Shown piece after piece: positions 1 through 64,000 of a stretch of 64,000 bases of DNA. The notes below the pieces were generated by a model that saw nothing but the letters and a program-made list of their open reading frames with translations, ran no database searches and had not been told where the DNA came from. This DNA is from Pelagerythrobacter rhizovicinus (lineage in GTDB: Bacteria > Pseudomonadota > Alphaproteobacteria > Sphingomonadales > Sphingomonadaceae). How positions within the stretch are numbered: the stretch's first letter is position 1; each line of letters starts with the position of its first letter. A program made the position numbers and the translations under genes. Location: positions 744,001 to 808,000 of the forward strand of contig NZ_SDPV01000002.1 in the NCBI RefSeq assembly GCF_004135625.1, read 5' to 3'.

Positions 1-1
1 G

Positions 2-607
2 CGGTTCGTTCCGGCGCGGGTCGCGGCGGAGCGGCAGGCGATCGCCCACTACGGCCCGTTTCGCGTCCTCGACGCCGGCCGCGCCGCACTGGTCGGCGTG
101 ACCGATTCGATGGCGCCTGCGCAGTTCGCCGCCATGCTGCGCGATCATCCCGCGCTGGCCATGCTCGAACTGATCGAGTGCCCGGGGACCGAGGACGACC
201 GCGCCAATCTGGAGCTCGGCCGTCTGATTCGCGCCGCCGGCCTGGCGACGCATGTTCCGCGCGGCGGCTCGGTGCGCTCGGGCGCGGTCGAGCTGTTCCT
301 TGCCGGCACGGAGCGTCATATCGACGAGGGCGCCGAGTTTGCGGTCCATTCGTGGATCGACGAGGACGGCCGCGAGGCGGAGGATTTCGCGCCGGACGCC
401 GCTATCCACCAGCCCTATCTAGCCTATTACCGCGAAATGGGCATGGAGGACGCCGAAGCCCGGGCGTTCTACGCGATGACCAATGCTGCCCCTTTTGCCG
501 CGGCCAGATGGCTCGACGCGTCGGCGATGCGCCGGTGGCTCGGCACGGGCGTCTCGCGGCCCCAGCCGCGCATCGCCTATCTTGACTTGCCGCCCATGCT
601 GCCCTAA
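2..607 (+). CDS. ClpP-fold periplasmic-type protein (5' truncated)
   Basis: The frame is open to the left edge of the window, so the true start lies outside. The ATG at 98 falls inside the domain and is probably internal. The visible 201 residues end at a TAA at 605-607. A run reading [16 protein letters not shown], then [10 protein letters not shown] and GAEFAVHSW, matches the pattern of ClpP-class periplasmic proteins (COG3904-like), in which a GG..SGA segment sits near the serine nucleophile and a histidine follows in V.HSW. Its substrate is unknown. It is followed by a terminator and then rpmH, so it is probably the last gene of its transcription unit. A second, unrelated ClpP-fold gene lies at 53710. 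Confidence 0.7.
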
Positions 608-625
608 CCGCGCGGCCATACAGGC

Positions 626-656
626 GGTCGCCTCGAGAGGGCGGCCCTTTTTATTT
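626..656 (+). terminator. Rho-independent terminator after the ClpP-fold gene
   Basis: GGTCGCC (626-632) pairs with GGCGGCC (640-646), with one G-U pair. The stem is followed by CTTTTTATTT. It lies 20 bases after the upstream stop codon and before rpmH. Confidence 0.7.
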
Positions 657-672
657 CGACCCAGAGGTTATC

Positions 673-807
673 ATGAAGCGCACTTTTCAGCCCAGCAATC
701 TGGTCCGCGCCCGCCGTCACGGCTTTTTCGCGCGCAAGGCCACCCCGGGCGGTCGCAAGGTGCTGCGCGCCCGCCGGAAGCGCGGCCGCAAGACGCTCTG
801 CGCGTAA
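673..807 (+). CDS. rpmH: 50S ribosomal protein L34
   Basis: This 44-residue protein opens with [18 protein letters not shown] and continues with the highly basic [15 protein letters not shown] tail typical of bacterial L34, at the family's usual length. An SD-like CAGAGG precedes the ATG. L34 is a late-assembling component of the large ribosomal subunit. Its position immediately before rnpA, yidD and yidC is the classical bacterial order, which makes the call secure despite the small size. Confidence 0.97.
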
Positions 808-817
808 CTTGTTTTCC

Positions 818-837
818 GCGCGTCCATCCGGACGCGC
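818..837. other. Perfect 8-bp hairpin downstream of rpmH
   Basis: GCGCGTCC (818-825) and GGACGCGC (830-837) form a perfect stem around a 4-base loop, 11 bases after the rpmH stop. There is no T tract. It may be an mRNA 3'-end stabiliser or processing site in the rpmH-rnpA transcript; this is inference. Confidence 0.5.
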
Positions 838-883
838 GATTTCCTCGCGCCTGAGGGCGCTGCGGGCGGCCGGTCGGCCTTGC

Positions 884-906
884 GGGCTCCCTTCGGGAGC
901 CCGTTT
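884..906 (+). terminator. Hairpin between rpmH and rnpA (attenuator-like)
   Basis: GGGCTCCC (884-891) and GGGAGCCC (895-902) form a perfect 8-bp stem with a TTC loop, followed only by GTTT. It lies 49 bases before rnpA. It could partially terminate rpmH transcripts, so that L34 is made in excess over RNase P protein. Confidence 0.5.
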
Positions 907-951
907 CGCGCCTGCTTACCATCGTCCGCGTTTGATCCTATCTCTGCGGCC

Positions 952-1320
952 ATGACCATCGGGACGATCCGCAAGCGGGCCGATTTCCTTGCGGCGAATC
1001 GCGGGCTGCGCGTGGCGCGGCCGGGGTTCGTGCTGCTTGCGCATCCCAATGGCGGACGGGGCAAGCGCTTCGGGGTCACCGTGACCAAGAAGATCGGCAA
1101 CGCGGTGGTGCGCAACCGGATGAAACGCCGGTTCCGCGAACTGCTGCGTGCGGCCCTGCCCGAAGGCGGGCTGCCCGATCACGATCACGTGCTGATCGGC
1201 CGCGAAGGCGGGGTCGAGCGCGATTTCGCCCGGATGCAGGCGGAGCTGGCCGAAGCGCTGCAGCGCGCGGCCGATGGCAAGGGCGACGCGCCTCGCCGGC
1301 GGCGGAGCCGCGCGAGGTGA
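952..1320 (+). CDS. rnpA: Ribonuclease P protein component
   Basis: This is the basic protein cofactor of the RNase P ribozyme that matures tRNA 5' ends. The start at ATG 952 gives 122 residues. The longer in-frame start at 880 would lie in the rpmH-rnpA hairpin and adds a non-homologous leader. The protein begins with an IRKRADFLAANRG-type motif and contains the diagnostic RNR box (GNAVVRNRMKRRFRE, about residues 52-66). The C-terminal tail is Arg-rich. Its stop codon overlaps the GTG start of yidD, indicating translational coupling. Confidence 0.95.
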   Translation: MTIGTIRKRADFLAANRGLRVARPGFVLLAHPNGGRGKRFGVTVTKKIGNAVVRNRMKRRFRELLRAALPEGGLPDHDHVLIGREGGVERDFARMQAELAEALQRAADGKGDAPRRRRSRAR

Positions 1321-1526
1321 GGCAAGTCCTGATCCTCGTCGCGCGCGCCTGGCAGCTCGGCCCTTCGCGGGTGCTGCCGCCGACCTGCCGCTACGCCCCG
1401 AGCTGTTCCGAATACGCGATCGAAGCGCTCGGCAAATACGGGGCAATCAAGGGTGGATGGATGGCGCTCAAGCGTATAATGCGCTGCCACCCATGGGGCG
1501 GGCACGGCTATGATCCGGTGCCGTAA
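1317..1526 (+). CDS. yidD: Membrane protein insertion efficiency factor YidD
   Basis: A 69-residue protein with the YidD signature: PPTCRYAPSCSEYA near residue 22, then GGWMALKRI and RCHPWGGHGYDPVP at the end. YidD is a small peripheral membrane protein associated with YidC-dependent insertion. The start is GTG 1317, overlapping the rnpA stop (GTGA). Length and cysteine pattern (three Cys) fit the family. The next gene is yidC, as usual. Confidence 0.95.
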   Translation: MRQVLILVARAWQLGPSRVLPPTCRYAPSCSEYAIEALGKYGAIKGGWMALKRIMRCHPWGGHGYDPVP

Positions 1527-1571
1527 TGCCTATATAACACACCGGCCACGTCAGAATACGGGATCGAAGCC

Positions 1572-3341
1572 TTGCAAAACCAGCGCAACCTCCTGCTCGC
1601 CGTCCTGCTGAGCGGCCTGCTGATTCTCGGCTGGGATGCCGGGATGAGCTGGCTCTATCCGCAGCCGGAGAGCACCGCGGTCGAGGGTAAGGTCGACACG
1701 CCGGCCGAAGTCGTCGAGGCTCGTCATACCCGCGAGGGCGGCCTGACCGACCCGGGAGAGATCGCGCAGGAGAAGGCGGACCTCGCAACCTCGCTCGCGG
1801 CTCCGGATCGGGTGACTATCGAGGCGCCGGATCTTACCGGATCGATCAATCCGGTGGGTGCGCGCGTCGACGACGTCACGCTCCAGAGTCAGCGCGAATC
1901 GGTGAAGGAAGACAGCGGCCCCGTCCGTCTGTTCTCGCCGCAGGGCACCCCGGCGCAGCACTTCGCGCAGTTCGGCTGGGTCGGCGAAGGCCTCCGGGTA
2001 CCCGATACCGACACCGTATGGCAGGTCGAAGGCGGTCCGCTGACGCCCGAAAGTCCCGTCATCATGCGTTGGGACAACGGCGAAGGGCAGATCTTCTCGA
2101 TCCGCCTGACCGTGGACGACAACTTCATGATCACCGCCGAGCAGACCGTCGCCAACACCGGCGAAGGCGCGGTGATCGTGCGGCCCTTCGCACTGCTCAA
2201 CCGGACCAGCCGCACCGCCAGTCCGAGCACCTGGACGCTCCATTCGGGCCCGATCGGCTACTTCGGCGACGGTGTGCAGTTCGGCCCCGACTACGATGAG
2301 CTGGACGAGGACGGCGTTGCCGCTCCCGAAGGCCGCGCGGGCTGGATCGGGTTCACCGATATCTACTGGCTCTCCGCGCTCGCGCCCGAGGCCGGCAGCA
2401 CGCCCGAGGCCGAGTTCCGCCCGCTCGGAGGCGAGCATTACCGGGCCTCCCTGGTCTATCAGCCGGTCAGCGTGGCTTCGGGGAGACAAGTCGCGCGCAC
2501 GACGCAGCTCTTCGTCGGCGCCAAGGACAGCGCGATCCTCAACGACTATGAAGAGGCGGGCATCCCCGGCTTCGGCAACGCGATCGACTGGGGTTGGTTT
2601 GGCGTGATCGAGAAGCCGATCCTGTGGTTGCTCAAGCAGCTCTACGATCTGGCCGGCAATTTCGGCGTGGCGATCATTCTGCTCACCGTGATCGTGCGCC
2701 TGCTGATGTTCCCCATCGCGCAGAAGCAGTTCGCCTCCATGGCGGCGATGAAGGCCGTCCAGCCGAAGATGAAGGCGATCCAGGAGCGCTACAAGGACGA
2801 CAAGCAGAAGCAGCAGCAGGAGATCATGAAGCTGTACAAGGACGAAGGCGTCAATCCGCTCGCCGGGTGCCTTCCCCTGCTGCTCCAGATCCCGATCTTC
2901 TTCGGACTCTACAAGGTCCTGATGCTGTCGATCGAGATGCGCCACAAGCCCTTCGCGCTGTGGATCGAGGACCTTTCCGCGCCCGATCCGGCGCACATTC
3001 TCAACCTCTTCGGCCTGCTGCCGTTCGATGTGCCGAGCCTGATCGCGATCGGTCCGCTGGCCGTGCTGCTGGGCGTGACCATGTGGCTTACTTTCAAGCT
3101 CAACCCGAGTGCGATGGACCCGATGCAGCAGCAGATCTTCAACATCATGCCCTGGGTACTGATGTTCGTCATGGCGCCGTTCGCGGCCGGCCTGCTGCTC
3201 TACTGGATCACCAACAACGTGCTGACGCTGGCGCAGCAGAGCTACCTCTATTCGAGGAACCCCCAGCTCAAGGCGCAGGCGGAGAAGGAAAAGGCCGACC
3301 GGCAGAAGGCGGCCGAGGGCGAGCAGAAGGGCAAGGCGTGA
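1572..3341 (+). CDS. yidC: Membrane protein insertase YidC
   Basis: YidC/Oxa1-family insertase that inserts and folds inner-membrane proteins, alone or with SecYEG. Its 589 residues fit Gram-negative YidC. The first transmembrane segment is at about residues 5-22, a large periplasmic P1 domain at about 50-335, and the conserved multi-helix core from about 350 (AIILLTVIVRLLMFPI, then NPLAGCLPLLLQIPIFFGLYK). The C-terminus is Lys-rich. The start is TTG 1572, giving MQNQRNLLLAVLL, which matches the usual N-terminus; no ATG fits. The stop overlaps the GTG start of engB. Confidence 0.96.
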   Translation: MQNQRNLLLAVLLSGLLILGWDAGMSWLYPQPESTAVEGKVDTPAEVVEARHTREGGLTDPGEIAQEKADLATSLAAPDRVTIEAPDLTGSINPVGARVDDVTLQSQRESVKEDSGPVRLFSPQGTPAQHFAQFGWVGEGLRVPDTDTVWQVEGGPLTPESPVIMRWDNGEGQIFSIRLTVDDNFMITAEQTVANTGEGAVIVRPFALLNRTSRTASPSTWTLHSGPIGYFGDGVQFGPDYDELDEDGVAAPEGRAGWIGFTDIYWLSALAPEAGSTPEAEFRPLGGEHYRASLVYQPVSVASGRQVARTTQLFVGAKDSAILNDYEEAGIPGFGNAIDWGWFGVIEKPILWLLKQLYDLAGNFGVAIILLTVIVRLLMFPIAQKQFASMAAMKAVQPKMKAIQERYKDDKQKQQQEIMKLYKDEGVNPLAGCLPLLLQIPIFFGLYKVLMLSIEMRHKPFALWIEDLSAPDPAHILNLFGLLPFDVPSLIAIGPLAVLLGVTMWLTFKLNPSAMDPMQQQIFNIMPWVLMFVMAPFAAGLLLYWITNNVLTLAQQSYLYSRNPQLKAQAEKEKADRQKAAEGEQKGKA

Positions 3342-3985
3342 GCGAGCCTTCCGACGCCCCGGAGCTGGAGGAACGCGCGGCTAAGCTGTTTTCGGGCAGG
3401 GTCGAGTTCCTGCTGTCCGCCCCGCAGCTCAAGTTCCTGCCTGAGCCGACGGTGCCGGAAATCGCGTTCTGCGGCCGCAGCAACGTGGGCAAGAGCTCCC
3501 TGCTCAACGCGCTCACCGGGCGCAGAGCGATCGCGCGTACGTCGGTTACGCCGGGCCGGACGCAGGAGCTGAACTTCTTCGAGGTCGGCAATCCCACGCT
3601 GTTCCGCCTGGTCGACATGCCCGGCTACGGCTTCGCCAAGGCACCGGTCAAAGTGGTCGAGCGCTGGCGGCAGCTCGTGCGGACATACCTCAAGGGCCGG
3701 GACGTGCTCCACCGCACGCTGGTGCTGATCGATTCGCGGCACGGCCTCAAGGACGTCGATCGCGAGATGATGAAGATGCTCGACGAGACCGCCGTCGGCT
3801 ACCGCCTGGTTCTCACCAAGGCCGACAAGATCAAGGCGAGCGAGCTTGCCGCGGTACGCGACGCGACCGCGGCCGAGGCGCGCAAGCATCCCGCGGCGCA
3901 CCCCACGCTCCACGTGACCAGTTCCGAGAAAGGCATGGGCATCGCCGAACTGCGCGCGGCGGTGCTGGAAGACGCGCGGGTATAA
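3338..3985 (+). CDS. engB: Ribosome biogenesis GTPase EngB/YsxC
   Basis: A TRAFAC-class GTPase required for late 50S subunit assembly. The GTG start at 3338 overlaps the yidC stop and gives 215 residues, the family's usual size. Motifs visible are G1 GRSNVGKS (46-53), the switch region T.GRTQELNFF, G3 DMPGYGFAKA, G4 TKADK and a C-terminal SS segment for G5. The in-frame extension upstream of 3338 runs through yidC and is not real. A perfect TATAAT at 3981-3986 overlaps the stop codon and could be a -10 element for the next gene, but no good -35 is seen. Confidence 0.95.
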   Translation: MSEPSDAPELEERAAKLFSGRVEFLLSAPQLKFLPEPTVPEIAFCGRSNVGKSSLLNALTGRRAIARTSVTPGRTQELNFFEVGNPTLFRLVDMPGYGFAKAPVKVVERWRQLVRTYLKGRDVLHRTLVLIDSRHGLKDVDREMMKMLDETAVGYRLVLTKADKIKASELAAVRDATAAEARKHPAAHPTLHVTSSEKGMGIAELRAAVLEDARV

Positions 3986-4043
3986 TCTCGACAGGTCCCG
4001 GGGGACCCCTTAGGGCCGGCATGGCACAAGCGGTGGGCATGCG

Positions 4044-4709
4044 ATGAAGCTGATTATCGGCAACAAGAACTATTCGAGCTGGAGCTTGCGCGCCTGGCTT
4101 GCGCTCAAGCAGTCGGGCCTCTCGTTCGAGGAGCTGATCGTCAACATCGGCGGCGAGGAATGGGCCTCGGTGCGGCGGGAATCGGGCGAGATCATGCCCT
4201 CGGGCAAAGTGCCGGTGCTGTGGGACGGCGAGACCGTGATCTGGGACAGCTTCGCCATTCTCGAGTACCTCGCCGACAAGGTCGGGCGCGAGCGCTTCTG
4301 GCCGAAGGACGACACCGCGCGCGGGATGGCGCTGTCGATGGTCGCCGAGATGCACAGCTCCTACCAGGCGCTGCGTAGCCAGTGCCCGATGAATGTGCGC
4401 AAGCGGTTCGAGGGCGTGCGGATCTCCGACGAGGCGAAGGCGGACATCGTGCGCATCCTCCAGCTCTGGGCCGAGGCGCGCGCGCGTTTCGGCAAGGGCG
4501 GGCCGTTCCTGTTCGGCACGTTCGGCGCGGCGGACGTGTTCTACGCGCCGGTCGTCAGCCGCTTCATCACCTACGGCATCGCCGTGCCCGGTTTCGCCCG
4601 GGTCTACATGGAGGCGGTGTGGGAACACGAATGGATGCAGGCGTGGATCGAGGGCGCGGAAGACGAACGATGGGTAATCGAGCAGTACGAAGCCGCGCCG
4701 CGCACTTGA
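4044..4709 (+). CDS. Glutathione S-transferase family protein
   Basis: 221 residues. The thioredoxin-like N-terminal domain begins with IIGNKNYSSWSLRAW, where the Ser pair occupies the usual catalytic position. The cis-Pro region is SGKVPVLWDG and the glutathione-contacting motif WDSFAILEYLAD follows (about residues 68-80). An all-helical C-terminal domain comes next. It probably conjugates or reduces small electrophiles with glutathione; the substrate cannot be told. The end of this gene overlaps the start of the next by 40 bases. Confidence 0.88.
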   Translation: MKLIIGNKNYSSWSLRAWLALKQSGLSFEELIVNIGGEEWASVRRESGEIMPSGKVPVLWDGETVIWDSFAILEYLADKVGRERFWPKDDTARGMALSMVAEMHSSYQALRSQCPMNVRKRFEGVRISDEAKADIVRILQLWAEARARFGKGGPFLFGTFGAADVFYAPVVSRFITYGIAVPGFARVYMEAVWEHEWMQAWIEGAEDERWVIEQYEAAPRT

Positions 4710-5566
4710 TCGGCACCCTTGCGCTGCTGCTCGCGGCGCTGCTCCCGGCTTCCGCCAATGCCTGGGGCTATTACGGCCACCAGACGACCGCGCGCATCGC
4801 GCTTGCCAATGTCACGCCGGAAACCCGCGCAGCGATCGCGCGGCTCGTCGCGCACGAGAAGGAGCTCGGCACGCCCGAGTGCCGTGTGGCCGACCTGGCC
4901 GATGCCGCGGTGTGGCCGGATTGCCTTCGCGGCACCTACTGGCGTTGGGCCTATACCTTCTCCTGGCACTACCGCACCGCGCCGGTGTGCGAGGCTTACG
5001 ATGCGACGAAGCATTGTTCGGGCGGCAACTGCGTCACGGCGCAGATCGAACGCAACTTCCGCATCCTGTCCGACGAGAGCCTGCCCGCCAACGTGCGGCT
5101 GGAGGCGCTCGCCTTCATGGTCCACTTCGCGGGCGACGTGCACATGCCGCTCCATTCGGGCGACAAGGACGACCGCGGGGGCAACGACCGGGTGACCGAT
5201 TACGGCATCGTGCCCGACCGCAACCTCCACTCGATCTGGGACAGCGCGCTCGCCGAACGCGCCATCACCGCGGCCGAGCCGCCGCTGGTGCGGCGATATT
5301 CGCGAGAGGAGAAGGCGGCGCTCGCCGGCGGCGGTCCCGCCGACTGGGGTCGTGAAAGCTGGCAGATCGCGCGAGATTTCGTCTACCCCAACGCCTTCGA
5401 CCGCAATCCCTGCGAAGGCGACCTGCCGCTCGAAACCGCCCTGACGCAGGAGGACATCGTCGCCGCCATCCCCGTGGTCGAGCGCCGCGTGACACAGGCG
5501 GGCCTGCGGATAGCGGACCTCCTCGATGCGGCCTTCGCTCCCGGAGCGGCGGGCGAGTTGCCCTAG
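4670..5566 (+). CDS. Secreted S1/P1 nuclease
   Basis: Zinc-dependent single-strand nuclease and 3'-nucleotidase family. The start at ATG 4670 lies inside the end of the GST gene and gives 298 residues with a signal peptide (hydrophobic stretch about residues 13-30, cleavage after ASANA). The mature protein would begin with the characteristic W of WGYYGHQTTARIA, whose amino terminus binds zinc. Other zinc-site motifs are LADAAVWPD, SWHYR, HFAGDVHMPLH and NLHSIWDSA. It probably scavenges phosphate or nucleotides in the periplasm. The stop codon shares a CTAG with the stop of the convergent thioesterase gene. Confidence 0.9.
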   Translation: MGNRAVRSRAAHLIGTLALLLAALLPASANAWGYYGHQTTARIALANVTPETRAAIARLVAHEKELGTPECRVADLADAAVWPDCLRGTYWRWAYTFSWHYRTAPVCEAYDATKHCSGGNCVTAQIERNFRILSDESLPANVRLEALAFMVHFAGDVHMPLHSGDKDDRGGNDRVTDYGIVPDRNLHSIWDSALAERAITAAEPPLVRRYSREEKAALAGGGPADWGRESWQIARDFVYPNAFDRNPCEGDLPLETALTQEDIVAAIPVVERRVTQAGLRIADLLDAAFAPGAAGELP

Positions 5567-5961
5567 GCGTCCAGGAACGGCGCCACGATTTCGCGCCGCA
5601 CGCGCGCCAGGCGCCCGCTTTCCCGATCGAGCATCGCCCAGGTCGTCGCGGCGGCGACGATGAGCTTGCCGGCAGCGTCGCGGAATTCGACCCGGCGCAC
5701 CGAAGTCGCACCGCGGGGTTCGCCTTCGATCCAGGTTTCGCCGGTCACGCTCTCGCCCTCGGCCACGTTGCCGCGATAGTCGATCTCGTGCCGCGTCACG
5801 ACCCAGACGTAGTCGCGCACATGCTCGGGTGCGGCCGCCGCTTCCCAGTGCGCGGTCGCGAGATCCTGAACCCACTGCACCCACACCGCGTTGTTGACGT
5901 GGCCCATCACGTCGATGTGCTCGGGCCTCGCGGTGAAGGTGCGCTGGAAACGGCTGGTCAC
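5563..5961 (-). CDS. Acyl-CoA thioesterase (hotdog fold, 4HBT)
   Basis: Single hotdog domain resembling 4-hydroxybenzoyl-CoA thioesterases and YbgC. The motif HIDVMGHVNNAVW near the N-terminus carries the active-site Asp and the helix start; EIDYRG and V..ET follow. GTG 5961 is preferred (132 residues) because it overlaps the stop of the oligopeptidase gene (GTGA). The longer frame to 6018 lies inside that gene. It is probably translated together with the oligopeptidase. Its acyl-CoA substrate is unknown. Confidence 0.85.
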   Translation of the reverse strand: MTSRFQRTFTARPEHIDVMGHVNNAVWVQWVQDLATAHWEAAAAPEHVRDYVWVVTRHEIDYRGNVAEGESVTGETWIEGEPRGATSVRRVEFRDAAGKLIVAAATTWAMLDRESGRLARVRREIVAPFLDA

Positions 5962-8093
5962 TTTTGCCGCCCTGCCGCTTCGGTGCTCGAGGGCATGGCG
6001 GCCATCCCCATCTGCCACAGGATGAAGGCGAACTCCTCGGCGGTTTCCTCAAGGCTCTCGAACCGCCCGGACTTGCCGCCGTGGCCCGCGCCCATGTTGG
6101 TCTTGAGCAACAGCTCGTTGTCGTCGGTCTTGAGCTCGCGCAGCCGGGCGACCCACTTCGCCGGCTCCCAGTACGTCACGCGCGGATCGTTGAGCCCGGC
6201 CGTCACCAGCATCGGCGGATAGGGCTGCGCGCGCACGTTGTCGTAGGGGCTGTAGCTGCGGATCAGTTCGAACGCCGCCTTGTCCTCGACCGGGTTGCCC
6301 CATTCGGGCCACTCGCCCGGCGTCAGCGGCAGGCTCGCGTCGAGCATGGTGTTGAGCACGTCCACGAAGGGCACGTGGGCGACGACCGCGCCCCAGAGAT
6401 CGGGGTCGGAGTTGATCACCGCACCCATCAGCTCGCCGCCCGCCGAGCCGCCCGAGATGCTGATCTTGCCCGCTTCGGTGTAGCCGCGCGCGATCAGTCC
6501 CTTTGCCGTATCGACGAAGTCGGTGAAGGTGTTGACCCGCCGCTCGAGCTTGCCGGCCTTGTACCAGGCGCGGCCGAGATCGTCGCCGCCGCGGATATGC
6601 GCGATGGCATAGGCGAAGCCGCGGTCGACCAGGCTGAACCGCGTGGTCGAAAAACCCGGCGGAATGGCGATGCCATAGGCGCCGTAGCCGTAGAGGTGCA
6701 GCGGCCCGGGGCCTTCCTTCAAGTCATTGGCGCGGTCGGCGCGGTAGAGGATCGAGACCGGGATCGGCGTGCCGTCGCGCGCCGGAATCTCGATCCGCTC
6801 GGTGCGGTAGAGCGAGGCATCGTAGCCGGACGGGATCTCCTGCACTTTCAGCGTCTCGAGCCGCCGCTCGGCCACATGGTAGTCATAGACCGTCGAGGGG
6901 CTGACCATGCTCTCGTAGGACAGCCGCAGCGCGCGGCTCTCGAACTCGGGATTGTTGCCGAGCCCGGCGGAGTAGCTTTCCTCGGGAAAGGCGATCGGCT
7001 CCACCCGCTCGGGGTCGCCGTAGTATCGCACCTCAATCGTATCGAGGCCCGCCTGCCGCCCCTCGACCACATAGAAGTCGCGGAACAGCGCGAACCCGGT
7101 GAGGTAGAATTCGTCCGAACCCTCGATCAGCGTCGTCCAGTCGGACGGTTCGGTGAGCGGCGCGGTCGCGAGGCGGAAGTTCTCGTGGGTGTCGTTGGCG
7201 TGGACAAACAGCGTCTCGCCGTTCGTGTCGACGTCGTACTCCACGCCCTTGCGCCGTGCACGGACCAGCAGCGGCTCGGCCAGGGGATCGTCCGCCGGAA
7301 CCAGCCGGACCTCGCTCGTCTCGTGGTCGCTGGTGCCAACGATCAGCCACTTGTCGTCCGCCGAGAGCGTCGAGCCGACGCGGAAGCCCTCGTCGTCCTC
7401 GTGGTAGAGCTCGACGTCCTCGCTCGGCGGCTGACCGAGCCAGTGGAGCCGCGCATTGTCCGTCCGCCACTGCTCGTTGGCGAGCGAGTAGACGATCCCG
7501 GTATCGCCCGCGACCCAGACCAGGGACGAGAGCGTGCCGGGAATCTCGTCGGGCAGCAGTTCGCCGGTCGCCAGATCCTTGATCCGCACGGTGAACCGTT
7601 CGGAGCCGTTGTCGTCGATCGAATAGGCGAGCTTGCTCCCGTCCTGGCTGACCGACAGCGCCCCGACGCGGAAGTAGTCCTTGCCTTCGGCCAGCGCGGG
7701 TTCGTCGAGGATGAGCTGGTCGGCGCTGCCGTCGTCGGGCGCGCCGACCGGGCGGCGCCACCATTTCTTGTACTCGGCGCCTTCCTCGAACTCGATCCAG
7801 TACAGCCAGTCGCCGTCCTTCTGCGGGACCGACTTGTCCGCCTCCTTGATCCGCGCCCGCATCTCCTTGAACAGCGCGTCGACCAGCGGGCGGTAGGGCT
7901 TCATCCGCGCTTCGAACCAGGCGTTCTCCGCCGCGAGGTGCGCGAGGACTTCGGGGTCCTCCACCGCCGGGTAGCCCTCGTCACGCAGCCAGGCGTAATC
8001 ATCGGAAATCTCGAGCCCGTGATGCGTTGCTTTCACGGGCCGCTTCGCCGCGATCGGCGGTCCAAATACGGATTGTTCGGTGGCATGATCCAT
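5958..8093 (-). CDS. ptrB: Oligopeptidase B (S9A serine peptidase)
   Basis: 711 residues, the usual length for the family. The N-terminal half is a seven-blade propeller; the C-terminal alpha/beta-hydrolase domain begins near residue 430. The catalytic triad is visible as Ser in GGSAGGELMG (about S550), Asp in GLNDPRV (about D636) and His in GAGHGG (about H671). It cleaves short peptides after basic residues in the cytoplasm or periplasm. No convincing signal peptide is seen. Divergent from the aminopeptidase P gene across about 37 bases, so the two promoters must be close together. Confidence 0.93.
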   Translation of the reverse strand: MDHATEQSVFGPPIAAKRPVKATHHGLEISDDYAWLRDEGYPAVEDPEVLAHLAAENAWFEARMKPYRPLVDALFKEMRARIKEADKSVPQKDGDWLYWIEFEEGAEYKKWWRRPVGAPDDGSADQLILDEPALAEGKDYFRVGALSVSQDGSKLAYSIDDNGSERFTVRIKDLATGELLPDEIPGTLSSLVWVAGDTGIVYSLANEQWRTDNARLHWLGQPPSEDVELYHEDDEGFRVGSTLSADDKWLIVGTSDHETSEVRLVPADDPLAEPLLVRARRKGVEYDVDTNGETLFVHANDTHENFRLATAPLTEPSDWTTLIEGSDEFYLTGFALFRDFYVVEGRQAGLDTIEVRYYGDPERVEPIAFPEESYSAGLGNNPEFESRALRLSYESMVSPSTVYDYHVAERRLETLKVQEIPSGYDASLYRTERIEIPARDGTPIPVSILYRADRANDLKEGPGPLHLYGYGAYGIAIPPGFSTTRFSLVDRGFAYAIAHIRGGDDLGRAWYKAGKLERRVNTFTDFVDTAKGLIARGYTEAGKISISGGSAGGELMGAVINSDPDLWGAVVAHVPFVDVLNTMLDASLPLTPGEWPEWGNPVEDKAAFELIRSYSPYDNVRAQPYPPMLVTAGLNDPRVTYWEPAKWVARLRELKTDDNELLLKTNMGAGHGGKSGRFESLEETAEEFAFILWQMGMAAMPSSTEAAGRQK

Positions 8094-8130
8094 CCCGCGC
8101 CTCTATGTGGGCCACGAAAGGACCGCAACC

Positions 8131-9948
8131 ATGCTGATGCAAACCCACGAAGCCCGTCTCACCGCCCTGCGCGAGGAACTGAAGCGACGAGGGCTGGATG
8201 GTTTCGTCGTTCCGATCTCCGACGAGCACATGAGCGAGTACATCGGCGGCTATGCCCAGCGCCTCGCCTGGCTGACCGGCTTCGGCGGCTCGGCCGGCAG
8301 CGCGGTGGTGCTCAAGGATCGCGCCGCCATGTTCATCGACGGCCGCTATACGATCCAGGTGCGCGAGCAGGTCGACGGCAAGCTCTACGACTACTGCCTG
8401 GTGCCGCAGGTCTCGATGGGCAAGTGGATCGCCGAGAACGCTCCCGAGGGCGCGAAGATCGGGTTCGACCCCTGGCTCCACACCAAGGGCTGGGCCGACC
8501 AGGTCGGCAAGGCGCTGGCGAAGAAGGGCAGCGAACTAGTCGCGGTCGAGAGCAATCCGGTCGATGCCGTGTGGGCCGACCGGCCCGAGCCTTCGCCGGC
8601 GCCCGCGCTGGTTCATGCGGACGAGCACGCCGGCCGGTCGAGCGCGGAGAAGCGTGCCGAAGTCGCCGACTGGCTCAAGAGCGAGGGCTATGACGCCGCG
8701 GTGGTCTCCGCGCTCGATTCGATCGCATGGCTGCTCAACATTCGCGGGGCCGACGTCGAGCGGACGCCGGTCGCGCTATCCTACCTCATCGCGCATGACG
8801 ACGGCACGGCAGAGCTGTTCATCGCACCCGAGAAAGTCACGCCCGAGCTGGAGAAACACCTCGGCAACGCGGTGACGATCCGCGCACGCAGCGAATTCGA
8901 GAGCGCGCTGTCGGGCATGAAGGGCAAGAGCGTCTCGGTCGATCCCGACTACGGCGTGGCGGCGATCTTCCGCCTGCTCGAGGATGCCGGTGCGAAGCCG
9001 GTCGCGGAGCGCGATCCGGTGATCCTGCCCAAGGCGATCAAGAACCCGGTCGAGCAGGAAGGCCACCGCCGGGCGCAGGAGCGCGACGGCGCGGCTGTCG
9101 CGCGGTATCTCCACTGGCTCTCGGTCGCGGCGCCCAAGGGCGGCGAGACGGAGCTTTCCGCCGCAGCCAAGCTGCAGGAATTCCGCCTCGCCACCGGCGC
9201 GCTGAAGGACAACAGCTTCGACACGATTTCCGCGGCCGGGCCGCATGCGGCGATCCCGCACTACCGGGTCGACGAGGAATCGAACCTGCCGATCGAGCCG
9301 GGCAGCGTGTTCCTGTGCGATTCGGGCGGCCAGTATCTCGACGGCACGACCGACATCACGCGCACCGTGTGGATCGCCGCGCCTGACGGCTCGGCAGAGC
9401 CCTCGGCCGAGCAGAAGGACCGCTTCACCCGCGTGCTCAAGGGCCATATCGCGATCGATCGTGCGGTCTTCCCGCAGGGGACCAACGGCAGCCAGCTCGA
9501 TGCCTTCGCGCGCCAGTTCCTGTGGCAGGCGGGGGTCGACTACGGCCATGGCACCGGCCACGGCGTCGGCAGCTATCTCGGCGTTCACGAGGGGCCGCAG
9601 CGCATCGCCAAGGCGAGCGGCGGGCAGGCCGGCACGGGGCAGGAGCTCCATGCCGGGATGATCCTCTCGAACGAGCCCGGCTACTACAAGGGCGGCGAAT
9701 ACGGCATTCGCATCGAGAACCTGATCCTGACGGTGAAGCGCGACATTCCCGGCGGCGAGGGCGAGTGGCTCGGGTTCGAGACGCTCACGTTCGTGCCGAT
9801 CGACCGCACGCTGGTCGACCGCTCGCTGCTGACCGAGGAGGAGATCGCCTGGTGGAACGACTACCACGCGAAGACTCGCAAAATCCTCGCGCCGCAGCTC
9901 GACGGCGAGGCGCTCGCGTGGCTCGAGGAGGCCTGCCGGCCGCTCTGA
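8131..9948 (+). CDS. pepP: Xaa-Pro aminopeptidase (M24B)
   Basis: Removes N-terminal residues preceding proline. The start at ATG 8131 has a good SD (GAAAGGA at 8116-8122), preferred over the in-frame ATG at 8107, giving 605 residues. Like eukaryotic-type and many alphaproteobacterial forms it has three domains: two creatinase-like N-terminal domains and a pita-bread catalytic domain from about residue 300. Metal ligands are visible in CDSGGQYLDGTTDITRT, HGTGHGVG, NEPGYY and IRIENL. Together with oligopeptidase B it suggests a local peptide-degradation pair. Confidence 0.93.
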   Translation: MLMQTHEARLTALREELKRRGLDGFVVPISDEHMSEYIGGYAQRLAWLTGFGGSAGSAVVLKDRAAMFIDGRYTIQVREQVDGKLYDYCLVPQVSMGKWIAENAPEGAKIGFDPWLHTKGWADQVGKALAKKGSELVAVESNPVDAVWADRPEPSPAPALVHADEHAGRSSAEKRAEVADWLKSEGYDAAVVSALDSIAWLLNIRGADVERTPVALSYLIAHDDGTAELFIAPEKVTPELEKHLGNAVTIRARSEFESALSGMKGKSVSVDPDYGVAAIFRLLEDAGAKPVAERDPVILPKAIKNPVEQEGHRRAQERDGAAVARYLHWLSVAAPKGGETELSAAAKLQEFRLATGALKDNSFDTISAAGPHAAIPHYRVDEESNLPIEPGSVFLCDSGGQYLDGTTDITRTVWIAAPDGSAEPSAEQKDRFTRVLKGHIAIDRAVFPQGTNGSQLDAFARQFLWQAGVDYGHGTGHGVGSYLGVHEGPQRIAKASGGQAGTGQELHAGMILSNEPGYYKGGEYGIRIENLILTVKRDIPGGEGEWLGFETLTFVPIDRTLVDRSLLTEEEIAWWNDYHAKTRKILAPQLDGEALAWLEEACRPL

Positions 9949-10020
9949 AAAGGTCTTTCCTACACGATCATGTTCCTGTAATGTTCCTCTCGGTCGCGAG
10001 TCGCTGATGGGAGAGATGCG

Positions 10021-10419
10021 ATGATCGGGTATGTAACGCTGGGCACCAATGATCTGCAGGGCAACGCCGGGTTCTACGATGCGCTCGCCGCAGAGATGGG
10101 CGTCGGAAGGATCATGGATTTCGACACGTTCGTCGTCTGGGGCGAGCTGGGCGGCAGCGGCGCCGGTATCTCGCTGGTCAAGCCTTACGACGGCAACACG
10201 GCGACGGTCGGTAACGGAACCATGGCTGCGCTTCAGGCGAAGGATCCCGAGCAGGTCAAGCGGCTATACGAGATCGCGCTCGCCAACGGCGGCAGCGACG
10301 AAGGTGCGCCCGGGCCGCGCGGTGAGCCGGATGCGCAGGGCAACACGTTCTACGCCGCCTACTTCCGCGATCGCGAGGGCAACAAGCTCAACGCCTTCTG
10401 CATGGCGCGGGACCAATGA
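10021..10419 (+). CDS. VOC superfamily (glyoxalase-like) protein
   Basis: 132 residues forming two beta-alpha-beta-beta-beta modules. The first opens with MIGYVTLGTNDL and the second ends with YFRDREGNKLNAFC, the usual final strand with the metal-ligand Glu position. GGAGAG at 10009-10014 is a good SD. Members include glyoxalases, dioxygenases and resistance proteins; the substrate cannot be predicted. Its stop overlaps the next start (ATGA), so it is co-translated with the cupin gene. Confidence 0.8.
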   Translation: MIGYVTLGTNDLQGNAGFYDALAAEMGVGRIMDFDTFVVWGELGGSGAGISLVKPYDGNTATVGNGTMAALQAKDPEQVKRLYEIALANGGSDEGAPGPRGEPDAQGNTFYAAYFRDREGNKLNAFCMARDQ

Positions 10420-10811
10420 GCGGGATGTCGATTGAGCGGTTTCCCATTCATCTCGGGCTCGACGCCACGGCGGTGCGCGAGCCCGAGTTCACCGGCATGG
10501 AATGGTACGGCGACTATGCCGCGCGCCATGCCGCCGACGGGAAGGAAGGGCGGCTGGTGAGCTTCCATCGCTTCACCCAGCCGTGGGACAGCTGGGAGAT
10601 GCACCCGGCGGGCGACGAGGTCGTGCTGTGCCTCGAAGGCGCGCTGACGCTGCATCAGGAACATGCCGACGGCTCGACCGAGACGGTGACGCTCGGGTCC
10701 GGCGAATACGCGATCAATCCGCCGGGCACCTGGCACACGGCGGATATCGAGGGCGAAGCGGCGGCGCTGTTCATCACCGCGGGCGAAGGGACCGAGCACC
10801 GGCCTCGCTAG
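10416..10811 (+). CDS. Cupin-domain protein
   Basis: A 131-residue single-domain cupin. Motif 1 reads WEMHPAGDEVVLCLEGALTLH and motif 2 PPGTWHTADI, with His and Glu residues that can bind one metal ion. It overlaps the VOC gene by four bases, suggesting joint function on a small metabolite. No enzyme activity can be assigned from the sequence. Confidence 0.8.
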   Translation: MSGMSIERFPIHLGLDATAVREPEFTGMEWYGDYAARHAADGKEGRLVSFHRFTQPWDSWEMHPAGDEVVLCLEGALTLHQEHADGSTETVTLGSGEYAINPPGTWHTADIEGEAAALFITAGEGTEHRPR

Positions 10812-10863
10812 GCCGCACTGCTGCTCCCGATCCTTGCGCGCGGTTGAACGCGGCGCCGGCGCT

Positions 10864-10911
10864 GCGACAAACCGCGACACTTCGCCGCTTCGCGGAGATA
10901 ATCGTGCGACA
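10864..10911. promoter_or_regulatory. GCGACA repeats upstream of the EF-hand/two-component genes
   Basis: GCGACA occurs at 10864-10869 and 10874-10879, exactly 10 bases apart, and again at 10906-10911. Phased direct half-sites of this kind are typical of OmpR-family regulators. An OmpR-type regulator is encoded 0.9 kb downstream. A role in autoregulation is inference. Confidence 0.35.
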
Positions 10912-11014
10912 ATCGCAGGCTAGAAAGGCACTCTGAGCTGCGGGAGCCGCCTTCAACCTCCCCCCTTCCGGGCGGTCTCGCAGTTCAACCTTTCCCCCGA
11001 ACGGAGGTTCGACG

Positions 11015-11719
11015 ATGAACAAGATCGCCCTTACCCTTTCCGCCGCCGCACTTGCCCTGGGCGGTGCGACTGCTGTTCTCGCTCAGCAGGAAGGCAGCCG
11101 TCACGGCCCCGATGCGAACGGCGACGGCAACGTGACCCGCGCCGAAATGGCGGCGCACGCAGGCGCGATGTTCGACCGGCTCGATGCCAACGGCGACGGC
11201 CGGATCGACGCTGCCGATCGTGAGGCCCGCAAGGCCCAGCGCTTCGCGCGCCTCGACGCCGACGGCGATGGCGAGGTGACGCAGGCCGAGATGGACGCGC
11301 ATCGCGCCGAGCGCCGCGCGAAAATGGCCGAGCGGCGCGCAGAGCGTGCGGAGAAGCGCGAAGAGCGCCGCACCGAGCGCTTCGCCCGGCTCGATACCGA
11401 CGGCAGCGGCGGCGTGTCCCAGGCCGAGATGCAGGCCGCGCGCAAGGCACGCAGCGAAGCCCGCGGCGAACGCGGCACCCGCCCGATGTCCCATGGCCGC
11501 CGCGGCGGCCGCATGATGGGCATGGCGATGCTGCGCGGGGCCGACGCCGATGGCGACAAGGCGATCACGCGCGCCGAATTCGATGCCGCGCTCGAGCGCC
11601 GCTTCGCCCGTTCGGATGCCAATGGTGACGGCACGATCACAGCGGCCGAGCGCAAGGCCGGCCACGAGGCGATGCGCGAGCGGATGAAGGAACGCCGGGC
11701 CGCGCGCCAGGCAGACTGA
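11015..11719 (+). CDS. Secreted EF-hand protein with six calcium loops
   Basis: 234 residues with an N-terminal signal peptide (cleavage near AVLAQQ). Six EF-hand loops of DxDGDG type are visible: DANGDGNVTRAE, DANGDGRIDAAD, DADGDGEVTQAE, DTDGSGGVSQAE, DADGDKAITRAE and DANGDGTITAAE. They are separated by highly charged Arg/Glu/Lys-rich helices, including a long basic stretch around residues 92-125. It probably binds calcium in the periplasm. SD CGGAGG lies 8-9 bases before the ATG. The two-component genes follow 49 bases downstream on the same strand and may be co-transcribed. Confidence 0.88.
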   Translation: MNKIALTLSAAALALGGATAVLAQQEGSRHGPDANGDGNVTRAEMAAHAGAMFDRLDANGDGRIDAADREARKAQRFARLDADGDGEVTQAEMDAHRAERRAKMAERRAERAEKREERRTERFARLDTDGSGGVSQAEMQAARKARSEARGERGTRPMSHGRRGGRMMGMAMLRGADADGDKAITRAEFDAALERRFARSDANGDGTITAAERKAGHEAMRERMKERRAARQAD

Positions 11720-11768
11720 ACGCAGCTCGCTTGATCGCCGGCAGGTCGAAAGCCTAGGCGGGGAGACG

Positions 11769-12503
11769 ATGGACGAAACCGCGCCCACACGCCTGCTGCT
11801 GGTCGACGATGAGGCCAGCCTGCGCGAACCCCTGGCGGAGTATCTGACCCGCCAGGGGTTCGTCGTGCGGCAGGCGCCCAGCGCCGCCGCGGCGCGCAGC
11901 GCGCTGATCGACGAGGTCCCCGACCTCGTGCTGCTCGACATCATGATGCCGGGCGAGGACGGGCTGTCGCTCTGCCGTCATCTGGTCGAAGCGCGCGATC
12001 TCCCGGTAATCTTCCTGACCGCGAAAGGCGAAGCAACCGACCGTATCGTCGGGCTCGAGATCGGCGCCGATGACTATGTCGTGAAACCCTTCGAACCGCG
12101 TGAGCTGGTCGCCCGCATCCGCTCGGTCCTGCGCCGCGCCGGGCGGCCGGCCGTGCCTGCGGAACGCGACGCGCATTACCTGTTCGAAGGCTGGCGGCTC
12201 GACCCGCTCAAGCGCAAGCTGACCGATCCCGAAGGCGCGGTGGTTCCGATCTCGACCGCCGAGTTCCGTCTGCTGCGCGCCTTTCTCGATCATCCGCGCC
12301 AGGTGCTCGACCGCGACAAGCTGCTAGACATGGTCCAGGGACGCGAGGCCCACCTGTTCGACCGGGCGGTCGATAACCAGGTCAGCCGCCTGCGCCGCAA
12401 GATCGAGGAAGACAGCCGCAGCCCCCATTTCATCCAGACCGTGCGCGGGGGCGGCTACCGCTTCGCCGCCACGGTGCGCCGCGCGGCGCCCGAGCGGAAC
12501 TGA
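11769..12503 (+). CDS. OmpR/PhoB-family response regulator
   Basis: 244 residues. The receiver domain carries DDE (13-15), phosphoacceptor D57 in LLDIMMPGEDG, T in FLTAKG and K in YVVKPF. The C-terminal winged-helix domain ends with the recognition region DNQVSRLRRKIEED and the wing QTVRGGGYRF. An SD GGGGAG precedes the ATG. It is followed after three bases by its kinase gene. The overall look is that of OmpR-like regulators of envelope stress; the signal is unknown, though the secreted calcium-binding protein just upstream is suggestive. Confidence 0.92.
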   Translation: MDETAPTRLLLVDDEASLREPLAEYLTRQGFVVRQAPSAAAARSALIDEVPDLVLLDIMMPGEDGLSLCRHLVEARDLPVIFLTAKGEATDRIVGLEIGADDYVVKPFEPRELVARIRSVLRRAGRPAVPAERDAHYLFEGWRLDPLKRKLTDPEGAVVPISTAEFRLLRAFLDHPRQVLDRDKLLDMVQGREAHLFDRAVDNQVSRLRRKIEEDSRSPHFIQTVRGGGYRFAATVRRAAPERN

Positions 12504-12506
12504 GGC

Positions 12507-13931
12507 ATGCGCTTCTGGCCCCGAAGCCTGCTCGGACAGATGCTGCTGGCGGTTGCGCTCGTGCTGCTGCTCGCACAGGCGATTTCCGCCGCGCTGCTGT
12601 GGCAAGCCGCGGAGGCGCGGCGCGAGGCAGCGGTCCTCAACGCGGCCGCCTTCGCCTTCATCGTGCGGGGCGAGCCACGCAACGAGGGCGACGGACGATG
12701 GCGCGGGCAGGGACCGCGCAGACATCTGATCGACCGCTTCACACGTCCGCTTCGGATCGAGCGGACCGATAGCTTCGCGCCGCGGCCCGGCGACGACATC
12801 GACCCCGAACGTGCCGAGGCGCTGCGCGCCGTGGTGGAGGATCAGGGAACCGCCGTAGCCGAACTGATCGTTGTCGAGCGACCGATAGCGCGCGATCCCT
12901 ACATCCTGGACCGCCCTCGCCTGCACAGGCGGCTGGCGTCCGGCAATGGCGAGCGGCGACAGGTGCTCGTTGCCGCACTCAAGCGGAGCGGCGGCGACGG
13001 CTGGATGGTCGCACGCGTTCCCATTCCGCCGCGCCAGCGGGGCGTGATCGGATCGATCCTGCTGCAGACGCTGGTGATCTACGTGCTGCTCGTCGGCCTC
13101 CATTTCCTCCTTCTGCGGCGGATCACGCGCCCGCTCGCCGCGCTGACCGAACGGACCGAAACCTTCGCCCGCACGCAAAACGCCGACGGCCAGCTTGCAC
13201 CCGACGGGCCGCACGACGTGCGCCGCCTCATTGCCGCGCACAACGCGATGGAGGCGCGCATCGCAGCGCTGCTGGACGAGAAGGACGTGATGCTCGGCGC
13301 CATCGGGCACGATCTCAAGACGCCCCTTGCCGCGCTGCGCGTGCGGATCGAGTCGGTCGAGGACGAAAGCGAGCGTGCGAAGATGGCCGCGACGATCGAG
13401 GACATCACCCGTTCGCTCGACGATATCCTCTCCCTCGCCCGTGTCGGCCGCGCCAGCGAACCGCCCGAACGCGCCGACCTCGCCGCGCTGACTGCCGCCG
13501 TGGTCGAGGAGTTCGAGGACATGGGCGAACCCGTCGCGTTGGGGCCGACGACCCGCATCGCCCTGCCGGTGCACATCACCTGGCTGCGCCGCGCCTTGCG
13601 CAACCTGATCGCCAATGCGGTTCGCTACGCCGGCGAGGCCGAGGTCGCGCTGCTCCGCGACGGCGGCCGGGCGGTCCTGCGTGTCGACGACCGGGGCCCC
13701 GGGATCCCCGAAGGGCGCATCGCGGAGATGACCGAACCCTTCACGCGCGGCGAGGCTTCGCGAAATCGCGAAACGGGCGGCGCCGGCCTCGGCCTCACGC
13801 TTGCGCGCGCGATCGCCGAGCAGCACGGCGGCGATCTCGTCCTCGTCAATCGCGCAGGAGGTGGCCTGCGCGCCGAGATACGGCTGCCGCTCCAGTCGGA
13901 GACGGATTCGGCCAGGAAAGGCGCAAGCTAG
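12507..13931 (+). CDS. Sensor histidine kinase (partner of the OmpR regulator)
   Basis: 474 residues. A first transmembrane helix is at about 10-33, a periplasmic domain at about 34-190, a second helix at about 192-212, then HAMP (RRITRPLAALTERTE). The HisKA H box is AIGHDLKTPLAALR with H268. HATPase motifs are N (LRNLIANAVRYAGEA), G1 (DDRGPGIPE), F (EPFTRG) and G2 (GGAGLGLTLARAI). The periplasmic sensor region is Arg-rich and has no domain I can name. It forms an operon with the regulator upstream. Confidence 0.92.
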   Translation: MRFWPRSLLGQMLLAVALVLLLAQAISAALLWQAAEARREAAVLNAAAFAFIVRGEPRNEGDGRWRGQGPRRHLIDRFTRPLRIERTDSFAPRPGDDIDPERAEALRAVVEDQGTAVAELIVVERPIARDPYILDRPRLHRRLASGNGERRQVLVAALKRSGGDGWMVARVPIPPRQRGVIGSILLQTLVIYVLLVGLHFLLLRRITRPLAALTERTETFARTQNADGQLAPDGPHDVRRLIAAHNAMEARIAALLDEKDVMLGAIGHDLKTPLAALRVRIESVEDESERAKMAATIEDITRSLDDILSLARVGRASEPPERADLAALTAAVVEEFEDMGEPVALGPTTRIALPVHITWLRRALRNLIANAVRYAGEAEVALLRDGGRAVLRVDDRGPGIPEGRIAEMTEPFTRGEASRNRETGGAGLGLTLARAIAEQHGGDLVLVNRAGGGLRAEIRLPLQSETDSARKGAS

Positions 13932-13970
13932 CCGCCGACCTCCCCGATCGGGATCGCAGTTCGCGCGAGA

Positions 13971-15485
13971 TCAGCGCGCAAGCTTCTCGCGCGAAAGGCG
14001 GAGCGTGACCGCAAGACCTTCCTTGCGCCAGTCGCGTTCGATCTCGCCGTCGAGCTGCGCGGTCACGCTCATGTCGATCAGCCGCGTACCGAAGCCTCGC
14101 CCTTCGGACGGGGTGGGTTCCGGTCCCCCGCTCTCGACCCAGCGAACCACCGTATGCTTGCCCTCCGGCTCGAGCGATATGGCAACGCGCCCCCTCTCCA
14201 CCGACAGTGCGCCGTACTTGACCGAATTGGTCGCCAGCTCGTGCACCACCAGCGCGAGCGGCGTGGCCGAGCGCGCACCGACCGGCGCCGTGTCCCCTTC
14301 GACGGAAATGCGCCCCGATCCCTCGCCGGCGAACGGTTCGAGCAGTCCGCCGATCAGGTCACGGAGGTCGCCCGATCCCTGGTCGCCCGAGAACTGAACG
14401 AAGTCCTGCGCCTTGCCCAGCGCGGAAATCGTGCCGACCAGATTCTCGCCGAATGCGCGCAATTCTTCGTGGCCGCGGGTGCGGACCGAGATCAGCCCGG
14501 AGATCAGCGCGAAGATGTTCTTGATCCGGTGCGCCATCTCGTGCGCGACCGCCCCGCTGCTGTCGGCCTGGCGCCGCTTCTCGTCGACGTCGGTGAGCGT
14601 GCCGAACCAGCGCACGATCGCGCCGCTCTCGTCCCGCACCGGCAGAGCGCGCGCCATTGTCCAGCGCCAGCCGCCGTCGGCATAGCGCAGGCGGTACTCG
14701 GCCTCGTAGGTCGTGCCGCGTGCCGAACAGGCGGTCCAGCTGGCGTAAGTGGCCTCCCAGTCGTCCGCATGGATGAACGGCTGCCAGCCCTCGATATCGA
14801 TCGGCGGTCTGCCGCCCGTTACCTTCTCCCACCGGCCGCTGAAGTAGTCGAACCGGCCCTTCCCGTCGGACGACCAGATGATATCGGGCAGCCAGTCGCC
14901 GAGCGTACGGAACTGCGCATTGCGGCGGGCATGCTCGGCCTCGCTCTCGCGCGATTCGCGGCGCGCCTGGATGCGGCGCTTGACCGCCTGGGCCAGCACC
15001 GTGAGCCCCTGCCGCTGCAGGTCGGTCAACCCGTCCGGCCGCGGCAGGGTATCGATCACGCACACCGCCCCGAGCGGCGCGCCCTCGATGGAGATCAGCG
15101 GTACGCCCGCGTAGAATCGCAACCCGAAAGCGCCAGTCACCAGCTCGAACCCGGCAAACCGCGGGTCCTTTGTCGCGTCGGGCACGACCAGCATCTCGGC
15201 CCCCATCATGGCGTGGGCGCAGAAGCTGGTCGAACGCGGCGTCTCGTCGATGTCGACGCCGGTCCGCGCGAGGAACCGCTGCCGTTCGGCTTCGACCAGC
15301 GTCACCAGCGAAACCGGCGCGTCGCACAGGCGTGCGGCGAAGCCGGTGATTTCCGCCAGTTCGGGATCTTCGTTGAGCGACGCGAAACCGTGTGCACCGA
15401 TGATCTTCGCGCGCTCGCTTTCGCCGCAAAGCGCGGGCGCGGGAGCCGCGTCATCCGGCCAAAGGGTCGACTCGTGCAATTTCAT
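13971..15485 (-). CDS. GAF-PAS sensor kinase of the HWE type
   Basis: The start is taken at ATG 15485 (504 residues); the frame extends to 15593 without a better start. It has no transmembrane helix. A GAF domain (about residues 30-170) contains the STSFCAHAM segment common in bacterial photoreceptor-like GAF proteins. A PAS domain follows (about 190-315; [21 protein letters not shown]), then the HWE kinase core: [30 protein letters not shown] and the WVESGGP motif. In alphaproteobacteria such kinases often feed the PhyR-EcfG stress pathway; EcfG-type promoters occur elsewhere in this window. Convergent with the preceding operon. Confidence 0.88.
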
Positions 15486-15631
15486 TCCGGTCCATCGCCA
15501 CGGTAGCGGAAAATCGCCCGAATCCCAGATACTTTCCCTATCAGATCTAACATCCGGCAGTTTCGCGCCTCTAGCGCGTTTGCCGCCAATCACGCGCTCG
15601 GCTATGCGCGTGACCGCAGACAGGAGTTCTC

Positions 15632-16810
15632 ATGCGCGCCACCCCCGATTTCGATTTCCAGCTCGGCGAGACCGCGGAAATGATCCGCGAAAGCGCGGGC
15701 CGCTTCGCCGACGAGCAGATCGCCCCCCTGGCCGAGAAGGCCGACCGCGAAGACTGGTTTCCGCGCGAGCTGTGGCCCGCAATGGGCGCGCTGGGGCTGC
15801 ACGGGATCACGGTGGAGGAGGAGTTCGGCGGGCTCGGCCTCGGCTATCTCGAGCACGTGATAGCGGTCGAGGAAGTCAGCCGCGCGTCGGCCTCGGTCGG
15901 CCTCTCCTACGGCGCGCACTCGAACCTCTGCGTCAACCAGATCCGCCGCTGGGGCAACGAGGAGCAGAAGGCGAAGTACCTGCCGAAGCTCATCTCGGGC
16001 GAGCACGTGGGTTCGCTGGCGATGAGCGAGGCGCAGGCCGGTTCCGACGTCGTCTCGATGAAGCTCAAGGCCGAGGCGGTCCCAAGGGGCAACGGCACCG
16101 GCTACGTGCTCAACGGCACCAAGTTCTGGATCACCAACGCGACCCACGCCGACACGCTGGTGGTCTATGCCAAGACCGCGCCCGAGGCGGGCAGCCGCGG
16201 GATCACCGCTTTCATCATCGAGAAGGACATGGCCGGTTTCTCGATCGGGCAGAAGATCGACAAGATGGGGATGCGCGGCAGCCCAACGGCCGAGCTGGTG
16301 TTCGACGACTGCAGGGTGCCGGAAGAGAACGTGATGGGCCCGCTGCACGGCGGCGTCGGCGTGCTGATGAGCGGGCTCGACTACGAGCGCGTCGTGCTCG
16401 CGGGTCTTCAGCTCGGCATCATGCAAGCCTGCCTCGACTGCGTGATCCCCTATGTCCGCGAGCGCAAGCAGTTCGGCAAGCCGATCGGCGCGTTCCAGCT
16501 CATCCAGGCCAAGGTCGCCGACATGTACGTCGCGCTGCAATCGGCGCGCGCCTACACCTATGCCGTGGCCAAGGCCTGCGACGCTGGGCAGACCACGCGC
16601 TTCGACGCGGCCGGCGCGATCCTGCTCGCGAGCGAGAACGCCTTCCGCGTCGCCGGCGAAGCGGTGCAGGCGCTGGGCGGTGCGGGCTACACCAAGGACT
16701 GGCCGGTCGAACGCTACCTGCGCGATGCCAAGCTGCTCGACATCGGCGCGGGCACCAACGAAGTTCGCCGCATGCTGATCGGCCGCGAACTCATCGGAGC
16801 GGCGGGATGA
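15632..16810 (+). CDS. liuA: Isovaleryl-CoA dehydrogenase
   Basis: FAD-dependent acyl-CoA dehydrogenase, 392 residues. Diagnostic segments are [12 protein letters not shown], the FAD/substrate region [36 protein letters not shown] and [11 protein letters not shown], whose Glu sits where isovaleryl-CoA dehydrogenases place their catalytic base. C-terminal [26 protein letters not shown] is typical. SD AGGAG lies 7-8 bases before the ATG. It catalyses the first committed dehydrogenation of leucine degradation and overlaps the carboxylase gene by four bases. Confidence 0.92.
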
Positions 16811-18414
16811 CCGCCCCCGCCCTCGCCACGAAGCTCGATCGCGAAAGTCCCGACGCCAAGGCGCGTTTTGCGCACAACAAGGCGCTGGCCGACGACCTGC
16901 GTGCCAGGGTCGCCGCGGCGGCGCTGGGCGGACCGGAGAAGCACCGCGAGCGGCACGTCTCGCGCGGGAAGCTGTTGCCGCGCGACCGCGTGGAGCGGCT
17001 ACTCGACCCTGGCTCGCCGTTTCTCGAGATCGGCCAGCTTGCGGCGGGCGGGATGTACGAAGGCGACGTCAACGGCGCCTCAATGATCTGCGGGGTCGGT
17101 CGCGTATCGGGCCGACAGGTGATGATCGTTGCCAACGATCCGACCGTGAAGGGTGGCTCCTATTACCCGATGACGGTGAAGAAGCACCTGCGCGCGCAAG
17201 AGATCGCGCAGGAAAACCGTCTGCCGTGCATCTACCTGGTCGACAGCGGCGGGGCGAACCTGCCCTATCAGGCCGAGGTCTTCCCCGACCGCGACCACTT
17301 CGGCCGCATCTTCTTCAATCAGGCGAACATGAGTGCGCTGGGCATCCCGCAGATCGCCTGCGTCATGGGATCGTGCACGGCGGGCGGCGCCTACGTGCCG
17401 GCGATGAGCGACGAGACGGTGATCGTCCGCAATCAGGGCACGATCTTCCTCGCCGGCCCGCCGCTGGTGAAGGCTGCCACGGGCGAGGAGATCAGCGCCG
17501 AGGATCTCGGCGGCGGGGATCTCCACGCAAAGAAATCCGGCGTGGTCGATCACCTCGCCGAGAACGACGAACACGCGCTGACGATCGTGCGCGACATCGT
17601 CAGCCATCTCGGCGAGAACCCGAAAGGCGCGGAGAGCGTGCAGCTGCGCGAGCCGCGCCCGCCGAAGTTCGATGCGGAGGACCTCTATGCCATCGTGCCG
17701 GAGGACGTGCGCGCACCCTACGACGTGCACGAGGTGATCGCGCGAATCGTCGACGGCAGCGAGTTCCACGAGTTCAAGCAGCACTATGGCTCGACGCTCG
17801 TCTGCGGTTTCGCGCATATCTGGGGCATGCCGGTGGCGATCCTCGCCAACAATGGCGTGCTGTTCTCCGAAAGCGCGCAAAAGGGCGCGCACTTTATCGA
17901 GCTCGCCTGCCAGCGCCGCATCCCGCTGCTGTTTCTGCAGAACATCTCCGGCTTCATGGTCGGCGGCAAGTACGAGGCGGAAGGGATCGCAAAGCACGGC
18001 GCCAAGCTGGTGACCGCGGTGGCTACCGCCACCGTGCCCAAGATCACGGTGGTGATCGGCGGCAGCTTCGGCGCGGGCAACTACGGCATGTGCGGACGCG
18101 CCTATCAGCCGCGCTTCCTGTTCACCTGGCCCAACGCGCGGATCAGCGTGATGGGCGGGGAGCAGGCCGCGAGCGTGCTCGCCACCGTCCACCGCGACGC
18201 CGATAGCTGGAGCGCCGAAGAGGCCGAAGCCTTCAAGGCCCCGATCCGGCAGAAGTACGAGGACGAAGGGAACCCTTACTACGCCACCGCGCGCCTGTGG
18301 GACGACGGGGTGATCGATCCGGTTCAGACCCGCGACGTTCTCGGCCTCGCCTTCGCCGCCACGCTCGAGGCGCCGATACCGGAGCGGCCGGCGTTCGGCG
18401 TATTCCGCATGTAG
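16807..18414 (+). CDS. liuB: Methylcrotonyl-CoA carboxylase, carboxyltransferase (beta) subunit
   Basis: 535 residues, the usual length. It has two crotonase-fold halves, with [18 protein letters not shown] and [13 protein letters not shown] in the first and [40 protein letters not shown] and [17 protein letters not shown] in the second. It transfers CO2 from biotin to 3-methylcrotonyl-CoA in leucine breakdown. It is translationally coupled to isovaleryl-CoA dehydrogenase (ATGA). The biotin-carrying alpha subunit, glutaconyl-CoA hydratase and HMG-CoA lyase that usually follow are absent from the window. Confidence 0.93.
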
Positions 18415-18495
18415 GGCGGGCGCAGCGAGGGGCACTTCGAAACCCCGGCCCGGCTCGCGCATTGAAGGGGCGAACGCCCACGGAGGAGAGAACCG

Positions 18496-18999
18496 ATGAA
18501 CAGAGCTGCCCGTTTCGCCTTTGCCGCCCCGCTTGCGCTGACGCTTGCTGCCTGCGGCGACACGACGGAAGTCGACGACCGGGTGGTCGAGACCGCCGAA
18601 GTCCAGACCCCCGCCGATGTGACCCTGCCCACCGTCGAGATCGAGTATCCCGAAGTGCCGCTCGATGCCCGCGAAACGGTAGAGTACGCCGGTACGTACG
18701 AACTGCGTAACCGCAACAACGAGGTCAACACGATCATGCTGGCGGAGGATGGCACCTACACCTGGACCGCGCCCGACGGGACGGAGACGACCGGCAGCTT
18801 CACCTGGGGCGAGGACAACAGCCGCATCCTGATCGCCCGCGATGGCAATACGGAGGCCTTCGCGGTGGCCGAGGATGTGCTCTATCGCCTTCCGGAGCAG
18901 GACGCCCCGCTCGCCGGCGAACGCAGCGAGGAGACGACCTGGCGCCGAAGCGATCCTACTCCGACGGACGGCAGCCGGTCGGACCGTCCGGGCGAGTAG
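18496..18999 (+). CDS. Lipoprotein of unknown function (paralogue of 21672-22169)
   Basis: 167 residues with a lipoprotein signal ending LTLAAC (Cys at about 20). The mature part is acidic. A compact beta-rich segment (YAGTYELRN, EDGTYTWTAPDGTETTGSF, SRILIAR, AEDVLYRLPEQDAP) resembles the second lipoprotein at 21672-22169 in order and spacing. The tail is charged and looks disordered. SD GGAGG at 18481-18485 precedes the ATG. No function is recognised. Confidence 0.75.
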   Translation: MNRAARFAFAAPLALTLAACGDTTEVDDRVVETAEVQTPADVTLPTVEIEYPEVPLDARETVEYAGTYELRNRNNEVNTIMLAEDGTYTWTAPDGTETTGSFTWGEDNSRILIARDGNTEAFAVAEDVLYRLPEQDAPLAGERSEETTWRRSDPTPTDGSRSDRPGE

Positions 19000-19088
19000 C
19001 CGACGCCGCAAAATTCGCGCGGCGCGGGCTTTAACCGGCGCGGGTCTGTCCCTAGATTGCGACAAATCACGGGGACGGACCTTTAATC

Positions 19089-19721
19089 ATGACTTCGCCC
19101 AGCGATGCCGACAGCGAACGCACCCGGCTCGTCACTCTCGCAATGCGGGTGATCGAACGCGCGGGCGAGAACATCACGCGCGCCGCATTGGCCAAGGAAG
19201 CGCGGATGCCGCGTGCCCGGATCGATGCGATCTTCGACAGCGAAGATGCGCTGTTCGATGCGATCCTCGAAAAGTGGTACGCGCCCGATATCGCGATCAT
19301 GGAGGAAGTGGTTGCCTCCGACCTGCCGATCCGGCGCAAGTTCTACGAATTCTTCGCCCGTCGCTTCGCCCGCCAGCGCGCCCGCTTCCGCAAGGACCCG
19401 GCCGCCTTCGCGGTCTATTGCGAGGTGGGAACCGACAATTTCGAGAACGTGAGCGGGTATATCGATCTGGCCGATCACTACCTCGCCGAGCTGATTGCCC
19501 AGGCGCAGGAGGAAGGCCATTTCGCCGGCCTCGGCATCAACCGCGCGCTTTCGCTGATCAACCAGATGGTGGTCTGCTACACTTTGCCCCAGATGCTGAT
19601 GATCCTGGTCGAAGACAAGCTCGAGGAAGACAAGCTCGCGACGATCATCGACACGCTGTTCGACGGTCTTTCGGGCGAAGCGCGCGGCGCGGCGCCCGTG
19701 GCGGGACTGCGGATCGCCTGA
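19089..19721 (+). CDS. TetR/AcrR-family transcriptional regulator
   Basis: 210 residues. The N-terminal DNA-binding domain has the TetR layout: AMRVIERAGENITRAALAKEA, then ARIDAIFDSEDALFDAILEKW. The remainder is an all-helical ligand/dimerisation domain with no recognisable subfamily. TGCGACAA lies at about 19058, 31 bases before the start. The convergent 5'-nucleotidase gene ends 10 bases after it. Its target genes are unknown; the adjacent lipoprotein genes are candidates. Confidence 0.82.
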   Translation: MTSPSDADSERTRLVTLAMRVIERAGENITRAALAKEARMPRARIDAIFDSEDALFDAILEKWYAPDIAIMEEVVASDLPIRRKFYEFFARRFARQRARFRKDPAAFAVYCEVGTDNFENVSGYIDLADHYLAELIAQAQEEGHFAGLGINRALSLINQMVVCYTLPQMLMILVEDKLEEDKLATIIDTLFDGLSGEARGAAPVAGLRIA

Positions 19722-19730
19722 CGCTTTCTC

Positions 19731-21467
19731 TCACGGCCTTGCCACGTCGGTGACCCGCCCGATTTCGGGCAGTTGCCGCATCTCCACCATGCCGAGGTAT
19801 TCCTCCATCGCATCGAGGTCGACCGGACCGGTCACCGGGTCGAGGCCCTCCGCGAACACGGTGAACGTGTCTCCGCCGGCCGCGAGAAAGCTGTTCATCG
19901 TGATCCGGTAGCGCGCGCCCGGATCGATCGGCTTGCCGCCCAGCGTGGCCGAGACAACACGGCTCCCGGCCGGACGGCTCATGTCGTAGGTAAAGGCGAA
20001 TCCCTCGGAGACCGAGAACGTCTGGATGAAACCCTCCTCGTCGAACTGCTGCTCGAGCAGCGCGAGTAGCTGCGCGCCGGTGTACGTCTTGGTCACGAGC
20101 GCATTGCCGAACGGCTGCGCCGCATAGATGTCGCCGAAGGTCACCGTTCCGTCCTCGGAGGGAACGATCGGCGCGCGAACGCCCGAATTGTTCATCAGCG
20201 CGATCTGCGCACCGGCGTCTCGCGTGGCGAAGAGCTGCGCGTCGGCGATCAGGTTGCCGAGCCGGGTTTCCTCGGTTGCGGGCCCGGGGTCCGGGGCGGG
20301 GCCCGAGATCCTGCCTACCGGGCGCGATTCGGCTTCGTGCGCGGCGCGTGCGTAACGAGCCACGTAAGCGGCGAGGTCGGCGTTCGGCTCGAAGATCTCG
20401 AACGCGGGGTCGGGGCTCTCCTCCCCGGTGCCCGCGTTTTGAACGACCACGTTGCGGGCGACGGCATCGGTCACCTCGCCCGCGGCCGGATCGATGGTCA
20501 GCGCGATGTCGGTCAGCAAAGTACCGCCGTAGCCCGCGCTGCTGACGATGAACCGGCGCGAAGGATCGAGCGTCGCGAAATCGCAGACATAGGTCCGGTG
20601 GGTATGGCCCGAGATCACCAGATCCACGCGGGGATCGAGCCGCTCGAGGATCGCGCGCAGCGGCCCCGCGATCGCACCGCAGCCCGAGAAAGGCGTGCCG
20701 GGTTCGGGCTCAAGCCCCTGGTGGATGGCAACCACGATCGCATCGGCGCCCTGCCGTTCGATCTCGGGCACGAGCGCGTTGATCGCCTCCGCCTCGTCGC
20801 CGAAGGTCAGTCCTTCGACTCCGCTGGGTGTGACGAGCGTCGGCGTCTCCTTGAGCGTCAGTCCGATCACGCCCAACGCAACGGCACGCGCGCCGGTGCC
20901 GAAGCGGCGGATCGCGTAGCCTGGAAACAGCGTCTCGCCTCCCTCGGCGATGACGTTCGAGGCAAGAAAGGAGAAGTCGGCACCGCCGAAGTCGTGCTCG
21001 ACTGCGCAAGGCTCGCGCAGGCCGTGCTTCTCGCACCCGCCTTCCTGCATCCGCGCGAGTTCGCGCCAGCCGCGGTCGAACTCATGGTTGCCGACCGCGT
21101 TGTAGTCGAGCCCGATGCGGTTCATCGCGCCGATTGCCGGTTCGTCGAGGAAGAGCGAGGAAACCAGCGGGCTGCCGCCGATCAGGTCCCCGGCTGCAAT
21201 GACCAGCGAGTGGTCGCCGCCGGCCCGGTATTTCGCGACCGCCGAAGCCAGATAGGCCGCGCCTCCCGCCCGGACTTCGTGCGACTCCCCGGCCTCACCG
21301 GTGAGACGGATCGGACGGCGCAGCGGCTCCAGATTGCCATGGAAGTCGTTGAGGCCGACGATCTTGACCGTCACCCGCTCCGCCGGCTGGTCGGGCGCGT
21401 CGCGCACGCTGACGCAGGCACCGAGCACGAGCGCGGCGGCGAGAGGGAAAAGGTTGCGGAGGTTCAT
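19731..21467 (-). CDS. 5'-nucleotidase / UDP-sugar hydrolase family lipoprotein (UshA-like)
   Basis: 578 residues from ATG 21467; the longer frame to 21890 adds unrelated sequence. The signal ends VLGAC, so it is a lipoprotein. The calcineurin-like metallophosphoesterase domain shows GLNDFHGNLEP, AAGDLIGGSP, GNHEFDRGW, H in AIHQG and SGHTHRTY. The C-terminal substrate-binding domain (from about residue 370) contains MNNSGVRAPI, TFGDIYAAQPFGN and YRITMNSFLAAGGD. It probably hydrolyses nucleotides in the periplasm for phosphate or nucleoside salvage. Divergent from the next lipoprotein gene. Confidence 0.9.
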   Translation of the reverse strand: MNLRNLFPLAAALVLGACVSVRDAPDQPAERVTVKIVGLNDFHGNLEPLRRPIRLTGEAGESHEVRAGGAAYLASAVAKYRAGGDHSLVIAAGDLIGGSPLVSSLFLDEPAIGAMNRIGLDYNAVGNHEFDRGWRELARMQEGGCEKHGLREPCAVEHDFGGADFSFLASNVIAEGGETLFPGYAIRRFGTGARAVALGVIGLTLKETPTLVTPSGVEGLTFGDEAEAINALVPEIERQGADAIVVAIHQGLEPEPGTPFSGCGAIAGPLRAILERLDPRVDLVISGHTHRTYVCDFATLDPSRRFIVSSAGYGGTLLTDIALTIDPAAGEVTDAVARNVVVQNAGTGEESPDPAFEIFEPNADLAAYVARYARAAHEAESRPVGRISGPAPDPGPATEETRLGNLIADAQLFATRDAGAQIALMNNSGVRAPIVPSEDGTVTFGDIYAAQPFGNALVTKTYTGAQLLALLEQQFDEEGFIQTFSVSEGFAFTYDMSRPAGSRVVSATLGGKPIDPGARYRITMNSFLAAGGDTFTVFAEGLDPVTGPVDLDAMEEYLGMVEMRQLPEIGRVTDVARP

Positions 21468-21671
21468 GGGCTCGGCCTTTGGCTGAAACAGATGTCCGGC
21501 GGATGACAGGCACCATCCCGTGCCGGGGGCGGACGCAAGACTCAACTCGAAATCGCCTGCCAGAGGCGCTGCGCCATCGCGGGTTTGCGGCGGGAGCCGG
21601 CGCGGTTTCCGAAATCTGTCATTTAACCGTCGTAAGGGGCGCACATGACGAATCGACAGGAGCCGACACAA

Positions 21672-22169
21672 ATGAACCGCAGCCGCCCCGCGATGGCCTT
21701 CATTCTTGTCGCCCCTCTGGCGCTGGCCGCCTGCGGCGAACAGCCGAAGGGCGAGAACGCGGAGGATTTCGCCGCGCGCGTCAACGGAGGGGACGCGGCC
21801 ACGGAGCAGGCGACGGGCCGCCGGCAGCCGGACGGCCCGCGCGATCCCTCGTTGCCGCGGGTGGCCGCGAACGGACGCGAGGCGCTGCAACAGGCCGCCG
21901 CCTACACCCGGCCCAATCCCGACGGGACAGCAGACAGCCTCTCGATCGGGAACGACGGCACTTTCACGCTGGTCGAGGGCGGGCGTACGCAGACCGGCAC
22001 GTGGGAATGGCTCGCCGACGGCAAGCGCCTGCGCCTGGAGGGCATCGTTCGTCAGCCGATCGTGCTCGTGGCCGACGGAGCGCTCTACCGCATGCAGAAC
22101 GAAAACGTGCCGTTCGACGACGTCACGCCCGACCGCACCTATCGGCTCACGCCCCCCGCCGCGGAATAG
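21672..22169 (+). CDS. Lipoprotein of unknown function (paralogue of 18496-18999)
   Basis: 165 residues from ATG 21672, which has an AGGAG about ten bases upstream and gives a compact lipoprotein signal (LALAAC). The frame also allows ATG 21645. The mature beta-rich segment (DGTFTLVEGGRTQTGTWEW, GKRLRLEGI, ADGALYRMQNENVPF) follows the same pattern as the lipoprotein at 18496-18999. The gene ends six bases before the convergent gyrB stop. Function unknown. Confidence 0.75.
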   Translation: MNRSRPAMAFILVAPLALAACGEQPKGENAEDFAARVNGGDAATEQATGRRQPDGPRDPSLPRVAANGREALQQAAAYTRPNPDGTADSLSIGNDGTFTLVEGGRTQTGTWEWLADGKRLRLEGIVRQPIVLVADGALYRMQNENVPFDDVTPDRTYRLTPPAAE

Positions 22170-22175
22170 CCCCGA

Positions 22176-25269
<3,094 letters not shown>

Positions 25270-25273
<4 letters not shown>

Positions 25274-26196
25274 ACCGCATGCCCGAACAGATCCGCGACG
25301 ATTTCGCGCGGGCGAAGCGGCTCGAATGGCAGACGCTGTTCTGGATGGGCACTGTCGTGCTGGCGATGTTCGTCACGATGGGCGGCAGCCAGGCGATGCG
25401 CTCGGCCCTGATCGAGGACGCCCTGAGCCTGGTGCCCTCGCTGACCTTTCTCATCGCGGCACGGGTCGAGCCAAGGGACCCGACCGAGAAGTACCCGTTC
25501 GGATTCGTGCGAGTGAACAGCCTCGCCTTTCTCGTCGCTGCAGTCGCGCTGAGCGCCGTGGGCGGGTTCCTGATGTACGAAAGCGCGATGACGCTGCTCA
25601 TGGCCGAGCACCCGACGGTCGCGCCGGTGGAGGTCTTCGGTCATACGGTCTGGCTCGGCTGGCTGATGATCGCCGCACTGGCCTACTCGGTGGTGGTGCC
25701 GATGATTCTCGGGCGGATGAAGCTGCCCGTCGCCGGAAGGCTGCGCGACAAAGTGCTGCACACCGATGCGCTGATGCAGAAGGCCGACTGGCAGACGGGC
25801 CTCGCCGGAATGATCGGTGTGCTCGGCATCTACTTCGGCTACTGGTGGGCGGACAGCGCAGCCGCGCTGTTCATCGCCTTCTCGATCCTGCGGGACGGCG
25901 TCACCAACATGGGGACGGCGGCTGCCGAACTGCTCGACGGCGCGCCGCGCGAGCTCGGCAGCTCGGCGATCTCCGAAGAAGCGAAGCGGCTTCAGGGGCG
26001 GCTCGAACGCCTCTGGCCCGAAGGAAAGGTGCGGCTGCGCGAGTCGGGCCGCTATATCGTCGGAACGGTCGAAGGCGTGGATCCGCCGGCTGATCCGCCG
26101 AAACTGGAAGAACTCATGGGTGACGATCCGAGCTGGCGCCTCGCGCGCCTGTCGTTCTCGCCGCCAGAGACGCTGCGCCGCGAGGACGTCGGCTGA
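25270..26196 (+). CDS. Cation diffusion facilitator family transporter
   Basis: 308 residues from GTG 25270, chosen because AAGGAG (25257-25262) lies 7 bases upstream and the codon overlaps the previous stop. About five to six transmembrane helices occupy residues 20-220, with an early acidic LIEDALSLVPSL helix, the YPFGFVRVNSLAFL segment and HTDALMQKADWQTG. The C-terminal cytoplasmic domain is short. Cation efflux proteins exchange divalent metals such as zinc for protons; the canonical HxxxD pair in TM5 is altered here (DALMQKADWQTG), so the metal specificity is uncertain. Confidence 0.8.
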
Positions 26197-26249
26197 GGCT
26201 TTCGCCTGAATCTCTCGACAAGTTCGCCGCCGCAAATAGAAGGGCGGGT

Positions 26250-27806
26250 ATGACGATTGCCGATCCCGCCGCCGCGCTCGCCGAACCCTACGGCTCGTTC
26301 TCCGACATTCTCGCCGCCTGGGCGGGCAGACAGCCAGAGGCGGTAGCGTTACGCGACGAGCGCGGCGAACTGACCTGGGGCGAACTCGCCGATCGGGTGG
26401 AGCGCATCGCCGCCAAGCTGCAGACCAGTGGGCTCGAACGCGGCCAGGCGGTCGCGATTCTGGGCCTTTCGAGCATTCCCTACGCGCTCGTATTCCTTGC
26501 TGCGGTGCGGGCGGGCGGAGTGGCCGCGCCGCTGACGACGAGCGCCAGCCGCGAGCAGCTCGAAGGAACGGCGCGTGACAGCGGTGCGCAGCACCTGTTC
26601 CTCGACCGCGCGAAGCTGGACGAACTGGGCGACGACTTCCTGCCGCATCTCGAACGGATCGTTCTCGATGAAGAGATTGACCGCTGGATGGCACCGCCGC
26701 GGACTCGCGCGACCCCCTTCGCGCCCGAGCCGGGCGAACCCTTCAACATCATCTATTCGAGCGGCACGACGGGCGTTCCGAAAGGCATCGTCCATTCGCA
26801 CCAGATGCGCTGGCGGCAGTTCGCCTCGACCGCGGCCTCGTATCGGGAAAGCAGGCTGGAGGTGCGCGCGATCGCCTCGACTCCGCTCTATTCGAACACC
26901 ACGATGGTCGCCTTCCTGCCGCCGCTGCTGGCCGGCGGCTCGGTGCGCGTTATGGGCAAGTTCTCCACCCGCGCCTGGCTGGAAGGGGCGCAGGCCGATC
27001 GCTCCACGGTGACCATGCTCGTGCCGGTGCAGTATCAGCGGCTGATGGACGAGCCGCGGTTGGGCGATTTCGACCTTTCCTCGCTGGCGCTGAAATACTG
27101 CACCTCCGCCCCCTTCCCCGTACCGCTCAAGCGCGAGGTGCTGCGCCGGATGCCGGGCGCGCTGATCGAGATCTACTCGATGACCGAAGGCGGCGGCGTC
27201 TGCCTGCTCGCCTGCCACGAGTTCCCCGACAAGCTGCACACCGTCGGCCGCCCCGCGCCGGGCAGCGAGCTCAAGGTGCTGGATGACGAGGATAACGAGG
27301 TGCCAGCCGGCACCACCGGAAATCTGGTGGGGCGGAGCCAAACGATGATGAGCGGCTACAAGAACCAGCCGGAGAAGACCCGCGAAGGTTACTGGACCGA
27401 TCCTGCTACCGGAGAGGTGTGGCAGCGCATGGGCGACATCGGCCGCGTCGACGCCGACGGTTTCGTCGAACTCGTCGGGCGGGCGAAGGACATGATCATC
27501 TCGGGCGGATTCAACATCTACCCGTCCGATCTCGAAGCGGCGCTGGAGAAGGAGCCGGGCGTTGCGGAAGCGGCGGTCGTCGGCGTGGCCAGCCGCCGCT
27601 GGGGCGAGAGCCCGGTCGGCTTCGTCTGCCTTGCAGATGATGCACCTGCCGCAGACGAGATCCTCGCTTCGGTCAACGCACGGCTGGGCAAGACGCAGCG
27701 CCTCGCCGCGCTTCACGCCGTCGACGAGATGCCGCGCAGCCATATCGGCAAGCTGCTGAAGACCGATCTGCGGGCGATGGCGGAGGAGCTGGGCGGAATC
27801 GACTGA
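26250..27806 (+). CDS. AMP-forming acyl-CoA synthetase (class I adenylate-forming)
   Basis: 518 residues. Core motifs: the P-loop IIYSSGTTGVPKGIVHSH (about 167-184), A5 IYSMTEGGG, A7 WQRMGDIGRVDADGFVELVGRAKDMIISGGFNIYPSDLE and the catalytic C-terminal lysine in HIGKLLKTDLR. It activates a carboxylic acid as acyl-AMP and transfers it to CoA. The overall type is that of medium/long-chain or aromatic acid ligases; the substrate cannot be fixed. It stands alone in a single-gene unit after the transporter gene. Confidence 0.88.
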   Translation: MTIADPAAALAEPYGSFSDILAAWAGRQPEAVALRDERGELTWGELADRVERIAAKLQTSGLERGQAVAILGLSSIPYALVFLAAVRAGGVAAPLTTSASREQLEGTARDSGAQHLFLDRAKLDELGDDFLPHLERIVLDEEIDRWMAPPRTRATPFAPEPGEPFNIIYSSGTTGVPKGIVHSHQMRWRQFASTAASYRESRLEVRAIASTPLYSNTTMVAFLPPLLAGGSVRVMGKFSTRAWLEGAQADRSTVTMLVPVQYQRLMDEPRLGDFDLSSLALKYCTSAPFPVPLKREVLRRMPGALIEIYSMTEGGGVCLLACHEFPDKLHTVGRPAPGSELKVLDDEDNEVPAGTTGNLVGRSQTMMSGYKNQPEKTREGYWTDPATGEVWQRMGDIGRVDADGFVELVGRAKDMIISGGFNIYPSDLEAALEKEPGVAEAAVVGVASRRWGESPVGFVCLADDAPAADEILASVNARLGKTQRLAALHAVDEMPRSHIGKLLKTDLRAMAEELGGID

Positions 27807-27828
27807 TCAGCCGCTCGCGCTCGCGTTT

Positions 27829-27875
27829 GAGACGCGGCCGCCGAGGGGGAGAGGACTGAGGGGCGGCCGCGTCTC
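27829..27875. other. Perfect 14-bp inverted repeat (strong hairpin)
   Basis: GAGACGCGGCCGCC (27829-27842) pairs perfectly with GGCGGCCGCGTCTC (27862-27875) around a 19-base purine-rich loop. It lies between the convergent acyl-CoA synthetase gene and the 27-residue peptide gene, 25 bases beyond the stop of the latter. Neither side has a T tract. It may act as a bidirectional, Rho-aided terminator or RNA-stabilising structure. Confidence 0.6.
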
Positions 27876-27899
27876 GCTCGCTGCCATTCCTCGTCAGGC

Positions 27900-27983
27900 T
27901 CAGGCGATCGCAGCGCCGAGCATGAGGCTGCTCATCGAAGCAGCCGCGAGGAAGGCCAGGAAGTGCGATGCTGTCGTGCGCAT
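27900..27983 (-). CDS. 27-residue hydrophobic small protein
   Basis: A short gene not detectable by length alone. ATG 27983 is preceded by a perfect AGGAG (27995-27991 on the minus strand) with seven-base spacing. The product begins MRTTASHFLAFLAAASMS and ends MLGAAIA, which reads as a single hydrophobic helix or signal-peptide-like segment. A 14-bp hairpin lies just downstream and two inverted repeats lie upstream. It could be a small membrane protein or a leader peptide. I do not recognise a named family. Confidence 0.55.
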   Translation of the reverse strand: MRTTASHFLAFLAAASMSSLMLGAAIA

Positions 27984-28072
27984 GGCGTGTCTCCTGAATG
28001 AGGCCGGGGGAAGGGGGGAGAGGAGAGAGGAACCTTCCGCCCGGCGCGATCCGGGAAATAATCTTTCGCACG

Positions 28073-28120
28073 ACTTTTCACAAATGAGAAAAGTGCGTCA
28101 TACGTTGCATAATACGCAAC
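28073..28120. promoter_or_regulatory. AT-rich region with two inverted repeats upstream of the small gene
   Basis: ACTTTTC (28073-28079) and GAAAAGT (28088-28094) form one inverted repeat. GTTGC (28104-28108) and GCAAC (28116-28120) form a second, ten bases away. Both sit in an unusually AT-rich stretch between the small gene (minus strand) and the methyltransferase gene (minus strand), so they are candidate operator/promoter elements for the 27-residue peptide. No regulator is identifiable. Confidence 0.35.
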
Positions 28121-28177
28121 ATATTCCTGAGAGCATCATGTGAATTTCCGCCAATTTACGTACAGTGGTGCAAACTA

Positions 28178-28195
28178 TGCAGCAATGATGCTGCA
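28178..28195 (-). terminator. Hairpin at the 3' end of the methyltransferase gene
   Basis: TGCAGCA (28178-28184) and TGCTGCA (28189-28195) pair perfectly around ATGA. It starts two bases after the methyltransferase stop codon (28198-28200 on the minus strand). There is no U tract, so termination efficiency is doubtful. Confidence 0.4.
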
Positions 28196-28197
28196 CG

Positions 28198-29010
28198 TCA
28201 CTGCGATGCCGCAGACCCGGCGAAACGGCTGATGATATCGGGAGGCAGCGGCCCGCGTTTCTTCGCGACGAGCACGAAATATTCGAGCCATTCGCCGTCG
28301 ATCGAGAGACGATGACGATAGCGCTCAAGCAGATGCAGCTCGACGAGATCGTGATCGAGCAACGCCTTGACGAGCGCCGCGAAGCCGCCCTTGTCGGCCT
28401 TCTGCAGGAAATCGGTCTTGATGTTGAACGCCAGCCATCCATCTTCGGCGATCGTCTCCATCGCCGTGACGAAGGCGGCGGCCGGAATGTCGTCGAAACC
28501 GAGCGCAGCCACGCAGGTCAGCGCATCGAGCCGCCATTCTTCCAGTGCGCTACTGGTCTCCGCATCGGGGTTCGTCATGTCGGCGACGAAGTATTCGTCG
28601 TACCCCGCCGGCCGGTCTCGCAGCGCCGCCTCCCGCGCGCTCTCGATGATGTCGAGCCCGACCAGGCGCGCGACGCCGAATTTCTTCAGTTCGTCGGAAA
28701 CGATCCCGTTGCCGGCACCGAGATCGAGCACCCGCAGAGTCTCCACACTCTCCCCCGCATGCCGCACGGCCCCCGCCAGCCGCGAGACCACCACGGCAGG
28801 GCTGGTGCAACGCAGGCGTTCGTAGAACAGTTGTTCGTAGAGCCCGGGCCGATCGTAGATCGCTGCGTAGTCGTGGAACTTGATCCGTTTGTCCTCGCCA
28901 TCTTCTATCAGGTAGAAGAAGGCCTGGTTCTGCTGGAGATCCCGTCCGCTCTCGCGCGGGAAACGGATGACGTGCTGGCTGAATGCGGCTCCGTGATCGG
29001 CGATCGGTAT
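28198..29010 (-). CDS. Class I SAM-dependent methyltransferase with apparent ATA start
   Basis: The SAM-binding motif [16 protein letters not shown], motif II GLDIIE.A and FVADMTNPD show a Rossmann methyltransferase. The first canonical start (GTG 28794) would cut off a well-conserved-looking N-terminal part that continues in frame upstream: [24 protein letters not shown] and [19 protein letters not shown]. The frame is open to a TAG at about 29035 and contains no ATG, GTG or TTG. The most natural start is ATA at 29008-29010 (followed by PIADHGAAF), with an AGAAGG-type SD just upstream. That gives 270 residues. Substrate unknown. Divergent from guaA. Confidence 0.7.
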
Positions 29011-29090
29011 TCTCCCCTTCTTGCTGCCGGACTTCTACATGGCGGGCAGGCCCATTGCCAGTTTTGGAGCGGGACCTTAACGGGCTTTCC

Positions 29091-30665
29091 ATGGACCCGC
29101 AGCATCTCCCCGATTCCATTCTCATCGTTGACTTCGGCAGTCAGGTGACCCAGTTGATCGCGCGCCGGGTGCGCGAGGCCGGCGTCTACTCCGAAATTGC
29201 GCCGTTCACCGAGGCGGAGGATGCATTCCATCGCTTGAAGCCCAAGGGGATCATCCTCTCCGGCTCGCCGGCCGGGGTGCCGGAGGAAGGCAGCCCGCGC
29301 GCGCCTCAGGTCCTGTTCGACAGCGGATTGCCGATCCTCGGCATCTGTTACGGCCAGCAGGTCATGACGCATCAGCTCGGCGGCGAGGTCCGTCCCGGGC
29401 ACGAGACGGGCGAAGGCGGCGAGTTCGGCCGCGCCTTTCTCACCGTGACCGAGGACTGCGCCCTGTTCGAAGGCCTGTGGCAGGTCGGCGAGCGCCACCA
29501 GGTGTGGATGAGCCACGGCGACAAGGTCACCCGCTTCGCCGACGGCTTCAAGATCGTCGCCGTCAGCGACGGAGCGCCCTTCGCCGTCATCGCCGACGAA
29601 GAGCGCAAGTATTACGGCACCCAGTTCCATCCGGAAGTCGTCCACACCCCCGATGGCGCACGCCTGCTCGCCAATTTCGTACGCCACGTCTGCGGTCTCG
29701 CCGGCGACTGGACGATGGCCGAGTTCCGCAGGACCAAAATCGAGGAGATCCGAGCGCAGGTCGGCGATGGCAAGGTCATCTGCGGCCTTTCCGGCGGTGT
29801 CGACAGCGCGGTGGCCGCAGTGCTGATCCACGAGGCGATCGGCGAGCAACTCACCTGTGTCTTCGTCGATCATGGCCTGATGCGAATGAACGAGGCGGAA
29901 CAGGTCGTCACGCTGTTCCGCGATCACTACAACATCCCGCTCGTCCACGTCGACGCGGAGGACATGTTCCTGACCGGCCTCGCCGGGGTCAGCGACCCGG
30001 AAGCGAAGCGCAAGTTCATCGGCAAGGCCTTCATCGACCTGTTCGAAGCCGAGGCGAAGAAGATCGGCGGTGCCGATTTTCTCGCGCAAGGCACGCTCTA
30101 TCCGGACGTGATCGAAAGCGTCAGCTTCACCGGCGGACCGTCGGTGACGATCAAGAGCCATCACAACGTCGGCGGCCTGCCCGAGCGGATGAACATGGCG
30201 CTGGTCGAACCCCTGCGCGAACTGTTCAAGGACGAAGTCCGCGTGCTGGGCCGCGAGTTGGGGCTGCCCGAGGTCTTCGTCGGCCGGCATCCCTTCCCCG
30301 GGCCCGGCCTTGCCATCCGCATTCCCGGCGAAGTGACCAAGGAGCGTTGCGACATCCTGCGCAAGGCCGACGCGATCTATCTCGAGGAGATCCGCGCCGC
30401 CGGCCTCTACGACGCGATCTGGCAGGCCTTCGCCGTGTTGCTGCCGGTCAAGACCGTTGGCGTGATGGGCGACGGCCGCACCTACGACAGCGTCTGCGGC
30501 CTGCGCGCGGTGACCAGCACCGATGGAATGACCGCAGACGTCTACCCCTTCGACGCACAGTTCCTCACCCGCGTCGCCACGCGCATCGTGAACGAGGTAA
30601 AGGGCATCAACCGGGTGGTCTACGACTACACCTCGAAACCCCCCGGCACGATCGAATGGGAATGA
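29091..30665 (+). CDS. guaA: GMP synthase (glutamine-hydrolysing)
   Basis: 524 residues from ATG 29091; the in-frame extension upstream overlaps the divergent methyltransferase and is not real. The class I glutamine amidotransferase domain has its nucleophile in GICYGQQ (C86) and H/E in QFHPEVVH. The PP-loop [10 protein letters not shown] marks the ATP pyrophosphatase domain, and the C-terminal dimerisation domain ends KPPGTIEWE. It converts XMP to GMP using glutamine and ATP. The gene appears to be a single transcription unit. Confidence 0.97.
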
Positions 30666-30733
30666 AGCCGCGCCGGCAGCTTAGCGCGCTACCCGCCTGT
30701 CGGTCCGGCGCGCGGCGCAAGGGCCCGCTGTCG

Positions 30734-31915
30734 TCATTCTGACGGCACGAGGCAGCCGCGCTGGGGTTCTGCCCGCGCGAAACGTGCGTCGATCCAGTCG
30801 GCCACCCTGTCGGCACTCAGCTTGGCGATGCCGAGATGATCGGCTTCCATCTCGATCAAGTGAGTCGACGTGCCCTGGCTACAGAGCCGGCGCGCGAAGT
30901 CGCGGCTTACGGCGGGCGCGATGATCGTATCCTTTGTCCCCTGAGCGATGAGCACCGGCACGCCCTGCCCCACCGACGTCGGCGTATTGCGCGCGATGAT
31001 CTCGCGCCACGGCGATACCCGGGTGGGGTCGGCGCGCAGGACGTTGTGCGGCAACAGGTGCAGGCCGAGACCGTCGACCAGCAACCCCAGCGCGTTGGTC
31101 ATGCAGCCGTCGCCGATCAACCGCACGCCCGGCACGGCTTTGGGTTCCACGATCGCAGAGAGATCGATGTCGTAGACTTTCGACCAGGACAGGAGCGCCA
31201 GGGCAGTGAAAGCCTTGCCACCCTCCGTGTCCAGATCGTCCTCGAAAAGGTGGGCCAGTTCGGTCGCTGGTGCGGCGGCGGCGACGCCGAGCAGCGTCAG
31301 ATCGGGAGCATAGCTGGCCGCCAACTCCCCGGTCCAGAGCGCGGCATGACCTCCTTGCGAGTGCCCCCATACGACGAACTCCGATCCGGCCCCCGCAAGC
31401 GAGCGTGCTGCGCGCACGGAGTCGAGAACGGTCTGCGCAGCGCTGGACCCGACGAGGTAGGGATGGACGCCTTCGGTCCCGAGGCCCTCGTAATCGGTTG
31501 CCGCAACCACGTAGCCGCGCCGCACGAGCTCGGCGAGGTTGGGAACGGTTTTCTCGAAATGATGCCCGCGCGACGGCGCGCACTTGCTGGCGATGCCGGT
31601 GGTCGGATGAGCCCACGCCACCGTCGGCCATCCATTCGGCGGCGGCGGCCGGTCCGGCGCGACGATGACTCCGGAAACCTCGATCTGCTCTCCCCTGGCA
31701 CCGCTCGACCGGTACAGCACCCGCCACGCGCGGGCGCCCGGCACCGGAAGGTCGAGCGGATCGGCGCGGGCTATGCTGCCCGGCGGGTTGGTGATCCATG
31801 ATCCTTCCGCCGGATGAACCGGCGCGCGTTGATCCTGGCCGGTGCTCGTTCCCGGAATGCCGGCCAGGACGGCCAAGGCCAGCAGGACGGCCAAGGGTGC
31901 GCTGCGTCGGGTCAT
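30734..31915 (-). CDS. Secretory lipase family alpha/beta hydrolase
   Basis: 393 residues with an N-terminal signal peptide (hydrophobic residues about 6-25, cleavage around STGQ). The alpha/beta-hydrolase fold is indicated by WAHPTTGI, the VAATDYEGLGTEG segment, the nucleophile elbow VWGHSQGGHAALW, and C-terminal AQGTKDTIIAP (Asp) and EADHLG (His). The layout matches the LIP secretory lipase family (PF03583-like), which hydrolyses triglycerides or other esters outside the cytoplasm. Convergent with guaA and divergent from the Cys/Met enzyme gene. Confidence 0.82.
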   Translation of the reverse strand: MTRRSAPLAVLLALAVLAGIPGTSTGQDQRAPVHPAEGSWITNPPGSIARADPLDLPVPGARAWRVLYRSSGARGEQIEVSGVIVAPDRPPPPNGWPTVAWAHPTTGIASKCAPSRGHHFEKTVPNLAELVRRGYVVAATDYEGLGTEGVHPYLVGSSAAQTVLDSVRAARSLAGAGSEFVVWGHSQGGHAALWTGELAASYAPDLTLLGVAAAAPATELAHLFEDDLDTEGGKAFTALALLSWSKVYDIDLSAIVEPKAVPGVRLIGDGCMTNALGLLVDGLGLHLLPHNVLRADPTRVSPWREIIARNTPTSVGQGVPVLIAQGTKDTIIAPAVSRDFARRLCSQGTSTHLIEMEADHLGIAKLSADRVADWIDARFARAEPQRGCLVPSE

Positions 31916-32117
31916 GGTTTCCCCCTTTCCGAGATGGCCTCACCGAGGCGCCGGAGGCCGCATCGTGTGCGGAGCAACCTTGCACGCTCGCATGGCCCCG
32001 GCAAGGAGATCACTGCCAATTTTTCGGTGCGGCGACCTGCCGGGCCGACTTGCGCCGCAGTGCAATCTCGTCGATGCGCCGCATGACGCTTGCGAGGTAG
32101 AGGGGAGTTTGGCGCCG

Positions 32118-33269
32118 ATGAATCCGATCGATGCGGAGGATGAGCTGATCTGCCTGCGCGCCGGCGATGTCGCGGGGCCGGTCATGCCGCCGATCGTGCA
32201 AGCCTCGCTGTTCCGCTTCGAAACGCTCGAGGAGCTGCACGGCGCGCAGGCGCGCGAGAACGAGGTCTGCGTCTATTCGCGCGGCACCAACCCGACCGTG
32301 CGCGAGCTGGAAGAGACGCTCGCGCGGCTCGAGGGCGCCGAAGCCGCCAAGTGCTTCGCCAGCGGCATGGGGGCGATCTCGGCCACCCTCTTCGCGCTGC
32401 TGGCCGAGGGCGATCATGTGCTGTTCTGCGGCGACATCTACGGCCCGACGATCGAGTTCGCCCAGCGGCTGGAGGACTACGGCGTCACGCACAGCCGGTG
32501 CTTCGCCGCCGGGATCGAAGAGATCGAAGCGGCGCTGACACCGGCGACCAAGCTGATCTACTTCGAAAGCCCCGGTTCGATGCGATTCGAGCTGCTGCCG
32601 ATTGCGGAAATCTGCGCGATCGCGAAGGCGCGCGGTATCCTGACCGCGATCGACAACACCGTCGCGACCCCGCTGCTGCAGAAGCCGCTCACGATGGGCT
32701 GCGATCTCGTGCTCCATTCGCTGACCAAGTACGTCGGCGGACATTCGGATACGCTCGGCGGCGCGGTCGCGGGCTCGGCCGAGCTCGTCGAGTGCGTGTT
32801 CCGGCGCGGCTACATGCTGACGGGCGCGGTGATGGCGCCGTTCGACGCCTGGCTGCTCCTGCGCGGGCTGGCGACTTTGCCTGCGCGGCTGGCGCGGCAG
32901 CATGCCGATGCGCTCGCGGTCGCGCGCTTCCTCGCGGATCATCCGAAGGTCCGGCGGGTGTTCCATCCGGCGCTGGCGGAAGGCGAGCAGGCAGCGCTGT
33001 TCGCTCGGCAGATGCGCGGCCATTCGGGCCTGCTCTCCGCCGAGTTCGACCTGCCCGATCATGCCGCGGCGCTCGCGTTCGGCAATCGCCTGCGCCTGTT
33101 CGGCAAGGCGATAAGCTGGGGCGGCGTTGAAAGCCTCGTGTCGAGCGCGCACCGGACCGATCCGGGGCCGGACCACGACGGCCGCATGCCGCGCACGCTG
33201 CTGCGCTTCTCGGTCGGACTCGAAGGCGCCGAGGCCCTGATTTCCGATCTGGAGCAGGCACTGGCATGA
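32118..33269 (+). CDS. Cys/Met-metabolism PLP-dependent enzyme
   Basis: 383 residues from ATG 32118, preceded by AGGGGAG at 32101-32107. Signature features: YSRGTNPTVRELEETLARLEGAE, the ASGMGAI loop, IDNTVATPLLQKPL and the PLP-binding lysine in VLHSLTKYVGGHSD. This family includes cystathionine gamma-synthase, cystathionine beta-lyase and methionine gamma-lyase; the ending SAHRTDPG and the short length resemble beta-lyase-type members (MetC), but the reaction cannot be fixed. Its stop overlaps the antiporter start (ATGA). Confidence 0.85.
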   Translation: MNPIDAEDELICLRAGDVAGPVMPPIVQASLFRFETLEELHGAQARENEVCVYSRGTNPTVRELEETLARLEGAEAAKCFASGMGAISATLFALLAEGDHVLFCGDIYGPTIEFAQRLEDYGVTHSRCFAAGIEEIEAALTPATKLIYFESPGSMRFELLPIAEICAIAKARGILTAIDNTVATPLLQKPLTMGCDLVLHSLTKYVGGHSDTLGGAVAGSAELVECVFRRGYMLTGAVMAPFDAWLLLRGLATLPARLARQHADALAVARFLADHPKVRRVFHPALAEGEQAALFARQMRGHSGLLSAEFDLPDHAAALAFGNRLRLFGKAISWGGVESLVSSAHRTDPGPDHDGRMPRTLLRFSVGLEGAEALISDLEQALA

Positions 33270-34690
33270 GCGAACACGAACGGACCGAGCGTGGCCCGCT
33301 GCCGCTGGCTCTCGCGCTGGCGCCGATCGCCGCGTTGTTCGCAGCCGGAGTCGGCGGGGCCGCCGTGTTCGGGTTCGGCGGCGAGCCCTTGCTGCTGGCG
33401 CTGCTCTTCGCCGCGGCTGTCGCGGCCGGGATCGCGCGGGCTCGCGGGCACGGCTGGGCGGAGGTCCAGGCCGCGGCCGGGCGGCTGCTGGCCGAGGCGC
33501 TGCCGGCCGTGCTCATCCTGCTCAGCATCGGCGCCTTGCTGGGAAGCTGGATGTTCGCGGGCACGATCCCGCTGCTGGTGGTGCTCGGGATCGATCTCAT
33601 CAGCCCCGAATGGATGGCGCTGACGGCATTTCTCGCGACGGCGGTGATGTCGGTCGTCTCGGGCACCTCGTGGGGCTCGGCGGGCACCATCGGCGTCGCG
33701 CTGATGGGCGCGGCCGAGGCCATGGGCCTGCCGCTCGCGCCGATCGCCGGCGCAGTCGTTTCGGGCGCCTATTTCGGCGACAAGCTCTCGCCGATCTCGG
33801 ACATGACCAACATCACCGCGATCGGCGCCGGGGCGGAGCTCTACGCGCATATCCGCCACATGCTGCCGACCAGTCTGCCGCCCGCGCTGATCGCGCTCGC
33901 CGTCTTCGCGCTGTTCGCGCCCGGCGCGGCGCTGACCGGCGCGAATCCGGCCGCGGCGATCCGCACCGAGCTCGTCGGACTCTTCGAACCCGGCTTCTGG
34001 GCCGCGTTGCCGCTCGCGGTAGCCATCGGTGGGATCGCGCTGCGCTACCCGCCGGCACCGGTGATTATCGCCTCGGCCCTGGTGGCGCTCGTGATCGGGG
34101 TCACGGTCAACGGGTTCCCCGCCGCCGCCGGCGTGCACGCGTTCGTCGCCGGCTTCGCGCTCGATCAGGTGGCGCCGGGCGCCGCGGTGAGCGGGCAACT
34201 GACCGGCCTGGTCGAGCGTGGCGGCCTCTATGCCATGGCGCCGACGTTGATCTTCATCCTGGCCGCCTTCCTGCTGGCCGCAGGGATGGAAGTCTCGGGC
34301 GCGCTCGACACGCTGCTGGCGCGGCTGCTGAGTGCGGTGCGCGGCGCCTTCGGGCTGGTGGCCGCGACCATGGCGGGGGGCGCGACGATGGTGGGGATGA
34401 CGAGCCACGGCGGCGTCACCTCGCTGGTCGTCGGCGGCCTGTTCCGCCCGTCCTACGCCGAACGCGACCTCGCCCCCGTAAACCTCAGCCGCGCGTTGGC
34501 CGATTCGGTCACCATCACCGAGCCGCTGATGCCCTGGACCGTCTCCGGCCTGTTCATGGCCTCCACGCTCGGCGTCGCGACTCTCGCCTATGCGCCCTGG
34601 GCGGTGTTCTGCTGGCTCGGTCCGGTCTTCAGCCTCCTGATGGCCCTGCGCTTCCGCCTGACGGGCAAGGGGCTGAAGCCGGCGAGCTGA
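33266..34690 (+). CDS. nhaC: NhaC-family Na+/H+ antiporter
   Basis: 474 residues with about eleven transmembrane helices. Diagnostic segments are GTSWGSAGTIGVALMG, SGAYFGDKLSPISDMTNITAI (Asp residues likely in cation binding) and the C-terminal SRALADSVTITEPLMPWTVSG. It exchanges sodium (or an amine) for protons across the inner membrane. The gene is translationally coupled to the upstream PLP enzyme, an unusual pairing that could mean the transporter handles an amino-acid-related substrate; this is inference. Confidence 0.88.
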   Translation: MSEHERTERGPLPLALALAPIAALFAAGVGGAAVFGFGGEPLLLALLFAAAVAAGIARARGHGWAEVQAAAGRLLAEALPAVLILLSIGALLGSWMFAGTIPLLVVLGIDLISPEWMALTAFLATAVMSVVSGTSWGSAGTIGVALMGAAEAMGLPLAPIAGAVVSGAYFGDKLSPISDMTNITAIGAGAELYAHIRHMLPTSLPPALIALAVFALFAPGAALTGANPAAAIRTELVGLFEPGFWAALPLAVAIGGIALRYPPAPVIIASALVALVIGVTVNGFPAAAGVHAFVAGFALDQVAPGAAVSGQLTGLVERGGLYAMAPTLIFILAAFLLAAGMEVSGALDTLLARLLSAVRGAFGLVAATMAGGATMVGMTSHGGVTSLVVGGLFRPSYAERDLAPVNLSRALADSVTITEPLMPWTVSGLFMASTLGVATLAYAPWAVFCWLGPVFSLLMALRFRLTGKGLKPAS

Positions 34691-34755
34691 CTTGCCACCC
34701 CTCCGGAATTGCGACAGGTCACCCGCACACGCCCGCTGACAGGAGAGGACACACC

Positions 34756-35730
34756 ATGAAAACCGCGATCACCGAGATGTTCGGGATCGAGCATCCGATC
34801 ATCCAGGGCGGCATGCACTTCGTCGGGCTGGCGGAGATGGCGGCGGCGGTGTCGAATGCCGGCGGGCTCGGAATCATCACCGGGCTCACGCAGAAGACGC
34901 CGGACGACCTGGCCAACGAGATCGCGCGCTGCCGGGACATGACCGAGAGGCCCTTCGGCGTGAACCTGACGTTCCTGCCGACGGTCAACGCGCCCGATTA
35001 TCCGGGCTACGTCCGCGCGATCATCGAAGGCGGGGTCACGGTGGTCGAAACCGCGGGCAACAACCCGCAGGCCGTGCTGCCGTACCTGAAGGACGCCGGG
35101 ATCAGGGTGATCCACAAGTGCACCAGCGTGCGCCACGCGCTGAAGGCGCAGTCGATCGGGTGCGACGCGGTGTCGGTCGACGGGTTCGAGTGCGGCGGGC
35201 ATCCGGGCGAGGACGACGTGCCGAATTTCATCCTCCTGCCCCGCGCGGCGGACGAGCTGGAAATTCCCTTCGTCTCGAGCGGTGGCATGGCCGACGGGCG
35301 CAGCCTCGTCGCCAGCCTCGCGTTCGGCGCGGCGGGCATGAACATGGGCACGCGCTTCATCGCGACCAGGGAAGCTCCGGTGCACGACAACGTGAAGCAG
35401 GCGATCCTCGCCGCGAGCGAGCTCGACACGCGGCTGGTCATGCGTCCGCTGCGCAACACCGAGCGCGTGCTCAACAACGCCGCGGTCGAGCGCTTGCTGG
35501 AGAAGGAGCGCGAACTCGGCGCGGATCTCAAGTTCGAGGACATCATCGAGGAGGTCGCCGGCGTCTATCCCTCGATAATGAAGGAGGGCGAGATGGATCG
35601 CGGCGCGTGGAGCTGCGGCATGGTCGCCGGGCTCGTTTACGACATTCCGACGTGCCAGGAGCTGATCGAGAGGATCATGCGCCAGGCGAGCGAGATCATC
35701 GGCCGGATGGACGCGCTGCGCCGCGCCTGA
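34756..35730 (+). CDS. Nitronate monooxygenase
   Basis: 324 residues, FMN-binding TIM barrel of the NMO/2-nitropropane dioxygenase family. ATG 34756 follows AGGAGAGGA (34741-34749). Visible motifs: PIIQGGMHFVGLAEMAAAVSNAGGLG, a V.VNLTFLP-type strand, GFECGGHPGEDD (with the catalytic His position) and SSGGMADGRSLVASLAFGAAGMNMGTRF, which binds the FMN phosphate. It oxidises toxic alkyl nitronates or, in some members, acts as an enoyl reductase-like protein. Confidence 0.88.
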   Translation: MKTAITEMFGIEHPIIQGGMHFVGLAEMAAAVSNAGGLGIITGLTQKTPDDLANEIARCRDMTERPFGVNLTFLPTVNAPDYPGYVRAIIEGGVTVVETAGNNPQAVLPYLKDAGIRVIHKCTSVRHALKAQSIGCDAVSVDGFECGGHPGEDDVPNFILLPRAADELEIPFVSSGGMADGRSLVASLAFGAAGMNMGTRFIATREAPVHDNVKQAILAASELDTRLVMRPLRNTERVLNNAAVERLLEKERELGADLKFEDIIEEVAGVYPSIMKEGEMDRGAWSCGMVAGLVYDIPTCQELIERIMRQASEIIGRMDALRRA

Positions 35731-35734
35731 GTCG

Positions 35735-36283
35735 CTACCAGGCGAAGCCCTGCGCCACCGCGTGCTTCTCCGCCGGGGTCGAGCGGCGGCCGAGCACCCG
35801 GTTGCGGTGCGGGAAACGGCCGAAGCGGGCGATCATCCGGTGATGGCTGACGGCGAAGGCACGATTCTCCGGCTCGCACGCGAAGAAGCGCAGCGAGGCC
35901 AATTGGTCGGCGATCGCCTCGCTGTGCATCAGCGGCATGCCGGCGAAGGCGCGCATCCGCGGGGGCAGGCGCTCGTGCCAGCCGCGGGCGATCATGCCCC
36001 GGGCAATGGCAAGCGCGAGCCCGTCGGAGGCGAACGCACGCGGATCGTCGCGGAAGAGATTGCGCGGCACTTGATCGAACAGCAGCACCGCGGCTTGTGC
36101 GGTCAGCGGATCGGTCAGGAACTCGCGCGCAGGCCGGTGCCGCAGCGCATGCCACTCGCGTGCGAAGCGGCGGCGCAGCAGCGCGTCGACCTCGGCGGCG
36201 CCCCCGAACCAGTCGGCCGGGCCGAGCCTGTGAAACCAGAGATGGAGCAGTTCCGCCGCCCAGCGGCGCGGGGCGGCGGTCAT
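35735..36283 (-). CDS. DUF924 family protein
   Basis: 182 residues. The family's hallmarks are WFGGAAEVDALLRRRFA, LLFDQVPRNLFRDDPRAFASD, RFGRFPHRNRVLGRRSTPAE and the terminal FAW. DUF924 proteins are all-helical, TPR-like and of unknown biochemical role. It lies convergent with the nitronate monooxygenase gene, five bases apart. Nothing unusual in its sequence. Confidence 0.85.
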   Translation of the reverse strand: MTAAPRRWAAELLHLWFHRLGPADWFGGAAEVDALLRRRFAREWHALRHRPAREFLTDPLTAQAAVLLFDQVPRNLFRDDPRAFASDGLALAIARGMIARGWHERLPPRMRAFAGMPLMHSEAIADQLASLRFFACEPENRAFAVSHHRMIARFGRFPHRNRVLGRRSTPAEKHAVAQGFAW

Positions 36284-36291
36284 GCGTCAGA

Positions 36292-36696
36292 TCAGCCTTC
36301 GACCTTCTTGTAAGGGACGAAGTCGCCGAGGAAGATATTGCCAGTGTAGAACCCGCCCGTGCGATCGAAGGTCGTCACGATGTCCGACCTGCAGAGCTGG
36401 CTGCCGGTCCTGCGGATTTTCAGCGCGTCGTCGTCGTCGAGCGATTCGGGATGCTGCGGAATATTGACGTAGACCGTGCTGCCCCGCTCGATCACGATTG
36501 CGGTGCCGTCGATCACGCGCATATGCGTGTTGGGAAAGCTCTGGACGCAGTTCTGCGGTTCCCCCGCCACGCGGCCTTCGAGCAGCTTGGCGAGTTCCGC
36601 CTGCCCCTTGGACGGCGCTTCCTCGGCCGCGGCCGGCGCTGCGAACAGGGCGCCCGCGGCGATCGCGCCAATGAGGGTGAGGGTTGCTGTTTTCAT
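36292..36696 (-). CDS. Exported protein of unknown function (tandem paralogue A)
   Basis: 134 residues with a signal peptide (cleavage near APAAAEE). The mature protein contains KLLEGRVAGEPQNC, a VIDGTAIVIERG strand, SQLCRSDIVTTFDR and a C-terminal LGDFVPYKK. Two conserved cysteines (in the PQNC and QLCR motifs) could form a disulfide. It follows its paralogue by three bases and must be co-transcribed. No family is recognised. Confidence 0.75.
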   Translation of the reverse strand: MKTATLTLIGAIAAGALFAAPAAAEEAPSKGQAELAKLLEGRVAGEPQNCVQSFPNTHMRVIDGTAIVIERGSTVYVNIPQHPESLDDDDALKIRRTGSQLCRSDIVTTFDRTGGFYTGNIFLGDFVPYKKVEG

Positions 36697-36699
36697 CGG

Positions 36700-37128
36700 T
36701 CAGCCTCCTTCGGCGGCCTCCTGATCGTCCGCCTTGGTGTATGGGACGAAGTCACCGAGCGCCAGCCTTGGTCCGGGCATGGTGCCGCTGCCGAGCCGAT
36801 CGCGCAGTTCGACCTGATCGAGACGGCAGAGCTGCGAACTGAACTGGTGGAACACCGGCAGGTCGCTGCGCGAGAGAAACTGCGCGCCGGCCGGCCGGTT
36901 CACCCACAACGTGCCGCCGTCGCGGAACACGATCGCGGTTCCGTCGACGATCTGGATCGAGTCGCGCTGCGACTCGCTCAGGCAATTAACCGGCTCGCCG
37001 GCCACGCGACCTTCCAGAATTTCGGCGAGCTTCGCCTCGCCGCGCGTCGGCTCCTCCGCGGAAGCGGAAACCGTGCCGGCGAGCGCGAGCGGTGCCAGCA
37101 AGAGCGAAATGGACTTCGTACCGATCAT
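36700..37128 (-). CDS. Exported protein of unknown function (tandem paralogue B)
   Basis: 142 residues from ATG 37128, just behind AAGGGTGG. An in-frame ATG at 37146 is possible but has no SD. A signal peptide ends near VSASAEE. The core shares EILEGRVAGEPVNC, IVDGTAIVFRDGG, SSQLCRLDQVELRDR and LALGDFVPYTK with the following gene, so the pair arose by duplication. First gene of the two-gene unit. Confidence 0.75.
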   Translation of the reverse strand: MIGTKSISLLLAPLALAGTVSASAEEPTRGEAKLAEILEGRVAGEPVNCLSESQRDSIQIVDGTAIVFRDGGTLWVNRPAGAQFLSRSDLPVFHQFSSQLCRLDQVELRDRLGSGTMPGPRLALGDFVPYTKADDQEAAEGG

Positions 37129-37183
37129 GCCACCCTTATAGCACATCCGGCGTGAATGCGCGATGAGCGGCGGCGCAGCCGCG

Positions 37184-38635
37184 TCAGGCTGTTCCGCCCA
37201 CGGTGAGCCGGTCGACCAGCAGCGTCGGCTGCCCCACCCCGGCGGGCACGCTCTGCCCGCCCTTTCCGCACACGCCCACGCCTTCGTCGAGCGCGAGATC
37301 GTTGCCGATCCCCGACACGCGGGTCAGCACACTCGGCCCGTCGCCGATCAGCGTCGCGCCCTTGATCGGCGCGCCGATCACGCCGTTCTCGACCTTGTAG
37401 GCCTCGGTGCAGGAGAACACGAACTTCCCCGAGACGATATCGACCTGCCCGCCGCCGAAACTCTTCGCGTAGATGCCGTTCTTCACCCGGCCGAGCAGCT
37501 CGGTCGGATCGTCGCTGCCGGCGCGCATGAACGTGTTGGTCATGCGCGGCATCGGTGCGTGCTGATAGCTTTCGCGGCGGCCGTTGCCGGTCGCCTCGAC
37601 GCCCATCAGCCGCGCGTTCAGCCGATCCTGCATATAGCCCTTGAGAATGCCGTCCTCGATCAGCACGGTCTCGGCCGTCGGCGTGCCCTCGTCGTCGATC
37701 GAGAGCGAGCCGCGCCGGTCGCGGATCGAGCCGTCGTCGACCACCGTCACGCCGGGCGCAGCGACGCGCTCCCCGATGCGGCCGGAAAAGGCGCTCGTGC
37801 CCTTGCGGTTGAAATCGCCTTCGAGCCCGTGGCCAACCGCCTCGTGCAGCAGGACGCCGGGCCAGCCGGGGCCGAGCAGCACGGTCATCTCGCCCGCCGG
37901 CGCGTCCACGCTGTCGAGGTTGACCAGCGCCTGGCGCACCGCCTCGTCCACCGCGCGGCCCCAGCCGGCAGGCTCGAACAGCGGATCGTAGAGGTGGCGC
38001 CCGCCGAAGCCGAAGCTGCCACGCTCGCGCCGGCCGTTCGCTTCGGCGACCACGCCGACGTTGAGACGCACCAGCGGCCGGACGTCGGTCGCGACGAAGC
38101 CGTCGGGCCGGACGATCTCGACCACGCTCCAGCTCGCCAGCAGGCTGGCATTGACCTGCACCACCCGCGGATCACGCGCGCGGGCGGCGGCGTCGACCGC
38201 CTGCAGCAGCCGGACCTTTTCCGCGAAGGGCACGGCATCGAGCGGGTTGTCGGCGGTATAGAGGTGGCGGTTGCTCCGGCGCGGAGGCGCTGCGAGCGCG
38301 TTTGCGGTCGGATCGAGCAGTTGCAGCGTCTCGCCCGCGCGGCGGATCGCCGCATCGCTGATCTCGTTGGCATGGGCGAAGCCGGTCGTCTCGCCCGAGA
38401 CGCCGCGCAGGCCGAAGCCCGAATCGCGCGCATAGTCCGCGGTCCTGAGCCGCCCGTCCTCGAACGCCAGCGCCTCGCGCGCGGTGTATTGCAGGTAGAG
38501 CTCGCCGTCGTCGCAGCTCTTGAGCATCTCGGCCGCGAGCGCGGGCGCGCGTTCGGGGTCGAGCCTGCCCTCGCCGTAGAGGAAGGCGCGCGGATCGGCT
38601 TGGGGATCGGCTCGGAAGTCGGCTGATAGGGTCAT
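37184..38635 (-). CDS. tldD: Metalloprotease TldD
   Basis: 483 residues from ATG 38635 (an upstream in-frame ATG at 38653 is possible). With TldE it forms a peptidase that processes modified peptides and toxins such as CcdA or microcins. The zinc motif HExxxH reads LLHEAVGHGLEGDFNRKG (about residue 247), and the C-terminal CTEAYKVENGVIGAPIKGATLIGDGP is typical. The TldE/PmbA partner is not in the window, which is common. Confidence 0.92.
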   Translation of the reverse strand: MTLSADFRADPQADPRAFLYGEGRLDPERAPALAAEMLKSCDDGELYLQYTAREALAFEDGRLRTADYARDSGFGLRGVSGETTGFAHANEISDAAIRRAGETLQLLDPTANALAAPPRRSNRHLYTADNPLDAVPFAEKVRLLQAVDAAARARDPRVVQVNASLLASWSVVEIVRPDGFVATDVRPLVRLNVGVVAEANGRRERGSFGFGGRHLYDPLFEPAGWGRAVDEAVRQALVNLDSVDAPAGEMTVLLGPGWPGVLLHEAVGHGLEGDFNRKGTSAFSGRIGERVAAPGVTVVDDGSIRDRRGSLSIDDEGTPTAETVLIEDGILKGYMQDRLNARLMGVEATGNGRRESYQHAPMPRMTNTFMRAGSDDPTELLGRVKNGIYAKSFGGGQVDIVSGKFVFSCTEAYKVENGVIGAPIKGATLIGDGPSVLTRVSGIGNDLALDEGVGVCGKGGQSVPAGVGQPTLLVDRLTVGGTA

Positions 38636-38698
38636 GGCGTGCGATATAGGCATGCCCGCGCGAATGTCAGCCGCGACCCGTCAGCAGTAGCAGGGCCG

Positions 38699-38959
38699 TC
38701 AGCGGTGGCCGGGATCGCTTCCGGCGGAGATATCCTCCAGCGCGGCCTGCGCGGCGCCGTCGGCCGGGCCGCCGCGCAGCACGAAGCGGCGGTCGCAATA
38801 GCCGCAGTCGACGTAGCCGTGCTCGTCGATCTCCAGCCAGACGCGGGGATGGCCGAGCGCGGAGGGGCGATAGCGGTCGCCGCCGCGGATGGCTTGCGCG
38901 CCGTCGCACTGAACGCGGCGATGATCGACCAGGGTCACTTCGGGCGGTGGAATGTCCAT
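38699..38959 (-). CDS. Zinc-finger (CHCC) domain protein
   Basis: 86 residues from ATG 38959. The pattern is [12 protein letters not shown], then [23 protein letters not shown]: the Cys-His-Cys-Cys zinc site of the zf-CHCC family, related to the mitochondrial complex I subunit NDUFS6. In alphaproteobacteria these small proteins are standalone and may help assemble respiratory complex I. Divergent from the ABC ATPase gene with about 96 bases between the starts. Confidence 0.82.
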
Positions 38960-39055
38960 GGGCCCGCCGATAATCCGAAGCGCGCCCGCGCGCAACTGGG
39001 CCTGCACAGCGTCACACCCTTTACGGATCGCCCGCCGAACGCCAAGTGGGGCGCC

Positions 39056-40003
39056 ATGACGACCTCCCCCGCTGCCGAACCCGCAATCGCGATCCGCGAC
39101 CTGACCAAACGCTACGCCGGGGAGAAGGGCGAGCCGGGCAAGCTCGCGCTCGACGGGGTCAGCTTCGACGTTCCGCAGGGGCAGATCTTCGGCCTGCTCG
39201 GCCCCAACGGGGCGGGCAAGTCGACGCTGATCAACATTCTCGCCGGGCTCGTGCGAAAGACCGGCGGCAGCGCCGAGATCTGGGGCTTCGACATCGACCG
39301 GAACCCGCGCAACGCCAAGCGGATGATCGGCATCGTCCCGCAGGAAATCGTCTTCGACCCGTTCTTCACTCCGTTCGAAGTGCTCGAGAACCAGGGCGGC
39401 TTCTACGGCATCGGCAAGCGCGACCGGCGCAGCGAGGAACTGCTCGCCGCCGTGCACCTGGCGGACAAGCGCGATGCCTATGCGCGCACGCTGTCGGGCG
39501 GGATGAAGCGGCGGCTGCTGATTGCCAAGGCGATGGTCCACTCGCCGCCGATCCTGGTGCTCGACGAGCCGACCGCCGGGGTCGACGTGGAGCTGCGGCG
39601 GCAATTGTGGGAACTGGTGACCGATCTCAACCGGCGCGGCGTCACCGTGGTCCTGACGACCCACTACCTCGAGGAAGCCGAGCAGCTCTGCGACCGGATC
39701 GCGATCATCAACCGCGGCAAGCTGATCGCCAACAAGCCGACCCGCGAGCTGGTCGGCATGGCGCGCGAGAAGATCGTGCGGGTCACGCTCGACCGGGATC
39801 TCGCCGGACCGCCGATCGACGAGGGCTTCGTCAAGGCCGAGGCGCTCGACCCGCGCACGCTGGAGATCACGTACGACCGCGACAAGGCGAGTGCCGGGCA
39901 GGTCCTCGCGCGCATCCAGTCGCACGGCTATGCGATCGAGGACGTGACCACCCGCGAGCCGGATCTGGAGGACGTGTTCGTCCAGCTCACCGCCACGCCC
40001 TAG
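39056..40003 (+). CDS. ABC transporter ATP-binding protein (orphan)
   Basis: 315 residues. Walker [10 protein letters not shown] (about 51-59), Q-loop [13 protein letters not shown], signature LSGGMKRRL, Walker [13 protein letters not shown] and H-loop [12 protein letters not shown]. The C-terminal [10 protein letters not shown] extension is that of DrrA/NodI-type exporters that pair with an ABC-2 permease. No permease gene lies on either side, so the partner must be elsewhere or the gene has been separated from it. The substrate is unknown. Confidence 0.88.
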
Positions 40004-40009
40004 GGCCGG

Positions 40010-40207
40010 CTAGGGGGCGGCGGCCCGGCGGAAGCGGCGCGCCGCCTGGAGTGCGCGGTCCTTGGCTTCGTCCTCGCAGTCGGCATCGGCCAGATCCTCG
40101 ATTTCCGAGGCGGCGCGGTTGAGCAGGCGCTGCATGATCGCTTTGTCGTGCTCGGCCGCGTCGCGTTCCTTCCGCAGCCGTTCCGCCTTCGAATCCGAAC
40201 TCTTCAT
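40010..40207 (-). CDS. Small charged coiled-coil protein
   Basis: 65 residues, very rich in Lys, Arg, Glu, Asp and Ala (KAERLRKERDAAEHDKAIMQRLL). It is predicted to be one or two long helices and probably coiled-coil. No signal peptide or cysteine except one. It lies convergent with the ABC ATPase and 37 bases upstream of the esterase stop. Function unknown; confidence rests on the absence of competing frames. Confidence 0.5.
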   Translation of the reverse strand: MKSSDSKAERLRKERDAAEHDKAIMQRLLNRAASEIEDLADADCEDEAKDRALQAARRFRRAAAP

Positions 40208-40244
40208 GTCCCCGATCCCCTTTGCCGCAATGCCGCGGTGCGCC

Positions 40245-41159
40245 TCAGCGGCGATGACGCCAGAAGAAATACCACATCGCCTCGTTGTCGGCGACCCATT
40301 CGTGGCCCCGGCCCTCGGTCACTCGGCCGATCACCTGCGCCCGGCCCCGGCATCGGCCGTAGCGCTGCTCCTCGACCGTTTCCGAGAGGGCAGCGGTCTC
40401 CGGCCCGGTGCGGCAATCGCCGAGCTGGGCCCAGCGGGCGAGCGCCGCGTCCATCGAATACTGCCAGTATCCCGCGCCGCCGCCGGCGACCGGATTGACC
40501 GTGTCGGTCTCGCCGGCGAATGCCAGCACCGGCATCGGGTTTTCGGGTTGACACGTCGCCGGGTCGGGGCGCTGCGGATCGGAGGGCAGCGGATTGCCCG
40601 CACGCAGCCCCACGACCGGCGCGATCGCCGCGAAGCGGTCGGAGGCGACGCAGCCGAGCCACGACGTCATCCGCCCGCCGCCCGAGAGCCCGGTCGCATA
40701 GACCCGCTCGGGATCGACGCACCCGCTCTCCGTCAGCCAGTCGATCGCGGCGGTAAGGAAGGCGACGTCGTCGGGATCGTCGGCAGTCGGAATCGCGCCG
40801 GTGATCGTGGGCACGCCGGGGATGTTCCACACGAAGCCCTTGTCGACCGGAATGCCGGCATCGGGCGCGGCGAGCAGGAAGCCGTGATGATCGGACGTCG
40901 CGGCCAGCCCGGAGCTTTCGAGCATCGCGGCGCCCGTGCCGCCGCTGCCGTGCAGCAGGAACACGAGCGGCAGGCCGCGCACGCGCTCCACGCCGACCGG
41001 AACGTGGATCAACATGGTCCGCCCGGTCTCGCCCACCGCGACGCGCTGGGTCGTGCCCGGCGCGCCGATCGCGCAGACGGGCGCGGCGGCGGCGGGCTGC
41101 GCGAGAGCGGCGAGGCCGAGCATGAAGACGAAGCAGGCGGCAAGGCGGGCAAGCGTCAT
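40245..41159 (-). CDS. Exported PHB depolymerase-like esterase (LpqC/CE1 type)
   Basis: 304 residues with a signal peptide (cleavage near PAAAAP). Alpha/beta hydrolase motifs: LVFLLHGSGGTGAAML (oxyanion region), the nucleophile TGLSGGGRMTSWLGC, Asp in AGETDTVNPVAGG and His in GRGHEWVADNEAMWYFF. This family includes extracellular short-chain PHB depolymerases and feruloyl esterases. A separate, intracellular PHA depolymerase gene lies at the right end of the window. Four bases separate it from the next gene upstream, so they are probably one unit. Confidence 0.8.
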   Translation of the reverse strand: MTLARLAACFVFMLGLAALAQPAAAAPVCAIGAPGTTQRVAVGETGRTMLIHVPVGVERVRGLPLVFLLHGSGGTGAAMLESSGLAATSDHHGFLLAAPDAGIPVDKGFVWNIPGVPTITGAIPTADDPDDVAFLTAAIDWLTESGCVDPERVYATGLSGGGRMTSWLGCVASDRFAAIAPVVGLRAGNPLPSDPQRPDPATCQPENPMPVLAFAGETDTVNPVAGGGAGYWQYSMDAALARWAQLGDCRTGPETAALSETVEEQRYGRCRGRAQVIGRVTEGRGHEWVADNEAMWYFFWRHRR

Positions 41160-41163
41160 CGGA

Positions 41164-41988
41164 TCAGCGCCTCGTCAGGGTGGCAGCGACGCCGAAGTGG
41201 TCGGACGGGTACTCACCGTCCACCGCCCGGTCGCCGATCACGCGGGCATCGGCGACGGTGAAGGCCGAGCGCTCGGCGAAGATATGGTCGATCACCCGCG
41301 GCTTGTGGCCGCGCGCGGTGTTGAGCGTCGTCTCAGCCGTGCCGGGCGGCAGCGCCGTCTCGAACCGCGGCGGGCCCATTGCCCTGAGGCCGGGATCGTC
41401 GAGCGGCGCGTTGAAGTCGCCCATCACGATCAGCGGCGTCCCGTCGTCCGCCAGCCAGGCCAGCAGGTCGGCGAGCTGCTGCGCGCGCACCGGGCCCTGG
41501 TCGGGCTTCCACGCGAGATGCGTGCCGACCACGTCGACCGGCCCGGCCTCGGCCTGCACCCGCACGCGGATCGCGGTGCGGTAGTCGGACAGCGGCTCCA
41601 GCTTGCGCCGCGCGACCTCGATCACCGGCAGGCGGGTGAGGATCGCATTGCCGTAGCGCTTGGGCGCACCCTCGGGCTCGACGGCGACGAAGTGCACTTC
41701 GGGATAGCCGAGCTCGGCCGCGATCGTGTCGGCCTGGTTGGGCAGGCCCCTGCCCGCATCCTCGAGCACTTCCTGCAGCGCGATCACGTCGGCGTCGACC
41801 GATCGCAGCGCCGACGTCAGCAGCTCCAGCCGCACCGGCCAGTTGCCGCCGGCGTCGTGCCAGATGTTGAACGTCGCGACCCGCAGGCGCCCCGTCGCTC
41901 CGCCTGCAAGACCCGGCGCGCAGGCCGCGAGCGGAAGCGCCGCCACCCCCGCGAGCACCGCGCGGCGGCCAAATCGTGCTTCACCCAT
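41164..41988 (-). CDS. Endonuclease/exonuclease/phosphatase family lipoprotein
   Basis: 274 residues. The N-terminus carries a twin-arginine-like signal (RFGRRAVLAGVAALPLAAC) that also has a lipobox, suggesting Tat export and lipidation. The EEP fold shows VATFNIWHDAGG, IALQEVLED, GTHLAWKPDQ, IVMGDFNAPLDD and the C-terminal YPSDHFGVAATL with the catalytic His. Members cleave phosphodiesters in DNA, inositol phosphates or sphingomyelin; here the target is probably outside the cytoplasm. Divergent from nadB. Confidence 0.85.
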   Translation of the reverse strand: MGEARFGRRAVLAGVAALPLAACAPGLAGGATGRLRVATFNIWHDAGGNWPVRLELLTSALRSVDADVIALQEVLEDAGRGLPNQADTIAAELGYPEVHFVAVEPEGAPKRYGNAILTRLPVIEVARRKLEPLSDYRTAIRVRVQAEAGPVDVVGTHLAWKPDQGPVRAQQLADLLAWLADDGTPLIVMGDFNAPLDDPGLRAMGPPRFETALPPGTAETTLNTARGHKPRVIDHIFAERSAFTVADARVIGDRAVDGEYPSDHFGVAATLTRR

Positions 41989-42062
41989 GGCGATGATTCC
42001 TCTTCACGACCCTCATCGAATCCTCTCTGTCGCCCCGCCGCGCGCTGTGCAACAGAAGTGCC

Positions 42063-43640
42063 ATGAACGATACCGATATCCTCGTCATCGGCTCGGGCGC
42101 CGCCGGGCTCAGCGCGGCCCTCGCTCTCGCCGAAACGAAGAAAGTGCTGGTCCTCGCCAAGGGGTCGCTGACCGGCGGCAGTACCGCCTGGGCGCAGGGG
42201 GGGATCGCCGCCGTGCTCGACGCGGGCGACACCTTCGAGCACCACATCCAAGACACGATGGTCGCCGGCGCGGGCCTCAACCGGCGCGAGACCGTCGAGT
42301 TCGTGATCGAACGCGCGCCGCACGCGATCGACCGGCTGGTCGAGCTCGGCGTACCGTTCAACCGCGAGAGCGGCGACCTGCACCTGACCCGTGAGGGCGG
42401 CCACTCGCACCGCCGCATCGTCCACGTGAACGACGCGACCGGTTGGGCGGTGCAGGAGGCGCTGCTCAAGGCGGCCGAGGCGCATCCCAACGTCACGCTC
42501 CTGCCCGGCCAGGCGTGCATCGACCTGATCACCGGGCGCAACCAGCAGACGTTCTCCGGTTCCGGCCGCGTCTGGGGCGCCTATGCGCTCGACGAGGCCA
42601 GCGGCAAGGTGGTCGCCCATGTCGCCCGCGCGACCGTGCTGGCGACCGGCGGCGCGGGCCGCGTCTACCAGTTCTCGACCGCCCCGCGCGGCGCGACCGG
42701 CGACGGCATCGCCATGGCCTGGCGCGCCGGGTGCCGGGTCGCCAACATGGAGATGATGCAGTTCCACCCGACCTGCCTCTACAATCTCGAGGTCAAGAAC
42801 TTCCTCATTACCGAGGCCGTGCGCGGCGAAGGCGGGCACCTGCTCCATCCGGAGACCGGGCACCGCTACATGCCCGACTACGATCCGCGCGCCGAGCTCG
42901 CCCCGCGCGATATCGTCGCCCGCGCCAACGACGACCAGATCAAGCGCTACGGCCTCGACTGCGTCCATCTCGACATCAGCCACAAGCCGCCCGAATTCGT
43001 GCGCCAGCACTTCCCGACGATCCACGAGAAGCTGCTCGGCCTCGGCATCGACATGACGAAGGAGCCGATCCCGGTCGTGCCCGCGCAACACTATACCTGC
43101 GGCGGGATTCCGGTGGGCCTCGACGCGCGCACCGACCTGCCGGGCCTGTGGGCCGCGGGCGAATGCACCGAAAGCGGCCTCCACGGCGCCAACCGCCTCG
43201 CCTCCAACAGCCTGCTCGAATGCTTCGTCTTCGGCGATGCGGCCGCCCGCGACATCGCCGAATGCTGGGACCGGCTCGACGACCCGCCGCCGATCCGCGA
43301 GTGGGACGAAAGCCGCGTGACCGATTCCGACGAGGAAGTCGTCATCAAGCAGAACTGGACCGAGATCCGGCGGATGATGTGGAACTACGTCGGCATCGTG
43401 CGCACCACCAAGCGCCTCGAACGCGCGCAGCACCGGATCGAACTGCTCGCGCAGGAAATCGAGGACTACTACGGCTCCTTCCGCGTCACGACAGACCTGA
43501 TCGAACTGCGCAACCTGCACCAGTGCGCTGACCTGATCGTCCGCAGCGCCCTCAAGCGCCACGAAAGCCGCGGCCTGCATTTCACGCTGGATTACCCGGA
43601 GACACTGACGGAGGCGCGCGACACGGTGCTGGTGCCGTGA
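42063..43640 (+). CDS. nadB: L-aspartate oxidase
   Basis: 525 residues. The FAD-binding motif is IGSGAAGLSAALALAE at the N-terminus. The fumarate reductase/succinate dehydrogenase flavoprotein core includes GGSTAWAQGGIAAVL, EGGHSHRRIVH, HPTCLYN, TEAVRGEGGHL and PAQHYTCGGIPVG, ending with the helical C-terminal domain. It oxidises aspartate to iminoaspartate in NAD synthesis. The nadA and nadC partners are not present here. The repeat-flanked GIY-YIG gene follows 33 bases after its stop. Confidence 0.95.
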   Translation: MNDTDILVIGSGAAGLSAALALAETKKVLVLAKGSLTGGSTAWAQGGIAAVLDAGDTFEHHIQDTMVAGAGLNRRETVEFVIERAPHAIDRLVELGVPFNRESGDLHLTREGGHSHRRIVHVNDATGWAVQEALLKAAEAHPNVTLLPGQACIDLITGRNQQTFSGSGRVWGAYALDEASGKVVAHVARATVLATGGAGRVYQFSTAPRGATGDGIAMAWRAGCRVANMEMMQFHPTCLYNLEVKNFLITEAVRGEGGHLLHPETGHRYMPDYDPRAELAPRDIVARANDDQIKRYGLDCVHLDISHKPPEFVRQHFPTIHEKLLGLGIDMTKEPIPVVPAQHYTCGGIPVGLDARTDLPGLWAAGECTESGLHGANRLASNSLLECFVFGDAAARDIAECWDRLDDPPPIREWDESRVTDSDEEVVIKQNWTEIRRMMWNYVGIVRTTKRLERAQHRIELLAQEIEDYYGSFRVTTDLIELRNLHQCADLIVRSALKRHESRGLHFTLDYPETLTEARDTVLVP

Positions 43641-43672
43641 ATATCCACCTTCCCCCGCACAGCCTATCTAAC

Positions 43673-43701
43673 CCGTCATTCCCGCGAAAGCGGGAACCCA
43701 G
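43673..43701 (+). repeat. Left inverted repeat of the GIY-YIG unit
   Basis: A 29-base sequence, itself palindromic (CCCGC GAAA GCGGG core), whose reverse complement recurs at 44030-44058 with one mismatch. Its last CAG runs straight into the SD AGGAGAGG of the GIY-YIG gene. Confidence 0.85.
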
Positions 43702-43716
43702 GAGAGGTAACTCGCG

Positions 43717-44025
43717 GTGACGCGCGATCGGCTGCCGACCGTCTACCTGCTCGCCTCGCAGCGAAACGGCACGCTTTACACGGGTGTGACCTCCGATCTG
43801 ATCGCCCGCATCCACCAGCACCGTGAGGGCACCTTCGGCGGCTTCACCAAGCAATATGCCGTCCACCGGCTCGTCTGGTTCGAACACCACGGCACGATGG
43901 AAGACGCCATCGTCCGAGAGAAGCGGATCAAGAAGTGGCGGCGGGCCTGGAAGCTCGAACTGATCGAGCAGGATAATCCGCGCTGGCTTGATCTGGCGGA
44001 GCAATTCGGCTTCGATCCGCTCTGA
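43717..44025 (+). CDS. GIY-YIG endonuclease domain protein
   Basis: 102 residues from GTG 43717, with SD AGGAGAGG at 43700-43707. The GIY-YIG module is complete: TVYLLASQRNGTLYTGVTSDL (the GIY..YTG signature), catalytic Arg in ARIHQHREG, and E in TMEDAIVREKRIKKWRR. The family (UvrC/YhbQ/URI-like) hydrolyses DNA phosphodiesters. The gene sits alone between near-identical 29-bp inverted repeats, separating nadB from the hydrolase gene, and looks like a self-contained mobile or selfish unit. Confidence 0.9.
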   Translation: MTRDRLPTVYLLASQRNGTLYTGVTSDLIARIHQHREGTFGGFTKQYAVHRLVWFEHHGTMEDAIVREKRIKKWRRAWKLELIEQDNPRWLDLAEQFGFDPL

Positions 44026-44029
44026 CGCT

Positions 44030-44058
44030 CTGGGTTCCCGCGTTCGCGGGAATGACGG
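44030..44058 (-). repeat. Right inverted repeat of the GIY-YIG unit
   Basis: Reverse complement of 43673-43701 with a single mismatch in the loop (GAAC against GAAA). It starts five bases after the GIY-YIG stop codon and could also serve as its terminator stem. Confidence 0.85.
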
Positions 44059-44075
44059 ACGGGGGGAGAACACGA

Positions 44076-44969
44076 GTGACACAAATCACCGCCAACGGCA
44101 TCACGCTGGAATACGAGGATTACGGCAACCCGGGCGATCCGCCGGTGCTGCTGGTCATGGGGCTCGGCGCGCAGCTGACCTTGTGGCCGATCGAGCTGGT
44201 CGAGGCGCTGGTGGCGCGGGGTTTCCGCGTGATCCGCTACGACAACCGCGACATCGGGCTCAGCCACAAGCTCGACGGCGTGAAGGCGCCGGGCGTTCTC
44301 AAGCTCATGCTGCTCGGCCGGCTCGGCCTGACCCCGCGCGTTCCCTATACCCTGGCCGACATGGCCGCGGACGGCGTCGGGCTGCTCGACGCGCTCGGGA
44401 TCGAAAAGGCGCACGTGGTCGGCGCGAGCATGGGCGGGATGATCGCGCAGCATATCGCCTTCACGTACCCGGAGCGGGTGCTCTCGCTCACTTCGATCAT
44501 GTCGACCACCGGCAACCGCCGCCTGCCGGCCGCGCAGAAGCAGGCGATCGAGGTTCTGACCAAGCGCCCCGTGTCGGACGACGAGGAAGTCCTGATCGCG
44601 CACGGCATGAAAATCGCGCGCACGATCGGCAGCCCCGGCTACCCGCCCGACGAGGCGCGGCTGCGCGCCAACGTCACCGCCGGCGTGCGGCGCAGCTATT
44701 ACCCCGAAGGACTCTCGCGCCAGCTCGCCGCCATCCTCGCGGACGGCGACCGGCGCGCGCGGCTCAAAGGCGTGACCGCGCCGACGCTGGTGATTCACGG
44801 GGAGGACGATCCGCTCGTCCCGTTCCCGGGCGGGAAGGACACCGCCGCGTCGATCCCCGGCGCCACGCTGCGGAGCTTCCCAGGCATGGGCCACGACCTG
44901 CCGCTCGAGCTGGTCGAGCCGATCGCCGACGCCATCGCCGGGCATACCCGATTGGCCGCCGCGGCATGA
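44076..44969 (+). CDS. Alpha/beta hydrolase
   Basis: 297 residues from GTG 44076, which has a GGGGGAG SD eight to nine bases upstream. The in-frame ATG at 44052 lies inside the right repeat and is less likely. Motifs: VLLVMGLGAQLTLW, YDNRDIGLS, the nucleophile VVGASMGGMIAQ, Asp in HGEDDPLVPF and His in PGMGHDLP. It resembles esterases/haloperoxidase-like hydrolases of antibiotic or aromatic catabolism; the substrate is unknown. Confidence 0.85.
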   Translation: MTQITANGITLEYEDYGNPGDPPVLLVMGLGAQLTLWPIELVEALVARGFRVIRYDNRDIGLSHKLDGVKAPGVLKLMLLGRLGLTPRVPYTLADMAADGVGLLDALGIEKAHVVGASMGGMIAQHIAFTYPERVLSLTSIMSTTGNRRLPAAQKQAIEVLTKRPVSDDEEVLIAHGMKIARTIGSPGYPPDEARLRANVTAGVRRSYYPEGLSRQLAAILADGDRRARLKGVTAPTLVIHGEDDPLVPFPGGKDTAASIPGATLRSFPGMGHDLPLELVEPIADAIAGHTRLAAAA

Positions 44970-45008
44970 CACCGGATGGCCGCGCGGCGCCACGAAATTG
45001 CGCGGCCC

Positions 45009-45392
45009 GATTCGATTGATTCAAAGGCCGGCGATACCCACTTTCCGCATATAAATTTTTTCACGGATTCATTTTGGGGCTTGCACCCGCGCAGACCCAA
45101 GGAGTTCCCACGCGTCGCGGTGTGGCAGGCGGATAGGACACCTCGCTCCGCAATGGTTTCGAGCCATTTAACCCCTTGCACCCGACTCGCGGGTGATTCA
45201 GTATCTAGTGGTCAGGAACGCGGGGGGACCCACTAGATCGTGTTTCCACCGAGGATACGCCCCAAGGGGCGCAGGCGGCGACCGGTCTCGGAAACACCCT
45301 CGCAAGAGCCCGGGCCGGGGCGGATCGGGGGATAAGTAATTGCCCCCCGTTCGCCGGGAAATGCTAGGCGGGAGGCAGGCTTCCGCCGAATC
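45009..45392 (+). promoter_or_regulatory. nrdA upstream region with clustered GANTC sites and inverted repeat
   Basis: This 490-base gene-free spacer holds six GANTC sites: 45009, 45018, 45066, 45184, 45195 and 45388. GANTC is the CcrM methylation site. ATCTAGTGG (45203-45211) and CCACTAGAT (45230-45238) form a perfect 9-bp inverted repeat. CAGTATCTAG (45199-45208) resembles a degenerate NrdR box. TTGCACCCG occurs twice (45081 and 45176) and could supply -35 elements. Cell-cycle control of nrdA is the obvious inference. Confidence 0.45.
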
Positions 45393-45459
45393 GAACGGAA
45401 GCGGAACATCGCGCCGGCGGCGCGATTGTCCGAATGGCGCGAGAACGGGTGGGGCGAAC

Positions 45460-47499
45460 ATGGATTTCAGAACCGGGGACGATGCGGCGATGGGACTCGA
45501 TCAGACGGACGGCGTGACGCTCGAGGGTGACGAAACCCTCGCGAACGCCAAGCCCGGGAAGGCGGCGATGAAGATGGACAAGTCGGACAAGGGCAGCGAG
45601 CAGCTCGTCGCGGAGAAGGCGGGCGAGGCGATCGCCGGCGCCATGGCCGAAGCGGCCAAGGCCACTGCCGAGCAGCACGATTCGAAGAAGATCCTCGACC
45701 GCCGGTTCGACATCGCGATCGACGAATCGCGCGATGCGCTGCTGACCGAATTCGGCAAGGAAACGCTGGTCGACCGCTACCTGCTGCCGGGCGAGAAGTT
45801 CCAGGACCTCTTCGCCCGCGTCGCCGACGCCTATGCCGACGACCAGGACCACGCGCAGCGGCTCTACGACTATATCTCGAAGCTGTGGTTCATGCCCGCG
45901 ACGCCGGTGCTGTCGAACGGCGGCACCAACCGCGGCCTGCCGATCTCCTGCTACCTCAACTCGGTCGAGGACAGCCTGGAAGGGATCGTCGGCACCTGGA
46001 ACGAGAACGTCTGGCTCGCCAGCCGCGGCGGTGGCATCGGCACCTACTGGGGCCAGGTACGCGGGATCGGGGAGCCGGTCGGCCTCAACGGCAAGACCAG
46101 CGGCATCATCCCCTTCGTGCGGGTGATGGACAGCCTGACGCTGGCGATCAGCCAGGGCTCGCTGCGGCGCGGCTCGGCCGCCTGCTACATCGACATCTCG
46201 CACCCCGAGATCGAGGAATTCCTCGAGATCCGCAAACCTTCGGGTGATTTCAACCGCAAGGCGCTCAACCTGCACCACGGCGTGCTGGTGAGCGACGAGT
46301 TCATGGAAGCGGTGCGCGCCGGCGAGACCTTCGATCTCGTCTCCCCGCGCGACGGCAGCGTGCGCAAGACGGTCGACGCGCGCAGCCTGTTCCAGAAGCT
46401 GGTCGAGACGCGGCTTGCCACCGGCGAGCCCTACATCGTCTTCTCCGACACGGTGAACCGGATGATGCCCAAGCATCACCGCGAGCTGGGCCTCAAGGTC
46501 TCGACCTCGAACCTCTGTTCGGAAATCACCCTGCCGACCGGCCGCGACCATCTCGGCAACGACCGCACGGCGGTCTGCTGCCTGTCCTCGCTCAACCTGG
46601 AAAAGTGGGAAGAGTGGGAAGGCGACAAGCTCTTCATCGAAGACGTGATGCGCTTCCTCGACAACGTGCTGCAGGACTATATAGACCGTGCGCCGCCGGA
46701 AATGGCGCGGGCGAAGTATTCGGCCATGCGCGAACGCAGCGTCGGCATGGGCGTGATGGGCTTCCACTCGTTCCTTCAGTCGAAGGGCATCGGCTTCGAA
46801 AGCCCGATGGCGAAAGTGTGGAACCTCAAGATGTTCAAGCACGTCAACGCCAAGGCCAACGAGGCCTCGATGATGCTGGCGAAAGAGCGCGGGCCCTGCC
46901 CCGATGCCGAGGACATGGGCGCAATGGAGCGCTTCAGCTGCAAGATGGCGATCGCGCCGACCGCATCGATCTCGATCATCTGCGGCGGCACGTCGGCCTG
47001 CATCGAGCCGATCCCGGCGAACATCTACACGCACAAGACGCTCTCGGGCTCGTTCGTGGTCAAGAACCCATATCTCGAGAAGATCCTGCGCGAGAAGTCG
47101 AAGGATTCGACCAACGTGTGGAACTCGATCCTCGAGCGCGGCGGCTCGGTCCAGCACCTCGACTTCCTGACGCCGGAAGAAAAGGCGACCTTCAAGACCA
47201 GCTTCGAGATCGACCAGCGCTGGCTGCTCGAATTCGCGGCCGACCGCACGCCCTACATCGACCAGGCGCAGAGCCTGAACCTGTTCATCCCGGCCGACGT
47301 CGACAAGTGGGACCTGATGATGCTCCACTTCCAGGCGTGGGAGAAGGGCATCAAGTCGCTCTACTACCTGCGGTCGAAGTCCGTTCAGCGCGCCGGCTTC
47401 GCCGGGGGCGTCGAGGCCGACAACACCCCCGACGCGGCCAAGTACGAGCTCAGCGCCGGCGAACAGACCGACTACGAGGAATGCCTGGCCTGCCAGTGA
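45460..47499 (+). CDS. nrdA: Ribonucleoside-diphosphate reductase, alpha subunit (class I)
   Basis: 679 residues from ATG 45460; the frame extends to 45340 but that part lies in the regulatory region. It reduces ribonucleotides to deoxyribonucleotides. Catalytic-core motifs are MPATPVLSNGG, SNLCSEITLPT, NLHHGV, AVCCLSSLNL and APTASISIICGGTSACIEPI; the redox-active C-terminal pair is CLAC in the final residues. The N-terminus (about 1-75) is low complexity and acidic, and no ATP-cone is visible. nrdB is 2.4 kb downstream rather than adjacent. Confidence 0.95.
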   Translation: MDFRTGDDAAMGLDQTDGVTLEGDETLANAKPGKAAMKMDKSDKGSEQLVAEKAGEAIAGAMAEAAKATAEQHDSKKILDRRFDIAIDESRDALLTEFGKETLVDRYLLPGEKFQDLFARVADAYADDQDHAQRLYDYISKLWFMPATPVLSNGGTNRGLPISCYLNSVEDSLEGIVGTWNENVWLASRGGGIGTYWGQVRGIGEPVGLNGKTSGIIPFVRVMDSLTLAISQGSLRRGSAACYIDISHPEIEEFLEIRKPSGDFNRKALNLHHGVLVSDEFMEAVRAGETFDLVSPRDGSVRKTVDARSLFQKLVETRLATGEPYIVFSDTVNRMMPKHHRELGLKVSTSNLCSEITLPTGRDHLGNDRTAVCCLSSLNLEKWEEWEGDKLFIEDVMRFLDNVLQDYIDRAPPEMARAKYSAMRERSVGMGVMGFHSFLQSKGIGFESPMAKVWNLKMFKHVNAKANEASMMLAKERGPCPDAEDMGAMERFSCKMAIAPTASISIICGGTSACIEPIPANIYTHKTLSGSFVVKNPYLEKILREKSKDSTNVWNSILERGGSVQHLDFLTPEEKATFKTSFEIDQRWLLEFAADRTPYIDQAQSLNLFIPADVDKWDLMMLHFQAWEKGIKSLYYLRSKSVQRAGFAGGVEADNTPDAAKYELSAGEQTDYEECLACQ

Positions 47500-47506
47500 A
47501 CCTTAT

Positions 47507-47527
47507 CCCTCTCCCCCCGGGAGAGGG
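47507..47527. repeat. Palindrome directly after nrdA
   Basis: CCCTCTCCC (47507-47515) and GGGAGAGGG (47519-47527) form a perfect 9-bp stem with a CCC loop, seven bases after the nrdA stop. It resembles the dispersed intergenic palindromes common in sphingomonads and may double as a terminator. Confidence 0.5.
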
Positions 47528-47566
47528 AGGGAGCGCCGCAGGCGCGGAAGCGTGAGGGACGAAGCG

Positions 47567-47818
47567 ATGCCGAAGGTCTTCGACTGGCGCGGGTATCGCT
47601 TTTACTTCTATTCGGAGGAAGGCACTCCGCTCGAACCGCCGCATGTCCATGTCCGGAAAGATGGAAGCGAGGCGAAGTTCTGGCTTCGCCCCTTCGTCAG
47701 CGTGGCATATAATCGGGGTTTCAGCGGAATCGTGCTACGACGTCTCGCGCAGCAAGTGATCGAGAATCGCGAACGGATAGAGGCGGCTTGGAATGGGTAC
47801 TTTACCGGAAATGACTGA
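47567..47818 (+). CDS. DUF4160 family protein
   Basis: 83 residues from ATG 47567, with GAGGGA (47553-47558) as SD. The family pattern is clear: MPKVFDWRGYRFYFYSEEG, EPPHVHVRKDGSEAKFWLRP, and a C-terminal helix around VIENRERIEAAW. The function is unknown. Members commonly occur beside a DUF2442 gene, as here, in a compact toxin-antitoxin-like arrangement. Its end overlaps the next gene. Confidence 0.85.
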   Translation: MPKVFDWRGYRFYFYSEEGTPLEPPHVHVRKDGSEAKFWLRPFVSVAYNRGFSGIVLRRLAQQVIENRERIEAAWNGYFTGND

Positions 47819-48068
47819 ATTTCCCGAGCCGAAGGAGGTTCGGTTCGATGAAGCGAGCTTCTGGGTGACGCTCAGCGACGGCCGCGTCATAGGGGTCCCC
47901 ATCGCCTGGTATCCGCGCCTAATGAGCGCCACGCGTGAGCAACTCGAAAAAGTCGAACTTTCGGCGAGCGGAATGCACTGGGACGAGATCGACGAAGATA
48001 TTTCGGTGCGCGGCATTCTGATGGGGCACAAGGCTTTCCGTCCGCAATCCGCGGCGATGGCGAACTGA
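47793..48068 (+). CDS. DUF2442 family protein
   Basis: 91 residues if it starts at ATG 47793, 85 if at ATG 47811, which overlaps the DUF4160 stop. Hallmarks: VRFDEASFWVTLSDGRVIGVPIAWYPRL and HWDEIDEDISVRGIL. DUF2442 folds as a small beta domain related to NE0471. It is co-translated with DUF4160 and probably forms a complex with it; a regulatory or toxin-antitoxin role is inference. Confidence 0.85.
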   Translation: MGTLPEMTEFPEPKEVRFDEASFWVTLSDGRVIGVPIAWYPRLMSATREQLEKVELSASGMHWDEIDEDISVRGILMGHKAFRPQSAAMAN

Positions 48069-48069
48069 C

Positions 48070-48357
48070 ATGCGCAAGGCGTCGCTGACGGGTGGGGCGC
48101 TTCTCGTTCTACTCCTCCTCTCCGCCTGCGCATCGCAAGTCGACGCGGGCGTTTCGCAGGACCCGGGCGCGCCAGGCTTCCTCTGGGGGCTGTGGCACGG
48201 GTTCGTCTTCCCGTTCGCCTGGATCGGCTCGCTGTTCGATCCCGACATCGCGGTCTACGCGGTCCCGAACGGCGGCGGGTGGTACGACTTCGGGTTCTTC
48301 CTCGGGATCACGGTGTTGGGCGGTGGGTCGTGGTTCGGCTCGAGGTCCCGCAAGTGA
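48070..48357 (+). CDS. Small lipoprotein with a FLWGLWHGFVFPFAWIGSLF motif
   Basis: 95 residues. The lipoprotein signal ends LLLSAC (Cys about residue 20). It is followed by a conserved-looking membrane-proximal segment (GLWHGFVFPFAWIGSLFDPD), a GGGWYDFGFFLG stretch with a second hydrophobic helix, and a short basic tail. It belongs to a widespread hypothetical family of unknown function. One base separates it from the DUF2442 gene, so it is in the same unit. Confidence 0.75.
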   Translation: MRKASLTGGALLVLLLLSACASQVDAGVSQDPGAPGFLWGLWHGFVFPFAWIGSLFDPDIAVYAVPNGGGWYDFGFFLGITVLGGGSWFGSRSRK

Positions 48358-48373
48358 GGCGCGGATAGCAGAA

Positions 48374-48408
48374 CCCCCGGCCGCCGAGCTGGCGGGCCGG
48401 GGGCTCTT
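48374..48408. terminator. Bidirectional terminator between convergent small genes
   Basis: CCCCCGGCC (48374-48382) and GGCCGGGGG (48395-48403) pair perfectly around a 12-base loop, followed by CTCTT on the plus strand. It lies between the plus-strand lipoprotein and the minus-strand DUF2171 gene. Confidence 0.65.
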
Positions 48409-48449
48409 CGCTGCTGCCGTTGCCGGCGCAGCGGATCGGCGGTTATCCC

Positions 48450-48689
48450 TCAGGCGGTCGCGGCGTTCGTACCCGGACCCGCCGGGATGCGCGCCGTTTC
48501 CTTCAGGTAGATGCGGTTGTCGTCGATCTTCTCGATGTCGTCGATCGCGAGGAAGTGGTGCATGTCGTCCGCGCTGTCCGAGCGGGTCAGCTTGATCGCG
48601 TCGTCCTCCACCTCGTCGACCGTGCCGACGTGCTGGCCCTTGCTGTCGGCGACTTCCATGTGTTCCTTGATACGCATCTTCTCGAACAT
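48450..48689 (-). CDS. DUF2171 family small protein
   Basis: 79 residues from ATG 48689, with AAGGAG (48702-48697) as SD. The core MRIKEHMEVADSKGQHVGTVDEVEDD.IKL is the PRC-barrel-like DUF2171 pattern, followed by HHFLAIDDIEKI. Such proteins are found in many alphaproteobacteria without known function. An exact EcfG promoter lies upstream, so it is probably part of the general stress regulon. Confidence 0.8.
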   Translation of the reverse strand: MFEKMRIKEHMEVADSKGQHVGTVDEVEDDAIKLTRSDSADDMHHFLAIDDIEKIDDNRIYLKETARIPAGPGTNAATA

Positions 48690-48723
48690 GATCTCGCTCC
48701 TTGCGGTTGGCTTACACCTTCCC

Positions 48724-48749
48724 AACGGAGCGCGGCGGCGGCCCGTTCC
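48724..48749 (-). promoter_or_regulatory. EcfG-type promoter of the DUF2171 gene
   Basis: Minus-strand GGAAC (48749-48745), 17 bases, CGTT (48727-48724), about 35 bases before the ATG at 48689. It matches the EcfG general-stress promoter consensus exactly. Confidence 0.75.
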
Positions 48750-48792
48750 GTAGTTGAGCGCACACGAGGAACGGCTCGTTCGAGGCGCGGGA

Positions 48793-49047
48793 TCAGACCG
48801 GCCGTTCGGCGTCCGCCCTCGCCCGCCGTGCCGGATCGTCGGAGGTCTCGCCGACCACCGGCTCGCCCGCCTGCGCCTGCCGCTCGCCGATCGCGCCGGT
48901 CTTGAGGTCCTGCACCTCGCCCTCCTGCGCGCGCTTGCCGCCCTGCCGCGTCTCGCCCTCGCGCGGTCCGGTCCGTTCGATGCCGCCCGGCTCCGGCCCC
49001 GGCTTGAGAGTGACGTTGCGACTGTCGTCCGGTTCGTATTCGCCCAT
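48793..49047 (-). CDS. Small hydrophilic stress-type protein
   Basis: 84 residues from ATG 49047, with AAGGAG seven bases upstream. It is very rich in Gly, Glu, Arg, Gln and Pro and lacks hydrophobic segments (GGIERTGPREGETRQGG, ERQAQAGEPVVGETSDDP), so it is probably disordered, like plant-hydrophilin-type or con-type stress proteins. An exact EcfG promoter precedes it. Function unknown. Confidence 0.7.
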   Translation of the reverse strand: MGEYEPDDSRNVTLKPGPEPGGIERTGPREGETRQGGKRAQEGEVQDLKTGAIGERQAQAGEPVVGETSDDPARRARADAERPV

Positions 49048-49072
49048 GGAAATTCTCCTTTCGCGAGCGACC

Positions 49073-49098
49073 AACGGCTAGCCGTACCGCCGCGTTCC
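49073..49098 (-). promoter_or_regulatory. EcfG-type promoter of the small hydrophilic protein gene
   Basis: Minus-strand GGAAC (49098-49094), 17 bases, CGTT (49076-49073), about 26 bases before the ATG at 49047. Second exact EcfG-type promoter within 350 bases. Confidence 0.75.
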
Positions 49099-49139
49099 GG
49101 GTCACTTGACCGGGCTCGCGCCGCCGGTAGGTTCGCTAT

Positions 49140-49655
49140 GTGCCGTTGTTCGAACCACTCCCGGATCTGCTCGAGGTCTACCGGGCAATTCCCGGCCCCA
49201 TGCTGTTCGGGGTCGCGCTGGCGGTGGTCGCTCCTGTTGTTTCGGGGACCTGGGCGCACCTTCGCCATTGGTGGTTGAACAAGCGGCTCGAACGGCGGCT
49301 GGCGCGCGACGGGTACATGCTCGTCGAGGAGCATCGCGACCATCTTTTCGCGATAGGCGACGAGCCCGCGCCGATCGATTGGTCCGCAATAGCGCTGAAC
49401 GCGTTGATCAACGTCCTGCTCGTCGGCGCGGCTGGGATGATGTTCGCGCTCGGCCGAGAATGGGAATGGGAGATCGCCCTCCTGGGGGCGGGAATTCTCG
49501 GCATGCTCTTCGGCCTGTGGTGCCGGATGAACGCTCCGGAGCCAGACCCTTTCGGACCGCCCGAGACGACGATACCTGTCGAAGCCATATTCGGCTTTGC
49601 CGGCGCAATCGCGCTCGTGGGTACGGTGGTGGCCGCACTCGTCTTCCTGGTTTGA
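49140..49655 (+). CDS. Predicted membrane protein of unknown function
   Basis: 171 residues from GTG 49140. One hydrophobic helix near the N-terminus (MLFGVALAVVAPVV, about 21-34), a cytoplasmic charged segment (LERRLARDGYMLVEEHRDHLFA), then three helices (about 83-103, 109-126 and 147-171). No family is recognised. Divergent from the stress-protein gene; its start codon and weak SD make the 5' end uncertain. Confidence 0.6.
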   Translation: MPLFEPLPDLLEVYRAIPGPMLFGVALAVVAPVVSGTWAHLRHWWLNKRLERRLARDGYMLVEEHRDHLFAIGDEPAPIDWSAIALNALINVLLVGAAGMMFALGREWEWEIALLGAGILGMLFGLWCRMNAPEPDPFGPPETTIPVEAIFGFAGAIALVGTVVAALVFLV

Positions 49656-49846
49656 TTGCCCCCGGTTATCCCCACCCTATCGCGCGCGCCCGTTTTGGCG
49701 TGCCCGGCGGCGGGCATAGTGTCGTTCGCCTGACGCGCGCGCCGGGGGAGCGATTCGCGGATGCGGGGCCTTGCCGCCCCGTGCGGTCCGCCCCTCGCAA
49801 GGATCCCTCCCGGCGCCCGCAAACCGATTCACATGCCCGCCCCGAT

Positions 49847-49862
49847 ACGCTATATATTGGGG
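49847..49862 (+). promoter_or_regulatory. NrdR box upstream of nrdB
   Basis: ACGCTATATATTGGGG agrees with the NrdR box consensus ACACWATATATWGTGT at 12 of 16 positions, including the whole central CWATATATWG. It lies 24 bases before the nrdB start. NrdR represses ribonucleotide reductase genes when dATP is plentiful. No second box is clear. Confidence 0.6.
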
Positions 49863-49885
49863 CCAACGCCAACCGGAGACGCCAG

Positions 49886-50950
49886 ATGTCCCTTCTCGAA
49901 GCCCGCAAGACCTACAAGCCGTTCGAATACCCGTGGGCTTACGACTTCTGGAAGCGCCAGCAGCAGATCCACTGGATGCCCGAGGAAGTGCCGCTGGGCG
50001 AGGACTGCCGCGACTGGGCGCAGAAGCTCTCCGATCACGAGCGCAACCTGCTCACCCAGATCTTCCGCTTCTTCACCCAGGCCGACGTCGAGGTGCAGGA
50101 TTGCTACCACGAGAAATACGGCCGCGTGTTCAAGCCGACCGAGATCAAGATGATGCTCGCCGCCTTCTCCAACATGGAGACCGTGCACATCGCCGCCTAT
50201 TCGCACCTGCTCGACACGATCGGCATGCCCGAAAGCGAATACGGCATGTTCCTCGAATACGAGGAGATGAAGGCCAAGCACGACTACCTGCAGCAGTTCG
50301 GCGTCGACAGCGACGAGGACATCGCCCGCACGCTGGCGATGTTCGGCGGCTTCACCGAGGGGCTGCAGCTCTTCGCCAGCTTCGCCATGCTGATGAACTT
50401 CCCGCGCTTCAACAAGATGAAGGGCATGGGCCAGATCGTCAGCTGGTCGGTCCGCGACGAGAGCCTGCACTGCGAAGGCATCACCCGCCTGTTCCACGCC
50501 TTCGTGCAGGAGCGCGACTGCCTGACCAAGGCGGTCAAGGAAGACATCATGGACATGTGCCAGAAGACGGTGCGGCTGGAGGATGCCTTCATCGACCTCG
50601 CGTTCGAGCAGGGCCCGGTGCCGGGGATGACGGCGAAGGAGATCAAGCACTACATCCGCTACATCGCCGACTGGCGCCTGGGCCAGCTCGGCCTGCCCGC
50701 GATCTACATGGTCGAGGACCACCCGCTCCCCTGGCTCGCCCCGCTGCTCAACGGCGTGGAGCACGCCAACTTCTTCGAAACCCGCGCGACCGAGTATTCG
50801 AAGGGCGCGACCAAGGGCAACTGGCAGGACGTCTGGTCGAGCTTCGACAAGCGCCAGAAGGCCAAGAAGGGCGAGGAAGCGAACGACCTCGGCGATGAAG
50901 GGCCGGGGCTGTTCGGGGATGGTGAGAGCGGGAGCGTGGCGGCGGAGTGA
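49886..50950 (+). CDS. nrdB: Ribonucleoside-diphosphate reductase, beta subunit
   Basis: 354 residues from ATG 49886 (GGAG seven bases upstream). The diiron/tyrosyl-radical site is visible: an acidic ligand in TQADVEVQDCYH, then ETVHIAAY, which places Glu, His and the radical Tyr at the spacing of class Ia NrdB, and RDESLHCEGI with the later Glu and His ligands. The C-terminal tail is acidic. No ATP-cone is present. It supplies the radical to NrdA, and is under its own NrdR-type site rather than in an operon with nrdA. Confidence 0.94.
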   Translation: MSLLEARKTYKPFEYPWAYDFWKRQQQIHWMPEEVPLGEDCRDWAQKLSDHERNLLTQIFRFFTQADVEVQDCYHEKYGRVFKPTEIKMMLAAFSNMETVHIAAYSHLLDTIGMPESEYGMFLEYEEMKAKHDYLQQFGVDSDEDIARTLAMFGGFTEGLQLFASFAMLMNFPRFNKMKGMGQIVSWSVRDESLHCEGITRLFHAFVQERDCLTKAVKEDIMDMCQKTVRLEDAFIDLAFEQGPVPGMTAKEIKHYIRYIADWRLGQLGLPAIYMVEDHPLPWLAPLLNGVEHANFFETRATEYSKGATKGNWQDVWSSFDKRQKAKKGEEANDLGDEGPGLFGDGESGSVAAE

Positions 50951-50956
50951 TGCGAA

Positions 50957-52423
50957 ATGGCGAAGCTTTGTTTCAACGAGAGTGAAATCAGGGCGCTCTT
51001 TGGTTCCGAAGACGCTGAAAATGAATCTGCGGAGCGGTTTCGCGAATATTTCGTGAAGAATCGTGCCTATGAGAATTTGCGGGCCGACCTGCCCCTCAGA
51101 ATCCTGGTGGGCCACAAAGGGGTCGGAAAGAGCGCGCTACTTCGCTATTCGCACGAGGAAGACATTTCAAAGGGAATACTGAGTATATTCCTGAAGCCAG
51201 ATGACCTATCTGAGCTATTGAATGTCGGGCCAGACGTAGAAATCAATTCCCTCATAGATGCTTGGAAAACTGGCATAAAGCGCGCTGTCGCGGACAAAGC
51301 CATTGAGAATGCCACTGAGGGCGCGGTCGACAAAGTTGATCAGAGTATAGTGACTATAGGAGCCCGGAAGCTATCTGCGGTCGTGCGGGACGCACTGAAG
51401 GCTTACCAGCCTAGAATCGCGGATGCGGCTCAGACGGTGGTATATGAGAACTTCCTTTATAAAAACCGGGTGAATATTTATATCGATGATATCGATCGAG
51501 GATGGTCCGCTAGACCCCAAGACATCGTCAACATCTCAGCTCTCATAAATGCTCTCAAGGACATATCTGCAAAAGATGCAAACGTTCAATGCCGAATTGG
51601 CATCAGAACGGATGTGTATTTTCTGGTTAGAACCTCAGATGAGTCTACCGACAAAATAGAGCAAGATATCATAAGGCTAAAATGGACGAATGATGAAATT
51701 CTTCGTCTAATGGCGTTTAGGATATCGACATTTCTTAAACTACCGTACTCCCGGACTGCAATTGCCGCAATGAGCCAGAATGCAATTAACAGAGACGTTC
51801 TGTCTCACGTCATGGAGCCCAAGTTTCACGGAAGAGGTAAATGGGAGAATGAGAGGACACATCGGGTGATGATGTCTTTGTGTCGCGCCCGCCCCAGGGA
51901 TCTTGTGAAGTTACTCCACGGGGCCGCACGGAAAGCCGCTGAAAAGGGGCTTAGTGTGATATCTACTCAGAATTTTCTTGACAGCTTTGAGCCGTATTCT
52001 GAGGAACGCCTTCAAGATCTTTTTAATGAGTTCAAAAGTGAAGTGTCAAATATCAGCAACTTCATTATGCAATTTAAACCAACCAAGGTGCAAAGGACAG
52101 CGAAAGAGAACTATCATTATTCTAATGACCAAATGATTGTGAGGATCAAGCAGGCGAGAGCTGCTGCGCCAATAAGGTTCGCTAGCGGACGGATAGTAAC
52201 GGACAGGGCGGTTTTGACGTTCCTTTATAAGATTGACTTCATCGTCGCCCGTTTTGATGAGTGCGGAGTAGCTAAATGGCGATTCTACGATCAGGGTCGT
52301 TTTCTTGCACATGAGGCCACCGAGTTCGGAAATTCGTGGGAAGTTCATCCCGCCTACCGCTGGGCACTACAGCCACATGATGTTCAGGGCGTGATCGATA
52401 CCGTCGCCGTCGCAGAAGCGTAG
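50957..52423 (+). CDS. P-loop ATPase, Sll1717-like; likely acquired
   Basis: 488 residues, starting six bases after the nrdB stop. Walker A GHKGVGKS (52-59) and Walker B NIYIDDIDRGW (about 173-183) are intact. An RIGIRTDVYFLVRT strand and ESTDKIEQDIIRLKWTNDEI suggest a KAP/STAND-like NTPase fold such as the Sll1717 family. Residues about 290-390 read like a helical domain. Its base and codon use is far more AT-rich than all neighbours (roughly half A+T), a sign of transfer. No partner gene is adjacent. A role in defence or DNA-associated stress is inference. Confidence 0.75.
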   Translation: MAKLCFNESEIRALFGSEDAENESAERFREYFVKNRAYENLRADLPLRILVGHKGVGKSALLRYSHEEDISKGILSIFLKPDDLSELLNVGPDVEINSLIDAWKTGIKRAVADKAIENATEGAVDKVDQSIVTIGARKLSAVVRDALKAYQPRIADAAQTVVYENFLYKNRVNIYIDDIDRGWSARPQDIVNISALINALKDISAKDANVQCRIGIRTDVYFLVRTSDESTDKIEQDIIRLKWTNDEILRLMAFRISTFLKLPYSRTAIAAMSQNAINRDVLSHVMEPKFHGRGKWENERTHRVMMSLCRARPRDLVKLLHGAARKAAEKGLSVISTQNFLDSFEPYSEERLQDLFNEFKSEVSNISNFIMQFKPTKVQRTAKENYHYSNDQMIVRIKQARAAAPIRFASGRIVTDRAVLTFLYKIDFIVARFDECGVAKWRFYDQGRFLAHEATEFGNSWEVHPAYRWALQPHDVQGVIDTVAVAEA

Positions 52424-52491
52424 TGTCATGAGCGCGGCATGATGACTGCCGAACCAGAACGGCAGCGTACCAGATGGTGAGCAACCCCCGG

Positions 52492-52513
52492 CCCCTCCCG
52501 CTAGTGGGAGGGG
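52492..52513. repeat. Intergenic palindrome after the P-loop ATPase
   Basis: CCCCTCCC (52492-52499) and GGGAGGGG (52506-52513) form a perfect 8-bp stem around GCTAGT. This is the shape of the dispersed CCCCTCCCGC-type palindromes seen between genes in sphingomonads. It marks the right border of the AT-rich gene. Confidence 0.5.
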
Positions 52514-52569
52514 GGTAGTCGCGCCGTTCTGAAGCGGGCTCGCTTTCTCACCGCCCCATTAACCGCCCC

Positions 52570-52790
52570 ATTACAGGAAGCCCGCTGCGGGATCTTGAGC
52601 TGGCCCGGGGTCCAGCCGCCGGCGTAGCCGACGCGATTGGCCGGCACGGCGAGCGTGTACTCTACCCCGGCGAGCAGCCAGAAATTAGGATTACCCCAGC
52701 CGAGCGGGCGCGCGTTGGCGACCTCCCGTCCGCCCTTCGGGTGCCAGTATCGGGCGGCGGTTATAAATATGTTCGACGGGGCCAGCCGGG
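52570..52790 (-). pseudogene. DUF486 family remnant
   Basis: On the minus strand the translation between about 52776 and 52585 reads SNIFITAARYWHPKGG, then FWLLAGVEYTLAVPANRVGYAGGW and GQLKI. This matches the middle of DUF486 (DMT-like small membrane proteins), whose hallmark is EYxxQVPANRIGY followed by QLKxxQE. Both the N-terminal helix and everything after QLKIPQ are missing or out of frame, and substitutions such as YWHPK for YGHLK look like decay. No intact reading frame exists. The rest of 52424-53060 shows no other gene. Confidence 0.6.
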
Positions 52791-52962
52791 CGAGATGGAA
52801 GTCTATCGAGAAATGGGTTCCGCCATGAAGGCGGTCGAGGACGCGGAAGCCTCCGCCGAAGAGGGTGCAGGAGATCGGCCAGGCCGATGCGATCAAGGAC
52901 GGCGCGCGCTAGCCGCACTGGCGATCGGCACGAGGACCGGGCCCTTATCCGTCCCGCTCTGA

Positions 52963-52980
52963 ATTTCCCATTAGGGAAAT
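52963..52980. promoter_or_regulatory. Palindrome upstream of the KTSC gene
   Basis: ATTTCCC (52963-52969) and GGGAAAT (52974-52980) are perfectly complementary around ATTA. It lies 81 bases before the KTSC start, in AT-richer sequence than its surroundings. It has operator-like symmetry; the cognate regulator is unknown. Confidence 0.35.
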
Positions 52981-53060
52981 GGCAGAGGCGACGAGAGCGC
53001 GCGGATCGACTTTGCCTCTCCCGCGTGAACCCTTCCCCCGCGCCTGCGCGTTGGTCTCGC

Positions 53061-53282
53061 ATGCCGTCGACAGCGATCGCACGCTTCGCCTATCATCCCG
53101 CGCTGGGAACGCTCGACGTGCAGTTCGTCGGCGGCAGCGTCTATCGCTACTTCGACCTGCCGGAGGACATCGCGCAGGCCTTGGCCCGCGCGGATTCGAA
53201 AGGCGGCTATTTCAACCGCGCGATCCGCGACCGCCACCGTTTCGAGCGGCTGCGGAGCTGGGAAAGCGGAGCCGGCGCGTAA
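53061..53282 (+). CDS. KTSC-domain protein
   Basis: 73 residues from ATG 53061. The KTSC pattern is clear: MPSTAIARFAYHPALGTLDVQFVGGSVYRYFDLPEDIAQALARADSKG then GYFNRAIRDRHRFERL is described here in pieces: STAIARFAYHP, VQFVGGSVYRYFDLP, ADSKGGYFNRAIRD. The domain is named for a lysyl-tRNA synthetase C-terminal fusion and is found alone in phages and bacteria. Function unknown. The start lacks a good SD. Confidence 0.8.
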   Translation: MPSTAIARFAYHPALGTLDVQFVGGSVYRYFDLPEDIAQALARADSKGGYFNRAIRDRHRFERLRSWESGAGA

Positions 53283-53454
53283 GGCCCTCGAAGCACCTTG
53301 TTCATGATTCAACATATGTGAATTTCTCACCGAAAATCAGCAACTTGGCGCGCCCGGCCTTCGCTCTGGCGCAAGTGAGGAACCCCTTGCCGCGTGGCGG
53401 CTTTGGTCGGCAGGTCCTCACGAAAACGGACCCTTTGGAGAAGGAAGCCAAGTC

Positions 53455-53625
53455 ATGAACCAGAACGACAGGAACAAGGCTGGCAGCCAGCGCCAGCAGG
53501 GCGGCGGCGGCCAGCAGGAACGCCAGCGCGAACAGCAGGGCGGCAACCAGCGCCAGCAGGGCGGTGGCGGCCAGCGCGAACGCGAGCGCGAAGATCAGGG
53601 CGGCGGCGGAAGCCAGCGCCGCTGA
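53455..53625 (+). CDS. Gln/Gly/Arg-rich 56-residue small protein with internal duplication
   Basis: A small gene below usual length limits. ATG 53455 follows GGAGAAGGAAG (53437-53447). The product has two consecutive copies of a unit of about 20 residues: SQRQQGGGGQQERQREQQGG and NQRQQGGGGQRERERDQGGG. It lacks any hydrophobic residue, so it must be disordered. Such compositions recall KGG-type stress proteins and nucleic-acid-binding tails. No function is assigned. It precedes the ClpP-fold gene on the same strand. Confidence 0.6.
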   Translation: MNQNDRNKAGSQRQQGGGGQQERQREQQGGNQRQQGGGGQREREREDQGGGGSQRR

Positions 53626-53709
53626 CGCGACCGACGCACGTAATGCGAGCGGCGGCCGTTCTCTTTCCGGGGGCGGCCGCTTCTCTTTCCAGCAGGGGAG
53701 ACCCGGCCG

Positions 53710-54315
53710 ATGGCCGATTACGAACCGCAACCGGCGCGCGCGGACACTCCGCCGCGCGAACTGGTCCACAATCCCACCATCCGCCTCCACGGAACGGTCG
53801 ACGACGCGATGCTCGACACGTTTCTCGATGGGGTCGCCGAAGCCGAGCGCGGCCAGGGGCCGGTCGCGGTCGAGGTCTGCACGCTCGGCGGGGATGCCGA
53901 AGTCGGGCGCCGCATGGTGCTCGAGGTCGGCCTCGCGCGCGAGCGGCTCAAGGGCCGCCGGCTGATCTTCATCGGCAAGACGATCGTCTATTCCGCCGGG
54001 GTCACGATCATGAGCGCCTTCCCGCGCGAGGACCGGTTCGTCACCTCCGACGGGGTGTTCCTGATCCACTGCCGCCAGCTCGAGAAAACCGTCGAACTGT
54101 CGGGCCCGATGCGCGGCAGCATGCCGCTGGTCGAGTCGCTGTGCCGCCAGCTCAAGCTCGGCTGCGAAATGGAGATCGAGGGCTTCAAACGGCTGATCGC
54201 GGGGAGCGATGTCGAAATGGAGGAGGTGCTCGATAAGGGGCTGCACAACTGGTACCTCACGGCCGAAGACGCGCTCGAGCGGCGGCTGATCGCGGGGATC
54301 ATCGACTGCGACTGA
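53710..54315 (+). CDS. ClpP-class serine-protease-fold protein
   Basis: 201 residues. A crotonase/ClpP fold is suggested by the strand VAVEVCTLGGDAEVGRRM, IFIGKTIVYSAGVTIMSAFP with a Ser in the position of the ClpP nucleophile, and DGVFLIHCRQ with the His. A C-terminal helical tail follows (EEVLDKGLHNWYLTAEDALE). It lacks the hexamer/axial features typical of true ClpP and has no ClpX/ClpA gene nearby. It resembles the ATP-independent ClpP-like proteins seen in alphaproteobacteria. Function unknown. Confidence 0.75.
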   Translation: MADYEPQPARADTPPRELVHNPTIRLHGTVDDAMLDTFLDGVAEAERGQGPVAVEVCTLGGDAEVGRRMVLEVGLARERLKGRRLIFIGKTIVYSAGVTIMSAFPREDRFVTSDGVFLIHCRQLEKTVELSGPMRGSMPLVESLCRQLKLGCEMEIEGFKRLIAGSDVEMEEVLDKGLHNWYLTAEDALERRLIAGIIDCD

Positions 54316-54425
54316 TCGGGCGGTGGTCGATAGGGCCCGGATGAAGCGGGCGCGGATCATCCGCCGATCCCGCGCCCGGCGGTCACCGAAATCACGCGGG
54401 CAAGCGCCTTTGGTCACCGCGGGAT

Positions 54426-54477
54426 TTGACGCGCCGCGCCTAGTCCGTATTATAGATTTAGTACACTAAGACACTAA
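54426..54477 (+). promoter_or_regulatory. Sigma-70 promoter with operator-like repeats
   Basis: TTGACG (54426-54431), 16 bases, TATTAT (54448-54453): a near-consensus promoter. Over the expected start site lies TTAGTACACTAA (54458-54469), an inverted repeat TTAGT/ACTAA, and ACACTAA is repeated at 54463 and 54471. This looks like a repressor site on the promoter of the DUF4440-type gene. Confidence 0.65.
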
Positions 54478-54489
54478 AGGGCCGTTCCC

Positions 54490-55026
54490 ATGCTCTCGCT
54501 TCTTGCACCGCTTCTTCTCGCCCAGGCCACGCCCGCAGCGACGGCGCCGGTCCCGCCGCTCGACGCGCTCACCGGGCAGATCGAGGCGGCGGACGGGGCG
54601 CTGTTCTGGGCGGCGTTCGAGGCGTGCGATCCGCCTGCCGTCGAGCGGCTGCTGGCGGAAGATTTTCGGATGCTCCACGACAAGGGTGGGCTCGTCGCGA
54701 GCAGCCGGGCGAAGTTCATCGCGCAGATGGAGCGCGAATGCGCCGCCCGCGCGCCTGGCGGGGCACACGCCGGCTATGCGAACCGCCGGCTTGCGGTGCC
54801 CGGCTCGCGCACCGTCCGCCCGCTCGGCCGGTGGGGCGCGCTCGAGGAAGGCGCGCACGTGTTCTTCGAGCGGCGCGCGGACGGCGCGTGGGAGATGGTC
54901 GGCGGCGCGCGCTACCAGAACGTGTGGCGCTGGATGCCCCGCGAGGGCCGTCTGCGCCTCGTTGAGAGCCTGAGCTACGACCACGGCGCCGCGGCGGCTT
55001 ATCCGCCCGAAGGCGCCGAGCCGTAG
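54490..55026 (+). CDS. Exported DUF4440/SnoaL-like protein
   Basis: 178 residues with a short signal peptide (MLSLLAPLLLAQATPAA). The core IEAADGALFWAAFEACDPPAVERLLAEDFRMLHDKGG is the NTF2-like DUF4440 pattern, followed by FFERRADGAWEMVGGARYQNVWRW. Such domains bind small hydrophobic molecules or act as isomerases. The gene has its own near-consensus promoter with operator-like repeats. The C-terminal tail is Ala/Pro-rich. Confidence 0.75.
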   Translation: MLSLLAPLLLAQATPAATAPVPPLDALTGQIEAADGALFWAAFEACDPPAVERLLAEDFRMLHDKGGLVASSRAKFIAQMERECAARAPGGAHAGYANRRLAVPGSRTVRPLGRWGALEEGAHVFFERRADGAWEMVGGARYQNVWRWMPREGRLRLVESLSYDHGAAAAYPPEGAEP

Positions 55027-55103
55027 CCGGGCCTTCGCGCCGGGGACTGGCCCGGCGCATAAATCGCTTTCCTACATGCGCAAAATTTGCTCCATCCTGA
55101 GCG

Positions 55104-55655
55104 ATGAAGCGCTATCCGCCCCCTCCGCCGACCCCCGAGCCGGTCACCGAGTCGGCCAGCGAGCCGCGGCCAACCCGCCGCCGCATCCCCGCTTTCCATC
55201 CCGTGCCCGTCGGCCCGCGCCGCGACGGCTGGGTGCCCGAGCGGCAGGCGGCCTTCATCGGCTTCCTCGCCCAGACGCGCTCGGTTTGCGCCGCCGCGCG
55301 CGCGGTCGGCATGGGGCGGGAGAGCGCCTACCGCCTGCGCAAGCGGCCGGGCGCGGCGGGCTTCGCGGCGGCGTGGGACGCGGCGCTGGGAAAGTCACAC
55401 GCGCCTGTGGACTTGGCTTCGGCGAAGTCCACAGGGCTGGCTGCCGGCTACCGCGCGGAGGAGGGGCTGATCCAGATCGTCATGGACCGCGGGCGCTATG
55501 CCGGAACCCATTGGAAAAACGACAACAATGCGCTGCTCCAGCACCTCGCGCGGCTGGACCGGGCGGGGCGCCGGGTCTCCGATTCCGGCGCAAGTTTACA
55601 CCGCGTAAAACCCGGCGGAGCGTCAACGGCCAGGCGACACTTTGCCCGCGCTTGA
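55104..55655 (+). CDS. Helix-turn-helix protein of sphingomonad type with in-frame palindrome
   Basis: 183 residues. A Pro-rich N-terminus (about 1-45) is followed by RDGWVPERQAAFIGFLAQTRSVCAAARAVGMGRESAYRLRKR, a helix-turn-helix like those of transposase/terminase small-subunit proteins. Residues about 100-111 (APVDLASAKSTG) are encoded by a palindrome that looks inserted. The C-terminal part GLIQIVMDRGRYAGTHWKNDNNALLQHLAR is common to related hypothetical proteins. A DNA-binding regulator is likely, but the target is unknown. Confidence 0.65.
   Translation: MKRYPPPPPTPEPVTESASEPRPTRRRIPAFHPVPVGPRRDGWVPERQAAFIGFLAQTRSVCAAARAVGMGRESAYRLRKRPGAAGFAAAWDAALGKSHAPVDLASAKSTGLAAGYRAEEGLIQIVMDRGRYAGTHWKNDNNALLQHLARLDRAGRRVSDSGASLHRVKPGGASTARRHFARA
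55404..55435. repeat. Palindromic element inside the HTH gene
   Basis: CCTGTGGACTT (55404-55414) and AAGTCCACAGG (55425-55435) pair perfectly around a 10-base GC-rich loop, in frame with the surrounding gene. It resembles dispersed coding palindromes such as the RPE class of Rickettsia. Confidence 0.65.
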
Positions 55656-55718
55656 TCGCACCGCCGCCGCCCCCATCTTGCGGGGATACCAGGATAGAGA
55701 GAGAGGACCGATCCACCG

Positions 55719-56012
55719 ATGCGCACCGAAGCCGAAGTCGCCGCCATGTCGTGCCCCGTCTGCCGCGTTCCGCTCGCCATGAGCGACCGGCAGGGGATCG
55801 AGATCGACTACTGCCCGCAGTGCCGCGGCGTCTGGCTCGACCGCGGGGAGCTCGACAAGATCGTCGAGCGCAGCGCGCCCCAGGCCGCCCCGCAGCGCCC
55901 CGCGCCGGACTACGCGCGCCACGGCGGCCAGGCGCATTCGGGCTACGGCCACGGCCATCACGGCAAGCCCTACAAGCGGCGCAAGAGCTGGCTCGCGGAG
56001 ATCTTCGACTGA
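55719..56012 (+). CDS. Zinc-ribbon (zf-TFIIB-like) protein
   Basis: 97 residues. The pattern CPVCRVPLAMS, then CPQCRGVWLDRGELDKI gives two CxxC pairs of a zf-TFIIB-type zinc ribbon. The C-terminal part is His/Gly-rich (GGQAHSGYGHGHHGKPYKRRK) and could bind metal or nucleic acid. AGAGAGGA lies about ten to twenty bases before the ATG. Function unknown. Confidence 0.8.
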   Translation: MRTEAEVAAMSCPVCRVPLAMSDRQGIEIDYCPQCRGVWLDRGELDKIVERSAPQAAPQRPAPDYARHGGQAHSGYGHGHHGKPYKRRKSWLAEIFD

Positions 56013-56077
56013 GCTGGGGCGCGGCACGCGCGATTTGTCAGTGACCGGCGGCGGTGCTATTGGTTACAGGAGAAACT

Positions 56078-57016
56078 ATGGCCACGATCGCACCCCAGGA
56101 ACAGGACTTCACGGCTCTCCCCGAGATGCCGGCGGACGTCTTCACCGCCCCGCTCAAGAAGCCGGCCCACGTCGGCGACGACTGGCTGGAGCCGAAGCAG
56201 ACCGACTATACGGCCGAGGACGATGCGATCTGGAACGATCTCTTCGCCCGGCAGATGGGCGTGCTGCCCGGCCGCGCGGCGAGCGCCTTCATGGAGGGGC
56301 TGGAGAAGCTCGACCTCGGGCAGGGCGGCGTGCCCGAGTTCGGGCGGCTGTCGGAGGATCTCGGCAAGCTGACCGGGTGGAGCGTCGTGCCCGTGCCGAT
56401 GCTGATCCCGGACCACGTGTTCTTCTGGCATCTCGCCAACCGCCGCTTCCCCGCGGGCAACTTCATCCGCACCCGCGAGACGTTCGACTACATCCAGGAA
56501 CCCGATGTGTTCCACGACGTGTTCGGCCACGTCCCGATGCTGACCGACCCGGTCTACGCCGACTACATGCAGGAATACGGCAAGGCCGGCTGGAAAGCGA
56601 TGCGCTACAACCGCCTGAAGGCGCTCGGCGCGCTCTATTGGTACACGGTCGAGTTCGGGCTGATGCTCGAACGCGGCGAAGTGCGGGCCTACGGCGCCGG
56701 CATCCTCTCGGGTCCGACCGAAGCGGTCTTCGCGGTCGAGGGGAAGAGCCCCAACCGGATCATGCTCAACGTCGACCGGGTCATGCGCACCGACTACGTG
56801 ATCAGCGACCTGCAGCCGACCTATTTCGTGATCGAGAGCTTCGAGGATCTCTACCGCCAGACGGTGGAGCGCGATTTCGACCGCCTCTACCGCAGCCTGC
56901 CGCCCGCCTTCACCTACGCCAACTCGGCCGTCATCGATGTCGACAACGTGATCCACCGCGGCACCCAGGAATACCTGCTGCGCGGCGGCCGCGGGAGCGG
57001 GGCGGCGCCCGTCTGA
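56078..57016 (+). CDS. phhA: Phenylalanine-4-hydroxylase
   Basis: 312 residues from ATG 56078, five bases after AGGAGAA. Aromatic amino acid hydroxylase with iron ligands H146 and H151 in FHDVFGHVPML and E192 in YWYTVEFGL, the spacing (5 and 41) found in bacterial enzymes. It converts phenylalanine to tyrosine with tetrahydrobiopterin or a related pterin and O2. The N-terminal extension before the catalytic domain is about 35 residues longer than in Chromobacterium. No pterin carbinolamine dehydratase gene (phhB) is adjacent. Confidence 0.94.
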   Translation: MATIAPQEQDFTALPEMPADVFTAPLKKPAHVGDDWLEPKQTDYTAEDDAIWNDLFARQMGVLPGRAASAFMEGLEKLDLGQGGVPEFGRLSEDLGKLTGWSVVPVPMLIPDHVFFWHLANRRFPAGNFIRTRETFDYIQEPDVFHDVFGHVPMLTDPVYADYMQEYGKAGWKAMRYNRLKALGALYWYTVEFGLMLERGEVRAYGAGILSGPTEAVFAVEGKSPNRIMLNVDRVMRTDYVISDLQPTYFVIESFEDLYRQTVERDFDRLYRSLPPAFTYANSAVIDVDNVIHRGTQEYLLRGGRGSGAAPV

Positions 57017-57025
57017 GCGGCGGCA

Positions 57026-57064
57026 AAAGAAAAGCCGGCCCGGGCTGACCCGGACCGGCTCTCC
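57026..57064. terminator. Bidirectional terminator between phhA and a small lipoprotein gene
   Basis: AGCCGG followed by CCCGGG (57033-57044) pairs with CCCGG-ACCGGCT (57049-57060) around CTGA. On the minus strand the stem is followed by TTTTCTTTTG (57034-57025), a proper T tract. Confidence 0.75.
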
Positions 57065-57085
57065 TGAACTCGAGAAGCGAAGAGC

Positions 57086-57367
57086 TTACTCGGCCGGCGG
57101 GGTCGCAGCAGCGTCGCCCTCGGCAGCGGCTTCGGCCTGATCTTCCATCGCGTCCGCCTGATCTTCGGCCGTGTCGGTCATCGCATCGGCTTCGGCATCG
57201 GTGATCTGGCCGGCGTCGTCCATCGCTTCGGCCTGCTCGTTCACCATCTCGGCGTTCTGCTCGCCGGCATCCTCGGCCGCGTTCTCCTGCGCGCTGTCGC
57301 AGGCCGCGAGGCTGAGGCCCATGGCGGCAACCGAGGCAACCATCGCGCTCTTGAAAATGCTCTTCAT
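57086..57367 (-). CDS. Acidic small lipoprotein
   Basis: 93 residues. The signal ends GLSLAAC (Cys about residue 23); the mature 70 residues are Ala/Asp/Glu/Gln-rich with repeated EDQADAME-like units and no hydrophobic core, so it is probably extended or disordered. The family has no known function. Terminates at the stem between it and phhA. Confidence 0.7.
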   Translation of the reverse strand: MKSIFKSAMVASVAAMGLSLAACDSAQENAAEDAGEQNAEMVNEQAEAMDDAGQITDAEADAMTDTAEDQADAMEDQAEAAAEGDAAATPPAE

Positions 57368-57436
57368 CTCAGTCTTTCCCCTTAGCTGTTGGGTGGGCCG
57401 ACCTGTACACGCATGTCGGCCGAGCGTGAATAGCGT

Positions 57437-57700
57437 TTACCTGTCACGCCCGTCGAGCCGGTTTCGAAACAGGGCGAGGACGCCGAGCAGGACCAGCGCG
57501 CCGACGGCACCGACGAGGAGCGAGATCGCGCTGATGCCCGACAGCACCGAACCACGGTTGCCGATCACGCCGCCGATCACGGCGCCGACGCTCCCTGCAG
57601 CCACGTTGGCCATGATGCCGCGCCCCTCCTCGATGCGCAGCACGATCGCTGCGAGCCAGCCGAGAAGCGCGCCACCCGCAAGAAAAATGATCAAACCCAT
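57437..57700 (-). CDS. GlsB/YeaQ/YmgE family stress-associated membrane protein
   Basis: 87 residues from ATG 57700. Two to three hydrophobic segments with many glycines: LIIFLAGGALLGWLAAIVL, then NVAAGSVGAVIGGVIGN and SLLVGAVGALVLLG. This is the transglycosylase-associated protein (Tag) family of small stress-induced membrane proteins (YmgE, YeaQ, GlsB). Function unknown. A near-match to an EcfG promoter lies upstream, in keeping with a stress role. Confidence 0.8.
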   Translation of the reverse strand: MGLIIFLAGGALLGWLAAIVLRIEEGRGIMANVAAGSVGAVIGGVIGNRGSVLSGISAISLLVGAVGALVLLGVLALFRNRLDGRDR

Positions 57701-57734
57701 CGTGTTAACGTCTGCGAACCTTCCTGCCCGATAC

Positions 57735-57760
57735 AACCCGGGGTGATCGCGAAACGTTCC
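57735..57760 (-). promoter_or_regulatory. Near-consensus EcfG promoter of the GlsB-like gene
   Basis: Minus-strand GGAAC (57760-57756), 17 bases, GGTT (57738-57735); the -10 differs from CGTT by one base. It lies 35 bases before the ATG. Confidence 0.4.
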
Positions 57761-57819
57761 AGCCGTTGCGGCGGCTCGATCCGGATCGTTGCACGCGGGC
57801 AACGATCCGGCGGAGTGGA

Positions 57820-58629
57820 TCAACCCAGGGCGAGCCACGCGATCGCGCCCGTGCCGAGCACGATGCGATACCAGGCGAACGGCGCGAAGCCGTGGCGGCT
57901 GACGTAGGCGACGAACGCCCGGATCACGACCAGCGCGACCACGAATGCGGCGACGAAGCCCAGCGCGATCTCACCCCAGCCGACCGTCGCCTCGCCCGCC
58001 AGCAGCGCGGGCTCGTCGAGGATCTTGACCGTCGCCGCGCCCAGCATCGTCGGAACCGCGAGGAAGAACGAGAACTCGGCCGCCGTCTTGCGGCCCACGC
58101 CCATGGCCAGCGCGCCGAGAATGGTCGCCGCCGATCGGCTCGTGCCCGGGATCATCGCCAGACACTGGGCGAAGCCGACCGCGATCGCCGTCTTCCACGA
58201 CAGCCCGGACACGCCCACGTCCTCCCGCACCGGGATCGTCTTCTCGAGCACGAGGATCGCGACGCCGCCGATCACCAGGGCCACGGCCACCACCATTGGT
58301 GTGCCGAGCATGACGTCGATCGCATCCTTCGCCAGCAAGCCGATTACCGCCGCGGGGAGGAAGCCGAGCAGGATGTTGCGCACGAAGCGCAGCGCCTCCG
58401 GCTCGCGCCGCAGAAAGCCGAGGCCCATCGTCCAGAACGTCTTCCAGTACGTCACCACGACCGCGAGGATTGCGCCGAGCTGGATGATGATGTTGAACTG
58501 CCGCCACTGCGCCGGGTCGTAGCCGAAGAAGGCCTGCGCGAGGATCAGGTGGCCGGTCGAGGAGACGGGGAGGAACTCGGTCAGTCCTTCGAGGATGCCG
58601 AGCAGGATTGCGGTCAGGGTAAGGCTCAT
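57820..58629 (-). CDS. uppP: Undecaprenyl-diphosphatase UppP/BacA
   Basis: 269 residues, polytopic inner-membrane protein. The two signatures are EGLTEFLPVSSTGHLILA at the N-terminus and MIPGTSRSAATILGALA near the middle, whose Ser/Arg and Glu residues form the active site. It dephosphorylates undecaprenyl pyrophosphate to recycle the lipid carrier of peptidoglycan synthesis and confers bacitracin resistance when overexpressed. It is followed by the GlsB-like gene on the same strand. Confidence 0.94.
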   Translation of the reverse strand: MSLTLTAILLGILEGLTEFLPVSSTGHLILAQAFFGYDPAQWRQFNIIIQLGAILAVVVTYWKTFWTMGLGFLRREPEALRFVRNILLGFLPAAVIGLLAKDAIDVMLGTPMVVAVALVIGGVAILVLEKTIPVREDVGVSGLSWKTAIAVGFAQCLAMIPGTSRSAATILGALAMGVGRKTAAEFSFFLAVPTMLGAATVKILDEPALLAGEATVGWGEIALGFVAAFVVALVVIRAFVAYVSRHGFAPFAWYRIVLGTGAIAWLALG

Positions 58630-58688
58630 CGGGCCCGGGTCATGGCGATGGCGCGCGGCGTGTCAAACGCAAATCGGCCGTCGCGCAC

Positions 58689-58719
58689 AAAAAAGCCCCC
58701 GGCCACTGGGGCCGGGGGC
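58689..58719 (-). terminator. Terminator of the M13 peptidase gene
   Basis: GCCCCCGGCC (58695-58704) and GGCCGGGGGC (58710-58719) form a perfect 10-bp stem with a five-base loop; on the minus strand it is followed by TTTTTT (58694-58689). Confidence 0.9.
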
Positions 58720-58745
58720 GATTCCTGGTGACGCCGATGGCGTCT

Positions 58746-60896
58746 TTACCAGATGTGCACGCGCTCCTCGGGCGGCAGGTAGAGCGCATCGTCGGGGGTC
58801 ACATTGAACGCCTCGTACCATGCGTCCATCTGCCGCACCGCGCCGTTGGTGCGATACTGCTCGGGACTGTGCGGATCGGTCCGCAGCCGCTGGCGCGCCG
58901 CATCCTCGCGCTGCTGCGAGCGCCAGACCTGCGCCCAGGCGAGGAAGAAGCGCTGGTCGCCGGTCAAGCCGTCGATCACCGGCGCTTCCTTGCCGTTCAG
59001 CGAGAGCTTGTAGGCACGGTAGGCGAGGCTGAGGCCGCCCACGTCGCCGATGTTCTCGCCCAGCGTCAGACGGCCGTTGACGCAGGTCGTGCCGTCGTCG
59101 AGCGGGCAGAACGCGCCGTACTGCTCCACGAGCGCGTTGCCGAGCTTGTCGAACGCGGCACGATCCGCCTCGGTCCACCAGTTGCGCAACATGCCCGTCC
59201 CGTCGGACTTGGAGCCCTGATCGTCGAAGCCGTGGCCCATCTCGTGCCCGATCACCGCGCCGATGCCGCCGTAGTTGACCGCAGGATCGGCCGAGACGTT
59301 GTAGAACGGCGGCTGCAGGATCGCGGCCGGGAACACGATCTCGTTCTTGGTGGGGTTGTAGTAGGCATTCACCGTCTGCGGCAGCATGCCCCATTCGGTG
59401 CGGTCGATCGGGCCGCCCAGCTTGGAGACCATGTCGTTCCACTGCCATTCGGCCGCGGCCATGCGGTTTGCGAGCGGCGCGCCGGCGCCGATCGCGAGGC
59501 CGGGGTAGGTCTCGAGGTTGTCACGGTAGCCGATCTTGGGATCGAAGCTTTCGAGCTTGGCGACGGCTTCCTTCTTGGTCTCCGCGCTCATCCAGTCGTT
59601 CTCTTCGATGCTGATCGCCAGCGCCTTGCGCAGGTTGACGACCAGATCTTCCATCGCCGCCTTGTTCTCCGGCGGGAAGTAGCGCTCGACGTAGGAGGCG
59701 CCGACGAGTTCGCCGAGCAGGTTCTCGGTCTCTGCAGTCGCCCGCTTCCAGCGCGCGCGCTGCTCGGGGGTGCCGGTCAGCGTCTTGCCGTAGAAAGCGA
59801 AGTTCGCCTCATCGATCGCGCTGGGCAGGACGGCCGCGTTACCCGAGAGGAACTCCTTGACCGTCCAGGCCTGCAGCACCTCGACCGGCGTGGCGGCAAG
59901 CATGGCCAGCATCGCGGGCGTGCCGCCGCCGATCTTGGCAAGCGTGTCTTCGGTCAGGCCAAGTGCAGCCGCTTCCTGGTCGGTCGGCGGAAGGTCGTAG
60001 ACGACGAACCGGTCGGTTTCGCCGAAACCGCTCGCCTGAAGCATCGGGGCGAGCGGAAATTCGCCGGCGAGTTCACCCAGCTCGGCGGGGGTCACGGCGT
60101 TGTAGGTCAGGTCGCGGTTGCGGCGCGTCGCGCGATCCCAGGCGACGTTGCGGGCGATCGTATCCTCCAGAGCATAGACTTGCTGCGCCGTCCCCGCGGG
60201 ATCGGTATAGCCGGCCTGCTGGAACAGGAAGGCAAGGTATTCGCGGTACTTGGCCTGGATCTCGCGGCCCTTCTCGGTCTCGTCGAGATAATAGTCGCGG
60301 TCGGGCAGGCCGAGGCCGCCGGAGGCGACGTAGACCGAATAACGCGTCGGTTCCTTGGCATCGACCGTCACGAACCCGCCGACGGGGGAGGAGTAGCCGG
60401 GGGTGCCCCACAGCGTCGCCAGCTCCGCCAAAGTCGCAGCATTCTCGATCCGGTCGAGGTAAGGCTTTGCAGGAGCGAGGCCGGCGGCATCGATCGCGGC
60501 GGTATCGAGGAAGGCGTTGTACGCATCGACGATGCGCTTCTCGTCGGCCGAGAGGCTCGCCGGGTCCTTCGCCACCAGTTCGTCGACCAGCGTCTTCACG
60601 TCGCTGGTCGATTTCTCGCGCAGCAGGTTGAACGCGCCGAAGCGCGAGAACTCGGGCGGCAGCGGGTTGGCTTCGAGCCACTTCTCGTTCGCGTAGGCGA
60701 AGAAGTCGTCACCCGGATCGATCGTATTGTCGAGGTAAGCGGGATCGAAGCCCCATTCGCCGAAGCTCATCGTCGGCAGCGGGGTTTCCTCCGCCTTCGC
60801 GGCAGGCGCCGCAGCGCCGGCATCCTGCGCCAGCGCCGGAACGGAAAGGGTCAGGGCGAGAGCGCTGGCCCCCGCGGCGAGCATGGTGCGGATCAT
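58746..60896 (-). CDS. pepO: M13-family zinc metallopeptidase (PepO/neprilysin-like)
   Basis: 716 residues with a signal peptide (cleavage near PALAQ). The zinc motif HEMGH is at H551/E552/H555 (VIGHEMGHGFDD) and the third ligand lies in GENIGDVGGLS. The family-specific NAYYNPTKNEIVFPAAILQPPFY precedes it and VNGRLTLGEN follows. The C-terminal VRTDPHSPEQYRTNG and PEERVHIW are also typical. It is an exported oligopeptidase of the periplasm. Terminated by a strong stem-loop. Confidence 0.93.
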   Translation of the reverse strand: MIRTMLAAGASALALTLSVPALAQDAGAAAPAAKAEETPLPTMSFGEWGFDPAYLDNTIDPGDDFFAYANEKWLEANPLPPEFSRFGAFNLLREKSTSDVKTLVDELVAKDPASLSADEKRIVDAYNAFLDTAAIDAAGLAPAKPYLDRIENAATLAELATLWGTPGYSSPVGGFVTVDAKEPTRYSVYVASGGLGLPDRDYYLDETEKGREIQAKYREYLAFLFQQAGYTDPAGTAQQVYALEDTIARNVAWDRATRRNRDLTYNAVTPAELGELAGEFPLAPMLQASGFGETDRFVVYDLPPTDQEAAALGLTEDTLAKIGGGTPAMLAMLAATPVEVLQAWTVKEFLSGNAAVLPSAIDEANFAFYGKTLTGTPEQRARWKRATAETENLLGELVGASYVERYFPPENKAAMEDLVVNLRKALAISIEENDWMSAETKKEAVAKLESFDPKIGYRDNLETYPGLAIGAGAPLANRMAAAEWQWNDMVSKLGGPIDRTEWGMLPQTVNAYYNPTKNEIVFPAAILQPPFYNVSADPAVNYGGIGAVIGHEMGHGFDDQGSKSDGTGMLRNWWTEADRAAFDKLGNALVEQYGAFCPLDDGTTCVNGRLTLGENIGDVGGLSLAYRAYKLSLNGKEAPVIDGLTGDQRFFLAWAQVWRSQQREDAARQRLRTDPHSPEQYRTNGAVRQMDAWYEAFNVTPDDALYLPPEERVHIW

Positions 60897-61057
60897 GTCG
60901 GAATACTCCCGGAAATTTCAGTCAGCCCCAAGGATGCGGAGATCCTCTGGCCCCAGCATAGGCCACGGCGCCCCCGGCGCGTCGCCGTTCGTCGGTTTCA
61001 GTTGCAACTTCATAGATTGCCGCGGCTGTGCCCCGGCTGAACACGTGGGCCGCGGGT

Positions 61058-62896
61058 TCACGCAGCTTCGCTAGGTGCGAACTGAAGCGCGGCGAGTCGG
61101 CTGTAGAGCCCGCCCGCCTCGGTCAATTGGGCATGCGTGCCCTGCTCGACAATCCGTCCTTCGTCCATCACCACGATCCGGTCGGCCGCGCGCACGGTGG
61201 CGAGGCGGTGGGCGATCACGAGCGTCGTGCGCTCCGTCATCAGGCGGTCGAGCGCCTGCTGCACGAGTCGCTCGCTCTCCGCGTCGAGCGCGCTGGTCGC
61301 CTCGTCGAGCAGCAGGATCGGCGCGTCGCGCAGCAGCGCGCGGGCGATGGCGAGGCGCTGCTGCTGCCCGCCCGAAAGCCGCGTGCCGCTCTCGCCGAGA
61401 TAAGTGTCGAGCCCTTCGGGAAGCTCGCGCAGGAAGCGCTCGGCATTGGCGGCGCGGGCCGCTTCCCAGATGTCCTCGTCGCTCGCGTCCCATGCGCCGT
61501 AGCGCAAGTTGTCGCGGGCGTTGGCGGAGAACAGCACGCCGTCCTGCGGAACGAGGGCGATGCGCTTGCGGATCTCGGCGGGATCGGCGCTGGTGAGCGG
61601 CACGCCGTCGAGCCGGATCGTGCCCGCCTGCGGATCGAAGAACCGCTCGGCGAGTTGGAACACGGTCGACTTGCCCGCGCCCGACGGGCCGACCAGCGCG
61701 ACCGTCTCGCCCGGCTCCACCTCGAGCGTGAACTCCTTGAGCGCGGGGGTTTCGAGCCGCGTCGGATAGCGGAAGGAGACGCCGCGGAAGGAGAGGCTGC
61801 CGCGCGGCGGCTCGGGCAGCGCAAGCGGGCGGGCAGGGGGAGCGATCGCGGGCTGTTCCTCGAGCAGTTCCTCGAGCCGGCTGGCCGCACCCGCGCCGCG
61901 GAGGAGCTCGCCGTAGACTTCCGTCAACGCGCCGAATGCCCCGGCAACCAGAATGCCGGTGATCACGAAGGCGGCAATCGTGCCGCCGCTGATCTCGCCG
62001 CTCGTCACCGCGATCGCGCCGCGCCACATGACCAGGGTGATTGCGCCGAAGACGACGAGGATGATCGTCGCCGTCATCACCGCGCGCAGCAGGATGCGGC
62101 GCTTCGCGGTGGCGAAAGTGCGCTCCACGGCGGCGGCGAAGCGCTCACCTTCACGCCTTTCCTGATTGAACGCCTGGACGATCTTCATCGCCGCGAGCAC
62201 TTCCGCAATCATCGCCCCGACGTCGGCAATCCGGTCCTGGCTCGAGCGCGAAACGTTGCGAATGCGGCGGCCGAAGAACACGATCGGCAGGATCACCACC
62301 GGAATGCCGATCATCAGTCCCACGGTGAGCTGCGGCGCGAGCCAGAAGAGGTAGGCCGTGCCGCCCGCCGCCATCAGCAGGTTGCGCAACGCGACCGAGA
62401 TCGTCGTGCCGACCACCTGCTCGATCAGCGCGGTGTCGGCCGTCATCCGGCTGGCAATCTCCTTCGGGCTGTTCTCCTCGTAGAAGCCGGGCGCGAGGCG
62501 CAGCAGGTTGTTCTGTACTTTCAACCGGATGTCCGCCACGACACGCTCGCCGAGCCAGCTCACGAAGTAGAACCGCAGAGCGGTGCCGATCGCGAGTACG
62601 CCGACGATCACCAACAGGTACTGGAACCAGCGGCCGATGTCGTCCGCCCCGCCCGCGAAGCCGCGGTCGATGATGAGCTTGAACCCGTTGGGGATCGCCA
62701 GCGTCGCCGCCGCGGTAACGAACAGCGCCACCAGCGCCAGGGCCACCCGGCCCGGATAGTTCGCCGCCTCGCGGAAGATCATCGTCAGCGGCCCGAGCGT
62801 GCGCGCGGGCTTCGCCTCCCCCTCGATCGCTGTGCTCCGGCGAAAAAAGCCCCGGCGCGCGGGGCGCGCTTCCGGCTGGGAGGTATCCGCGTCCAT
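61058..62896 (-). CDS. ABC exporter, MsbA-like (fused permease and ATPase)
   Basis: 612 residues from ATG 62896 (the ATG at 62926 adds ten poorly supported residues). Six transmembrane helices at about 48-320 form the type I exporter domain. The ATPase domain has Walker A GPSGAGKST, Q-loop LVPQDGVLFSANARDNLRYG, signature LSGGQQQRLAIARALL, Walker B ILLLDEATSALD and H-loop VIAHRL. Similar proteins export lipid A or drugs; the exact substrate cannot be told. Confidence 0.88.
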   Translation of the reverse strand: MDADTSQPEARPARRGFFRRSTAIEGEAKPARTLGPLTMIFREAANYPGRVALALVALFVTAAATLAIPNGFKLIIDRGFAGGADDIGRWFQYLLVIVGVLAIGTALRFYFVSWLGERVVADIRLKVQNNLLRLAPGFYEENSPKEIASRMTADTALIEQVVGTTISVALRNLLMAAGGTAYLFWLAPQLTVGLMIGIPVVILPIVFFGRRIRNVSRSSQDRIADVGAMIAEVLAAMKIVQAFNQERREGERFAAAVERTFATAKRRILLRAVMTATIILVVFGAITLVMWRGAIAVTSGEISGGTIAAFVITGILVAGAFGALTEVYGELLRGAGAASRLEELLEEQPAIAPPARPLALPEPPRGSLSFRGVSFRYPTRLETPALKEFTLEVEPGETVALVGPSGAGKSTVFQLAERFFDPQAGTIRLDGVPLTSADPAEIRKRIALVPQDGVLFSANARDNLRYGAWDASDEDIWEAARAANAERFLRELPEGLDTYLGESGTRLSGGQQQRLAIARALLRDAPILLLDEATSALDAESERLVQQALDRLMTERTTLVIAHRLATVRAADRIVVMDEGRIVEQGTHAQLTEAGGLYSRLAALQFAPSEAA

Positions 62897-63063
62897 GCCG
62901 GGGCAGGTAGCGATGCGGCGCGGCAAAATCCACCATCAGGCAGGTGCCCGCGGCACTAAATCTTGAATGATGCATTGCACAATGGAACGCGACCCGCCAC
63001 TGTGCACCGCACAAATGATGACGGGAACGCCCGGGAACCGGCGCTCGGCAAGGGACATGTGAC

Positions 63064-64000
63064 TTGCTCTACCACGCTTACGAACTGCAGCGCGCCTGGC
63101 TCAACGGCGCAAGCGCCCTCGCCTCGATCGGGGCGGAGGCGTTTGCGAACCCCTATCTCCCGACGGGCTACCTGGGTCTGGGGCAAATGGGCGCCAGCGC
63201 GCTGGAGGTCTTCGCCCACGCTACCGCGCCGCGCGACAAACCGGCCTTCGGAATCGAATTCGTCGAGGTCGGGGGCGAACCCCGCGCGGTCGAGGAAGCG
63301 ACCGTCGTCAACCGCCCGTTCGGCGATCTCAAGCGCTTTACCCGCGACGGGTTGCCCGAAGGCGCGCCCAAGCTGCTGATCGTCGCGCCGATGAGCGGAC
63401 ACTATGCCACGTTGCTGCGCGGCACCGTGCGGCGCATGGTCGAGAGCTGCGAGGTCTACGTGACCGATTGGGCCGACGCGAAGACGGTGCCCCTTTCGGA
63501 CGGCCGCTTCGACCTCGACGACTACATCGACTATCTGATCGGATTCCTCGAGCATATCGGGCCCGGGAAGAACGGCAGGGGCGCGAACGTGATGGCGGTG
63601 TGCCAGCCCTCGGTCCCGGCGCTCGCGGCCACCGCGATCATGGGAGCGGACGAGCATCCGTGCCGTCCTGCGACGCTGACCATGATGGGCGGCCCGATCG
63701 ACACGCGCGAGAGCCCGACCACGGTCAACGACATCGCCATGGACCGCCCGATCGAATGGTTCCGCAACACCGTGATCGCGACCGTGCCGATGCAGCACCG
63801 CGGCGCGGGCCGGCGGGTCTATCCGGGCTTCCTCCAGCTCGCCGGGTTCATGAGCATGAACCTCGGCCAGCATATCCTCAGCCACTACGAGATGTTCAAG
63901 CATCTGACCGTCGGCGACGAGGACAGCGCACAGGCGACCAAGGATTTCTACGACGAGTACCGCTCGGTCTGCGACATGACCGCGGAATTCTATCTCCAGA
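63064..64000 (+). CDS. phaZ: Intracellular polyhydroxyalkanoate depolymerase (3' truncated)
   Basis: The frame starts at TTG 63064, with AAGGGA (63050-63055) eight bases upstream, and runs off the right edge, giving at least 312 residues. The start MLYHAYELQRAWLNGASA matches PhaZ proteins. The lipase-like box with its catalytic Cys is VMAVCQPSVPALA, as in the PhaZa1 type of Cupriavidus. TDWADAKTVPLSDGRFDLDDYIDYL and MMGGPIDTRESPT are also characteristic. It degrades native intracellular PHB granules. Its presence implies that the organism makes PHA, although no synthase gene is in the window. Confidence 0.9.
   Translation, partial: MLYHAYELQRAWLNGASALASIGAEAFANPYLPTGYLGLGQMGASALEVFAHATAPRDKPAFGIEFVEVGGEPRAVEEATVVNRPFGDLKRFTRDGLPEGAPKLLIVAPMSGHYATLLRGTVRRMVESCEVYVTDWADAKTVPLSDGRFDLDDYIDYLIGFLEHIGPGKNGRGANVMAVCQPSVPALAATAIMGADEHPCRPATLTMMGGPIDTRESPTTVNDIAMDRPIEWFRNTVIATVPMQHRGAGRRVYPGFLQLAGFMSMNLGQHILSHYEMFKHLTVGDEDSAQATKDFYDEYRSVCDMTAEFYLQ

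Follow-up and report, generated by a model that had tools for sequence, protein, structure and literature searches.

A small gene in the window, the 64,000-nucleotide stretch of Pelagerythrobacter rhizovicinus DNA analysed here, probably specifies a dual-function transcript. Judging from sequence comparison, it would encode a small membrane peptide and at the same time act as a small RNA (sRNA) of the anti-Shine-Dalgarno type, controlled together with the sRNA gene mmgR. Its features and their surroundings are as follows.

28104..28120, minus strand: GTTGC-N7-GCAAC palindrome, upstream half of a composite promoter, with its centre near -64 relative to the inferred start
28073..28094, minus strand: ACTTTTCTCATTTGTGAAAAGT, containing TTTTCTCATTTG (28081-28092), downstream half of the composite promoter, which would overlap the -35 region
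28055..28067, minus strand: GAAAGATTATTTC, probable -10 region, invariant in seven sequences of the genus
28003..28045, minus strand: 5' leader hairpin with CU-rich loop (z -3.02 and covariation)
27991..27995, minus strand: Shine-Dalgarno sequence AGGAG, 7 nt before the ATG
27900..27983, minus strand: class A peptide gene, 27 residues, stop codon included (translation of the reading frame and family conservation)
27829..27875, minus strand: 3' hairpin, perfect 14-bp stem with a 19-nt loop that carries GUCCUCUCCCCC (fold and covariation)
28198 to ~28998, minus strand: methyltransferase gene, in the window genome an insertion that separates guaA from the peptide gene
29091..30665, plus strand: guaA (GMP synthase), divergent, the synteny anchor (neighbourhood comparison)

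The peptide, MRTTASHFLAFLAAASMSSLMLGAAIA, is read on the minus strand from ATG at 27983-27981 to the stop codon at 27902-27900. The 27-residue reading frame with AGGAG at seven-nucleotide spacing, from which the original prediction started, was thereby confirmed, and a Shine-Dalgarno-like motif is found at all 61 homologous loci described below. Relatives had been proposed as the place to check the gene. It occurs once per genome, always intact, in all seven genomes of the genus, with pooled dN/dS of approximately 0.11 (over pairs that are not independent), and third codon positions make up 14 of the 17 variable columns of the within-genus alignment. Frameshifts or loss in close relatives, named beforehand as what would refute the prediction, do not occur within the genus; certain other genera do show them and nevertheless keep the RNA.

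The single peptide used as query (E 0.1) matched 19 of 199 genomes of the family. At E 1, a profile of 19 peptides had matches in 223 of the family's 397 genomes, those above ~1e-3 mostly looking like chance. Sixty matches were retained, including two in genome G300 and the weakest one in G342 (E 0.00108), and form together with the window locus the set of 61 loci. Peptide length is 26-28 codons at every locus and 27 codons at 46. All 56 distinct peptides share A14, and at least 90% of them have S18; arginine occupies position 2 in 36 of 42 27-mers. Mean hydropathy from residue 7 to the end is 1.81, and a charged residue past residue 6 is present in 10 of the 56. The peptide thus has the single hydrophobic span and the short positive N-terminus of a small membrane protein, membrane location being predicted from the sequence, and A14 and S18 contribute to an AAxxSG face on the hydrophobic helix. 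The C-terminal AIA invites a reading as signal peptide, which was rejected; position 27 varies (A, V, I, L, M, T), so that a signal-peptidase site is unlikely.

Comparison of the 56 distinct class A peptides with Pfam and NCBIfam gave sub-threshold matches only, for example DUF4516 in five of them (best E 0.0095). A search across the class (E 0.01) gave matches in 5 of 289 genomes. One of these is the window's own genome and the other four matches are partial (15-19 positions) and were treated as chance, so no credible class A match was obtained in the 288 other genomes of the class, three of which belong to the same family. On these comparisons the peptide represents a real conserved gene family. 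This membrane-peptide family is absent from Pfam and NCBIfam, and the 27-residue peptide is missed by gene catalogues. By its conservation it also qualifies as the short reading frame expected of a dual-function RNA, and it is presumably translated.

Neighbourhood of the gene is preserved as well. Divergent guaA lies upstream within 4 kb at 51 of the 61 loci, gyrB lies downstream on the same strand at 46, and at least one of the two accompanies the peptide gene at 58. The locus is therefore, as far as synteny tells, old and positionally fixed. The methyltransferase gene of the window has no match at the other 60 peptide loci.

These neighbours bear on two other explanations. The gene had been proposed as a regulated small membrane protein or, alternatively, a leader peptide with a structured 3' end. 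The former part holds: start codon, Shine-Dalgarno sequence, length, residues, promoter repeats and 3' stem of a regulated small hydrophobic protein are all conserved. A leader peptide serving as attenuator of a downstream gene is suggested by the short reading frame followed by a strong hairpin, and at 10 of the 61 loci gyrB is indeed the next gene on the same strand. However, the 61 loci have no constant co-oriented downstream gene that could be attenuated (the next gene is a convergent CoA ligase at 26 of them, including the window), the peptide contains no run of regulatory codons, and its residues are under selection along the whole length. We regard this function as extremely improbable.

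Hardly better is the case for a type I toxin, a short hydrophobic peptide with structured mRNA that is silenced by antisense RNA. Known toxins of this type are of similar length and hydrophobicity to the class A peptide, and one promoter-like site is present on the opposite strand (plus strand, 28084-28113). Toxin-antitoxin loci are typically mobile, though, in contrast to the guaA/gyrB synteny seen here, and the peptide gene is single-copy in nearly all genomes (G300 with its two copies excepted). A toxin is thus very improbable.

Returning to the dual-function transcript, we consider its RNA part. All 14 pairs of the perfect stem that had been noticed downstream of the gene were verified (arms 27829-27842 and 27862-27875), and local folding gives -39.2 kcal/mol (z -2.66). 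Changes on both sides are observed in 7 of the 14 pairs, a count reached by none of 500 shuffles; the underlying alignment comprises 16 of 25 CU-type loci, the remainder being near-duplicates or having a different or hard-to-align hairpin. No T run follows the stem on either strand, so it is no textbook intrinsic terminator of the Rho-independent kind that characterises the alpha-R8 sRNAs.

The hairpin at 28003-28045 and the CU-rich loops of both hairpins were overlooked by the original prediction, as were the promoter common to the peptide gene and the mmgR sRNA and the survival of the RNA without the peptide, both treated below. The leader contains a 27-nt pyrimidine run (28006-28032) with the sequence UCCUCUCCC, which recurs in the loop of the 3' hairpin. 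No other run of 16 or more occurs on either strand of the window. In the 5' hairpin, two-sided change affects 7 of 12 pairs, a count that 9 of 500 shuffles attain as well, and the two-sided cells number 21, which none of the 500 attains. This alignment comprises 18 of the 25 CU-type loci, near-duplicates and different or hard-to-align hairpins again being left out. The whole predicted transcript of 228 nt is more stable than any of 200 shuffles (z -5.32).

Leader pyrimidine runs of at least 11 are found at 24 of the 61 loci, compared with 151 of 12788 segments of the window (1.2%) that reach this length. At the other 37 loci runs do not exceed 7, so a large part of the family has the peptide and no CU loops in the leader. 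In the 25 loci that we selected as CU-type, CTCTCCC is present at 21 and exact TCCTCTCC at 13; the respective counts for the 36 other loci are 3 and 0. TCCTCTCC is also the core of all 25 mmgR copies, these being the 25 of 28 loci examined that fitted the mmgR pattern used, and the two loops of the window RNA both contain it.

The window RNA itself is not a member of the Rfam alpha-R8 family (RF00519: suhB, mmgR, alpha-R8). Rfam detected no family at gathering score in the window, and the RF00519 model gave no match to 27780-28200 at E values up to 5. Weak matches of the same segment to unrelated families (E 0.03-4) were disregarded.

The two inverted repeats that had been anticipated upstream of the gene do exist, as GTTGC-N7-GCAAC (28104-28120) and ACTTTTC..GAAAAGT (28073-28094). 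They are offset by exactly 28 nt, a distance kept in relatives. The resulting 40-bp pattern is found with at most four mismatches upstream of 53 of the 61 peptide genes and in none of 1220 shuffled upstream regions. With at most three mismatches it occurs in 305 of 397 genomes of the family, a reversed control matching in about 24 among the matches listed. The window's own genome has exactly two such matches and no control match; from their fit to the pattern, these presumably are the peptide locus and the mmgR locus L054. All ten promoter loci that were scanned (L054 and nine others) score above the Rfam gathering threshold for RF00519, L054 with 57.8 bits. Since promoter loci match this family, the peptide gene has its control region in common with an sRNA gene. 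A pattern scan of contigs proved too loose, returning at least 120 loci, mostly unrelated.

The mmgR/suhB copy of the window's genome occupies 1500-1620 of L054 (G000:C2:1256258, plus strand) and is divergent from a CoA-transferase-like gene. At another locus (L295), two mmgR-like units form a tandem pair, each with its own TTCGCA(C/T)TTGCACAA promoter.

Sinorhizobium meliloti mmgR is described, in the available parts of PMC8401924 and PMC12542648, as repressed by AniA/PhaR and activated by NtrC, the latter effect being covered by PMC8401924. The window genome does contain a PhaR homologue, and inspection by eye finds PhaR-like GTGCTGCAGTGCACA in the L054 mmgR promoter and none in the peptide promoter; PhaR-like TGCAGTGCA lies near the -10 region of L054 mmgR. 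PhaR/AniA was rejected as the common regulator, as its core given in the accessible text of PMC12542648 (e.g. TTGTGCACTGCACAA) differs from GTTGC-N7-GCAAC.

RNA and peptide are separable in relatives. At 15 loci the peptide reading frame is absent or decayed and promoter and CU loops are kept, with CTCTCC present at 14 of them; Rfam analysis of eight of the 15 yielded nothing relevant. Thirty family genomes, selected because their peptide match was absent or weak, include nine that retain the promoter by guaA, five of these with a CU-loop RNA and no peptide reading frame. A further 20 promoter loci include ten without an intact frame (ORF-less or decayed) that retain pyrimidine runs. Because these 20 were drawn from the 40-bp promoter matches and not at random, the 15 ORF-less loci give no estimate of frequency. 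In genus g73, decayed reading frames of three species align to intact ones of three others, promoter and both hairpins being retained. In three genomes of genus g37 the two parts are split: a peptide gene without composite promoter is directly followed by a complete promoter with CU-loop RNA, after which there is neither a class A nor a class B peptide (the second class is described below). As relatives carry both parts, either one, or the parts split, natural separation-of-function mutants exist.

These separated forms help to weigh two single-function explanations. The gene might be an ordinary one for a small membrane protein, with a 5' CU hairpin that masks or exposes its own Shine-Dalgarno sequence and a 3' hairpin that ends or protects the mRNA. 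Strong coding conservation agrees with this, and so do the 37 of 61 loci at which the peptide lacks a long leader pyrimidine run and the complementarity of the window loop to the peptide's Shine-Dalgarno region (UCUCCU can pair with AGGAGA). Yet CU hairpins persist at the 15 loci with no intact frame to control, the CU-loop RNA is a separate unit in one genus, the 3' loop carries the motif even though it follows the reading frame, and free folding of the leader leaves the CU loop open. We therefore hold an ordinary gene to be rather unlikely, although the CU loops could partly serve the peptide's own Shine-Dalgarno sequence.

At the opposite extreme, the locus might be a pure CU-loop sRNA whose reading frame is a passenger, its translation serving just to shield the RNA or to load it. 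The 15 loci that keep RNA and no intact frame are in accord with that, as is the promoter common with an sRNA gene. It is nevertheless quite improbable in view of the purifying selection on residues, the strict length of 26-28 codons, the Shine-Dalgarno motif at 61 of 61 loci and the 37 loci that retain the peptide but have no CU loop in the leader.

We thus favour a dual-function transcript as the most economical account of these observations; it might work as follows. One RNA of about 220 nt would yield two products. The first would be the single-span membrane peptide of 27 residues, with a positive N-terminus followed by a hydrophobic stretch, on which the small residues of AAxxSG form a face that would favour helix packing. 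The second would be the RNA itself, whose two hairpins expose CU-rich loops (UCCUCUCCC); like alpha-R8 sRNAs such as SisA, it could use these to pair with the Shine-Dalgarno regions of other mRNAs. Peptide and RNA would be switched on together with mmgR, whose composite promoter is nearly identical. A single activator that binds GTTGC-N7-GCAAC near -64 in response to some signal would presumably serve both promoters. Since the switch is common with a regulatory RNA, one small gene may act both as peptide and as RNA regulator.

Possible targets were looked up in the window's own genome, where eight perfect 9-nt complements of UCCUCUCCC lie next to an ATG. Four, with the match at the Shine-Dalgarno sequence, precede plausible genes whose products all have signal-like N-termini. 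Named from sequence, these are a GH3 glycosidase, a cytochrome c, a TonB-dependent receptor and a GH92-like protein; as candidate targets of the CU loops they are leads only. The other four sites look like chance.

Further genes are found behind the same promoter. A second, unrelated peptide class (class B, ~27 residues, of KRVxxxYxxxAxxYPMPxxW type, e.g. MTAFAKRVVELYVRGAARYPMPFIWTL) occurs at loci L244, L076, L080, L087, L099, L309-L311, L317, L323 and L324, sometimes directly after class A. Six class B peptides (four and two) were compared with Pfam and NCBIfam and matched no family. In genus g69 (L076, L087, L099), four composite promoters stand in tandem over ~1.2 kb next to guaA, the first followed by a class A peptide and the third by a class B peptide. 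UrcA-family genes also follow the promoter, and both that were compared (L309, L311) match TIGR04433. Additional UrcA-family loci were recognised by eye (L310, L248, L301, L318, L323, L324).

Tentatively, the 40-bp promoter might define an undescribed family-wide regulon of very small genes, comprising mmgR, class A and class B peptides, UrcA-family proteins and CU-loop RNAs. Its modules would be combined, lost, split and arrayed independently, with dual-function RNAs forming and dissolving within single genera; this is a possibility to which we assign somewhat less than even weight.

Dual-function RNAs and CU-loop sRNAs are already known kinds. The portion of the open-licence PMC literature that was searched contained no description of this locus or its peptide family, nor of a promoter common with mmgR or of two parts that are lost or split independently. 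The present analysis adds a peptide family that is conserved by guaA-gyrB in dozens of genomes and tied to a widespread sRNA, and relatives with separated parts allow asking how dual-function RNAs arise.

Nearest known kin are the alpha-R8 sRNAs (RF00519 suhB; MmgR of S. meliloti, SisA-D of Caulobacter). The likeness consists in the composite promoter, which is common to both in this bacterial family, and in the CU-rich anti-Shine-Dalgarno core UCCUCUCC, a defining trait that the window RNA possesses. Caulobacter SisA pairs with its target leader through a related CU 10-mer, according to the part of PMC12559287 available. On the other hand, the window RNA lacks the RF00519 sequence-structure match, it has two hairpin loops in place of one single-stranded core, and it carries a reading frame. 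The same part of PMC12559287 reports no common promoter motif for the four Caulobacter siblings, so a common promoter is not a general rule.

In regulation, the closest resemblance is to the VtlR/LsrB regulon. There, one LysR-type activator serves AbcR sRNAs together with a small hypothetical protein gene, as given in the accessible sections of PMC7486931 and PMC8844928. The T-N11-A geometry of LysR-type sites fits GTTGC-N7-GCAAC, and so does its place upstream of -35. The VtlR box, GCAT-N3-TG-N3-T in the same sections (PMC7486931, PMC8844928), is unlike the motif conserved here when compared by eye, and VtlR/LsrB itself was rejected as the regulator. From the geometry, the place near -64 and this likeness, a LysR-type activator is our guess, made by analogy.

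CcaF1-CcsR1-4 of Rhodobacter sphaeroides likewise combine, in the descriptions available, a small protein gene with CU-loop sRNAs in an alphaproteobacterium. The loops of CcsR1-4 carry a CU motif, and CcaF1 is larger than the 27-residue peptide. Those partial descriptions report CcaF1 as an RNA-binding protein, in contrast to the reading frame here, which specifies a hydrophobic peptide and lies between two CU-loop hairpins. Finally, dual-function sRNAs of the SgrS/SgrT type unite a short reading frame and a base-pairing part on one transcript, as does the transcript proposed here. Unlike in SgrS/SgrT, relatives of the present locus have lost or split off the two parts independently of one another.

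Follow-up and report, generated by a model that had tools for sequence, protein, structure and literature searches.

What is a lone, AT-rich ATPase gene doing directly behind the gene for the small subunit of ribonucleotide reductase, and how did it come to lie there? In the 64,000-nucleotide stretch of Pelagerythrobacter rhizovicinus DNA that was analysed (the window), the core gene nrdB (49886..50950, + strand, 354 aa) ends in a TGA at 50948-50950, and the spacer TGCGAA (50951..50956, + strand) separates it from the ATG at 50957 of a gene for an AAA+ ATPase of 488 aa (50957..52423, + strand), which was delimited by sequence, profile search and composition and starts 9 nt downstream of a GGAG within nrdB. 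On re-reading of the sequence, the coordinates, strand and six-base spacer reported from a first inspection of the letters (the sequence-only reading) proved exact, and the sharp contrast in composition on which that reading had dwelt is real. The GC content of the ATPase gene is 0.48 against a window mean of 0.671, and a GC scan, with 0.611 as the lowest value for any 1.4-kb segment elsewhere, shows that no other part of the window comes near the gene in AT content. The codon ATA occurs 14 times in the ATPase gene and never in nrdB, AAA 15 times against once, and AGA, CTA and ATT are likewise used in the former and almost never in the latter. The ATPase covers the whole of the NF047389 profile (Sll1717 family; positions 1-454 of 454) at 223.7 bits, with a cut-off of 75, and we therefore conclude that the gene is not decaying; the Walker A (GHKGVGKS) and Walker B (IDDID) motifs are intact, as first described, and the same match upholds the assignment to the Sll1717-type ATPases. 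The description of the gene as one without a partner also holds; inspection by eye of the ORFs around it picked out no integrase, and a scan confined to sigma-70 promoters found none above chance before the gene.

The nrdB 3' flank was compared among relatives, as the sequence-only reading had proposed. The ATPase gene was absent from all six congeners compared, so it is not a common possession of close relatives, and it was present in just 2 of 299 genomes of the host family (the Sphingomonadales family of the source genome). Together with the foreign composition, this supports the proposed horizontal acquisition. The place behind nrdB is filled by a different occupant in nearly every congener: an AAA ATPase with a 198-aa protein that is Toprim-like by eye (G005), a 181-aa protein (G001), of which G002 and apparently G003 hold decayed relatives, and a 283-aa protein resembling, by eye, a proteasome-type hydrolase (G006; L042:7996-8844, - strand; MTVCVSVKVHDCLIFAADSASS...), while in G004 the site is empty. 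The notion that an ATPase gene beside nrdB is an arrangement peculiar to the source genome thus had to be abandoned in favour of a hotspot that runs through the whole family and whose cargo mostly differs from species to species.

The left edge of this slot is sharply drawn. nrdB was found in 160 of 160 host-family genomes tested, and it closes with the codons GCGGCGGAG-stop, which hardly vary across the family and include the Shine-Dalgarno-like GGAG core. Sequence information amounts to about 2 bits at the fixed positions of these codons and to about 0 from the first base after the stop, a drop that any gene end would show among divergent genomes; yet between congeners with 92-98% DNA identity in the nrdB region, homology likewise breaks off no more than a couple of bases from the stop codon. 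In 15 genomes the start codon of the cargo lies between -4 and +12 relative to the nrdB stop, and we infer that the terminal GGAG of nrdB serves as the ribosome-binding site for some cargo. The right edge seems more ragged. Behind the ATPase gene, the unstranded segment 52424..52789 between the cargo and the resumed core flank has no blastn match to congeners, and 52790..52912 (+ strand) is a 3' remnant of a gene whose product carries ACSVxxDYRVPTNLELA (blastn E 1e-22; tblastn aligns it with the terminal codons of the G001 protein). This gene is intact after nrdB in congeners and begins at +10 in the empty site of G004, where its product holds ...ACSVVPGYRIPTNLELV.... Because the neighbour survives here only as its last codons, insertion of the ATPase gene must have replaced or deleted most of it.

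Two further irregularities lie upstream. A region encoding a small membrane protein (49100-49657) is missing in two congeners, in which homology jumps from 49099 to 49658, indicating an indel. Directly after the nrdA stop, at 47552-48068, lies a pair of genes that are DUF4160-like and DUF2442-like by eye, and on this side of nrdA homology to congeners breaks after about 60 bp, beyond which other sequence follows, suggesting that there may be a second variable spot, a smaller one, 3' of nrdA.

The extent of the phenomenon was assessed in 91 host-family genomes, including 80 added after the congener comparison. An AT-rich ORF lies within 300 bp of the nrdB stop in 61 of them and is co-directional with nrdB in 53 of the 61 (binomial p 3e-9); the cargo has a median extent of 1.46 kb and stays within 2 kb in 58 of 61 cases, keeping in mind that the ORF caller, with its GC threshold and distance limit, favours AT-rich, compact cargo by construction. 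An independent measure, the GC content of the first 1 kb downstream compared with that of the gene itself, gave the same picture: a deficit of more than 6 GC points relative to the gene occurs in 53 of 90 nrdB flanks, and in 3 of 30 flanks each of nadB, of nrdA and of an ABC transporter gene. Since the 91 genomes lean towards nearer relatives than the control set, the paired count matters, and within the same genomes an AT-rich flank was found in 9 of 15 cases for nrdB vs. 2 of 15, 1 of 14 and 0 of 14 for the three control genes. One relative (G010, locus L186) has an AT-rich insert after nadB, its GC content 21 points below that of nadB. In most species, then, the nrdB stop is followed by a different AT-rich cargo of one or two genes, without recognisable mobility genes or terminal repeats.

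The diversity of this cargo is considerable, with 63 of 100 cargo ORFs lacking a homologue among the other cargo ORFs. Pfam and NCBIfam profiles matched to 81 cargo proteins, in counts where some matches may fall on the same protein, include the restriction families NaeI (2), BglII, NotI (2), GmrSD (2), HNH and a phosphorothioate-DNA restriction enzyme, the methylases C5 (3) and MT-A70, and further TIR (4), ThsB TIR, SIR2, HEPN, AAA_15/21 OLD-like ATPases (4) and NACHT, as well as DarT, SocA, SocB, HipA-like and 8xMP proteins. Among the 25 of 71 families listed for the control flanks, the largest proteins downstream of the control genes are an M13 peptidase, the small chain of ribonucleotide reductase, hydrolases and metabolic enzymes; these families are mostly metabolic or regulatory, with one BglII. 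Judged by its predicted domains, the recognised slot cargo is strongly of a defence kind. About two thirds of the cargo proteins have no domain recognised by Pfam or NCBIfam, and the slot therefore need not be reserved for defence.

Five nrdB slots (L048, L071, L079, L103 and L139) carry the same two-gene system, represented in L048 by an MT-A70/BglII-like pair, in either orientation. The first proteins of these pairs are about 75-83% identical and the second between 24 and 66%, and a stable first protein coupled to a divergent second one suggests fast turnover of the restriction half.

The cargo shows few of the usual signs of mobility. Pfam recognised no integrase or transposase family among the 81 cargo proteins, bar one weak match to a TniB-type ATPase. 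A copy of the nrdB end beyond the cargo, as an att-type duplication would leave, was sought in 61 loci and rejected, the longest shared words being equal to the null, and a tRNA, tmRNA or Rfam RNA as attachment site was likewise dismissed, with none near the ATPase gene. The absence of an att site noted at the outset is thus borne out by the lack of a tRNA or Rfam RNA nearby and by end-repeats that are short and chance-like. The slot does not look like an integrase-borne genomic island, in that it contains no clear mobility family and its end repeats are no longer than the null.

The history of the ATPase itself is tied to nrdB within the host family. Both of the 299 genomes with the gene carry it after nrdB (in G288 its ATG follows TAA-GAG), and an alignment query recovered two more orthologues, in Sphingopyxis sp. 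L1A2A, with about 0.4 kb between nrdB and the ATPase gene, and in an Erythrobacter metagenome-assembled genome, where the ATPase copy looks truncated; in both, nrdB lies directly upstream. All four host-family orthologues found therefore sit in the nrdB slot and are co-directional with nrdB. They are about 50% identical, which raised the possibility of independent arrivals; this was rejected because in the tree they form one clade with support of 100/98. No nrdB was seen in the stretches read around homologues outside this four-member clade, including that of a distant (26%) Novosphingobium relative. A single lineage bound to the nrdB address, which would circulate by exchange or be lost repeatedly, fits the tree better, and such a lineage would be consistent with exchange by recombination through nrdB.

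Beyond the host family, the ATPase is mobile, patchy and encoded by a single gene. Sll1717-type ATPases occur in 15 of 385 genomes of the host class; scans of genome and viral collections with the single sequence returned 0 loci, and an alignment query returned 70 and 11 loci, respectively, most of the genome-collection loci being read within +/-6 kb. Copies reside on plasmids, on viral contigs with phage-like genes (one of them identical to a Martelella copy), and at one end of the genome of the Pf inovirus PfAC09, where the product is annotated as a 'DNA-binding protein'. The copy of Arenimonas, a gammaproteobacterium, is close to a Rhizobium copy in the tree, and in hosts with a GC content above 0.55 the ATPase gene is more than 8 points more AT-rich than its flanks in 44 of 45 loci. 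One Nostoc copy lies near a CBASS-type nucleotidyltransferase/E2 pair; most family genes inspected outside the host family stand alone among other chromosomal genes and not in defence islands. On the Paracoccus plasmid pFER4 (L034) the ATPase gene lies between two genes that are TniQ-like by eye, near a transposase/ATP-binding pair, and this copy is possibly Tn7-like cargo.

What the protein might do was approached through its domains and predicted fold. Across 46 homologues, K54, G55, G57, K58 and S59 of the Walker A motif (residues 52-59; 51110..51133) are invariant, as are D177 and D180 among the Walker B acidic residues D177-D180 (51485..51496). An RxD motif (51605..51613), in which R217 is invariant and D219 nearly so, may correspond to sensor 1, and an RPRD motif in the AAA+ lid (51890..51901; R312, P313 and R314 invariant) is probably sensor-2-like; these elements, like the segment for a C-terminal winged-helix domain (residues ~366-471; 52052..52369), all lie on the + strand. 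The winged helix comes from an AlphaFold2 model built from 46 sequences (mean pLDDT 87.5, pTM 0.86), in which the protein consists of an AAA+ core, a helical lid and the winged helix, and it is covered by full-length fold matches spanning residues 5-473. The model shows neither a repeat sensor domain nor any apparent nuclease, TIR or other effector fold. The expectation that residues 200-488 would hold an effector thereby found no support, and an effector fold in this part was rejected: the predicted structure has the AAA+ lid and winged helix there instead. The best fold matches are the archaeal ATPases SSO1545 (Z 14.1) and PABY2304 (Z 13.7), with Orc/Cdc6, TnsC and NLR nucleotide-binding modules all within about 1 Z unit of the best; 1w5t aligns at Z 13.2 (rmsd 5.1, 334 residues, over model residues 5-473). 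According to its predicted structure, the ATPase is an ORC/Cdc6-STAND-like AAA+ core with lid and C-terminal winged helix and without a fused effector.

The profile searches proposed for this gene matched no housekeeping family. The sole Pfam match, PF24389 (ORC-CDC6-like), is marginal (28.1 against a gathering score of 27) and confined to residues 15-67, and two homologues weakly match an orc1/cdc6 model. A KAP model, the affiliation suggested at first, was not among the Pfam matches at E up to 1, where HMMER filters may drop weak ones; no model of PADLOC-DB 2.0 matched at E up to 1, and a sequence search of the PDB gave no match. The model NF053860 (DS41_1 anti-phage protein), presumably named after the validated anti-phage system DS-41, scores 35.6 bits, where its equivalog cut-off is 370; the match to our ATPase covers the N-terminal P-loop region, and such weak matches recur in 31 of the 46 homologues. 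We know of no described function for the Sll1717 family, and a literature search, with many journals outside its scope, found no mention of Sll1717.

Set beside known systems, the ATPase is a full-length member of the Sll1717 family, with the conserved GxKGxGKS, IDDxD and RPRD. DS-41, a validated anti-phage system of DefensePredictor (PMC13092281), is of similar size (448 positions in NF053860) and, given the low score, at best a sister family. The ORC/Cdc6-type ATPases, including BrxC and BrxD of BREX (PMC12839542), archaeal Orc1/Orc2 and TnsC, share the AAA+ core, lid and winged helix; identity to them is about 8-16%, and the ATPase of the window stands alone, without genes for replication or BREX in its vicinity. 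Structural similarity to AAA+ proteins that bind DNA does not establish a function, and NLR/STAND proteins score about the same. As far as our search reached, the family that the ATPase newly joins is catalogued but apparently undescribed. The slot, in turn, resembles the hotspots cDHS1 and cDHS2 of Pseudomonas aeruginosa (PMC10250203) and those of E. coli (PMC10121019) in its fixed core flank and its variable cargo with many defence families, often with no detectable mobile element. The Pseudomonas hotspots are larger (medians of 26 kb for cDHS1 and 6 kb for cDHS2), have RNA genes in their flanks and often contain transposases or other mobile genes (PMC10250203), whereas the occupant of the nrdB slot is usually a single small system (<2 kb); the slot starts at a protein-coding stop codon, has no clear mobility family and is family-wide. 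Literature on nrdB as a defence hotspot was not found in a search with many journals outside its scope, and the slot has apparently not been described as such so far.

Cumulatively, we consider it probable that the ATPase gene is a horizontally acquired, single-gene defence against phages or other mobile elements lodged in the nrdB slot, the defence role suspected from the start being supported by association. An unlikely alternative is that the nrdB 3' end is permissive for any AT-rich foreign gene and that the ATPase is a stress-related or regulatory AAA+ protein or a selfish gene. The cargo proteins without a recognised domain, about two in three, and the solitary setting of Sll1717 members elsewhere would suit such a site, whereas the predominance of defence families in the recognised cargo, set against the mostly metabolic or regulatory control families with one BglII among the 25 of 71 listed, and the occurrence of the ATPase in phages and plasmids speak for immunity. 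It is highly improbable that an integrated element has left the protein behind, as an ORC-like factor for replication initiation or maintenance: the ORC/Cdc6 fold, the inovirus annotation and the two weak orc1/cdc6 matches would accord with it, but no other element genes adjoin the ATPase gene, which is alone in almost all class-level neighbourhoods inspected. We give next to no credence to a housekeeping partner of ribonucleotide reductase, despite the adjacency and shared direction in all four host-family orthologues; the distribution refutes it, with the ATPase absent from 297 of 299 host-family genomes though nrdB is universal, and the foreign composition and the unrelated genes in the same place in sister species argue against it as well.

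With defence as the preferred reading, the mechanism is a separate matter. As the ATPase has no fused effector, we favour direct action on DNA by ATP-dependent assembly: in the ATP-bound state it would use its winged helix and AAA+ ring to assemble on DNA that invades the cell or on a phage trigger, and the assembly would block phage DNA replication or transcription directly and not by a nuclease. Such clamping would resemble the DNA-clamping AAA+ assemblies of the ORC/TnsC type, and by this analogy we put it forward tentatively. The main rival, which concerns mechanism and leaves defence untouched, is a STAND/NLR-like sensor that would recognise a phage protein, oligomerise and act via a host partner or abortive infection. 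Full-length matches to the NB-ARC and winged-helix modules of NLR/CED-4 proteins (9qlv, Z 13.2; 4m9s, Z 12.3) are tied with those to ORC and TnsC, and the RTD motif of the ATPase recalls the TTRD of NB-ARC proteins. We regard this trigger model as doubtful, given that the predicted structure has neither repeat sensor nor effector domain and that Foldseek, ranking solved chains by E-value, places Orc1/Cdc6 and BREX BrxC (9zll, rank 3) nearest.

For the slot, homologous recombination in the conserved nrdB side would exchange one cargo for another, leaving a ragged right end, and the cargo would be expressed by read-through from nrdB, in some cases with the GGAG of the nrdB end as ribosome-binding site. 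A bolder version, which we think rather unlikely, treats the nrdB 3' end as a dedicated cassette slot that works without an integrase: single immune systems, exchangeable for one another, would be wired to the ribonucleotide reductase gene, borrow its transcription and GGAG, and rise in step with dNTP synthesis under DNA stress or infection.

Next to the core defence hotspots of Pseudomonas and E. coli, the nrdB slot is apparently one that is smaller, usually holds a single system and is shared across a family. It raises the question of how defence genes reach one exact stop-codon position without integrases, and whether linkage to nrdB affects their expression. For the host family it means that the gene after nrdB is, in about two of three genomes of our sample, compact and foreign-looking and often an immune system; and as many occupants have no known domain, the slot offers a catalogue of candidates for new defence systems, none too large for cloning with its native context.
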